DNA of 45,334 bases from an uncultured Ruminococcus sp. (GTDB taxonomy: Bacteria > Bacillota > Clostridia > Oscillospirales > Acutalibacteraceae), in the NCBI GenBank assembly GCA_905235295.1, contig CAJOLF010000002.1, forward strand, positions 1-45,334. Direction: 5' to 3'. The translations under genes and the position numbers were made by a program. How positions within the stretch are numbered: the first letter of the stretch is position 1; each line of letters starts with the position of its first letter. Shown one piece after another: positions 1-45,334 of this stretch. Below the pieces are notes generated by a model. It saw only the letters and a list, made by a program, of their open reading frames with translations, ran no database searches and was not told the DNA's origin.

Positions 1-337
<337 letters not shown>

Positions 338-744
338 TTGTATCTCAACACCTAAGTGTTAAAATCTTTTTCAGAGTTTTAATCTCTTATTCAGAAACAT
401 ATCTTGCTGACTAATGTCACGCTTCGTTGCTCTTCGCTTCTCCTCGAATAGCTTCCACTCGTCTAATCTGCTCCGTTGACTGTGTCAACTTCACAGCTTA
501 GTCCTCGTCGGTCGCTATTCTCGGGCTCCGAGCCTCAGCGCTTCGATGTTCGTGAATTTACTGTACTTTTTAGTGTGTACTCACTGTAATTTATTGAGTA
601 TTTTTCTACTCAAAGTCATTACGGGTTTCTTCTTTCCTTATTGTTCAATTTTCAAGGTTCTGTTCACTTTACACAACTAAAGCGGCTTTTGCTTGTGTAT
701 ATTTTACATTCAAAAGTGCCGTTTTTGTTGACCGAACAAAAAAT

Positions 745-773
745 ATTATAATACGTTTGTCGATAAATGTCAA
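745..773 (-). promoter_or_regulatory. Consensus sigma-A promoter of the rRNA operon (TTGACA-N17-TATAAT)
   Basis: On minus strand TTGACA (768-773), 17-nt spacer, TATAAT (745-750), ~400 nt upstream of 16S. Confidence 0.85.
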
Positions 774-938
774 GGCCTTTTTTGATTTTATTTTGAATAA
801 TTTTTTCGTTCTTTTAATTTGTGTATATTTTTAAAAATTCCCTTTATTTGCCACTATATGTAGTGTTCGAATTTTTACTTACATAAACAAAAGGAGCCTT
901 CCGATTCTGGAAAACTCCCGCAAAAGCCTTAATAAAGA

Positions 939-1481
939 TTACTTATGAAACTCTTTGAACTTCTCGACTACCTCTTCGCGATACTTATAGTTATTCGAAT
1001 CGGTTTTGGTTTCATCAAGTCCCTTGTCGGAATAAATCATAAGGAACTTGCCGTTGTCTGACATATACGCCTTTACCTCGGGAAGCTCAAGGATTGAAAA
1101 AGAGCCGTTGTTCTCGACCGAAGATATAACCTCGTCCGCTGTTGCCGTAAGTTTTTCTGTATTATACTCATAGAGCTCGATTGTGATGTTTTTGACATCC
1201 GTTCCGTCAATTCTCTGCGCCGTGAACTTCTTGCCTGTTTCCGCGCCGATAAGCGCCGCGTCCATCTCGACAATTGTTGTGGGATTTTTAGGATTGATGT
1301 AGCCGATTGCAGCGAAGTAGTTGCATAGACCCTCAAAGTTATTATTGTAGTCGTTGGGATTAAGGCTCGAAGCCTCGTCGCCTGTGGCAACCTCCTCGGG
1401 GTTTACTCCCGAACCGAAACAGCCCGAAGCAAATACCAGCATCATTCCCGCGCAAAGCAACGCGGCAAAAACTCTTTTCAT
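939..1481 (-). CDS. Putative lipoprotein of unknown function
   Basis: ORF with N-terminal signal peptide and lipobox-like Cys (LVFASGC). Confidence 0.7.
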   Translation of the reverse strand: MKRVFAALLCAGMMLVFASGCFGSGVNPEEVATGDEASSLNPNDYNNNFEGLCNYFAAIGYINPKNPTTIVEMDAALIGAETGKKFTAQRIDGTDVKNITIELYEYNTEKLTATADEVISSVENNGSFSILELPEVKAYMSDNGKFLMIYSDKGLDETKTDSNNYKYREEVVEKFKEFHK

Positions 1482-1596
1482 ATAATAATATCCTTTCTTA
1501 TATAAAGTATAATGGGTGAAGCCAAATTGACATCACCCATTATACATCATAATTTTGAATAAATCAATCATTTTCGCAAATTCACACAATTCAAAA

Positions 1597-2727
1597 TTAC
1601 TCTATTACATACACATTGACGTCGCGTCTGCCGAAGCTGTAGCAGTCGTCAAGTGAAAAATAGAAAAGATCAACAATCGCGGAACCGTCCATAAGCGCTC
1701 CGCCCGTATCAATCGCGGTAGCGTAGCCGTAGGAAAAGCTTCCGTCGGTGGATTCGATATAGAGCTTGGAGCCGTAAGGGATAAGCGAAGGGTTAACGGC
1801 AACTCCGCCCTCATAAACCTCGTTGCCTGTCGCTGTGAGCGCGCCCGCGGGAGCGGTGTACGCCGTGCCCGAACCCGTGAGCACATAGCTGTATGAAACC
1901 TCAACGCCGTTTGTGTCGGTAAAGGTTCCGGCGCCTCCCGCGGAGGCGGCTCCCTTGGTTCCGACGAGCGTTACCTCGTTTACGGGCTTCTTTGTGATTT
2001 TTTCCGCGATTACCTTTTCGCCGTCTTTTTTGCCGTCGATGTATTTAACTCTCTTGGTAACAAGCTTTTGTCCGTCAACGCCCTTGGTCTTGAGCTTTGT
2101 CTCGCCGAGCTCTACCTCGTCAGAGTTTTCTTTTTCGCTCTCAAAAGGAACGGACTCGGTAACGTTCACGCTCTTGTAAACCACGCGCTTGATAGAAAGC
2201 TCGTCGATATCATCGACCTTCGCGTCACGGTCAACGCTGAGGATGTCGTCCTGAGAAAGTCTTACTCCCGCAAGGAGAAGGCTGTCGGCTACCTTGCCGT
2301 AAGGAAGCAGAACATCCTGCGTTTTGCCGTCGGCGGTGAGCGAAATCTTTTTCGCGTTGAGAATAACAATGTCGGTATCCGCTGTAATCTCGGAGTCGGC
2401 GGAAGGAACCGCAATCTGATTTTCCCCGAGCGTAACGCCTGCGGAAGCAAGCGCGTCCGCGACCGTACCTCCGGAAACGATAAGCTTTGTGAGCTCGCCG
2501 TCTTTGTTAACGGTTACCTCGTAAGCCGAAAGAACGTGGAATACGCCGTCGTTGCTAAGGTTATCATAGACAAGGCTGTCTACAACATTGCTGTCGGCTT
2601 CGCTTTTCGCGGCGTCTCCCGAAGCTGCCGCCGCAGCAACGGTGAGCACCGAACCCAGCACGATTAATGCGGCGAGCACAAGCGCGCCCGCTGATTTTAT
2701 CGGATTAAAATTAGAGTCGTCATTCAT
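1597..2727 (-). CDS. YabE/Rpf-like cell-wall protein: DUF348 repeats, G5 domain, C-terminal 3D domain
   Basis: Repeated DUF348-like segments, G5-like segment (KRVKYIDGKKDGEKVIAEKITKKPVNEVTLVGTK) and a C-terminal 3D domain (VNPSLIPYGSKLYIE...GYATAIDTGG...VDLFY). Confidence 0.85.
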   Translation of the reverse strand: MNDDSNFNPIKSAGALVLAALIVLGSVLTVAAAAASGDAAKSEADSNVVDSLVYDNLSNDGVFHVLSAYEVTVNKDGELTKLIVSGGTVADALASAGVTLGENQIAVPSADSEITADTDIVILNAKKISLTADGKTQDVLLPYGKVADSLLLAGVRLSQDDILSVDRDAKVDDIDELSIKRVVYKSVNVTESVPFESEKENSDEVELGETKLKTKGVDGQKLVTKRVKYIDGKKDGEKVIAEKITKKPVNEVTLVGTKGAASAGGAGTFTDTNGVEVSYSYVLTGSGTAYTAPAGALTATGNEVYEGGVAVNPSLIPYGSKLYIESTDGSFSYGYATAIDTGGALMDGSAIVDLFYFSLDDCYSFGRRDVNVYVIE

Positions 2728-2836
2728 ACTTATTACTCCTTTTTTTGCTTATCAGCATAGTAAATTTCTTTTCATAATACCCTTTCACAAGCCGTTTTGA
2801 GCTGCAAAATTGCAAACCGGGTTTGTGATGTTCGAC

Positions 2837-2865
2837 ATTATAACGCCGGCTTTTGGTAATGTCAA
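2837..2865 (-). promoter_or_regulatory. Consensus sigma-A promoter of the 3D-domain gene
   Basis: Minus strand TTGACA (2860-2865), 17 nt, TATAAT (2837-2842), ~110 bp upstream of the ORF start. Confidence 0.8.
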
Positions 2866-3005
2866 CCTAAAAACGCATTGGTTTTTTGTGCAACTCTTAC
2901 AACAAATCGCCTTTTATTTTCTTTTTAGAATTATTTTGAGCGTTGAATTTGCGGATTTTCCTTCATTTTTATAGTCAATTTGCAAGAATTTAAAAATTCG
3001 CTATT

Positions 3006-3033
3006 TGTAACCGTTTTGTTACCTATTTGTAAC
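3006..3033 (+). promoter_or_regulatory. Three 11-bp-phased TGTWAH hexamers (WalR-box-like)
   Basis: TGTAAC-CGTTT-TGTTAC-CTATT-TGTAAC; matches the WalR consensus TGTWAH-N5-TGTWAH twice in overlapping register. Confidence 0.45.
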
Positions 3034-3177
3034 ATTTATATGTGCCTGCATTTTCTGTTATTACAAAGGCAGATAAAACGCATATTTTTGACCGTGACTA
3101 ATCTTATACTGCTTATTCATACAATATGCCGCTCCATACAAAACGGGAGTTTTATGCTAAGTGGCAATACAGGGCAA

Positions 3178-3209
3178 AACAAAACAGCGGCAGTTTTCTC
3201 TGCCGCTGT
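3178..3209 (-). terminator. Rho-independent terminator of the AraC-family gene
   Basis: ACAGCGGCAG/CTGCCGCTGT 10-bp stem followed by TTTTGTTTTG on the minus strand. Confidence 0.75.
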
Positions 3210-3233
3210 CGGTTGATTTAAATTTAATTAATT

Positions 3234-4073
3234 TTACTTATTTAACAGTTTCTTTTTATATTGCGCGGGAGTGCAGCCGTAAACCTTTTTACAATGGGTG
3301 ATAAAGGATTTTACATTTGCAAATCCGTTGTCCATTGCCGCCGCCGAAACGGAGGAATTTTTTTGAAGCATATCTCCGACCGCTTTTTCGAGCCTGAGAT
3401 TTGCGAGATATTCCGAAAAGCTGATTTGAGTCACCCTTTTAAAATACTTTGAAAAATATGAGGGAGACAGATTTACTATTGAGGCAATCTCGTCAAGAGG
3501 AATTTCTCTGCTGTAATTTTCATTTATATATGAAATAGCGGTTTTTGCGTAGGCAAAGTCGCGCTTGGAGATTCCCGAGGAGCTTTGCGGTCGTTTGTAA
3601 CAAACGCAGTATTCAAGAATAAGATAATAGATTTGGTTGATGTAGGAAATCAAGAGCAGCGGAATGTTGCCGCTGTCGCTCTCGTATGACTTGGCGATTT
3701 TGCCGAGCAAAGCGGAAATCTGCTTTTTTGCCCAATCGGAGTTATTTATATCAAACAGCATACCGTCAACGCTGCTTTTGAACTGCTTGAGGTATTCGAC
3801 CGAAAACAGCATCAGCATAAAGCTGCAGCTTGAGCCCTCCGACGGACGGATAAGGTAGATGTCCTCGCTGTTCAGCAGAACAAATCCTCCTTCTGAAATC
3901 AGGGTTTTCTCGCCGTTGACGATACACTCCGCCGATCCGCTCAGCAAGTATATGATTTCCGGCTCGCGATGCCAAACAAGCTCGGTCTTGCGTGTGTTTG
4001 AATTTAGATTTTCAAAACGGATTGAGGCGGGGATTTTTCTGTCAAAATTAATTGTATTGTATTTGCGGTTCAT
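3234..4073 (-). CDS. AraC-family transcriptional regulator (cupin-like sensor + AraC HTH)
   Basis: C-terminal AraC HTH (IPLDEIASIVNLSPSYFSKYFKRVTQISFSEYLANLRLEKA...KVYGCTPAQYKK). Start set at internal Met (MNRKYNTINF); the longer ORF to 4169 overlaps pyrD. Confidence 0.88.
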   Translation of the reverse strand: MNRKYNTINFDRKIPASIRFENLNSNTRKTELVWHREPEIIYLLSGSAECIVNGEKTLISEGGFVLLNSEDIYLIRPSEGSSCSFMLMLFSVEYLKQFKSSVDGMLFDINNSDWAKKQISALLGKIAKSYESDSGNIPLLLISYINQIYYLILEYCVCYKRPQSSSGISKRDFAYAKTAISYINENYSREIPLDEIASIVNLSPSYFSKYFKRVTQISFSEYLANLRLEKAVGDMLQKNSSVSAAAMDNGFANVKSFITHCKKVYGCTPAQYKKKLLNK

Positions 4074-4110
4074 GAGTATTTGCCTTTCTTTTTGCGCGGG
4101 GTATTTGCAT

Positions 4111-5022
4111 TTACCAGGGAATAACGGTTTTGGTGAGCTCGGTGACACTTTTGATTCCGTTATCGTCAAGAAACTTGTTCAAGCCTTCGCTGATTTTGAC
4201 AGGAGCGTAAGGATCCGAGAACATAGCGGTTCCGATTTGCAGAGCCGAAGCTCCGGCAATCATCATTTCCGCGGCGTCCTCCCAGGTCGAGATTCCGCCC
4301 ATACCGATAATCGGGATTTTTACGGCGTTTGAAACCTGCCACACCATTCTTACGGCTACCGGGAAAACCGCGGCGCCGCTCAGTCCGCCGGTGTTGTTGT
4401 GAATTATCGGACGGCGAGAATTGATGTCAATTCTCATTCCGGTGAGGGTGTTTATCATAGAAATCGCGTCGGCGCCGTTTGCCTCCGCCGACGCGGCGAT
4501 TGAGGCTATATCGGTTACATTCGGGCTGAGCTTTACGATTAGCGGTTTTTTGCAGTGTTTTCTGACCTCGGCGGTGATATTCGCCACAGACTCACAGCTT
4601 GTTCCGAACTGAACTCCGCCGGACTTTACGTTCGGGCAGGAGATATTTAGCTCTATCATATCGACGTCGGTCTCGCTGAGCTTTTCCGCCATTTGGCAGT
4701 ATTCCTCAACCGTGTTGCCGGCGATGTTGGCTATAACAACGGTGTTTTGCTTTTTGAGCCACGGAAGGTCGTCGTTTATAAAGACGTCGACGCCGGGATT
4801 TTGCAGCCCCACGGCATTGAGGATTCCCGAGGGAGTTTCGGCAACGCGCGGCGGAGGGTTGCCGTCGCGCCGTTTGAGAGTGATGCCCTTGCAGGAGATT
4901 CCCCCGAGCTTTTCGAGCGGATAAAACTCGCTGTATTCCCTGCCGAAGCCAAAGGTTCCCGAAGCGGCGATAAGGGGATTGTTAAAGCTTACGCCCGCTA
5001 TTTTTACAGATAAATCCGCCAT
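4111..5022 (-). CDS. pyrD: Dihydroorotate dehydrogenase, catalytic subunit (class 1B)
   Basis: PyrD motifs: NPLIAASGTFGFG, LNAVGLQNPG, ELNISCPNVK, IIGMGGISTWEDAAEMMIAGASALQIGTA. Confidence 0.96.
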   Translation of the reverse strand: MADLSVKIAGVSFNNPLIAASGTFGFGREYSEFYPLEKLGGISCKGITLKRRDGNPPPRVAETPSGILNAVGLQNPGVDVFINDDLPWLKKQNTVVIANIAGNTVEEYCQMAEKLSETDVDMIELNISCPNVKSGGVQFGTSCESVANITAEVRKHCKKPLIVKLSPNVTDIASIAASAEANGADAISMINTLTGMRIDINSRRPIIHNNTGGLSGAAVFPVAVRMVWQVSNAVKIPIIGMGGISTWEDAAEMMIAGASALQIGTAMFSDPYAPVKISEGLNKFLDDNGIKSVTELTKTVIPW

Positions 5023-5774
5023 TAAAAAACAACCTCCTCGGCATTAAATACAGGTCCGTTTTTGCAGACGTGCTGCATAATTTCCTCTCCGTTTTTCCTG
5101 ACCTTCACGGCGCAGACAAGGCACGCGCCGATTCCGCACGCCATTCGCTCCTCGAGCGAAACCCGGCACGGCTTGCCTTCGGATTTGCAGAGCTCCGCTA
5201 CCGCTCTGAGCATCGGGGTCGGACCGCAGGCGCAAACCTCGTCAACCTCTGAAATCTTCCGCCTGAGAACGTCGGTTACAAAGCCCTTTTCTCCGGCGGT
5301 TCCGTCGTCGGTAACCAAAACCGTCTCGGCTCCCGCGGAAGCAAGGTCGTCCTGTAAAATTACAAGGGATTCGTTCCTGAAGCCCGTTATAACCAGCGGA
5401 TTTTCACACTTTTTCGCGGTATAAAGCATTGGCGGCACGCCGATTCCTCCGCCAATCAGGCAATAGCGCTTGCCTTTTTGAATTTCAAAGCCGTTGCCGA
5501 GCGGAACCAAAACGTCCGTCAGCTCTCCGGGCTTCATTTGCGACATCAGACTTGTGCCCTCGCCCTTAACCTGATACACAAGCCTCAGCTCTCCGTTTGA
5601 GCAGTCGCAAACCGAAATAGGTCTGCGCAGGGTTTTTCCGGGCACGTAAACATGGGCGAACTGCCCGCAGGCTACCGAAAAACCCTCCCGCGGCATTTCA
5701 AGGCGCATATCAAAAATGCCGTCGGCTATTTGACTGTTGGAAATCAGCCTAAGCCGCCTTACATCATACTTCAT
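5022..5774 (-). CDS. pyrK: Dihydroorotate dehydrogenase electron transfer subunit
   Basis: Ferredoxin-reductase-like with C-terminal Cys cluster (ERMACGIGACLVCAVKV...HVCKNGPVF); overlaps pyrD. Confidence 0.94.
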   Translation of the reverse strand: MKYDVRRLRLISNSQIADGIFDMRLEMPREGFSVACGQFAHVYVPGKTLRRPISVCDCSNGELRLVYQVKGEGTSLMSQMKPGELTDVLVPLGNGFEIQKGKRYCLIGGGIGVPPMLYTAKKCENPLVITGFRNESLVILQDDLASAGAETVLVTDDGTAGEKGFVTDVLRRKISEVDEVCACGPTPMLRAVAELCKSEGKPCRVSLEERMACGIGACLVCAVKVRKNGEEIMQHVCKNGPVFNAEEVVF

Positions 5775-5785
5775 ACTATCATTCC

Positions 5786-7036
5786 TTAATAAATATAATT
5801 CAAATCAAAGGTTACGGCGTTAACCGTATTATAAGTGTAAAAACGGGTATCCTCCGAAATTTGCAAGCCGCCGCTGTTGTAGCTGTTGACGGTGTCAATC
5901 CAGTAATATCCGTAGGAGTCAGAGATTGCGTTGGTCGTCTCGTTATAATCAAGCTCGTCGGAGATTAAAAAATCAAAATACGGCTCTTCGTTTCTCACCG
6001 CCTGCAAAAACGCCGCCAAAAGCTCGCTGTCGTTGTCCAAATCATAGAGCGTAACGCACTCGCGTTTGAGGTAATTATACTCCGTCGCGCTGCACTCGGG
6101 AACAAAAATATTGTGGAGCTCGGCGTCGGGATTTTCCCCGTACAGCGGGCTGATTAAGTGGTTTTTTTGAATTTCTTTGGTTGTGAGGTTAAAATACAGG
6201 TACCGCTGAATATGAGCATCGCCGTCGTTCCACGTAACGTCGATATGGTACCATTCACCGCCGATTTTGACGCAGTTCCACATGTGTCCGTTGTCCGCGC
6301 TCTCGTCGTTTTCCTGATTGAATTCGGGACTAAGCCCGTTGACGCCTACGCAATCTATTCCGAGCTTGCCGCACAAAATCTGGAAAGCCTTTGAGTATCC
6401 GTCGCAAACAGCCGCGCCGTTAACCAGCGCGCCGTAGGCGTTGTGGCGCATTGACGCTTCGCTTTGATACTCGCAGTTATCTATTATATAATTGTTAACA
6501 AAAATCTCCATTTGGTAGTCCGTCGCGTCTGACGGTGCCTGCGCGACAGCTTCTTCAATCTTTTGATTAAACGTCTCCTTAGCAGCGTTAAGCTCGTCGC
6601 CCTCAAGCTCAAAATTCAACTCGATATCCAGGCTGCCGCCGTAATCAACATATTTGTACCGCGAGGAGAGGTTCAGCCAAAAAACCTCGGGATGATCCAT
6701 TTCATACGCTAAAAGCGCCTCGTCGAACACGGAAAGCGTTGTGTTTCCAACGGAAAATTCCTCGCTGTAGGTTTTGCCGAGCTGCTCGCCGATAGTGAGG
6801 TACAGCTCCCTCAGCTCGTCGGAATCAAGGCTTTGGTAGCAGTAGGCGTTTTCCGCCTGCGCGCGTTCGCCAGTCGGCACCTTGCTGAGGCTGTCGGAAT
6901 TTTCCGATAGCGTAGGCTCCGGCGCAAACATATATTTTATTCTGTTAACCCATGAACCGCAGCCCGAAAACGCCGCTGCCGCAACAGCGAACGAGGTGAC
7001 AACCGCGGCGGTTTTCAAAAGCCTTACAGGGCGCAA
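5786..7036 (-). CDS. Transglutaminase-like domain lipoprotein
   Basis: Lipobox (AAFSGC) and transglutaminase core (GAAVCDGYSKAFQILCGKLGIDCVGVNG...HMWNCVKIGGEWYHIDVTWND). Confidence 0.88.
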   Translation of the reverse strand: MRPVRLLKTAAVVTSFAVAAAAFSGCGSWVNRIKYMFAPEPTLSENSDSLSKVPTGERAQAENAYCYQSLDSDELRELYLTIGEQLGKTYSEEFSVGNTTLSVFDEALLAYEMDHPEVFWLNLSSRYKYVDYGGSLDIELNFELEGDELNAAKETFNQKIEEAVAQAPSDATDYQMEIFVNNYIIDNCEYQSEASMRHNAYGALVNGAAVCDGYSKAFQILCGKLGIDCVGVNGLSPEFNQENDESADNGHMWNCVKIGGEWYHIDVTWNDGDAHIQRYLYFNLTTKEIQKNHLISPLYGENPDAELHNIFVPECSATEYNYLKRECVTLYDLDNDSELLAAFLQAVRNEEPYFDFLISDELDYNETTNAISDSYGYYWIDTVNSYNSGGLQISEDTRFYTYNTVNAVTFDLNYIY

Positions 7037-7115
7037 AAAATCACCTTATCCGTAAATTATTTTTGCGCGTACGCAAACTACTTTTAATTTTACTTTATTT
7101 TCTCCGCCCAGTCAA

Positions 7116-7144
7116 TTGCATTTTAAAATTTTTTATGCTATTAT
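7116..7144 (+). promoter_or_regulatory. Putative promoter of queT
   Basis: TTGCAT-N17-TATTAT upstream of the queT leader. Confidence 0.6.
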
Positions 7145-7149
7145 TATCA

Positions 7150-7216
7150 GAGCTTTCATGAGAAAAGAGGCTGTTTTCAAAATCCGTATCAAAAACACTG
7201 CGGAGGGTAGCATAAT
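7150..7216 (+). promoter_or_regulatory. Candidate preQ1-responsive leader (riboswitch) of queT
   Basis: ~67-nt leader with possible pairings TGTTTT/AAAAACA and TCCG/CGGA, the latter beside the RBS (GGAGGG). QueT genes are commonly preQ1-riboswitch controlled. Not matched to a specific class. Confidence 0.35.
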
Positions 7217-7762
7217 ATGAAAAAGAAATCCACGCTTTACATCGTTCAGGCCTCGATTATTGCGGCGTTGTACGCGACGATGACTATTTTACAGAACGTG
7301 CTGCTTCCGGGCTCGGCGAGTACGACGGTTCAATTCAGAATTTCCGAGGCTCTGACCATTCTCGCGCTGTACACGCCGGCAGCAATCCCGGGGCTTACAA
7401 TCGGCTGCGTTGTCGCGAATATCAGCTCTATTGCCGTGCTCGGTCCTTACGACCTGATTTTCGGCTCACTAGCGTCGCTGTTCGCGGCGCTGCTTATGCG
7501 CGCGTTCAGGAACGTCAGGCTGTTCGGTCTTCCGGTTTTGTCGGCGCTTATGCCCGCGCTGTTCAACGGAATTTTTATAGGCTTTGAAATCGACTTTTTC
7601 GGTATTATGCAATGCAGAGGCTTTAACCCCGCGGACTTCCTTGTTCAGGGTGGTTTTGTAGCGCTGGGCGAGCTTGCGGTTCTTTTTGTCCTCGGTCTGC
7701 CTCTCGCGAAGTTAATCGAGCATAACGGAATCGACAAAAAGCTGTTTTCGATTGATACTTAA
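7217..7762 (+). CDS. queT: QueT transporter family protein (queuosine precursor ECF S component)
   Basis: Small multi-TM protein with QueT/COG4708 features (QASIIAALYATMTI..., VQFRISEALTILALYTPAAIPGLTIGCVVANI, GPYDLIFGSLASLFAALL). Confidence 0.9.
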   Translation: MKKKSTLYIVQASIIAALYATMTILQNVLLPGSASTTVQFRISEALTILALYTPAAIPGLTIGCVVANISSIAVLGPYDLIFGSLASLFAALLMRAFRNVRLFGLPVLSALMPALFNGIFIGFEIDFFGIMQCRGFNPADFLVQGGFVALGELAVLFVLGLPLAKLIEHNGIDKKLFSIDT

Positions 7763-7774
7763 TGCAGCTAATAC

Positions 7775-7799
7775 AAGGCGCTGTCACGGCGCCTTTTTT
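7775..7799 (+). terminator. Rho-independent terminator after queT
   Basis: AAGGCGC-TGTCACG-GCGCCTT followed by TTTTT. Confidence 0.8.
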
Positions 7800-7873
7800 A
7801 CTGTTATTTAAAATTATAATAAAATATATTATAGACAAATAAATTTCTGTTGTGATATAATGGTATTATATTC

Positions 7874-8998
7874 TTGAAACAAGGTGTTTTTATGAACAGA
7901 GAAAAGGTAATTATACGAACAAGCGTTATCGGAATACTCGCGAATGTATTTCTTTCCGGATTCAAGGCGGTTGTCGGCTTTTTTACAAATTCAATCGCCA
8001 TCACCCTTGACGCGGTAAACAACCTGAGCGACGCGCTGTCGTCGGTTATTACAATAATCGGAACAAAGCTCGCGGGCAAAAGACCCGACAAAACCCACCC
8101 GTTCGGTCACGGCAGGGTTGAGTACCTCACCTCAATAACAATCGCCGTGATTGTACTTTACGCCGGTATTCAGGCGCTTGTGGAGTCGATAAAAAAAATA
8201 ATCACCCCACAATCTCCCGACTACACCCCAACCGCGCTGATTATTATTGCCGTGGCGGTAGCGGTCAAGATTGTGCTCGGAATTTATGTGCGCGGCACGG
8301 GAATTAAGGTTAAAAGCGATTCGCTTGTGGCTTCGGGCAAGGACGCCCTGCTTGACGCGGTTATCTCCGCTTCAACCCTTCTCGCCGCGGGAATTTACAT
8401 AATATGGGGAATCAGCCTTGAGGCTTGGCTCGGCGCGATTATCTCGCTGATTATTATAAAAGCCGGTATTGATATTCTCCGTGACGGGATTTCTTCTATT
8501 GTCGGAAAAAGAAGCGACAGCGAGCTTGCCAACGGAATCAAAGAAACAATTTTGCGCTTTGAGGATGTTCGCGGCGTTTACGACCTTATTCTGCACAACT
8601 ACGGTCCCGACTATTTTGTCGGCTCGGTTCACATTGAACTGCCCGACACCTACACAATGACGCAGCTTGACCGTTTGGAGAGGGACATTGCCGACGCCGT
8701 TTATTTGGAACACGGCGTGATTATGGCGGGAATCGGAATTTACTCCGCCTGTACCGAAGGCGGAAAAGCCGACGAGGTTCTGACCGACATAAGAAGAACC
8801 GTGATGAGCCACAGTCACATTTTGCAGCTTCACGGTTTTGCGTTCAACGAAGAGGATAAGGAAATCCGCTTTGACATTGTAATCGACTTTGCTGCAGACG
8901 ACAGAGAAAAGCTTTACAACGAGATTGTGTCTGAGGTACAGAGCAAATATCCCGATTACAAGCTTCGCGTTACGCTTGATTCGGATTTCAGCGATTAA
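7874..8998 (+). CDS. Cation diffusion facilitator family transporter
   Basis: CDF signature (SIAITLDAVNNLSDALSSVITIIGTKLAGKRPDKTHPFGHGRVEYL) and C-terminal cytoplasmic domain. Confidence 0.93.
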   Translation: MKQGVFMNREKVIIRTSVIGILANVFLSGFKAVVGFFTNSIAITLDAVNNLSDALSSVITIIGTKLAGKRPDKTHPFGHGRVEYLTSITIAVIVLYAGIQALVESIKKIITPQSPDYTPTALIIIAVAVAVKIVLGIYVRGTGIKVKSDSLVASGKDALLDAVISASTLLAAGIYIIWGISLEAWLGAIISLIIIKAGIDILRDGISSIVGKRSDSELANGIKETILRFEDVRGVYDLILHNYGPDYFVGSVHIELPDTYTMTQLDRLERDIADAVYLEHGVIMAGIGIYSACTEGGKADEVLTDIRRTVMSHSHILQLHGFAFNEEDKEIRFDIVIDFAADDREKLYNEIVSEVQSKYPDYKLRVTLDSDFSD

Positions 8999-9020
8999 TA
9001 CTATTATAAAATAGTATAAA

Positions 9021-9057
9021 AAGCCGATGATACGCTTAGTACCATCGGCTTAAATTT
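9021..9057. terminator. Hairpin terminator shared by convergent CDF and YfhO genes
   Basis: AGCCGATG...CATCGGCT stem; poly-T on the minus strand side, AT-rich tail on the plus side. Confidence 0.6.
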
Positions 9058-11817
9058 TTATTCGATATCTTCGTCGGGAATATCAAGCGAGGGAGGATCG
9101 GGAATTAGCTTCTTTTTGAATACGTAGGTCAAAACGCACGCCGCCGCGAAAATCAGCACGCATACAAGCGACAAACACAATCCCGGCCAAAAGCCCTTGG
9201 GGTAATAGTAAAGGCTGATTGTGTGCGTACCCTGAGTAATCGGGAACGCAAGAACCGCGTTGCCTACGGGAGTAACCTCAACCCTTTCGCCGTCAACCTT
9301 CGCAACCCAGCCTTCCTCGTACGGAACCGAGGTGTAGAAAAGTCCGTCCTTAGCGACGTCGATTTGTCCGTCCATAGAGCTTGCTGTGAGGTTTGTCGTT
9401 TCCATCACGCTTTGGCTGAGCTTTGCGTAGCCCTCTTCAAAAACGTCCTTGTTGAACAGGTCAACGTACACCTTCGCGGTGCCGCTGCTGCCGGCTTTAA
9501 GCTCGGCATAAACCGAAATTTTATCGCCCTTGTTAAAGTAACCGATCGGCGCGACGTACGGACGCGCCATTCCGTATTTCTTGGTCTGCTCCGTATCGTT
9601 CTGCAAAACGGTGACGTCCTCGCCGTCCTTTATGTCGGCGTACATCATATACAGTCCGTCCTCGGGAGCGGTGTAGTTCCACTTAACATGCGGAGTGTAG
9701 GAGGACTGCGAGCAGTTAAAGGAATATGTGCCGTAGTCGGTTTTGTTCACGGTGAATATGCTTGAATCGGAATGTCCCTGTGAAGTCACCTCAAGCCTTG
9801 TGTTGAGTTCCTTGTCTATGCCTGTCGCGTAACGGAAAAACTCGTTTTGCTTTTCAAAGGGATTGAACTTTCCCTCGTCATCGCTCGCCGTCCAGTTAGC
9901 CAGCGATTTATCGGTGACAAAGCCCATGGGCAGGTAGTGTGTGTTTTCGAACAGCTTTTCGTTTTCGTAGGAGCAAACCTCAGCCATATCATAGGTGTTG
10001 CGGATATTTCCGTCGCGCGCAATCAGATATTTGAGGTTCATAAACAGGTTGTCAAACGGCGAACCCTCGGCGTAGGTGTAGCGGTTGCCGCTCTTCCAGC
10101 CCATCATTCCCATATTTTCATAGAATATGGTCATTTTTTCGTTCGCCATGGAGTTGAACATCGACAAACCGTGGTAGTGGTTCAGCGCGCCGTCGTTCAG
10201 CGTCTGGGTGGATGTCATCTCCGCGCGCCAAAGCTCGGGAGTGTTTTCCTCCTGCTCGTTCATATAATTAATCAAATATTCTGTTTTTTCTCCTCCGCGG
10301 GGGTAATCGTAGGTGGTCGTTACGGTTGTTACAAAAACGCCGCAGAACGCGCTAACTCCGCTTTGGGCGATAACCACAATCGTCAGCGCGATCGTCATCG
10401 CGTTTTTGGGAATCAGCCGTTTTGAGTATAGTATCACGACAATGCTTGTAAACGCGATTATGCAGCCAAAGGCGACAAGCGTCGGAGTTACCCAGTCAAG
10501 GCGTTCGGAGGTGAACATCTTTTCAACGCCCGGGTCGTCGATTTCCATTACCAGAACAAACACGCTGAGCAGCGTCGCGATAATCGCTCCGATTACGTTT
10601 GTTGAGCTGATGTATTTGTACGCCTTAAACGCCATAGCAATCATCACAAAGCTGATGAGGAAGCTAAAGCGGTAGGGAATCATATTTGTAAAGTGGAAGC
10701 CGTGCCAAATGTAGTCGAGCTGACGGATGATGCAGCTGAGGAACATAAAGAGAATAAGGCAAAGCGCGACTATCTTTTCTTTTGTTTTTATCTTCGGAGA
10801 GGTGAGGTACAAAAATCCGAAGAATACCGTTACCGCTCCGCAGGCAATATTCGGAATCGCGTCGGCTGCCTTGATTGCCGGGCTTGTAAAGTTCGCGATG
10901 TTGCCCGTTATGCTCTTGAGCGCCTTGAGCACGCCGAGCAGGTCGTTGCTTCCGCCGATGTTAATTGCAAAGGTCGACGGAAATGTGCTCGCCGAAGCGT
11001 GGGTGTTTTGCAGAGCGAAAAACGCGGGAAGCAAAAAGAACAGCGTAATTCCTATCGCCAGCAGCGAAAATAATCCTGTTTTAATCAGGTTTGTTAAAAA
11101 GTTTTTGAAGCCGTGCCAGTAAACAATGCTGTAACAAACAAAAATCAAAAGCACAAAAATACATACGAAAAATCCGATGTAGTAATTTGACAGCATACAG
11201 AGCGCGAGAGAAATCGTAAACAGCCTGAATTTATTTTCGGTCAGAAGCTTTACGATACCCAGCGCGACGAGCGGAAAAATGCACACGGTGTCAAGCCAGA
11301 TTGTGTTCCAGTAATAGCCCATAAAGAACGCGCAGAACGAAAAGCAGCAGCCGAACATCACGAGCGACAAATCGTTTTTCTTATACACGCTCCTCAAAAA
11401 CAGAGCCGTAAACGAACCCGCAAGTCCTATCTTTATGCAGACAGAGAACATCAAAAATTCTCTGAGCCATTCGGCGGGAATAAACACCGACAAAAAGTTC
11501 AGGGGGCTTGCAAGGTAATAGGACATCAGCGAAAAGTAATTTACGCCTCCGCCGACAGACCACGTCCAAAACAGCGACTCTCCGTTTTGGAGCTTGTACT
11601 GCAAATCCGCCAAAAACGGAAAATACTGGTGCCAGTTATCGGTTACAAGAATCTGCTTGTCGCCGAACGGCGAAACTTTCATTATGGCATAAGCCGTAAC
11701 CATCAGTACAAACGGAACCAAAAACGCCAGCCAGACGTAGATATTGCGCGAAGCGAAAGCCCGGAACTTTTTGCCGAACGCGCTTTGCGTTTTAGTTTTT
11801 GTTGCGTCGGACATCAA
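9058..11817 (-). CDS. YfhO family membrane protein
   Basis: ~900 aa polytopic protein with YfhO features (LVTDNWHQYFPFLADLQYKLQNGESLFWTWSVGGGVNYFSLMSYYLASPLN; C-terminal LYYYPKGFWPGLCLSL). Confidence 0.9.
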   Translation of the reverse strand: MMSDATKTKTQSAFGKKFRAFASRNIYVWLAFLVPFVLMVTAYAIMKVSPFGDKQILVTDNWHQYFPFLADLQYKLQNGESLFWTWSVGGGVNYFSLMSYYLASPLNFLSVFIPAEWLREFLMFSVCIKIGLAGSFTALFLRSVYKKNDLSLVMFGCCFSFCAFFMGYYWNTIWLDTVCIFPLVALGIVKLLTENKFRLFTISLALCMLSNYYIGFFVCIFVLLIFVCYSIVYWHGFKNFLTNLIKTGLFSLLAIGITLFFLLPAFFALQNTHASASTFPSTFAINIGGSNDLLGVLKALKSITGNIANFTSPAIKAADAIPNIACGAVTVFFGFLYLTSPKIKTKEKIVALCLILFMFLSCIIRQLDYIWHGFHFTNMIPYRFSFLISFVMIAMAFKAYKYISSTNVIGAIIATLLSVFVLVMEIDDPGVEKMFTSERLDWVTPTLVAFGCIIAFTSIVVILYSKRLIPKNAMTIALTIVVIAQSGVSAFCGVFVTTVTTTYDYPRGGEKTEYLINYMNEQEENTPELWRAEMTSTQTLNDGALNHYHGLSMFNSMANEKMTIFYENMGMMGWKSGNRYTYAEGSPFDNLFMNLKYLIARDGNIRNTYDMAEVCSYENEKLFENTHYLPMGFVTDKSLANWTASDDEGKFNPFEKQNEFFRYATGIDKELNTRLEVTSQGHSDSSIFTVNKTDYGTYSFNCSQSSYTPHVKWNYTAPEDGLYMMYADIKDGEDVTVLQNDTEQTKKYGMARPYVAPIGYFNKGDKISVYAELKAGSSGTAKVYVDLFNKDVFEEGYAKLSQSVMETTNLTASSMDGQIDVAKDGLFYTSVPYEEGWVAKVDGERVEVTPVGNAVLAFPITQGTHTISLYYYPKGFWPGLCLSLVCVLIFAAACVLTYVFKKKLIPDPPSLDIPDEDIE

Positions 11818-12055
11818 AATTTACCTCCGATATTTAATAAATATTCTGACAAAACTGTCTTATCTTTTTTATTTTACCACGTTTTTTTGTTTTGGTAAAT
11901 ATAATTTTAGAAAAGTTTATAAAATAATTTAAAACAAATGGACTTTTAGGCATAACTTTGTTATAATGAAAGAAAGTTTGACATTTATACTAATATCTTA
12001 TTAAAGCGTTTTATCCGAAATTAGTATTAATCATCCGACCAAGGAGAATAAAATT

Positions 12056-13024
12056 ATGAAAACCGTAGATTTGGTTGTACCCTGCTACAACGAGGAAGAG
12101 GGACTCGAGCACTTTGTGCTTGAAACCAACAAGGTTATTGACACGCTTCCCGACTACAGCTTCAGGTACATTCTTGTAAACGACGGCAGCCGCGACAAAA
12201 CCTATTTGGTAATAAAGGCGCTCGCCAAGCGTTTTTCAAATATAAAATATATTTCTTTCTCCCGCAACTTCGGCAAGGAAGCGGCAATGTACGCGGGACT
12301 TCAGCACACAACAGCCGACTATGTTGTCGTTATGGACGCGGATTTGCAGCATCCGCCCGCGGTTTTTCCGCAAATGCTGGAGGCTATGGAGCAGGGCTAT
12401 GACTGCTGCGCCACAAAGCGGGATGAGCGTGAGGGCGAAGGCTTTTTCAGGGGCTTTTTCTCCAAGCTTTTCTTCAAGCTTTCCAACAAGCTGACCGACG
12501 TAAAAAACCCCTACGGCGCTATGGATTACCGAATGATGACGCGCCAGATGGTAAACTCGATTCTTGAGCTCAGCGAGGTTCAGCGTTTTTCAAAGGGTAT
12601 TTTCTCGTGGGTAGGCTTTAATACCAAGTGGATTTCCTTTAAGACGGTTGACAGACAGCTCGGGACTACGACGTGGAAATTTTCTTCGCTCTTTAAGTAC
12701 GCGATTGACGGAATCACCTGCTTTTCGGTTGCTCCGCTCAGATTTACCGCAGTTATGGGAGCGATAATCTTCATAATCTCGCTGATATACATTATCATAA
12801 CGCTTATTCAGACGCTGTTCTTCGGAATCACCACCCCGGGATATGTCACAACCCTGTGCGCGGTGCTGTTCCTCGGCGGAATTACGGAAATGTCAATCGG
12901 TATCCTCGGCGAGTATATCGGCAGAATTTATATGGAAACAAAGGACAGACCGATTTATATTACCAAGTTCTCTAACTTTGAGGACGAGAATAACGAGGAG
13001 GCTGACGAAGAAATATATGAGTAA
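12056..13024 (+). CDS. Glycosyltransferase family 2, DPM1/GtrB/CsbB type with two C-terminal TM helices
   Basis: VVPCYNEEEGL, ILVNDGSRDKT, ISFSRNFGKEAAMYAGL, MDADLQHPP motifs and C-terminal TM pair. Confidence 0.94.
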   Translation: MKTVDLVVPCYNEEEGLEHFVLETNKVIDTLPDYSFRYILVNDGSRDKTYLVIKALAKRFSNIKYISFSRNFGKEAAMYAGLQHTTADYVVVMDADLQHPPAVFPQMLEAMEQGYDCCATKRDEREGEGFFRGFFSKLFFKLSNKLTDVKNPYGAMDYRMMTRQMVNSILELSEVQRFSKGIFSWVGFNTKWISFKTVDRQLGTTTWKFSSLFKYAIDGITCFSVAPLRFTAVMGAIIFIISLIYIIITLIQTLFFGITTPGYVTTLCAVLFLGGITEMSIGILGEYIGRIYMETKDRPIYITKFSNFEDENNEEADEEIYE

Positions 13025-13538
13025 CAAGGAAAGCGGCAAGGTCGCAGGATTTATCAAAAACTTTTTTGACATCAAGTTTTGGAAGTTTATTTTGGTCGGC
13101 ATAATCAACACCATTATCGGTATGGGGCTGCAGTTTGTTTTTTACAACGTTTTCGGCTGGGACAAGTTCGCGTGGGGCACAATCCTCGCGACGTTCCTCG
13201 GCAACTTTATCGGCAGCGTTGTAAGCTACTTCCTCAACAAGTACTTTACATTTAAGAACACTGAAAAGGGCTGGAAGCCCGTGCTGCGCTTCGCGCTTAA
13301 CATCGCGGTTTGCTACGTAATCGCCTATGTTGTTGTGTCGCCGATTGTCAACCTTATATGCACCTCAAACCACCTGAGCGTTTTCGGCTGGAGCGAGGAA
13401 AAATCCGCCGGCAACATCTCAATGGCGGTCGGCGCGTGCGCGTTTGTCGCGTGCAACTACATCGGTCAGCGCTTTTTCGCTTTCAGAGAGAAGAAAACAA
13501 ACACTGCCGAAAATACAGAAAACGATATAACCGAATAA
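13017..13538 (+). CDS. GtrA family protein
   Basis: FWKFILVGIINTIIGMGLQFVFYN...NFIGSVVSYFLNKYFTFKN, four TM helices; ATG at 13017 overlaps the GT2 stop (longer track ORF start not used). Confidence 0.9.
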   Translation: MSNKESGKVAGFIKNFFDIKFWKFILVGIINTIIGMGLQFVFYNVFGWDKFAWGTILATFLGNFIGSVVSYFLNKYFTFKNTEKGWKPVLRFALNIAVCYVIAYVVVSPIVNLICTSNHLSVFGWSEEKSAGNISMAVGACAFVACNYIGQRFFAFREKKTNTAENTENDITE

Positions 13539-13540
13539 CA

Positions 13541-13575
13541 AAAACCGCGGAGCTTCATCAACTCTGCGGTTTTAC
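13541..13575 (+). terminator. Rho-independent terminator after gtrA-like gene
   Basis: AAAACCGCGGAG...CTCTGCGGTTTT stem-loop. Confidence 0.75.
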
Positions 13576-13647
13576 TTTTCTATACAGACGCCTCAGTCTG
13601 CCGGTAATGGCGGTCGAGGCGTTTTGTGTACATTTTGCGATTTTTGT

Positions 13648-14103
13648 TTATCTGTAATACCTGATATTATTAAAAACGCCGTTAATATTTACTCCTAAAG
13701 CTGTCATTACAATAGCCGCGATAACAGCTATAATAATGCCAATCAGCACCAGCAAAAGCTGAGCACGCGCCCAGGTTTTCAGCGAGCGCTTGTTTGTTCC
13801 GCCGAACGCCCACACAAACAGCATTACGACATTCACTATCGGTATGCACATAAGCAACCATCTGCCTATCCAACCCATGGTTGAAACGTGCTCGTCGCTG
13901 TTATAACCCGTATCGCTTACATAAACCGTGTTTTGCGGCTGCTGATATCCGCCGTACTGCTGTGCGTTATACTGACGGCTGCCGCCCCGAGAAGGATTCG
14001 GTGAATAATTGGCGTTGTACCTAACCTGTGGATTTCTTGTTCCGCACGAAGGACAGTAGTCCTTGTAGTCAGGATATTCATCTCCGCAATTTCTGCAAAT
14101 CAT
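13648..14103 (-). CDS. Zinc-ribbon membrane protein of unknown function
   Basis: N-terminal CRNCGDEYPDYKDYCPSCGTRNP zinc ribbon, low-complexity linker, two TM helices. Confidence 0.75.
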   Translation of the reverse strand: MICRNCGDEYPDYKDYCPSCGTRNPQVRYNANYSPNPSRGGSRQYNAQQYGGYQQPQNTVYVSDTGYNSDEHVSTMGWIGRWLLMCIPIVNVVMLFVWAFGGTNKRSLKTWARAQLLLVLIGIIIAVIAAIVMTALGVNINGVFNNIRYYR

Positions 14104-14115
14104 AAGCTTTTCTCC

Positions 14116-15396
14116 TTATTTGATAATCTCCTTACCGCCCATATAAGGTCTGAGGGCAACGGGAATATTTATTGAGCCGTCGGCGTTAAGGTTGTTCTCG
14201 AGGAACGCGATTAACATTCTCGGCGGTGCGACTACGGTGTTGTTAAGGGTGTGCGCAAAATATTTCTTTCCGCCCTCGCCCGAAACTCTGATTTTCAGCC
14301 TGCGAGCCTGGGCGTCGCCGAGGTTCGAGCACGAGCCGACCTCAAAATACTTCTTCTGACGCGGAGACCACGCCTCTACGTCAAGCGAGCGAACCTTCAA
14401 ATCCGCGAGGTCGCCCGAGCAGCATTCAAGCGTGCGGACGGGAATATCGAGCGAGCGGAACAAATCGACTGTGTTCTGCCAAAGCTTGTCAAACCACATT
14501 TTGCTGTCCTCGGGCTTGCAGACGACAATCATCTCCTGCTTTTCAAACTGGTGAATACGGTAAACTCCGCGCTCCTCGATTCCGTGAGCGCCTTTTTCTT
14601 TTCTGAAACAGGGCGAATAGCTTGTGAGCGTGTAGGGCAGGTTTTCTTCCTTGTTGATTGTGTCAATAAATTTGCCAATCATCGAGTGTTCGCTGGTGCC
14701 GATCAGGTACAGGTCCTCTCCCTCGATTTTGTACATCATCGAATCCATCTCGGCAAAGCTCATAACGCCGGTTACAACGTTGCTGCGAATCATAAACGGA
14801 GGAACGCAGTAGGTGAAGCCGCGGTCAATCATAAAGTCACGCGCGTAAGAAATCACCGCGCTGTGGAGCCTTGCGATGTCGCCCATAAGGTAATAGAATC
14901 CGTTGCCCGCAACTTTTCTGGCAGAATCAAGGTCAATGCCGTTAAGCTTTTCCATAATCTCTGTATGGTAGGGAATCTCAAAATCGGGCACAACGGGCTC
15001 GCCGAAGCGCTCAATCTCAACATTCTGGGTGTCGTCTTTGCCAATCGGCACAGCCGGGTCGATAATCTGGGGAATCTGCATCATAATCTCGGTAACCTTC
15101 GCGCTGTACTCAGCCTCCTGAGCCTCAAGCTCCTCAAGCTGCTTTGCCTGCTTGGTGACCTCCTCCTTGAGCGCCATTCCCTCTTCGCGTTTGCCCTGCG
15201 CCATCAGCGCTCCGATTTGCTTTGAAATTTTATTTCGGTTTGAGCGCAATTCATCCGCCTGCTGCTTTGCTGCGCGGCTTTTCGCGTCAAGCTCGATTAC
15301 CTCGTCAACAAGCTCAAGCTTGTTGTCCTGGAACTTCTTTTTTATATTTTCCTTTACCGCGTCGGGGTTTTCTCTTAAAAATTTAATGTCAATCAT
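14116..15396 (-). CDS. serS: Seryl-tRNA synthetase
   Basis: MIDIKFLRENPDAVKENIKKK N-terminus; class II motifs (PCFRKEKGAHGIEERGVYRIHQFEKQEM...SCSNLGDAQARRLKIR). Confidence 0.97.
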   Translation of the reverse strand: MIDIKFLRENPDAVKENIKKKFQDNKLELVDEVIELDAKSRAAKQQADELRSNRNKISKQIGALMAQGKREEGMALKEEVTKQAKQLEELEAQEAEYSAKVTEIMMQIPQIIDPAVPIGKDDTQNVEIERFGEPVVPDFEIPYHTEIMEKLNGIDLDSARKVAGNGFYYLMGDIARLHSAVISYARDFMIDRGFTYCVPPFMIRSNVVTGVMSFAEMDSMMYKIEGEDLYLIGTSEHSMIGKFIDTINKEENLPYTLTSYSPCFRKEKGAHGIEERGVYRIHQFEKQEMIVVCKPEDSKMWFDKLWQNTVDLFRSLDIPVRTLECCSGDLADLKVRSLDVEAWSPRQKKYFEVGSCSNLGDAQARRLKIRVSGEGGKKYFAHTLNNTVVAPPRMLIAFLENNLNADGSINIPVALRPYMGGKEIIK

Positions 15397-15408
15397 TTTC
15401 CTTCTCCT

Positions 15409-16257
15409 TTATTTCAACTTGTTTGAAAGCTCGGTCAGTTCCTCGTCAGAGTAAAACTCAATTTGGAGGACTCCGCCCTGCTTGCCCTTATTTTTTGTTA
15501 CGCTTATTTTTCTGCCGAGGCTCTCGCTGAGCGCAAGCTCAACCATACTGTAAAACGACGGCTTCGGCTGAGGTTTTTCTTTTGTCGGCGGCTTTGAGGA
15601 TTTTTTACACAGCTTTTCAGTCTGCCTTACCGACAAATCCTTTGAAACTATCAGCTCGGCAAGCTCCGTCATTTCCTCTTCGCTTTCGAGTGTAAGCAAG
15701 GCTCTTGCGTGCCCCGCGGAGATTTTGCCCTCCCTGAGATACTCCGTTACGCTTTCGGGCAGCTTGAGAAGCCGCAACGCGTTGGCAACCGCCGGACGGG
15801 ATTTCCCGACCGAGCGCGCCACCTCATCCTGGGTGAGCCCGTGTTCGGTTATGAGCGTGTTGTAGCCCTGAGCCTCCTCAAGCGCGCTGAGATCCTCGCG
15901 CTGCAAATTTTCAATCAGCGCAAGCTCCATTGTGCTCGTTTCGTCAAGCTCGCGGATAATTACGGGAACCTCCGTTAATCCCGCCATACGGCAGGCGCGG
16001 TATCTTCTCTCTCCCGCTACAATCTCATACCCGCCGAGCGGCAGAGGACGAACAAGAAGCGGCTGCAAAAGTCCGTGCTGAGAAATGCTTTCCGCAAGCT
16101 CGGAAAGCGCCTTTTCGTCAAAATCCTTTCTGGGCTGCGAACGGTTAGGCTCTATCTCGGAAATATTGAGAGTAACGCTCCCGCTTTTGTCCTCGTTATC
16201 GTTTTCTATAAAAATGGCGTTAAGACCCTTTCCGAGTCCGCCGAGTTTTTTTGCCAT
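15409..16257 (-). CDS. parB: Chromosome partitioning protein ParB (Spo0J)
   Basis: [72 protein letters not shown]. Confidence 0.96.
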
Positions 16258-17033
16258 CAGCGTTTCTCCTTTGCAATAACTTCTTTCGCGAGCTCGGTGT
16301 AGGCGATGCTGCCCTTGCAGTTTTTGTCGTAATAAATCACGGGCATTCCAAAGCTCGGAGCCTCCGAAAGGCGGACGCCCCTGGAGATTACCGTGCCGAA
16401 CACCTTGCCCGGGAAGAATTTTTTGACCTCTTCCACCACCTGCTGAGTTAGGTTCAGCCTGCCGTCGTACATTGTGAGCAGCACGCCTTCAAGCTCGATT
16501 GAGCTGTTGTACTGCCTTTTTATGCGGCGAACGGTGCTCATAAGCTGCGACAAGCCCTCAAGCGCGTAGTATTCGCACTGAATCGGAACAATGAATGAAT
16601 CCGCAAGCGTAAGCGCGTTAGCAGTAATCAGCCCCAGCGACGGCGGACAGTCGATAATTATGTAGTCATAGTACTGCTTTATCGGCAGAATTGAGTTTTT
16701 CAGCAAGGATTCGCGGCGCTGCTTTTCCGCAATTTCAAGCTCTGCCGCGGCGAGATCGATGCTCGACGGCAAAATATGAAGATTTTGGTATGGAGTGGTC
16801 AGAACGCACTCCTCCGCCTTTGCGCCGTCAACAAGGATGTTGTAGGTGCTGAGCTTTACCTTGCTTTTGTCAATCGCCACTCCGCTTGTGGCGTTGCCCT
16901 GGGGGTCGGCGTCAACAAGCAGAACCTTTTTGCCGAGCGCGCCGAGACAGGCGGAAAGATTAACGGCGGTAGTAGTTTTTCCCACTCCGCCCTTTTGGTT
17001 TGATATTGCGATAATTTTAGCCACAGATTTCAA
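16257..17033 (-). CDS. parA: Chromosome partitioning ATPase ParA (Soj)
   Basis: [20 protein letters not shown] Walker [31 protein letters not shown]. Confidence 0.96.
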
Positions 17034-17180
17034 ATCCTTATTTTTATTGTTTTATTTATACTATTTTCAATTAAAATGCTTTAACACAACAAAAGTTAAA
17101 GGATTTTATTTGATAATAGTATTAGTATATCATATTCGGAAAGAATTTTGAAGAGGATTTTAAAAATTTTATTATTTTTG

Positions 17181-17196
17181 TGTTTCACGTGAAACA
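17181..17196. promoter_or_regulatory. parS site
   Basis: Perfect 16-bp TGTTTCACGTGAAACA. Confidence 0.95.
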
Positions 17197-17235
17197 TTAT
17201 GACGAAATCGCGACGAAAATTAACCCCAAAACGCA

Positions 17236-17265
17236 AAAAGACGTACACTTTTGTGTACGCCTTTT
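17236..17265. terminator. Bidirectional-looking terminator hairpin between noc-like and parA
   Basis: AAAAAGACGTACAC-TTTT-GTGTACGCCTTTT. Confidence 0.6.
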
Positions 17266-17384
17266 CGCAAGGGGTTAGATAAGGAAATGGGTATGAGTGG
17301 ATTGGACTTAAACGTCCAAGTGGAAAGTAAGTTATTTTTAGTAACATTTTGCTCTGACAACGGATTCGGAGCAAACAATATTAC

Positions 17385-18233
17385 TCAAGCAGATTTGTCT
17401 GCTTTTTGAACCTGCGACTTGGGAATACGGATTGTGTATTCAATAAAATTTTCTGTGTCTGTTTTAACGGATTCTGCGTCTATTCCCGACAGCCGCATTG
17501 TATCGATTGCTTTGTTAATGGAGTTCAGAAAAATTCTTAGGTCTTTTATCACCGCTTTGCTTCTTCCCCTGGGCTTTTCGGCTTTGGAGGTAGTGTGTGT
17601 ATATATGCCGACAAGTTCCTCGCTCTGAGAAACATTAAGGTTTTCCGATATAATTTTCGACAAAGCCTCCCGCCTTTGCTCCTCGTTATCAATCTTCAGG
17701 AGCGCCCGCGCGTGCCTTTCTGAAAGTCCCGCGCTTTCAATCCACTCCTGCTCCTCGTTGCTCAGCTTCAAAAGCCGTAGCTTATTCGCGATTGTGGATT
17801 GAGTTTTTCCGAGCTTGGCGGCTGCCTGCTCCTGAGTAAGGCCGTAGCGCCTGATTAGTCTTGAAATCCCGCGAGCCTCCTCGAAAATTCCGAGGTCGGC
17901 TCGCTGAAGATTTTCAAGAAGAGCATATACGGCAGATTCTTTGTCCGAGCATTTTACGATAATGCACGGAACCCTTTTCATCCCCGCCAGAATTGCCGCG
18001 CGCAGCCGTCTTTCTCCGGCGATTAGCTCAAACTCCGTTGAGCTTGCCTTTCTGACGGTCAGCGGCTGCAAAATTCCGTTTTCAGCTATTGAACGCGACA
18101 GAGCCGACAGCTCGTCCTCGTTAAACTGCTTGCGGGGTTGGGCTTTGTTCGGTCGAATTTTTATTATGGGTATATCTGAAATTATGTTTTCACTTTTCAC
18201 CAATAAATTCAACCGCATCACCCTTGTCAGCAT
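17385..18233 (-). CDS. noc: ParB-family protein at the noc position (Noc-like)
   Basis: ParB N-domain (KIRPNKAQPRKQFNE, AGERRLRAAILAGM, LLENLQRADLGIFEEARG) and HTH GKTQSTIANKLRLLKL typical of Noc; lies between rsmG and parA as in B. subtilis. Exact start uncertain. Confidence 0.72.
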   Translation of the reverse strand: MLTRVMRLNLLVKSENIISDIPIIKIRPNKAQPRKQFNEDELSALSRSIAENGILQPLTVRKASSTEFELIAGERRLRAAILAGMKRVPCIIVKCSDKESAVYALLENLQRADLGIFEEARGISRLIRRYGLTQEQAAAKLGKTQSTIANKLRLLKLSNEEQEWIESAGLSERHARALLKIDNEEQRREALSKIISENLNVSQSEELVGIYTHTTSKAEKPRGRSKAVIKDLRIFLNSINKAIDTMRLSGIDAESVKTDTENFIEYTIRIPKSQVQKADKSA

Positions 18234-18357
18234 CAGGGGTTGTCCCTGTGCTATTATAATATCACATCAGGTGTGCGGTTTCTGTCGCTTTTGGTGTTAA
18301 ATTTTTAGAATGTTTTGGTTTTTTCAGCGGTAAACGGCTGATTTTTGTCGAATAATT

Positions 18358-19068
18358 CTAAAGCGGATTTGATTTTATTTTTCCGTTCGGTCTTGGGTAC
18401 TTATCCGGTGTGGGCTGATTCTTTTCTATCTCAATCAAGGTTCTGGCTCCGCAGCCTTGCGGAAGCTCAAACTTAAAAATGTTCTTTTTTTTGCCGCCGA
18501 GTACGGAAATTGCCCTTGACGCTTCTGCAAGCTCGTCCCCGGCTTCTCCCTTGAACGCAATGAAGTTTCCCGAAAGGCGAACGTAAGGCAGGCAGTATTC
18601 GCAAAGAACGTTCAGCCTTGCGACCGCCCTTGATACCGCGAAATCAAAGCACTCTCTGAAATCAATGCTCTGACCTCCCTCCTCTGCCCTCTTGTGAACA
18701 AGCTCGGCTTCAATTCCGAGCTCACCGAGCACAGCGTCAAGAAAATTAAGCCTTTTATTAAGGCTGTCAAGCAGGGTAAGCCTGATGTCTGGTCTGGCGA
18801 TTTTGAGTACAAGCCCGGGAAATCCCGCGCCTGTTCCAACGTCAATCACGCTCGCGCCGACGGGAATGTCAACAAAGCTTAAAACCGAGAGACTGTCCGC
18901 GAAGTGCTTGATTGCGACCTCGTTCGGCTCGGTGATTGCGGTGAGGTTCATTTTCTCGTTCCAGCTCACCAAAAGTCCGTAGTATTTTTCAAGCTGAGCA
19001 AGCTGTTCGCCGGATAATTCTATTTTAAATTCCTTAACTGCGGAACGAATACAATCCTTAATATCCAT
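18358..19068 (-). CDS. rsmG: 16S rRNA (guanine527-N7)-methyltransferase
   Basis: GidB motifs (NEKMNLTAI, HFADSLS, DVGTGAGFPGLVLKI, DSLNKRLNFL); downstream of mnmG. Confidence 0.95.
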   Translation of the reverse strand: MDIKDCIRSAVKEFKIELSGEQLAQLEKYYGLLVSWNEKMNLTAITEPNEVAIKHFADSLSVLSFVDIPVGASVIDVGTGAGFPGLVLKIARPDIRLTLLDSLNKRLNFLDAVLGELGIEAELVHKRAEEGGQSIDFRECFDFAVSRAVARLNVLCEYCLPYVRLSGNFIAFKGEAGDELAEASRAISVLGGKKKNIFKFELPQGCGARTLIEIEKNQPTPDKYPRPNGKIKSNPL

Positions 19069-19074
19069 ATTAAT

Positions 19075-20949
19075 TTATCCCTGATTATTTTTTGCTGCCA
19101 GCCAAATCAGCAATACGCTGATGTCTGCGGGTGAAATTCCCGAGATTCTTGAAGCCTGTCCAATGTTCAAGGGCTTGATTTTGTTCAGCTTTTCCTGCGC
19201 CTCAAGCCGTAGTCCGTTTAGGGTTGTGTAGTCAAAATCAGTCGGCAGAAGTTTGTTTTCAAGCTTTTTTACCTGCTCAACCTGCTTTAACTGCTTTTGA
19301 ATATAGCCTTCGTATTTAATTTCAATCTCTATCTGCTCAATCACATTTGAATCAAGGTTTGGGCAATTCGGATCAATCTGCTGTATTACGTCATAGCCTA
19401 TCTGCGGACGGCGAAGCAGATTAATCTCCTTAATTCCCGTTGTTACGGGTGATGTTTCACGTGAAACAAGCAATTCGTTCAGCTTGTCGCTCGGCGGAAC
19501 GGTTGTTTTTTCAAGGCGCTTAATCTCCTCTTTTTTCACGCGCTGTTTTTCAAGAAACCTTTGGTATCTTTCCTCGCCGATAAGCCCGAGCTCGTGTCCG
19601 ATTGGAGTTAATCTTTCGTCGGCGTTATCCTGCCTGAGCACCAGACGGTACTCGCTACGTGAGGTCATCATTCTGTAAGGCTCGTTGGCTCCCTTTGTTA
19701 CAAGGTCGTCAATCAGCGTGCCGATGTATGAGTTTGCGCGGGTAAGCACAAACGGCTCCTTGCCAAGCACCCTGTGAGCCGCGTTAACTCCCGCGACAAA
19801 GCCCTGTGCTGCCGCTTCCTCGTACCCTGAGCTGCCGTTGAACTGTCCCGCGCCAAACAAGCCCTTAAAGCTTTTGAACTCCAAGGTTGGGTTCATAGCT
19901 GTAGGGTCAACGCAGTCGTATTCTATCGCGTAAGCGGGTCGCATAATCACGCAGTTTTCCAAGCCCTTGATTGTTCTGTAAAATTGGAGTTGAACCTCCT
20001 CGGGCAGCGAGCTGCTCATACCCTGCAGGTACATTTCCTCTGTGCTCTCTCCGCACGGCTCAATAAAAAGCTGGTGACGCGGCTTGTCGCTAAAGCGCAT
20101 AATTTTGTCCTCAAGGCTGGGACAATAGCGCGGTCCGATGCCCTCAATCTTTCCCGAGTACATCGGCGAGCGGTGAATGTTATCCAAAATAATCTGCTTT
20201 GTTTTTTCGTTAGTCCAGCTTATGTGACAGTCCACCTTGTTTTCCCCGAGGCTTTCCGTCTCGTAAGAAAACGGCCGGGGCGGCTCGTCGCCCTTTTGAA
20301 CCTCAAGCTCCGAAAAATCTATTGAGCGTCTGAGCACGCGCGCCGGAGTTCCCGTTTTGAATCTCCTTAGTGGCAGTCCGAGCTCCTTTAGGCTTTTGCC
20401 GAGCTTTGTCGCAGGAAAAATTCCGTCCGGTCCGCTCTCGTAGCTCACCTCGCCGACGTAAATTCTGCCTCCGAGGTAGGTGCCTGTCGCGATAATAACG
20501 GTTTTGCACTTAAAAACCGCGAGCATTTGAGTTTTTAACTCATAGCCGCCGTCGGTGATTTTTATGTCCGTAATCTCTGCCTGGCGCAGTTCAAGATTTT
20601 CCTGCAGCTCAAGCTTGTGCTTCATTGTATCGGAATATTTGCGGCGGTCAATTTGCGCGCGCAGCGAATGTACCGCCGGACCTTTTCCGCGGTTGAGCAT
20701 TCGCGACTGCAAAAAACATTCGTCGGCGGTCTTGCCCATCTCTCCGCCGAGAGCGTCAACCTCGCGCACAAGGTGTCCCTTCGCAGTTCCTCCGATTGAC
20801 GGATTGCACGGACAGTTTCCGACAGCGTCCATATTGATTGTAAAAATTACGGTGTTGCAGCCGAGCCTTGCAGAAGCGAGAGCCGCTTCGATTCCCGCGT
20901 GTCCGGCGCCGATTACCGCAACATCATATTCACCTGCAAAATAATCCAT
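19075..20949 (-). CDS. mnmG: tRNA uridine-5-carboxymethylaminomethyl modification enzyme MnmG (GidA)
   Basis: VAVIGAGHAGIEAALASARLG; CNPSIGGTAKGHLVREVDALGGEMG; SGYEEAAAQGFVAGVNAA. Confidence 0.97.
   Translation of the reverse strand: MDYFAGEYDVAVIGAGHAGIEAALASARLGCNTVIFTINMDAVGNCPCNPSIGGTAKGHLVREVDALGGEMGKTADECFLQSRMLNRGKGPAVHSLRAQIDRRKYSDTMKHKLELQENLELRQAEITDIKITDGGYELKTQMLAVFKCKTVIIATGTYLGGRIYVGEVSYESGPDGIFPATKLGKSLKELGLPLRRFKTGTPARVLRRSIDFSELEVQKGDEPPRPFSYETESLGENKVDCHISWTNEKTKQIILDNIHRSPMYSGKIEGIGPRYCPSLEDKIMRFSDKPRHQLFIEPCGESTEEMYLQGMSSSLPEEVQLQFYRTIKGLENCVIMRPAYAIEYDCVDPTAMNPTLEFKSFKGLFGAGQFNGSSGYEEAAAQGFVAGVNAAHRVLGKEPFVLTRANSYIGTLIDDLVTKGANEPYRMMTSRSEYRLVLRQDNADERLTPIGHELGLIGEERYQRFLEKQRVKKEEIKRLEKTTVPPSDKLNELLVSRETSPVTTGIKEINLLRRPQIGYDVIQQIDPNCPNLDSNVIEQIEIEIKYEGYIQKQLKQVEQVKKLENKLLPTDFDYTTLNGLRLEAQEKLNKIKPLNIGQASRISGISPADISVLLIWLAAKNNQG
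19453..19468. promoter_or_regulatory. parS site embedded in mnmG
   Basis: Perfect 16-bp TGTTTCACGTGAAACA, encoding ...VSRET... of MnmG. Confidence 0.93.
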
Positions 20950-20964
20950 ATTAACATCCTTTGT

Positions 20965-22335
20965 TTATTTTCCCACGCAGAAGTTGTGGAAAACTCTGTC
21001 GAGCACCTCGTCGCTCGTTTTCTCCCCTGTCATTTCAAGAAGCTCCGAGATTGCGTCCTCAAGGGAAACCGTAACGGCGTCGTAGGTCATCCCCGCCAAA
21101 AGCGCGTTTTTTGCCTCCCTGACGGATTTAAGCGCGTTGCTTACGTTTGAGCGCTGGCGCTCATTTGACAAAATGCCCTCGCTCGGGTTGAGATTTTGCG
21201 TACCCGCGATTTTTTCTACCGCGGCTGCAATATCCTCTCTACCATCTCCGTTTGCCGCTGATACATATACTATATTGCATATTTTAGATTTTATTTTGTC
21301 TACTTCAAGCTTATTTTCCAAATCGGTTTTGTTGATTACCGCAATAGAAGGAAGCTGTTCCGCCTGCTCCAAAAGCTCAATATCGTCCTGATTAAGCTCT
21401 TGACTGTTGTCAAAAACCGCGATTAAAAGTCCGCACTGTTCAAGGCGCTTTTTCGCACGGTCAACGCCGATTTTCTCCACCGCGTCGTCGGTATTCCTGA
21501 GTCCCGCCGTATCGCTGAGGCGAAGAATTACGTCGCCTACCAAAACCGTATTTTCAACCACATCCCTGGTTGTTCCGGGAATGTCAGTGACAATGCTCTT
21601 TTCGCTGCCCGAAAGCAGGTTCATCAGCGTGCTTTTACCGACGTTCGGTCTGCCCGCGATAACCGTGTCTATTCCCTGCTTTACGGTTTGACCGGCATCA
21701 TAGGTCGCGAGCATATTTTCAAGCTCGGTTACGGCGCTGTCGCAGACGCTCAAAATCATACTGTCGTCGACCTCGGCAATATCCTCCTCGGGATAATCCG
21801 CCCACGCGGAAAGGTGAGCCGTCAGAGAAAGCAGGCTGTCCTTTACCGCGCCGATTCGTTTTCTAAGCGCGCCCTCTTTTACAAACATAGCCGTCCTCGC
21901 GGCGCCGCGGCTTTTTGCGGTAATAATATCAATAACCGCCTCTGCCTCGGTAAGATCTATTTTTCCGTTAAGAAAAGCCCGTTTTGTAAATTCTCCGGCG
22001 AGAGCAGGGGTTGCTCCCGCGTCGAGCACGGCGCGCAAGACCTGCTTGGTAATGTATATTCCGCCGTGGCAGGAAAGCTCCACAACGTTTTCACCCGTAT
22101 AGCTGTTAGGAGCCTTAAAAACAAGAGCTACCGCCTCGTCCAGTTCCTCGCCGTTATATATAATTTTTCCGAAAGCCGCGGTGTAGCCCTTCATATCAAC
22201 AAGCTTTTTTCCGTTGATATTCTTAAAAACCCTGTCGGCGATTACGGCGGAATCTTCTCCCGAAATTCGGATAACTCCTATTCCACCCTCGCCCTGGGCT
22301 GTGCTGATTGCGGCGATTGTTTTGTTATCGTTCAT
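20965..22335 (-). CDS. mnmE: tRNA modification GTPase MnmE (TrmE)
   Basis: TIAAISTAQGEGGIGVIRISG; GRPNVGKSTLMNLLSG; TDIPGTTRDVVE; DTAGLRNTDDAVEKIGV; C-terminal FCVGK. Confidence 0.97.
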   Translation of the reverse strand: MNDNKTIAAISTAQGEGGIGVIRISGEDSAVIADRVFKNINGKKLVDMKGYTAAFGKIIYNGEELDEAVALVFKAPNSYTGENVVELSCHGGIYITKQVLRAVLDAGATPALAGEFTKRAFLNGKIDLTEAEAVIDIITAKSRGAARTAMFVKEGALRKRIGAVKDSLLSLTAHLSAWADYPEEDIAEVDDSMILSVCDSAVTELENMLATYDAGQTVKQGIDTVIAGRPNVGKSTLMNLLSGSEKSIVTDIPGTTRDVVENTVLVGDVILRLSDTAGLRNTDDAVEKIGVDRAKKRLEQCGLLIAVFDNSQELNQDDIELLEQAEQLPSIAVINKTDLENKLEVDKIKSKICNIVYVSAANGDGREDIAAAVEKIAGTQNLNPSEGILSNERQRSNVSNALKSVREAKNALLAGMTYDAVTVSLEDAISELLEMTGEKTSDEVLDRVFHNFCVGK

Positions 22336-22364
22336 AATTAATCACAAATTGGCAATGCCTTAAA

Positions 22365-22388
22365 ATAAAAGGGCGGATAAATCCGCCC
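22365..22388 (-). terminator. Terminator hairpin after jag
   Basis: Minus strand GGGCGGATTTATCCGCCCTTTTATTTT. Confidence 0.65.
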
Positions 22389-22394
22389 AAATAA

Positions 22395-23180
22395 TTATTT
22401 ATCTATTCTTCCGTAAAGTCCGCCTGTCTCGCCGCCTTCATTGAGCGGTACTCTGTCGGGATTAACAGGCGCGCTTGTTTCGCGGTTTGAGTTGTAAGGT
22501 TTTCTTGAACCTCTGCGGTTGTTGTATCCGCCCTTACGGTTTCCTCTTGACTTAGGGTCGGGACCGATAACAACATGACGCGCGGCTCCCTCTCCCTCGC
22601 TCCAGGAGATTGCTCCGTTAACCTTTTGAACGGATGTGTGGATGATTCTTCTCTCGTAGGGATTCATAGGCTCAAGGCTGGTTTTTTTGCCGGTCTTGAT
22701 TGCCTTAAACGCGAGCTTTCTTCCGAGACTGTCAAGAGTCTTTTCCCTTTTCTCGCGGTAATTTCCGGTGTTGACCGTAACCTTGATATAAGGATCGTCG
22801 CCGTGATTGGCAACAAGGCTTGTAAGGTACTGCAAAGCGTCGAGAGTTTCGCCTCTTCTGCCGATTGCAAAGCCGACGTCCTCGCCCGAGAGATTGAACT
22901 CAACGGCACCTTCTTCGCTCTTTTTCTCAATTTCGATGTCCTTGAGCAACATTTTGTCAAGAACCTCTTTCAAAAAGTTTTCCGCCTTTTCCTCGGGGGT
23001 ATCCTTAATAACAATTCTAACCTTTGCGGGTGAGCCGCCGAAAAGCCCAAATTTTTTCTTTTCGGCTCTCTGAATAAGCTCAAACTCGACCTCGTCTGTT
23101 TCATCAAGACCAAGCTGCTTTTTTGCGTCGTTAAGCGCGTCAAGCTCTGTATCGCCGACGCCGATTATTTCTTTAAACAT
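22395..23180 (-). CDS. jag: Jag/KhpB RNA-binding protein (Jag-N, KH, R3H)
   Basis: Jag-N start, GRRGETLDALQYLTSLVAN KH region, R3H MNPYERRIIHTSVQ; adjacent to yidC. Confidence 0.94.
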   Translation of the reverse strand: MFKEIIGVGDTELDALNDAKKQLGLDETDEVEFELIQRAEKKKFGLFGGSPAKVRIVIKDTPEEKAENFLKEVLDKMLLKDIEIEKKSEEGAVEFNLSGEDVGFAIGRRGETLDALQYLTSLVANHGDDPYIKVTVNTGNYREKREKTLDSLGRKLAFKAIKTGKKTSLEPMNPYERRIIHTSVQKVNGAISWSEGEGAARHVVIGPDPKSRGNRKGGYNNRRGSRKPYNSNRETSAPVNPDRVPLNEGGETGGLYGRIDK

Positions 23181-23222
23181 AAAAATCTTATCTCCTGTTT
23201 TTCTGCGATTCAGAATTGAAAA

Positions 23223-24233
23223 TTATTTTTTCTTCTTGTTTTTACTGTTCTTGTTTGATGATTTGTTAGTTGATTTTGCCGAAACCGGCACTTCATGGGG
23301 AGCGTAAACATAGGGAACCTTTGCCTCGTTTTCAAACATCAAAGCCACGTGTCTCGCCTCGTTTTTGGCGTTAATCTGAGTAGGTCCGAGAACCTTTGCG
23401 AGTATTACGGACTGAACCAAACTGAGCAACGCCGAAACAATCCAATAGAAAGCCATAGCCGCCGGAACGCTGAAGGCGATATAAGCCGAAAACAGCGGAA
23501 GACCGTAAAGAACAATCTTCATACATCCCTGCTGCTGGTTTATCTGAGTTTTGTTAACCTTCTGCATAATAAGCTGAGTGCCAATATTTGAAACAAAGCA
23601 CAGTATGGGGAACAGAAGGTACCATGACCAAAAGCCGTAGTCAGCCGGAACCGAAAGCAAATCCACGTTGCCGAAAATTTTGAAGCCGTTGGAGAATAAA
23701 TGGATTTTTTCAATATCGGTAGCATTAAAAAGTCCCTGAATGGCTTCTGTATTTGAGATATTCGGAAATACCTTCAAAAGCGCAATCTGCTGATAAGCGC
23801 CGGTTGAGTTTGAAATGTATCCCGGAATTTTCTGAACATAAGAAACAGCCTGATTTACGCTGTCCGCGTTGATGTGCAGAGTATTTGTAAGCGGATAAGC
23901 TACCGCGTAAAATACTCCGAAAAGAACAAGCATCGGGATGATTGTCGTAAGACATCCGCCCATTGGCTTAACTCCCTCTTTTTCGTAGAGCTTGTTCATC
24001 TCTTCCTGAAGAAGCTGGCGGTTATTGCCGTACTTTTCCTGAAGTTCCTTCTGCTTTTTTGCCAGCCTTGCGGTGCCTGCCATAGACTTTTGCTGCTTTA
24101 ACGAAAACGGAAACAGCAGAAGCTTGATTATGATTGTAAATACGATAATCGCAATGCCGAAATTTTGAAATACATAGAATGCCGCCCAAAGCAGATATCC
24201 GAGGAAGCTTCCGAGAAAACCGAAAATTTGCAT
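23223..24233 (-). CDS. yidC: Membrane protein insertase YidC/OxaA
   Basis: YidC topology and motifs (FGIAIIVFTIIIKLLLFPFSLKQQKSM, EKEGVKPMGGCLTTIIPM). Confidence 0.95.
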   Translation of the reverse strand: MQIFGFLGSFLGYLLWAAFYVFQNFGIAIIVFTIIIKLLLFPFSLKQQKSMAGTARLAKKQKELQEKYGNNRQLLQEEMNKLYEKEGVKPMGGCLTTIIPMLVLFGVFYAVAYPLTNTLHINADSVNQAVSYVQKIPGYISNSTGAYQQIALLKVFPNISNTEAIQGLFNATDIEKIHLFSNGFKIFGNVDLLSVPADYGFWSWYLLFPILCFVSNIGTQLIMQKVNKTQINQQQGCMKIVLYGLPLFSAYIAFSVPAAMAFYWIVSALLSLVQSVILAKVLGPTQINAKNEARHVALMFENEAKVPYVYAPHEVPVSAKSTNKSSNKNSKNKKKK

Positions 24234-24252
24234 ACTTTACCTCTAACTTAAT

Positions 24253-24483
24253 TTATCTTAACTTTTTCTTTTTTTCGGGAACAGGGTCGTACCCTCCCTT
24301 TGCGAACGGGTTACAGCGCAAAATCCGCCAAACAGTCAGCGCGCTGCCCTTTAGCGCTCCAAAACGCTCGATTGCCTCCAGTCCGTACTGCGAACACGTT
24401 GGTGTGTAAATACAGTGAGGTTTGGTATAAGGAGAAATTGCGGACTGATATAACCTTATTAAAGACATTAAAATTTTTTTCAT
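24253..24483 (-). CDS. yidD: Membrane protein insertion efficiency factor YidD
   Basis: [62 protein letters not shown]. Confidence 0.97.
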
Positions 24484-24485
24484 TT

Positions 24486-24827
24486 TTATATACCTTTAAT
24501 AACACCCGCGGATTCAAGGTGCTTTTTCATCGCCTTTAACACAACCCGGGATTTTACAAACGGTGTTTTTCCTCTTGCTACAAAAATAATGTCATAGCCC
24601 GGACTGAGCAGGGGATAAAGCTGATAATATGAGGCTCTGATAACTCTTCTGGCTCTTGTGCGTTTTACCGCGTTGCCTATTTTTTTACCAGTGGTAATTC
24701 CGTATCTTACATTACCCGACCTGTTTTTTATTACGTAGGTCACAAGTACCGGACTGACAAACGACTTGCCCTTGCGGTAAATCCGAGAAAAGTCCTTGTT
24801 TTCCTTGACCGTAACATACTTGCTCAT
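24486..24827 (-). CDS. rnpA: Ribonuclease P protein component
   Basis: RNR-type motif region ([18 protein letters not shown]); start set at [20 protein letters not shown], inside the track ORF ending 24866. Confidence 0.94.
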
Positions 24828-24885
24828 AATAATACCTCGGCAGGATAAATTAAAGAAAGACCACATTTAAAAGTGGCCATTTCTC

Positions 24886-25020
24886 TTAGTAAGACAACCT
24901 TTTTCTGCCTTTAGCTCTTCTTCTTGCCAAAACTTTTCTGCCGTTGGATGTAGACATTCTCTTTCTAAAGCCGTGCTCTTTTTTTCTGTGAAGCTTTTTA
25001 GGCTGATATGTTCTTAACAT
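24886..25020 (-). CDS. rpmH: 50S ribosomal protein L34 (44 aa; absent from the supplied ORF track)
   Basis: Minus-strand translation [44 protein letters not shown]. Confidence 0.98.
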
Positions 25021-25298
25021 TGTCAAAATCCTCCCTTCAAATTATAACCTTGCAATATAGCATTATAGCTTATTTTATCGAATCCGTCAAGTTTTTTTTA
25101 ATAGTCTTAAAACACCACAAAATGTAGTTGTCTAACTTCTGAAACAATCAAATTGTTGTGGTTGATTACCGTTTTTTCCGAAAATTTTTTATCTTAAATC
25201 TGTCAATATAAAATTTTTATCGCTTTTAAACTGAAAAATTGAGCTTTTTACACAGTTTTTTTCTCTGCCCCTTTTACATTTAAATATATATAAAATAC

Positions 25299-25327
25299 TT
25301 GCAATTTAAGTGTGCTTGGAGTATAAT
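25299..25327 (+). promoter_or_regulatory. Putative dnaA promoter
   Basis: TTGCAA-N17-TATAAT; ~360 bp upstream of the dnaA start. Confidence 0.7.
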
Positions 25328-25495
25328 AATATAGATTAAATTATTATTGTGGGTTCATTTGCGATATTATAATTTTTTATATTACAACTTACTTAAAATT
25401 ATATTATTTTATCATACGTTTTTTAGGTTATTGATTAAAAATATGAAACTGTACATCGGGCAAAATCACCTACCCTCAATAATGAAAATTACTAA

Positions 25496-25656
25496 GGCAA
25501 TACCGCATAATTCAGGTGCGCGTATTGCGAAGTAAGATTTTTCGTCAGAGTGTACAAATAAATTTAGGTAATACTGACGTATTGCCGAGATTTTTTGGAC
25601 AGTCTGACGGAATAATATTCAAGCAAGGCGTGCGCCGCGAATTGTGCGGAATTGCC
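25496..25656. repeat. ~161-bp imperfect inverted-repeat (foldback/MITE-like) element in the dnaA leader
   Basis: GGCAATACCGCATAATTCAGGTGCGCG...(centre GGTAATACTGACGTATTGCC)...GCGTGCGCCGCGAATTGTGCGGAATTGCC; arms align over nearly their whole length by eye; flanked by CTAA on both sides (25492-25495, 25657-25660). Confidence 0.75.
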
Positions 25657-25689
25657 CTAAATTGCCCGAATGAGGAAGTGGAGGAGAAA

Positions 25690-27012
25690 ATGGATTCTTT
25701 TAACGACGCGTGGGAGCTGATTTGCGCCTACTGCAAAACCAAAATTACCGAGGTTGCCTACAACACATGGATCAGCAGAATCAAACCGTTAAATCTTGAT
25801 TTTGACAATAACACGGCTTACCTTATCGTACCCAATGATTTTCACAGACAGACGATTAACAGATGCTACATTCCGCTTTTGAATGAAGCCTTTGAGGCTA
25901 TCTTCGACAATAAATTCAATATTTCGCTGAAAACTCCCGAGGAGGCTAATATTTCTACTCCCGCGGCGGAAACAATCAGCGAGGAAGCAAACACAAACTA
26001 TGATTACACCTTCGATAACTTTATCGTCGGCTCCTCAAACAAATTTGCCCACGCCGCGTGTCTCGCGGTGGCGACAAATCCGTCAAAGGCATACAATCCG
26101 CTTTTTCTTTACGGAAATTCAGGTCTCGGAAAAACCCACCTGCTTTACGCGATCGGGAACGAGATAAAAAAGAACAACCCCGATATGGTTATCTGCTACA
26201 TTAAGGGCGATGACTTTACAAACGAGCTGATTGAAAGCCTGAGACTTGCGAAGATGAGCGAATTTCGGCGCAAGTACCGCCACGCCGACGTGCTTTTGGT
26301 GGACGACGTTCAGTTTATCGGCGGCAAGGAGAGCACCCAGGAGGAATTTTTCCACACCTTTAACGCTCTTCATGAGGCTCACAAGCAGATTGTACTGACC
26401 TCCGACCGTCCGCCCAAGGAAATCAGAACACTTGACGACAGACTCCGCTCGCGCTTTGAGCAGGACTTGATTGCCGACATTCAGCCGCCGGATTATGAAA
26501 CAAGAATAGCTATTATCAAGCGCAAGGCTGAAATGCTCGATATTGAGCTTTCAAACGAGATTTGCGAATACATAGCCAAAAAGCTCAAGGCAAACATCCG
26601 CCAGCTTGAGGGCACGGTCAAAAAGCTCAAGGCAAAGTCGCTGCTCAATAACGAAAAGCCGTCGCTTTCCTCCGTTCAGGAGGTTATCGCGGACGTGCTC
26701 AACAACGACGTTCCGCCCGAGGTTACGGTCGAAAGAATTATTGACGAGGTAGCGAGAACCTACGGCGTCACTCCCGAGGAAATCCGCTCGCAGAAGAACA
26801 AGAGCGCGAATATCAGCAACGCCCGTCATATCGCTATTTACATCACAAGACAAATCACAACACTTTCAATGGTCAATATCGGCGAGGAGTTTGGCAACCG
26901 CCACTACTCAACCGTTATCTATTCAATTCAAAAGGTAGATAATTTGATTGAAAAGGACAGAAAGGTCAAGGAATTGATTGACGACACAATCAAGAACATT
27001 CAGGACCGCTGA
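25690..27012 (+). CDS. dnaA: Chromosomal replication initiator protein DnaA
   Basis: MDSFNDAWELICAYCKTKI start after RBS GGAGGAG; YTFDNFIVGSSNKFAHAA, GNSGLGKTHLLYAIGNE, signature NRHYSTVIYSIQKV. Track ORF starts upstream at 25516, inside the repeat. Confidence 0.97.
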   Translation: MDSFNDAWELICAYCKTKITEVAYNTWISRIKPLNLDFDNNTAYLIVPNDFHRQTINRCYIPLLNEAFEAIFDNKFNISLKTPEEANISTPAAETISEEANTNYDYTFDNFIVGSSNKFAHAACLAVATNPSKAYNPLFLYGNSGLGKTHLLYAIGNEIKKNNPDMVICYIKGDDFTNELIESLRLAKMSEFRRKYRHADVLLVDDVQFIGGKESTQEEFFHTFNALHEAHKQIVLTSDRPPKEIRTLDDRLRSRFEQDLIADIQPPDYETRIAIIKRKAEMLDIELSNEICEYIAKKLKANIRQLEGTVKKLKAKSLLNNEKPSLSSVQEVIADVLNNDVPPEVTVERIIDEVARTYGVTPEEIRSQKNKSANISNARHIAIYITRQITTLSMVNIGEEFGNRHYSTVIYSIQKVDNLIEKDRKVKELIDDTIKNIQDR

Positions 27013-27160
27013 CAATCCACAAACTAACATCTTTTAATATATAAAACTATGTCAGAATGTCAGCACTGTGAAGGTTTGTTAGTTATTGTTTATGACTGTT
27101 AAATTTTTACAAACATTTATCAATGAAATTTCAATAACCGTGTGTTGAGAATTTTTTTAA

Positions 27161-27187
27161 GAGTACAAGCCCTTCGGCGTACTTTTT
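27161..27187 (+). terminator. Probable terminator between dnaA and oriC/dnaN
   Basis: AGTAC(AA)GCC-CTTC-GGCGTACTTTTT. Confidence 0.55.
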
Positions 27188-27204
27188 CTATATTTTAACA
27201 TCAC

Positions 27205-27240
27205 CTACTACTACTACGAAAAATAATTAATAAATATATC
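27205..27240. promoter_or_regulatory. DnaA-trio-like array and AT-rich unwinding element (oriC)
   Basis: CTACTACTACTAC followed by GAAAAATAATTAATAAATATATC, between dnaA and dnaN. Confidence 0.7.
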
Positions 27241-27256
27241 AGAGGAGATTTAAGCG

Positions 27257-28363
27257 ATGAAAATTACCTGTTCAAAAACAGATTTGGCTGCCGCGGTTTC
27301 AAACGTATCAAGAGCAGTTTCTTCTAAATCGTCAATACCCGCTCTTGAGGGCGTGCTTGTAAAGGCATACGGGACCAGCCTGAATATTTCGGGCTATAAC
27401 CTTGAAATAGGAATCACAACCGATATTGAGGCGACAATTATTAAAGAGGGAGAAATTGTAATCGGCGCTAAGCTGTTTTTGGATATTGTAAGGAGACTGC
27501 CCGAGGAGGTCGTCACAATCGAGACAGACGACAGAATGGTAACCTACATAAGCTGCGGACAGGCAGATTACAAAATTATGGGTATGCCGTCGGTTGAGTA
27601 TCCCGACTTGCCGAGCTTTGAGCAAACGGATTCAATCACGCTCAGCTCAAAAATATTAAGAGATATGATTCGCCAGACAGTCTACGCTGTAAGCGAAAAT
27701 ATGGCAAAGCCGATTTACACAGGATCGCTGTTTGACATTTCAGACTCAATGCTGACAATCGTCGCGATTGACGGCTACAGAATGGCAATCAGAAAAGAAA
27801 ATGTTGACACTAAAAGCGAAAATTCATTTGTTGTTCCCGGAAAAACCCAGCTTGAAATTTTGAAGCTCCTCACAGAGGACGACGAGCCGGTTGATATAAT
27901 CATCGGTCAAAGGCACATCACCTTTAAGGTTAAGAGCTACAGGGTAATTTCAAGGTTGATTGAGGGAACCTTTATTGACTATAAATCAACCGTACCCAAG
28001 GAAGAAAAAACCGTGCTTGTAATCTCTACTCGCAAGCTGATTGACTCTGTTGAGAGAATGTCGCTGTTAAATAACGAGAGAATGCAAAGTCCTGTAAGAT
28101 GTAAATTTCTTGAAAATGAAATCAAGTTATCCTGTTCGTCGGCGGTAGGTCAGGCGAACGACTCAATCAGCGTTGATATTGCCGGAGAACCTGTAGAAAT
28201 CGGTTTTAACAACAGATATATGCTCGACGCTCTTAAAAATACCGACACCGACGAGGTAAAGCTTGTGCTCAACGGTTCGATTTCTCCGATTATTATAAAG
28301 CCGGTTTCAGGTGACAGCTTCCTGAGCATTGTTGTTCCAATGAGGCTCGCTAATGAGAACTGA
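27257..28363 (+). CDS. dnaN: DNA polymerase III subunit beta
   Basis: MKITCSKTDLAAAVSNVSRAVSSKSSIPALEGVLV; position after dnaA. Confidence 0.97.
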   Translation: MKITCSKTDLAAAVSNVSRAVSSKSSIPALEGVLVKAYGTSLNISGYNLEIGITTDIEATIIKEGEIVIGAKLFLDIVRRLPEEVVTIETDDRMVTYISCGQADYKIMGMPSVEYPDLPSFEQTDSITLSSKILRDMIRQTVYAVSENMAKPIYTGSLFDISDSMLTIVAIDGYRMAIRKENVDTKSENSFVVPGKTQLEILKLLTEDDEPVDIIIGQRHITFKVKSYRVISRLIEGTFIDYKSTVPKEEKTVLVISTRKLIDSVERMSLLNNERMQSPVRCKFLENEIKLSCSSAVGQANDSISVDIAGEPVEIGFNNRYMLDALKNTDTDEVKLVLNGSISPIIIKPVSGDSFLSIVVPMRLANEN

Positions 28364-28565
28364 GAAAGTAAAAATTGACTCCGAGTATATCAAGCTGCAG
28401 GATTTGCTTAAATTCAGCGGAGAGGTCGGCACCGGAGGAACGGCGAAAAACGTTATTCAAAACGGCGAGGTCAAGGTAAACGGCGAAATCTGCACAATGA
28501 GAGGAAAAAAACTCAGACCCGGCGACAGCGCCGAATATAACGGCGTAATAATAACTGTTGAATAA
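28353..28565 (+). CDS. yaaA: S4-domain RNA-binding protein YaaA
   Basis: LQDLLKFSGEVGTGGTAKNVIQNGEVKVNGEICTMRGKKLRPGD between dnaN and recF. Confidence 0.93.
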   Translation: MRTEKVKIDSEYIKLQDLLKFSGEVGTGGTAKNVIQNGEVKVNGEICTMRGKKLRPGDSAEYNGVIITVE

Positions 28566-29681
28566 ATGAAGGTAAAAAGCTTAAAATTTCAGAATTTCAG
28601 AAATTTAGAGGACTGCGTAATCTACCCCTGCGAGGGAGTAAATATTATTTACGGCGACAACGCCCAAGGTAAAACCAATATTATCGAAGCTCTTTGGCTG
28701 TTTTGCGGAGGTCATTCATTCAGAACCGCAGGCACAAGGGAAATGATAAAATGGAACACCGACTTTTCAAGGCTTGAATGTGAATTTTTCGGTCAGGACA
28801 GGGAACAGAAGGCGAGCATCGGTTTTTCGGGCTCAAAAAAAATCGTCAGCATAAACGGAGTTGAAAAAAATTCTTCATCAGCGCTGATAGAAAAGTTTTG
28901 CGCCGTAGTGTTTTCTCCCGAAAATCTCAGCCTTATTAAAAGAGGTCCGGGGGAAAGAAGAAATTTTATTGACAGCGCCATTTGCCGCGAAAAATTAAAA
29001 AACGCGGTGACTTTATCTAATTATAACCGTCTTATCGCTCAGAGGAACGCCCTGCTGAAGGATGTTCTGAAAAATCCGGGACTTGAGGATACACTTGATA
29101 TCTGGGATACTCAGATTATCAGGCTCGGCGCGCGGCTTACAAAACAAAGGCTTGAATTTATTGACCTTATTTCAAAAAAAGCCGCCGAATATCACAGCGG
29201 AATATCGGGCGATAAAGAAAAGCTCAAGCTGAAATACATTTCAAGCGTTTCCGCAAAATCAGGCGACAGCGAGGAAGAAATTGAGCAAAAGTTTTTTGAA
29301 AGGTGCAAATTAAACAGACAAAATGAGATTGTCTGCGGAGTAACCCTTTCAGGTCCGCACAGGGACGACGTTGAGGTTATTATCAACGGAAAAAACGCAA
29401 AGACGTTCGCTTCTCAGGGGCAGCAGCGAAGCGCTGTTTTGTCGCTAAAGCTCGCGGAAGCCGCGGTTTTGAGAGAGCGGATGGGGGAGGAGCCCGTAAT
29501 TTTGCTCGACGATGTTTTGTCGGAGCTTGACAGCGGCAGACAGGATTATCTGCTAAATGAGCTTGAGGGTTGTCAGGTTTTTATCACCTGCTGCGAGAGG
29601 TCAAACAGAGAGCAGTTAAAAAAAGGCAGCGTTTTCCTTGTGGAAAACGGAAAAATAAAGGAAATGCCGCAAAATTCGTGA
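28566..29681 (+). CDS. recF: DNA replication/repair protein RecF
   Basis: LKFQNFRNLED, IIYGDNAQGKTNIIEALWL, ASQGQQRSAVLSLKLAEA, LLDDVLSELD. Confidence 0.97.
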   Translation: MKVKSLKFQNFRNLEDCVIYPCEGVNIIYGDNAQGKTNIIEALWLFCGGHSFRTAGTREMIKWNTDFSRLECEFFGQDREQKASIGFSGSKKIVSINGVEKNSSSALIEKFCAVVFSPENLSLIKRGPGERRNFIDSAICREKLKNAVTLSNYNRLIAQRNALLKDVLKNPGLEDTLDIWDTQIIRLGARLTKQRLEFIDLISKKAAEYHSGISGDKEKLKLKYISSVSAKSGDSEEEIEQKFFERCKLNRQNEIVCGVTLSGPHRDDVEVIINGKNAKTFASQGQQRSAVLSLKLAEAAVLRERMGEEPVILLDDVLSELDSGRQDYLLNELEGCQVFITCCERSNREQLKKGSVFLVENGKIKEMPQNS

Positions 29682-29714
29682 TTAATATTGCCTTAACGGA
29701 GATTAGTTTATTAT

Positions 29715-29966
29715 ATGTATTTGCATTTGGGGAACGACGTTGTAATCAATACCGAAAAAATCGTGGCGATGTTTGACATTGACGCGGTTACGGTGTCAAA
29801 AAAAACGCGGGATTTTTTGGCGGAGGCTCAAAGAAAAGGCGAGGTAATTAATGTTTCCTACGAGCTGCCGAAATCCTTTGTTGTGTGCTCCGAAAAGGGC
29901 AAAACAAGCGTGTATATTTCTCAGCTTTCCACCAAAACGCTTTCAAGAAGAAGGCTGAGTATATAA
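29715..29966 (+). CDS. remB: DUF370 / extracellular matrix regulator RemB-like protein
   Basis: MYLHLGNDVVINTEKIVAMFDIDAVTVSKKTRDFL; recF-gyrB neighbourhood. Confidence 0.85.
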   Translation: MYLHLGNDVVINTEKIVAMFDIDAVTVSKKTRDFLAEAQRKGEVINVSYELPKSFVVCSEKGKTSVYISQLSTKTLSRRRLSI

Positions 29967-30069
29967 AGTAACCGTGGGATTAGCCCGCATTTTGCAAACC
30001 CGTTTTATTTGAGTTTAATTAGAAATTAGTATAACATAAGGTTATGAAAAATTTTTTATGGAGTGAAAT

Positions 30070-30816
30070 ATGAAAAGAAAAAACAGATGTCCGTATTGCG
30101 GAAAAAAGATTTCATACGGGTCAAGATTTTCAAGCAGAAGAAAGGCGGAATATGTCTGCCAACGCTGCGGAAAAGAGAGCAGGGTTGTAATAAATAAACA
30201 GGTAATTCTTGTGTTTATTATCTGCGCTGTCATTTCCGTTGCGTCAATGACGCTCTGGATAATGTTTGATTTGACAAGCAATCCCTTGGGAATTTTGATT
30301 GTAGCTGTTCCGCTGATTATTTTCGGAATAATATCTCCGAATTTTGTCAGATTTGAGCCGCTGAAAAAATACAAGAAATCTATGGAGGCAAAGCGCGCCG
30401 GAATAGAATACTCCGACAACCTTATGATTTCCGAGCTTGATGAAAATTCGGCATATTCTGACAGTTCGGGACAGTTCAAAATAAACAACGATGTGTTTAA
30501 TCAGATAAAGGCGGATCGAAACGCCTCACGAGAAATTAATAACGGAGAAAACTTAGTTTCGGATTCCGAGGAGTCAGAACCGAAAAAAAGGAGCTACGTC
30601 AACGTAGCCGATAACGTTACGGAAAAACATTCGTCGTCGGAGGACGCTCCTCTTAAAAAGATTCACTCGGAGGGTGCGAGAATTAACAGAAGCCGCCATT
30701 ATATTGAAGCTCCGGAAGTTTCGGAGCCGAAAGCGGATGAAAGACCTGTACGCAGTGAGAACAAAAAGCCCGAACGGCAGGAGCCCAACAAATATTCGGC
30801 TAACAGAAGGTTTTAA
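30070..30816 (+). CDS. Zinc-ribbon protein with TM segments and charged C-terminal tail, unknown function
   Basis: CPYCGKK...YVCQRCGKE, two hydrophobic helices, long polar tail. Confidence 0.75.
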   Translation: MKRKNRCPYCGKKISYGSRFSSRRKAEYVCQRCGKESRVVINKQVILVFIICAVISVASMTLWIMFDLTSNPLGILIVAVPLIIFGIISPNFVRFEPLKKYKKSMEAKRAGIEYSDNLMISELDENSAYSDSSGQFKINNDVFNQIKADRNASREINNGENLVSDSEESEPKKRSYVNVADNVTEKHSSSEDAPLKKIHSEGARINRSRHYIEAPEVSEPKADERPVRSENKKPERQEPNKYSANRRF

Positions 30817-30819
30817 ATT

Positions 30820-31134
30820 ATGGCTAAACTGTTTTTGCCGTCGCTGCCGGTTTGTCCGTACTGCAAGACTATTTACAGGTACGGCGACGTGGGAAGTCTT
30901 GTGTTAAAAAGAACAGGAAGCTGCTATCACTGCGGAAAAAGCTTCAAAATTTCAAAGAAAAAACTGCTGATACTGCTTTTGGAATTCTTAATACTGTACG
31001 CGCTGATTGATTTGTTTTTTATCGGCGTAGCAAAGGTTACGCTGGTTGTTTTGTTTATAATCAACGTTCTGCTTGTCGCGGCAGGCATTGTTATGATACC
31101 TTACTACATTATGTTTGTTGAACAGAATAAATAA
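30820..31134 (+). CDS. Small zinc-ribbon membrane protein, unknown function
   Basis: VCPYCKTIYRYGDVG...SCYHCGKSF followed by two TM helices. Confidence 0.75.
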   Translation: MAKLFLPSLPVCPYCKTIYRYGDVGSLVLKRTGSCYHCGKSFKISKKKLLILLLEFLILYALIDLFFIGVAKVTLVVLFIINVLLVAAGIVMIPYYIMFVEQNK

Positions 31135-31150
31135 AGAGAGATAGGATTAA

Positions 31151-33145
<1,995 letters not shown>

Positions 33146-33171
33146 AAAAGCTTTTATTTGCGGAGGATAAT

Positions 33172-33603
33172 ATGCATTCAAGAAGTTATATTACGGTAAG
33201 ATACGCCGAAACCGATAAAATGGGAATTGCCCACCACTCAAATTACCCGGTGTGGTTTGAGGTAGGCAGAACCGACTATGTAAAAATGTTCGGAACAACC
33301 TATTCCGATATGGAAAAAGCGGGCGTTATGCTTCCGCTTGTAAATTTAACCTGCCACTTCAATTTTCCCGCTTTTTACGAGGACAACCTGATTGTTCGCA
33401 CGTGGTGCATCAGTATGACCGCCGCGAGAATTGAGTTTGCCTATTCTGTAAAAAGAAAGGCTGAGGACGGAACGGAAACAGAGCTTTGCTACGGCACAAC
33501 GGAGCACGGATTTATTGACTCAAGCACCTTCAGACCTTGCAACGTGAAAAAACGTATGCCTGAGCTTTACTCAAAAATCAACGGCAACATAAAATATATA
33601 TAA
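33172..33603 (+). CDS. Acyl-CoA thioesterase (4HBT / YbgC type)
   Basis: VRYAETDKMGIAHHSNYPVWFEVGRTDYVK. Confidence 0.9.
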   Translation: MHSRSYITVRYAETDKMGIAHHSNYPVWFEVGRTDYVKMFGTTYSDMEKAGVMLPLVNLTCHFNFPAFYEDNLIVRTWCISMTAARIEFAYSVKRKAEDGTETELCYGTTEHGFIDSSTFRPCNVKKRMPELYSKINGNIKYI

Positions 33604-33633
33604 TGAATATTGAAAAGATAACGAGGTAAAAAA

Positions 33634-36141
33634 ATGGATAACGAGCAGCAAGTGAATGAAAAAAGAATAATTGACGTTGACCTGCAAAACGAGATGAGGC
33701 AGAGCTTCCTTGATTATTCTATGAGCGTTATTGTGGCAAGAGCGTTGCCCGATGTTCGCGACGGATTGAAGCCTGTTCACAGAAGAATTCTGTACACAAT
33801 GTATGAAAGAGGACTTGACCCCTCAAAACCGTACCACAAGTGCGCCGATACCGTCGGTTCGGTGCTTGGCGCGTACCACCCCCACGGCGATGCGTCGGTT
33901 TATGACGCTATGGTAAGGCTGGCGCAGGACTTTTCCATGAGATATATGCTTGTTGACGGTCACGGAAACTTTGGTTCGGTTGACGGCGACCCGCCGGCGG
34001 CTTACAGATATACCGAAGCCAAGATGAGCAAAATCTCGATGGAAATGCTCACGGACATAGACAAGGACACCGTTGATTTTGTACCTAACTATGACGACAG
34101 ACTGAAAGAGCCGGTTGTATTGCCGAGCCGCTTTCCGAATCTGCTTGTAAACGGTTCAAGCGGTATCGCGGTCGGTATGGCTACCGAAATTCCGCCGCAT
34201 AATCTCGGCGAAACAATCGACGCCGTCTGCGCCTATATTGACAATCCAGACATTGAACTGCCCGAGCTTATGGAGTATATTCCCGGACCTGATTTTCCGA
34301 CAGGCGGAATCATTATGGGCAGAAGCGGAATCCGCGCGGCTTACGCGACGGGCAAGGGAAAAATTACCGTCCGCGCAAAAACCGAGATTGTAGAAACCAA
34401 AAACGGAAGATTTAAAATTATCGTTACCGAGCTGCCCTACAAGGTCAACAAGGCAAGATTGATTGAAAATATCGCAAACCTTGTTAAGGACAAGCGCATT
34501 GAGGGTATCTCCAATATTGAGGACCACTCCGACCGTATCGGTATGCATATAGAGATTGACGTCAAGCGCGACGCTTCTCCCCAGATTGTGCTGAACCAGC
34601 TGTTTTCCTACACTCAGCTCCAGGTTACCTTCGGAGCGATTATGCTGGCGATTGTTGACGGTCAGCCGAAGATTCTCACGCTCAAGGAAATGCTTGGGTG
34701 CTATGTGGATTTTCAGGAGGATATAATCCGCCGCCGCACAGAGTATGACCTCAAAAAAGCCCAGGACAGAGAGCACATTTTGGAGGGCTTGAAAATCGCG
34801 ATTGACTTTATCGACGAGGTAATTGCGATAATCAGGAACAGCAAGGATTTGCCGTCGGCGCGAACCGCGCTGATGGAGCGCTTTGAGCTTGACGAGGTTC
34901 AGGCGCAGGCGATTGTTCAGATGCGTCTCGGACAGCTCACAAATATGGAGCGCGCCAAGATTGAGGACGAAATCGCTGCGCTGCAGGCAAAAATCAAGGA
35001 TTACCTTGAAATTTTGGCAAGCGAAACAAGAAAGCTTGAAATCGTAAAGGAAGAGATTACCGCAATCAGAAACAAATACGCCGACCCGCGCCGCACGGAA
35101 ATCTGCGCAATCAGCGGAGAGGTTGACATTGAGGATCTCATTCCGCAGGAGGAGTGCGTGCTCACGCTCACTCAGTTTGGCTATGTAAAGCGGCTTTCGG
35201 CGGATACATATAAAATCCAGCGCAGAGGCGGAAGGGGAGTTTCGGGAATGTCCCGCCGCGAGGAGGACGTCGCGACTGAGATGTTCATTATCAATTCTCA
35301 CGACTATGTGCTGTTCTTTACCGACAAGGGCAGGGTTTACAGGCTCAAATGCTATGAGGTTCCCGAGGGCAGCAGACAGTCCAAGGGTATCAATATCGCT
35401 AACCTTCTTCCCATTTCTCCCGAAGAAAACGTAACATCAATGATTCGCGTGCCAGAATTTAACGAGGACAAGTACCTTATTATGGTAACCCGCAAGGGCA
35501 TTGTAAAGAGAATTTCGCTCAACGCGTACAATACCGCGCGCAAGGGCGGACTTATCGCCCTTGAGCTTAACGACGGCGACGAGCTGGCATGGGTAAGAAT
35601 GACCGATGGCAACGCAAACGTTATTGTGGCTACCAAAAAGGGCGTTTCAATCCGCTTTAATGAAACCGACGTCCGCCCAATGGGCAGACTCGCGCGCGGC
35701 GTAAAGGCAATCAGCCTTAAAGAAGACGACGAGGTTGTCGGAATGAGCGTTGTGCGCGACGGAGGACTGGTGCTCACCGTAAGTGAAACCGGCTACGGCA
35801 GACTTTCAAAGCCGGAGGACTACCGTATTCAGACCAGAGGCGGCAAGGGTCTTACCAATTACCACATTGAAAAGTACGGCGAGGTTGCGGCAATCAAGGT
35901 TGTTGACCTTGACGACGATATAATTATGATTTCTCAGGACGGAATCATAATCCGAATTGCCGCGGAGACAATCAGAGTTTGCTCGCGTCCGTCAAAGGGC
36001 GTTACGCTGATGAAGGTCGGCGAGGGCGATAAGGTTGTAACCGTTGCCAGAGCGCCGCACGTTGAGGATACCGCGGAGGATTCCGAGCAAGAAGCTGAGT
36101 CCGAGACAACGGAAGACCAAACCGAAGAAAATCAGGATTAA
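33634..36141 (+). CDS. gyrA: DNA gyrase subunit A
   Basis: [47 protein letters not shown] and other C-terminal blade repeats; acidic tail. Confidence 0.98.
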
Positions 36142-36189
36142 AAATTTCAGGGCAGTCAGTTTTGACTGCCCTGAGTAATGAGGTTTACT

Positions 36190-36912
36190 ATGTTGAAAAT
36201 AAAAAGGCTCGCGGCTGTGATAGTTTTGTCGGGACTGATGCTGAGCGCCGCGGCGTGTTCGCAGGGAGTCAAGCTCAACATTGAACAGCCGAAAAGTATC
36301 GCAACGGATGATGAAGCGAAAAACGCCGGTACGGAAAACGAGACAGCGGCGGTTGAACCGAGCGACAATGTAAACGGAAAGCGGTTTTCCGTTACGCTTT
36401 ACGAATTTACCGAGCGCTACAATTCCGCAAAAAGACTTCTCGGCGACACAGACCTTATCATCGCCGGAAACTGGCGTGAAAACGGCGAGCCGCAGACCGA
36501 CAACAACGGCATTAAAATTCAATATTATTACTACGACGACTACAACGTGAACATTACCGCCACGGTAGAGGTTGTCAGCGGAAAGCTGATGAATGTCGGC
36601 TGCGGAACAACAACGAGCAACTTTATGGTTCAGGAGGACGGAAAAAACAACAGTGACAACGTGCTCAGAAAGGCTGCGATTATGGCAGAGGCGGCGTGCT
36701 GCTTTGACGAAAACGAGCTTGATAATCTTCAGGATATTTTTTTCCGCATAACCACAGGCACAGAGGATTCCCTTTGGTACGAGGGCTTTGTGTTTTCGCT
36801 CAGCACTCAGGAGGACAAAAGCAACAGCAAAAACAGCATTATGCTGTTCAGGGTTTTTCCTATCAGCTCAGAGCTTAAAAAGAAATGGGAAATAACCGAA
36901 TACAAGCCGTAA
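36190..36912 (+). CDS. Putative lipoprotein of unknown function
   Basis: MLKIKRLAAVIVLSGLMLSAAACSQG lipobox; start chosen after GAGG RBS rather than 36178. Confidence 0.7.
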   Translation: MLKIKRLAAVIVLSGLMLSAAACSQGVKLNIEQPKSIATDDEAKNAGTENETAAVEPSDNVNGKRFSVTLYEFTERYNSAKRLLGDTDLIIAGNWRENGEPQTDNNGIKIQYYYYDDYNVNITATVEVVSGKLMNVGCGTTTSNFMVQEDGKNNSDNVLRKAAIMAEAACCFDENELDNLQDIFFRITTGTEDSLWYEGFVFSLSTQEDKSNSKNSIMLFRVFPISSELKKKWEITEYKP

Positions 36913-36926
36913 ATATCGGCAATATT

Positions 36927-36957
36927 AAAAAAGACCGGAAATAAATCCGGTCTTTTT
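36927..36957. terminator. Bidirectional terminator between convergent lipoprotein genes
   Basis: AAAAAAGACCGGA-AATAAA-TCCGGTCTTTTT. Confidence 0.88.
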
Positions 36958-36958
36958 G

Positions 36959-37744
36959 TCATTCAAGTTTATCGACAGAAATTCTTTTATACTTATAATT
37001 ATCGTATGTCAGGGTATCTCCGCTTACGGAATACGCGGTGGAATTTGTTTCCTCCTTGGTTGTGGTAACAGTAGAGGTGACTTTTCCGTCCTTTGCCGAG
37101 TATTTTGAAAAAGAAAAGCTCAACCCGTTGATGGAATTGTACATAATTCCGCTCTTGTCAAAGTAAAAGTACTCGCCGTTATCGTCGTACCACGCTCCGA
37201 GCAGATTTTCGTCAATAACGGGCTCGGGGTCGGGAATGGGAATAAAGGAGAATGAAGCGAGCTTTGTCATCGTGGTAGTGGCTTTATTCTCAATATTTGT
37301 GAGCACAACGGTGTTTTTATCGTCGGAAAACTCAGAGGTATAAATTCCGTTTATGCCGAACATAAGCTCCGCCGACAGCGTAGTCAGGATATTTCCGCTT
37401 TCGTCCGCAACGGTGTCTGTCGAATAAGTCTCAACATACCCGGTGGTGCCGATTACAAGGTAAACCTTTTTGTTTCCGTTAAACATATATACAAAGTTTT
37501 TGTACTTTGAGCCCTCTCCTTCGGTAATCTGCCAGGCTCCGGCAAAGTCGTCGCCGCTGTAGTTTATTTCATACAGCTTGCTCAAATCCGCCTGTTCGCT
37601 TATGTTCATTTTACTGTCTTCCGTGGTTTCCTCAACCGCCGCGGTAGTAGCGACAAGCTCGTCGCTTTCGCCGCAGCCCGCGAAAACAGAGATTGAAGAT
37701 AATGCCAAAACAGCGCACAGGATTTTTATTAAAGTATTTTTCAT
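36959..37744 (-). CDS. Putative lipoprotein of unknown function
   Basis: LSSISVFAGCGES lipobox; secreted protein. Confidence 0.72.
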   Translation of the reverse strand: MKNTLIKILCAVLALSSISVFAGCGESDELVATTAAVEETTEDSKMNISEQADLSKLYEINYSGDDFAGAWQITEGEGSKYKNFVYMFNGNKKVYLVIGTTGYVETYSTDTVADESGNILTTLSAELMFGINGIYTSEFSDDKNTVVLTNIENKATTTMTKLASFSFIPIPDPEPVIDENLLGAWYDDNGEYFYFDKSGIMYNSINGLSFSFSKYSAKDGKVTSTVTTTKEETNSTAYSVSGDTLTYDNYKYKRISVDKLE

Positions 37745-37972
37745 ATATCAATAGCCTTCCTGCCCAAAACGCGTGATTACGGGCAAAATTTAAATAGTAA
37801 ATGCCGCAAAAAGTGTTCCGTCTGCGCGGCGCTTCTGTTATTAATTTTATTATCTTATTGTAAAAATGTCAATACTAATACTAATACCAAATACTAATCT
37901 CAAACAAAAGCCGGATTGAGATAAAAATGTTGATAAAACACTCAAAAAAACTCATATAATGCAAAATTAGTG

Positions 37973-39521
<1,549 letters not shown>

Positions 39522-39530
39522 TTAATTTAT

Positions 39531-39568
39531 TTGCAGAGACAGTTTGCTTGTTGTCTCTGCAATTTTAT
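39531..39568 (+). terminator. Terminator after guaB
   Basis: TTGCAGAGAC...GTCTCTGCAATTTTATT. Confidence 0.8.
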
Positions 39569-39660
39569 TCTTTAAAACTGTCGAAATATACTTAATTTTT
39601 ATTGATTAAACGAAAAATTTATGTTATTATAAAGAAAAACATAGCATAAGGAGTGTTATT

Positions 39661-40611
39661 ATGTATAGATTAGGCATTGACCTCGGCGGCACAAATATTG
39701 TTGCGGGAGTTGTTGACGAGGAGTATAATATTGTGGCGAAGGCGAGCTGCAAGACTAACGTTCCGCGTCCCGAAAGCGATATTTGCGACAGCATGGCTGA
39801 GGTTGCCCAAAAGGCGGTGGAGAAAGCCGGTATTACTATGGACGAAATCGAGAGCATCGGCATCGGCGTGCCGGGCGCGGTTAACCCAAAAACCGGAGTT
39901 ATTGAATACTCGGCAAACCTGTTTTTCCACAACTGGGAAGTTTCAAAAATGATGAAGGAACGCCTTGACAAAAAGGTTATTATCGAGAACGACGCTAACG
40001 CGGCGGCGTTGGGCGAATACCTCGCGGGCAGCGCTAAGGGCGCCAAAAACGCCGTTGCAATCACGCTCGGAACAGGCGTGGGCGGCGGAATTATCATCAA
40101 CGGCAAAATCTACAGCGGCTCAAACTACGCCGGAGCCGAGCTCGGTCACATGGTTATCGTCAAGGACGGTAAGGAATGCGGCTGCGGAAGAAAGGGCTGT
40201 TGGGAGGCTTACGCCTCGGCGACAGGTCTTATCAACCTCACAAAGCAGAAGATTCTTTCCGAAAAGCTCGATTTCAGCTATATGCTCAAAATTTGCGACG
40301 GCGACATCAACAAGGTCTGCGGCAAAACCGCGTTTGACGCCGCGGCTTCGGGAGATCCCGACGCTCAGGAGGTGCTTGACGAATACTTCGGCTACCTCGC
40401 GACAGGTCTTGTAAACATCATCAACATCTTCCAGCCCGACGTCCTTTGCATCGGCGGCGGTATTTCCAACCAAGGAGAAACCCTTTTAAGCCCGCTCAGA
40501 AAGATTATTGAGGAAGAGCGCTACACTAAGCATAACGACAAGCAGACGGTTCTCTGCACCTGCACCCTCGGCAACGACGCGGGAATAATCGGAGCGGCTT
40601 TTCTCGACTAA
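39661..40611 (+). CDS. ROK family kinase (glucokinase-like)
   Basis: YRLGIDLGGTNIVAGVVDEE; GIGVPGAVNPKTGVI; ENDANAAALGEYLAG; CGCGRKGCWEAYAS. Confidence 0.94.
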   Translation: MYRLGIDLGGTNIVAGVVDEEYNIVAKASCKTNVPRPESDICDSMAEVAQKAVEKAGITMDEIESIGIGVPGAVNPKTGVIEYSANLFFHNWEVSKMMKERLDKKVIIENDANAAALGEYLAGSAKGAKNAVAITLGTGVGGGIIINGKIYSGSNYAGAELGHMVIVKDGKECGCGRKGCWEAYASATGLINLTKQKILSEKLDFSYMLKICDGDINKVCGKTAFDAAASGDPDAQEVLDEYFGYLATGLVNIINIFQPDVLCIGGGISNQGETLLSPLRKIIEEERYTKHNDKQTVLCTCTLGNDAGIIGAAFLD

Positions 40612-40749
40612 AGCTTTTTAAGTCCTCTCCGGAGTGGTATGTTGTTAAGGATTCCGCTTACTACAGAGTTGCTTACAGAAAGTCAACCGATTCAAGCCGG
40701 AATCACACCACTGTTTACGACACGGAATTTGACCTATACTATTCCAAAG

Positions 40750-40786
40750 CCGAGCGTGAGAAATTACGCTTGGCTTTTTTCTGTTT
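40750..40786 (+). terminator. Terminator downstream of the ROK kinase
   Basis: AGCCGAGCGT-GAGAAATT-ACGCTTGGCT-TTTTT (one G:U pair). Confidence 0.75.
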
Positions 40787-40835
40787 GCTCAAAGAGCTTA
40801 AATCTATTTTTCGTTAAATCGTTTGCCTGCGTTTT

Positions 40836-40893
40836 ATAACGTAGGTGACCTGTGTTAGTGGTTCAAATGCGTTTCTGCTCGTTTTATGCGGCG
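40836..40893 (+). repeat. 58-bp direct repeat, copy A
   Basis: ATAACGTAGGTGACCTGTGTTAGTGGTTCAAATGCGTTTCTGCTCGTTTTATGCGGCG; 53/58 identical to copy B, counted by eye. Confidence 0.85.
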
Positions 40894-41058
40894 GTCGCTG
40901 CGGCGACACCGCTACTCGTGCAGATAGCACGGTATAGTAATTAATGTTAAATTCCCGACAGCGAGAAAGCGTAATAAATAAAGGTCGGTATAGCGCTCTC
41001 CTTAAAAACGTCACACTGCACTGTTTTCTTAACGCTCGCAATCAAGTCCCTGCATCTT

Positions 41059-41116
41059 ATAACGTAGGTGACTTGTGTTAGCGGTTCAAATATGTTTCTG
41101 CTCGTTTTGTGCGGCG
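41059..41116 (+). repeat. 58-bp direct repeat, copy B
   Basis: ATAACGTAGGTGACTTGTGTTAGCGGTTCAAATATGTTTCTGCTCGTTTTGTGCGGCG. Confidence 0.85.
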
Positions 41117-41231
41117 TGCTCATAGCTATAAGTTGGCGTGGCTCTCTCCCTAAAAACGTCACACTGTGACGTTTTTACCCGCCTGCGGCGGGCACGGTCG
41201 CCTTCAAGTCCGGTCCCCGTTTGCTGGTATA

Positions 41232-41275
41232 AAAAATCGTAGGTGTACCCTTAAATGGGTACACCTACGATTTTT
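41232..41275. terminator. Perfect 19-bp inverted repeat, bidirectional-terminator-like, at the island edge
   Basis: AAAAATCGTAGGTGTACCC-TTAAAT-GGGTACACCTACGATTTTT. Confidence 0.7.
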
Positions 41276-41387
41276 GGTGCCGGTGACCTTCTTCAAAGTT
41301 CATTTTTTCGCATAAACAGTAACATTTTGTTTGATTAGTAGTGCAGTAGTGGTGCATTAGATCGTATTTTAACTTATGTAAACTAAT

Positions 41388-42335
41388 CTATGCTCCGACT
41401 TCAAGCGGTACGACCAGTTGCTGCTGTTCTTCTTTTTCCCTATTTTGATTTGACATCAATACTTTGTCCATATACTTTTCAGCCAATTCCAGGTTTGCAT
41501 TTGTGTATGAATCAAAAGCATCGCAATACGTATTCATCGTGATAGTGATATCTGTATGACCAAGCAGCTTTTGCAATACTTTTGGCTGCATACCTCCTTC
41601 AATACATCTAGTTGCATATGTGTGTCGTAAACTATGCAGATCAATTTTACCTGAAATAGTATCATCTACAATATCATACTTTTCTAAAGTGCGTGAGAAT
41701 TGACAATTCACCTGATTTGTTGTAATCATTTTACCTTTATGCGTAAAAATCAATCCATCTTTCTTCTCCTGAATGCACTCTAAAAGTAATTCGGTTACCC
41801 TTACGCTCATGGGTAAAACTCTTGTTCCGGCAAATGTCTTTGGCGAATTGTTCAGAACGGCTTGGCCCTTCTCGCCTCTGGAAATTGTTTTATTGACGGA
41901 AATGGTTTTGAATCGCAAGTTGACGTCTTTTATTCCAAGAGCATTGATCTCTCCCATACGCATTCCGGTCAACGTTGATAATAACATTTGTTGACTGTAG
42001 TTAATATCCTCACTGATCAATACTTCAAATAGCTTCTTTTGTTCATCCACTGTCAACGCCCGAACTTTTTCTGTTGCTTTTCTGGACTTCGGCTTCTTCA
42101 TGTCCTCCATCGGATTATGGGTGATGATCTTTCTCTTGACAGCTTCCTTAAAAGTATGCTTGAGCATTTGATAATATTTGTTGATACTCGATTGTGAATA
42201 ATTGATTTGCTTCAACAAATAGTCTTTAATTTGCATTTCGGTAGCAGCTTGCAAAGGAGTGTGAGATATCTCATCTAAGCTAGCTAAAGTTGATAGGTGC
42301 CGGTAATAGGTGCCTTCTTTGATCTCGTTATCCAA
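41388..42335 (-). pseudogene. Tyrosine recombinase/integrase, 5'-truncated remnant
   Basis: Catalytic residues present (TGMRMGE, LHSLRHTYATR, LLGHTDITITMNTY), but the N-terminal arm-binding region is missing; the frame opens only at TTG with an upstream stop at 42357-42359. Confidence 0.8.
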
Positions 42336-42543
42336 ATCAAAAACATATAAACAACATTAGTAAGATATCTTATAACAGAATAATTACATATTATTCGTTC
42401 ACTTATTTGTTTATCGTTTTTTGTTGTATTAATACAAAGCAGAAAAAATATATTTAGTTAAGTTGCGAATTGATGTACTATATTATATTAGTGTAGAATT
42501 ATGTTACAAAATGTTACTAGAAATAAAAATTTAGTCAAACATA

Positions 42544-42572
42544 TTGTAATTTTATACAACATGTGTTATTAT
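42544..42572 (+). promoter_or_regulatory. Putative promoter of the HD-domain gene
   Basis: TTGTAA-N17-TATTAT (overlapping TATAAT at 42570-42575). Confidence 0.45.
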
Positions 42573-42602
42573 AATGGCACATAAGATGGGGGTATTTTAC
42601 AC

Positions 42603-44660
42603 TTGGATCTTAACAGAGTTCAATCTATGACAGATATAATACATAATTCGATTAATTATAGTGGTATCGAAAGAGAAATTATTGGTACTCCTATTTTTAA
42701 TAGGCTTCATAGAGTTATGCAAAGTTCCCTAGTTTATCTTACTTATCCTTCTAATAAAACAAAGCGATTTGAACATAGTATAGGGGTGATGAGTTTAGCA
42801 GGGAAATTATTCTTTTCAAGTATTTGCAATACAGAACCTAATGTTTTAAAAAGTTTGCTTAAAGATATTAAAGATGCTATTAAATCTTGGAGGGAAACCT
42901 GTTCTTCGGAACATCTTTCGTTAGCCGTTCCGAGAAACGCAACAGTGAAATATGAAAAAGATAGCATTCTTACTATTGATATACCAAACAATACTTTATA
43001 TAAGAATTATTTGCCTGAGAATATATCAAATCTTTCTGGTGATGATAAGGTTGCTTATTATATTGCCTTTCAAGCTGTGAGAATTGCTGGTTTGTTACAT
43101 GATGTGGGTCATATGCCGTATTCGCATGTATTAGAACACGCAATTAATAATCTTTATAATAAAGTATCACTAATTCCAGAAGACAAACGTACTGTCAATC
43201 ATCGAGCATTTCTAAAAGATTTATATAATTATTGTGATCCTAACTGCCCTGAAAAAGATGAAATACACGAAGAAATAGGAAAGATTTGTGCTTTAAAGAT
43301 ATATGAGTGTATATCTTATTCTACCGAAGAAAAAGAAGATAACTTCTTCTTTGTAGCGACTTTTGATTTTGCTTGTTCTATACTGCAATCTAAAACTAGT
43401 GATAATAATATATATAGTGATTTACATCAAATAATTGCTGGAATTGTTGATGCAGATAGATTAGATTATTGTAGTAGAGATGCATACTGTGCTGGGCTTC
43501 GCACAGATATAATTAATTATAAAAGATTTTTTGCAACATATTCTGTTTGTCTATTAGATACAGATTCTGCATTGGAAGGAGAACAAGTAAGTCCTAATGC
43601 AAGTTCAAGGAAGCGATTCTGTTTCTGTCCCAATGTAAAGCATGTTATCCAAATTGAAGAGCTTTTACAGCGTCGTTGGGATATTTTCTCATTAATTAAT
43701 TTTCATCATCGAGTTCATAAACACGAAATACTTCTTGAGGAAATAATTGTTGATTTAGGATTAGAAGAATTAAACGATCCTAACGAGATTCAGCCATTAA
43801 AGCAAGGTGTTTTACCTCTTAAAATTTATAGTATATGGCAAATTATTAACTTACTTAAAAGTAATAAACCTCCGGAATACTTGTTAATTCAATTTGATGA
43901 CAGTTGGTTAGATACACTTTTAAAAAGGAAATTCTTTTATCGCTATGAAAAAGATTTCATGTGGTCAAACACACATTCGAATGATATTGATTGGAATAAG
44001 TATGACGAATTGATTTCTTCACAACGTCATTATTTCTCTGGATTTAAACGCACCGATGATTTCAAAAAATTTGATATTTTGCTCTTCTCTAAATTTGTAG
44101 AGAAAATATTTGGTGAGTCTCCGGACGAAAGCGTTCCAGAAGAAATCCGTGAAAAACTAACTGAGGAATTTAACGGTATAACGGACTATAATCGTTTTTG
44201 GTCTACTTATCGATCTTTATTTTTTACATGGATGATATCAAGTACTACATTAAAATTGATTGTTATCCCCGAAGAAAAGAATGAATTAATCTGTAGTATT
44301 CAAGACAAACTGAACGCGATTCTTGCTAAGGAAGATAATGTTCAAGATGTAATAATTAGAGATTGTTCTTTCAAGTTAGGTTGTCCTACACCAAAAAATG
44401 AATTATTCGTTGCTGATCGTGGTATTGCAAAACCATTAAAAAACTATTCCATTATCGAGCACATTTTAAAAGAAAAACGCAACTATTCGCTACCAATACA
44501 TTTGTATTACTTACCCAAATATTCGAATAGCGCAAAATCACCAGATGATTTTGTTGTTAATATAGAGGAAAATATTTATCCACAACTTGTTGAAGCAATT
44601 TGGAGTGTAGTAAAACAACGAATTTGTATTATTAGTGAAATTGAAAAAGGAGAGGCTTGA
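42603..44660 (+). CDS. HD-domain phosphohydrolase, COG1078/dGTPase-like, 685 aa
   Basis: IIGTPIFNRLHRVMQSS, KRFEHSIGVMSLAGKLFF, LLHDVGHMPYSHVLEH, IVDADRLDYCSRDAYCAG: intact H...HD...D metal-binding set. TTG start, or ATG at 42627. Confidence 0.88.
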   Translation: MDLNRVQSMTDIIHNSINYSGIEREIIGTPIFNRLHRVMQSSLVYLTYPSNKTKRFEHSIGVMSLAGKLFFSSICNTEPNVLKSLLKDIKDAIKSWRETCSSEHLSLAVPRNATVKYEKDSILTIDIPNNTLYKNYLPENISNLSGDDKVAYYIAFQAVRIAGLLHDVGHMPYSHVLEHAINNLYNKVSLIPEDKRTVNHRAFLKDLYNYCDPNCPEKDEIHEEIGKICALKIYECISYSTEEKEDNFFFVATFDFACSILQSKTSDNNIYSDLHQIIAGIVDADRLDYCSRDAYCAGLRTDIINYKRFFATYSVCLLDTDSALEGEQVSPNASSRKRFCFCPNVKHVIQIEELLQRRWDIFSLINFHHRVHKHEILLEEIIVDLGLEELNDPNEIQPLKQGVLPLKIYSIWQIINLLKSNKPPEYLLIQFDDSWLDTLLKRKFFYRYEKDFMWSNTHSNDIDWNKYDELISSQRHYFSGFKRTDDFKKFDILLFSKFVEKIFGESPDESVPEEIREKLTEEFNGITDYNRFWSTYRSLFFTWMISSTTLKLIVIPEEKNELICSIQDKLNAILAKEDNVQDVIIRDCSFKLGCPTPKNELFVADRGIAKPLKNYSIIEHILKEKRNYSLPIHLYYLPKYSNSAKSPDDFVVNIEENIYPQLVEAIWSVVKQRICIISEIEKGEA

Positions 44661-44661
44661 A

Positions 44662-44874
44662 ATGGCAGAAAGAGAAATTAAAATTAAAATTGCTAGGATA
44701 ATTATGCAAATGGATAGACCCTTTAGCATTAATGGGCTTATTTATGTTTGCGAACAAAAAGGTATTACTGATGTTGACTTAATACTTGAGGTATTAGCAG
44801 ATTTATGTGATGCCGGAGTTGTTAGTTACTCAGAAATCACTAATGATTGCTGGGGCTATATTTCGCACGTATAG
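44662..44874 (+). CDS. Small (70 aa) winged-helix-like protein coupled to the HD gene
   Basis: RBS AAAGGAG within the HD gene end; ATG two bases after the HD stop. MAEREIKIKIARIIMQMDRPFSINGLIYVCEQKGITDVDLILEVLADLCDAGVVSYSE... Confidence 0.65.
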   Translation: MAEREIKIKIARIIMQMDRPFSINGLIYVCEQKGITDVDLILEVLADLCDAGVVSYSEITNDCWGYISHV

Positions 44875-45067
44875 TTTTATAAGATATTATCCCACATAAT
44901 ATTTCAATGTCTGCGCTCTCAATTAACCATTCTATGCATAGATTTACGATTTTTTGATCTAAAGTGTTAGGAAGGTTGTTTATTAGATCATCTAAAGTAA
45001 AGACTTCAAGTTGCTTGGAGATTTCAACTACTTTAGACGCAGTTATAATCATCATTTTTTTATCCAT
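44840..45067 (-). CDS. Small (75 aa) protein, convergent with and overlapping the previous gene; winged-helix-like layout
   Basis: Good RBS (AAAGGTGTGATAAAATG) and TATAAT box upstream on the minus strand. Confidence 0.6.
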   Translation of the reverse strand: MDKKMMIITASKVVEISKQLEVFTLDDLINNLPNTLDQKIVNLCIEWLIESADIEILCGIISYKTIRAKYSPSNH

Positions 45068-45151
45068 TTTATCACACCTTTTGATTGATTATATCATAGA
45101 ACGATGTAATAATTTATTCTTTTTTGGCGGTAGTAAACATAATAATTTATA

Positions 45152-45185
45152 AAGCATGTAAGCATTTGTCTTACATGCTTTTTTG
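45152..45185 (+). terminator. Rho-independent terminator hairpin
   Basis: AAGCATGTAAG-CATTTGT-CTTACATGCTTTTTT. Confidence 0.75.
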
Positions 45186-45334
45186 ATTTACTTCACATTA
45201 CAATTGCACGTTACTTCAATTTTTGTTGATTTTTGGATAAGGTATAATAAATTGCGCAAAAAGAAAAAGTCATAAAAAGAAGACATAGTTTGCAGAATCT
45301 GTTAGAATGAAGTTACGACACAAAACATTCTGAA

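Follow-up and report, generated by a model that had tools for sequence, protein, structure and literature searches.

The window analysed here is one entire contig (G000:C2) of 45,334 bp from a 1.83-Mb draft genome of 142 contigs. Near its right-hand end lie three genes: a TTG-initiated gene for a 685-aa HD-domain phosphohydrolase (42603..44660, + strand), a gene for a 70-aa winged-helix-like protein that is co-translated with it (44662..44874, +), and a convergent gene for a 75-aa winged-helix-like protein (44840..45067, -). The open reading frame coordinates and strands given in a preliminary description of this DNA were all exact on re-examination, as was its account of a sharp transition to AT-rich sequence. 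The GC content drops from 0.506 at 40-41 kb to 0.404 at 41-42 kb and 0.31 at 42-45 kb, so that the three genes occupy a 31% GC stretch of a 47% GC contig. The contig ends at position 45334, just to the right of these genes, and the sequence was visible up to that point. A terminator-like hairpin lies 3' of the module (45151..45181, +); a single hairpin was found where shuffled sequences yield 1.1, and it is not significant alone.

The three genes are preceded by a tyrosine integrase gene (41388..42335, -) that the preliminary description had called degraded. Its open frame of 322 aa compares with 382-423 aa in most same-genus homologues, its alignments begin at query residue 2-3, and it matches phrog_1 from profile position 180. 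The N-terminal part is indeed missing, the gene being 5'-truncated, but the tyrosine-recombinase core is intact and the gene is not generally degraded. Intergenic repeats occupy positions 40817-41288: a 77-nt unit is present twice, palindromes of the 'CTAAAAACGTCACACTGTGACGTTTTTA' type occur, and positions 41232-41275 form a perfect inverted repeat of 19 nt. These repeats match other contigs of the same genome and many same-genus genomes. We considered whether this metagenome-assembled contig is chimeric. A same-genus homologue is 71% identical to the truncated integrase and, together with the genus-type repeats that precede the integrase, it links the contig to its host; the 31% GC part is tied to the host through these two features alone. 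In an empty-site comparison 3' of glucokinase, the gene content differed in every relative examined.

Fold and active site of the HD protein

The 685-aa protein matches the Pfam HD family (E 1.5e-6). A profile built from nine relatives matched the PDB entries 2hek (8.8e-34), 2q14 (4e-28), EF1143 (2o6i, 1.2e-26) and SAMHD1 (4.9e-24), and a single-sequence search of the PDB also returned EF1143-like and SAMHD1 proteins. The AlphaFold2 (AF2) monomer model, made from an alignment that leaves out one row derived from a plasmid record, is of moderate quality (pLDDT 69, pTM 0.70), with a poorly modelled C-terminus. Its best Foldseek match is EF1143 with dGTP/dTTP (prob 1.00), with SAMHD1 also among the top matches; TM-scores reach about 0.6 on the target, and identity to known dNTPases is 13-18%.

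Residue roles in SAMHD1-type dNTPases were taken from PMC7045340 and PMC12042053. The metal ligands H167, H206, D207 and D311 of SAMHD1 correspond to H58, H166, D167 and D285 in the window protein, bearing out the initial impression of an intact metal site, and are kept in all aligned members of its clade, one of which (L045) is truncated before the H58 position. The catalytic residues H210, D218 and H233 and the arginine R164 correspond to H170, E178, H222 and R55, with glutamate at the D218 position as in EF1143; all aligned members spanning these positions share this set. The AL1 GTP-site residues D137, Q142 and R145 of SAMHD1, by contrast with this intact set, are G28, N33 and H36. Most other members have the pattern S-N-H, and overall eight of nine testable members carry S or G, then N, then H at the three positions, among them the viral-contig member L055, whose row lay outside the residue table and was read from the sequence by eye. 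L044 alone keeps Q142 and R145.

By all sequence criteria, then, the protein looks like a dNTPase, and both its fold and its residues lend good support to dNTPase-type chemistry. It is not SAMHD1 proper, because the AL1 residues are replaced. It also falls outside the Dgt family, scoring 17.6 bits against the full-length dGTPase profile TIGR01353 (cut-off 152), and it matches the PADLOC dGTPase model over a ~29-residue HD motif only (E 0.0022). We infer that it hydrolyses dNTPs. A nuclease, or an enzyme acting on some other phosphoester such as a modified nucleotide or signalling molecule, would accord with the low identity to known dNTPases and with the diverse chemistries of HD proteins (PMC8177086); retention of the full SAMHD1/EF1143 catalytic set, including the arginine (R164) that contacts dNTP phosphate, makes such a substrate improbable.

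The HD clade and its small winged-helix-like partner

The HD protein belongs to a clade of ten members that is set apart from 25 generic HD proteins in a phylogenetic tree (support 100/99). Scores of the HD profile are clearly bimodal, 507-914 for clade members and no higher than 165 elsewhere, nine of the ten members having themselves built the profile. The clade is distinguished by the motif FNRLH..xQNS...YPxNKTxRFxHS and by a specific C-terminal region, its members being 561-699 aa long versus mostly 385-550 aa for generic HD proteins.

In the window, the HD stop codon (44658-44660) is separated by one base from the ATG of the 70-aa gene, which is preceded by a strong ribosome site, AAAGGAGAGG, within the HD gene, in agreement with the translational coupling first proposed. 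A gene for a 66-84-aa winged-helix-like protein lies directly 3' of the HD gene, in the same direction, at all ten clade loci. Partner starts lie at -17 to +17 bp from the HD stop, and at each locus a Shine-Dalgarno sequence can plausibly be assigned, a co-translated two-gene layout like that of type II toxin-antitoxin operons. At L010 a mechanical rule selects a TTG start (-14 bp), and an ATG preceded by GGAGGG gives a gap of 1 bp; at L013 the first match to the rule is an out-of-frame ORF, and the true partner starts at +12. Applied to about 60 generic COG1078-type HD loci, which include some near-duplicates or fragments, the same rule found a small ORF at four, none of them winged-helix-like by eye. 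The difference between the clade and generic loci is significant (Fisher test, 7e-9, using 4/54 for the generic loci). Furthermore, in leave-one-out profile searches each partner ranked first among about 1431 small ORFs drawn from all fetched loci (E 7e-15 to 0.34). The module had been expected to dissolve if the small ORF were not kept beside HD homologues; for the 70-aa gene, this does not apply.

Searches of Pfam and NCBIfam with the small proteins gave nothing significant. The AF2 model of the 70-aa protein (pLDDT 85) has three helices with short strands, and a fold search returned as best matches the winged helices of Zur, BlaI and Fur, all with E above 1; the nearest were the DNA-binding domains of Zur and BlaI. 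We therefore describe the partner as a predicted winged helix. With a pI of 4.5 and a net charge of -5.4, the window's partner is acidic, as is its third helix, and the pI is below 7 in eight of the ten partners; three partners or analogues are basic. Because of this acidity, contact with the enzyme is more likely than DNA binding for the acidic partner.

The same observations bear on whether the small protein is instead an autorepressor of the operon, the HD enzyme working alone. The modelled resemblance to Zur and BlaI DNA-binding domains would suit such a role, and the order of enzyme first and small protein second recalls HigBA-type operons. In addition, two inverted repeats lie 5' of the HD gene (42424..42559), TTGTA-N4-TACAA at 42424 and TTGTA-N6-TACAA at 42544, the second overlapping a promoter-like -35 element. 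These are a lead to a possible operator only, for the motif was picked post hoc and there is no overall enrichment of palindromes (4 observed versus 6.2 expected), so that an overall surplus was discarded as an argument for an operator. With the acidity of the window protein and of most partners also against it, we consider autorepression rather unlikely.

Alternatively, the small protein might sense nucleic acids or nucleotides and activate the HD enzyme, standing in for the lost GTP site. The widespread replacement of AL1 beside an intact catalytic site and the coincidence of partner and clade point in this direction, but loss of AL1 may only reflect another activating nucleotide, and L044 has the partner gene yet keeps Q142 and R145. 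We give this activator role a low probability, while noting that the replaced AL1 site would fit a partner that either inhibits or activates.

The convergent 75-aa gene has its own -10-like element, TGATATAAT, and an AAAGGTG ribosome site. The closest homologous locus, L010, which is the sister of the window (support 100/99), likewise has a 66-aa winged-helix-like ORF in convergent orientation, and the tail-to-tail overlap with the partner gene measures 34-35 bp at the two loci. Searched with the partner profile, the L010 version ranked first (E 0.0014) and the window version second of about 1431, a weak match (E 0.13). No counterpart was seen at the other eight clade loci. The module was originally taken to comprise three genes; the HD/70-aa pair holds at every clade locus, and the 75-aa gene belongs to it in the window and L010 only. 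We take it for a lineage-specific addition, most likely a second regulator.

Distribution and gene neighbourhoods

Clade members were recovered by searching with an alignment of two sequences and later with one of nine. They occur in Bacillota, on one Campylobacterota plasmid (pHRV44 of Nitrosophilus labii, L008) and on one viral contig. Besides the window, they include a rumen Clostridia MAG, Cohnella, a Paenibacillaceae strain and Desulfosporosinus lacus; three further members lie in genomes of the window's phylum and one on the 85-kb viral contig L055. Scans of genome and viral contigs with the protein alone came up empty, and no further members emerged when genomes were searched at class level around G384, G186 and G431. 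Of 98 relatives whose genomes were compared, 59 belong to the same genus; none had a strong HD homologue, and a few order-level genomes gave only short generic HD matches. The gene is thus not a housekeeping gene, and the earlier concern that its homologues might be single-copy core genes of this group is answered by these 98 relatives.

Several other HD loci came to light in these searches. HD genes of Klebsiella phage and plasmids fall among the generic HD proteins, with no winged-helix partner in those examined, and were rejected as instances of the module. A 510-aa generic HD protein is common to a Klebsiella P2-like phage (L009:4980-6512) and Klebsiella plasmids (NZ_CP076548.1:219377-220909), and is possibly a stand-alone accessory gene. 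Plasmid-annotated matches in Bacteroidota, Fusobacterium, Paenibacillus and Acetoanaerobium likewise proved to be generic HD genes beside other genes. On viral contigs, several generic COG1078 HD genes (L063:345-2125, L070:5965-7798, L075:5347-7990) precede a gene for a protein of 172-193 aa, similar in appearance from locus to locus, that had no significant Pfam match and is possibly YwgA-like; this is a further pairing of an HD gene with a partner. Within the clade, the L045 gene (G186:C1:2462342-2463877) seems interrupted: the profile match continues upstream past a TAA that is in frame, and the ORF begins 62 residues further in.

Restriction or abortive-infection genes adjoin the pair at four of the nine other loci, and a PIN toxin lies near a fifth (L045). 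In Cohnella (L011), RmrT/RmrA are directly upstream of the HD gene (PADLOC 9e-81 and 8e-158). The surroundings of L043 hold AbiEi/AbiEii, HEC-01A/B, MNT/HepT, HicA and an IrrE-like protease with DUF4411, an Mrr restriction endonuclease is near L044, and around the L008 pair there are genes for Tn7-like transposition and for an Eco57I-type methylase. At L008 (3876-9757), the methylase is flanked by 519-aa and 231-aa proteins without any Pfam match, possibly as components of restriction or defence cargo, so far undescribed, that the Tn7-like element carries. Reading by eye placed IS21-like genes near L012 and phage-tail-like genes on the L055 contig, where the pair stands beside a tail tape-measure-like gene and a possible homing-endonuclease-like ORF (L055:1372-8327), a setting that suggests phage carriage of the pair. 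No defence genes were found at L010, L012 or L013, and L010 and L013 also had no IS or phage genes.

The defence neighbours at part of the loci are suggestive and do not amount to statistical proof. Of the accessory, possibly defensive role first proposed, the accessory distribution is borne out, and defence is circumstantial. A function in nucleotide-pool housekeeping or regulation, merely carried by mobile DNA and with no part in defence, would be compatible with restriction or abortive-infection neighbours at only four of nine loci and with the position of generic HD relatives beside core genes, for instance one that is lpxD-like by eye. The patchy distribution, low GC content and plasmid, viral-contig and IS context argue against this function, and we regard it as unlikely. 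Known-system components in PADLOC-DB 2.0 gave only the weak dGTPase (HD motif) match and one to PDC-S35 (E 0.017), and the pair is undescribed in PADLOC, Pfam, NCBIfam and PHROGs. A full-text literature search, confined to one open-access library, found no mention of it. Current defence catalogues thus miss the pair, which we found in none of the databases or open-access papers searched.

Proposed working and relation to known systems

What the analysis shows is a gene pair conserved within a single clade, an HD protein with a complete catalytic site and a SAMHD1-like fold, a distribution typical of accessory genes, and defence genes nearby at some of the loci. We propose that these features reflect a horizontally spread two-gene module (three genes in the window) in which a SAMHD1-like dNTPase is gated by a winged-helix partner and serves in antiviral defence, a proposal that we hold to be about evenly poised between right and wrong. 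The HD protein would act as a dNTP triphosphohydrolase of the SAMHD1/EF1143 type. The 70-aa protein would bind it and either keep it inactive or set its trigger, probably at the clade-specific C-terminal region, which generic relatives lack and which would be the natural place for docking. Phage infection, or a similar disturbance of nucleotides or nucleic acids, would release the enzyme, and the released enzyme would drain dNTPs and so block phage replication or halt the cell. Physical binding, gating, dNTPase activity and the antiviral role are all deduced. The modest pLDDT of the HD model and its poor C-terminus, the weak fold matches of the partner (E above 1), the loci that lack defence genes (L010, L012, L013), the three basic partners or analogues and the position at a contig end in a metagenome-assembled genome weigh against this proposal.

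The destruction of dNTPs is an antiviral strategy common to human SAMHD1 and bacterial dGTPases. To our knowledge, how such dNTPases are held off in healthy cells is understood only for SAMHD1 and Clover. An enzyme of the SAMHD1 branch that lacks the guanine-reading allosteric residues and has an obligatory small protein would represent a testable third way of control. More tentatively, and with some doubt on our part, a tiny winged-helix switch might take the place of GTP/dNTP allostery or of a nucleotide signal in a new class of immunity by SAMHD1-like dNTPases, with the second, convergent gene acting as a counter-regulator in one lineage.

The pair shares with the COG1078-type tetrameric dNTPases EF1143 and SAMHD1 (PDB 2o6i, 3irh, 4lrl, 4bzb) the fold, metal ligands, catalytic His/acid/His and phosphate arginine. 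It differs in its clade-specific C-terminal region, its obligatory small winged-helix neighbour and the guanine-reading AL1 residues, which are replaced in eight of nine members. Toxin-first type II toxin-antitoxin systems have a similar abutting or overlapping pair, enzyme first and small HTH-like protein second, but the enzyme here is large, and antidote activity and autoregulation are putative. The anti-phage dGTPase of the PADLOC model (Tal et al. 2022, as related in PMC12265719) also has a probable dNTP-destroying HD effector, which the window protein matches in the HD motif only. In Clover, the dGTPase CloA is toxic without its partner, the nucleotidyltransferase CloB, and defends against phage (PMC12265719); the shared idea is an HD dNTPase with a partner that could restrain it. 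The partner described here is a 66-84-aa predicted winged helix at all ten loci and not a CloB-like nucleotidyltransferase, and its HD enzyme lies on the SAMHD1/EF1143 branch, whereas CloA lies on the Dgt branch. By this analogy, the SAMHD1/EF1143 branch seems to have its own solution in this pair, a second one beside Clover.
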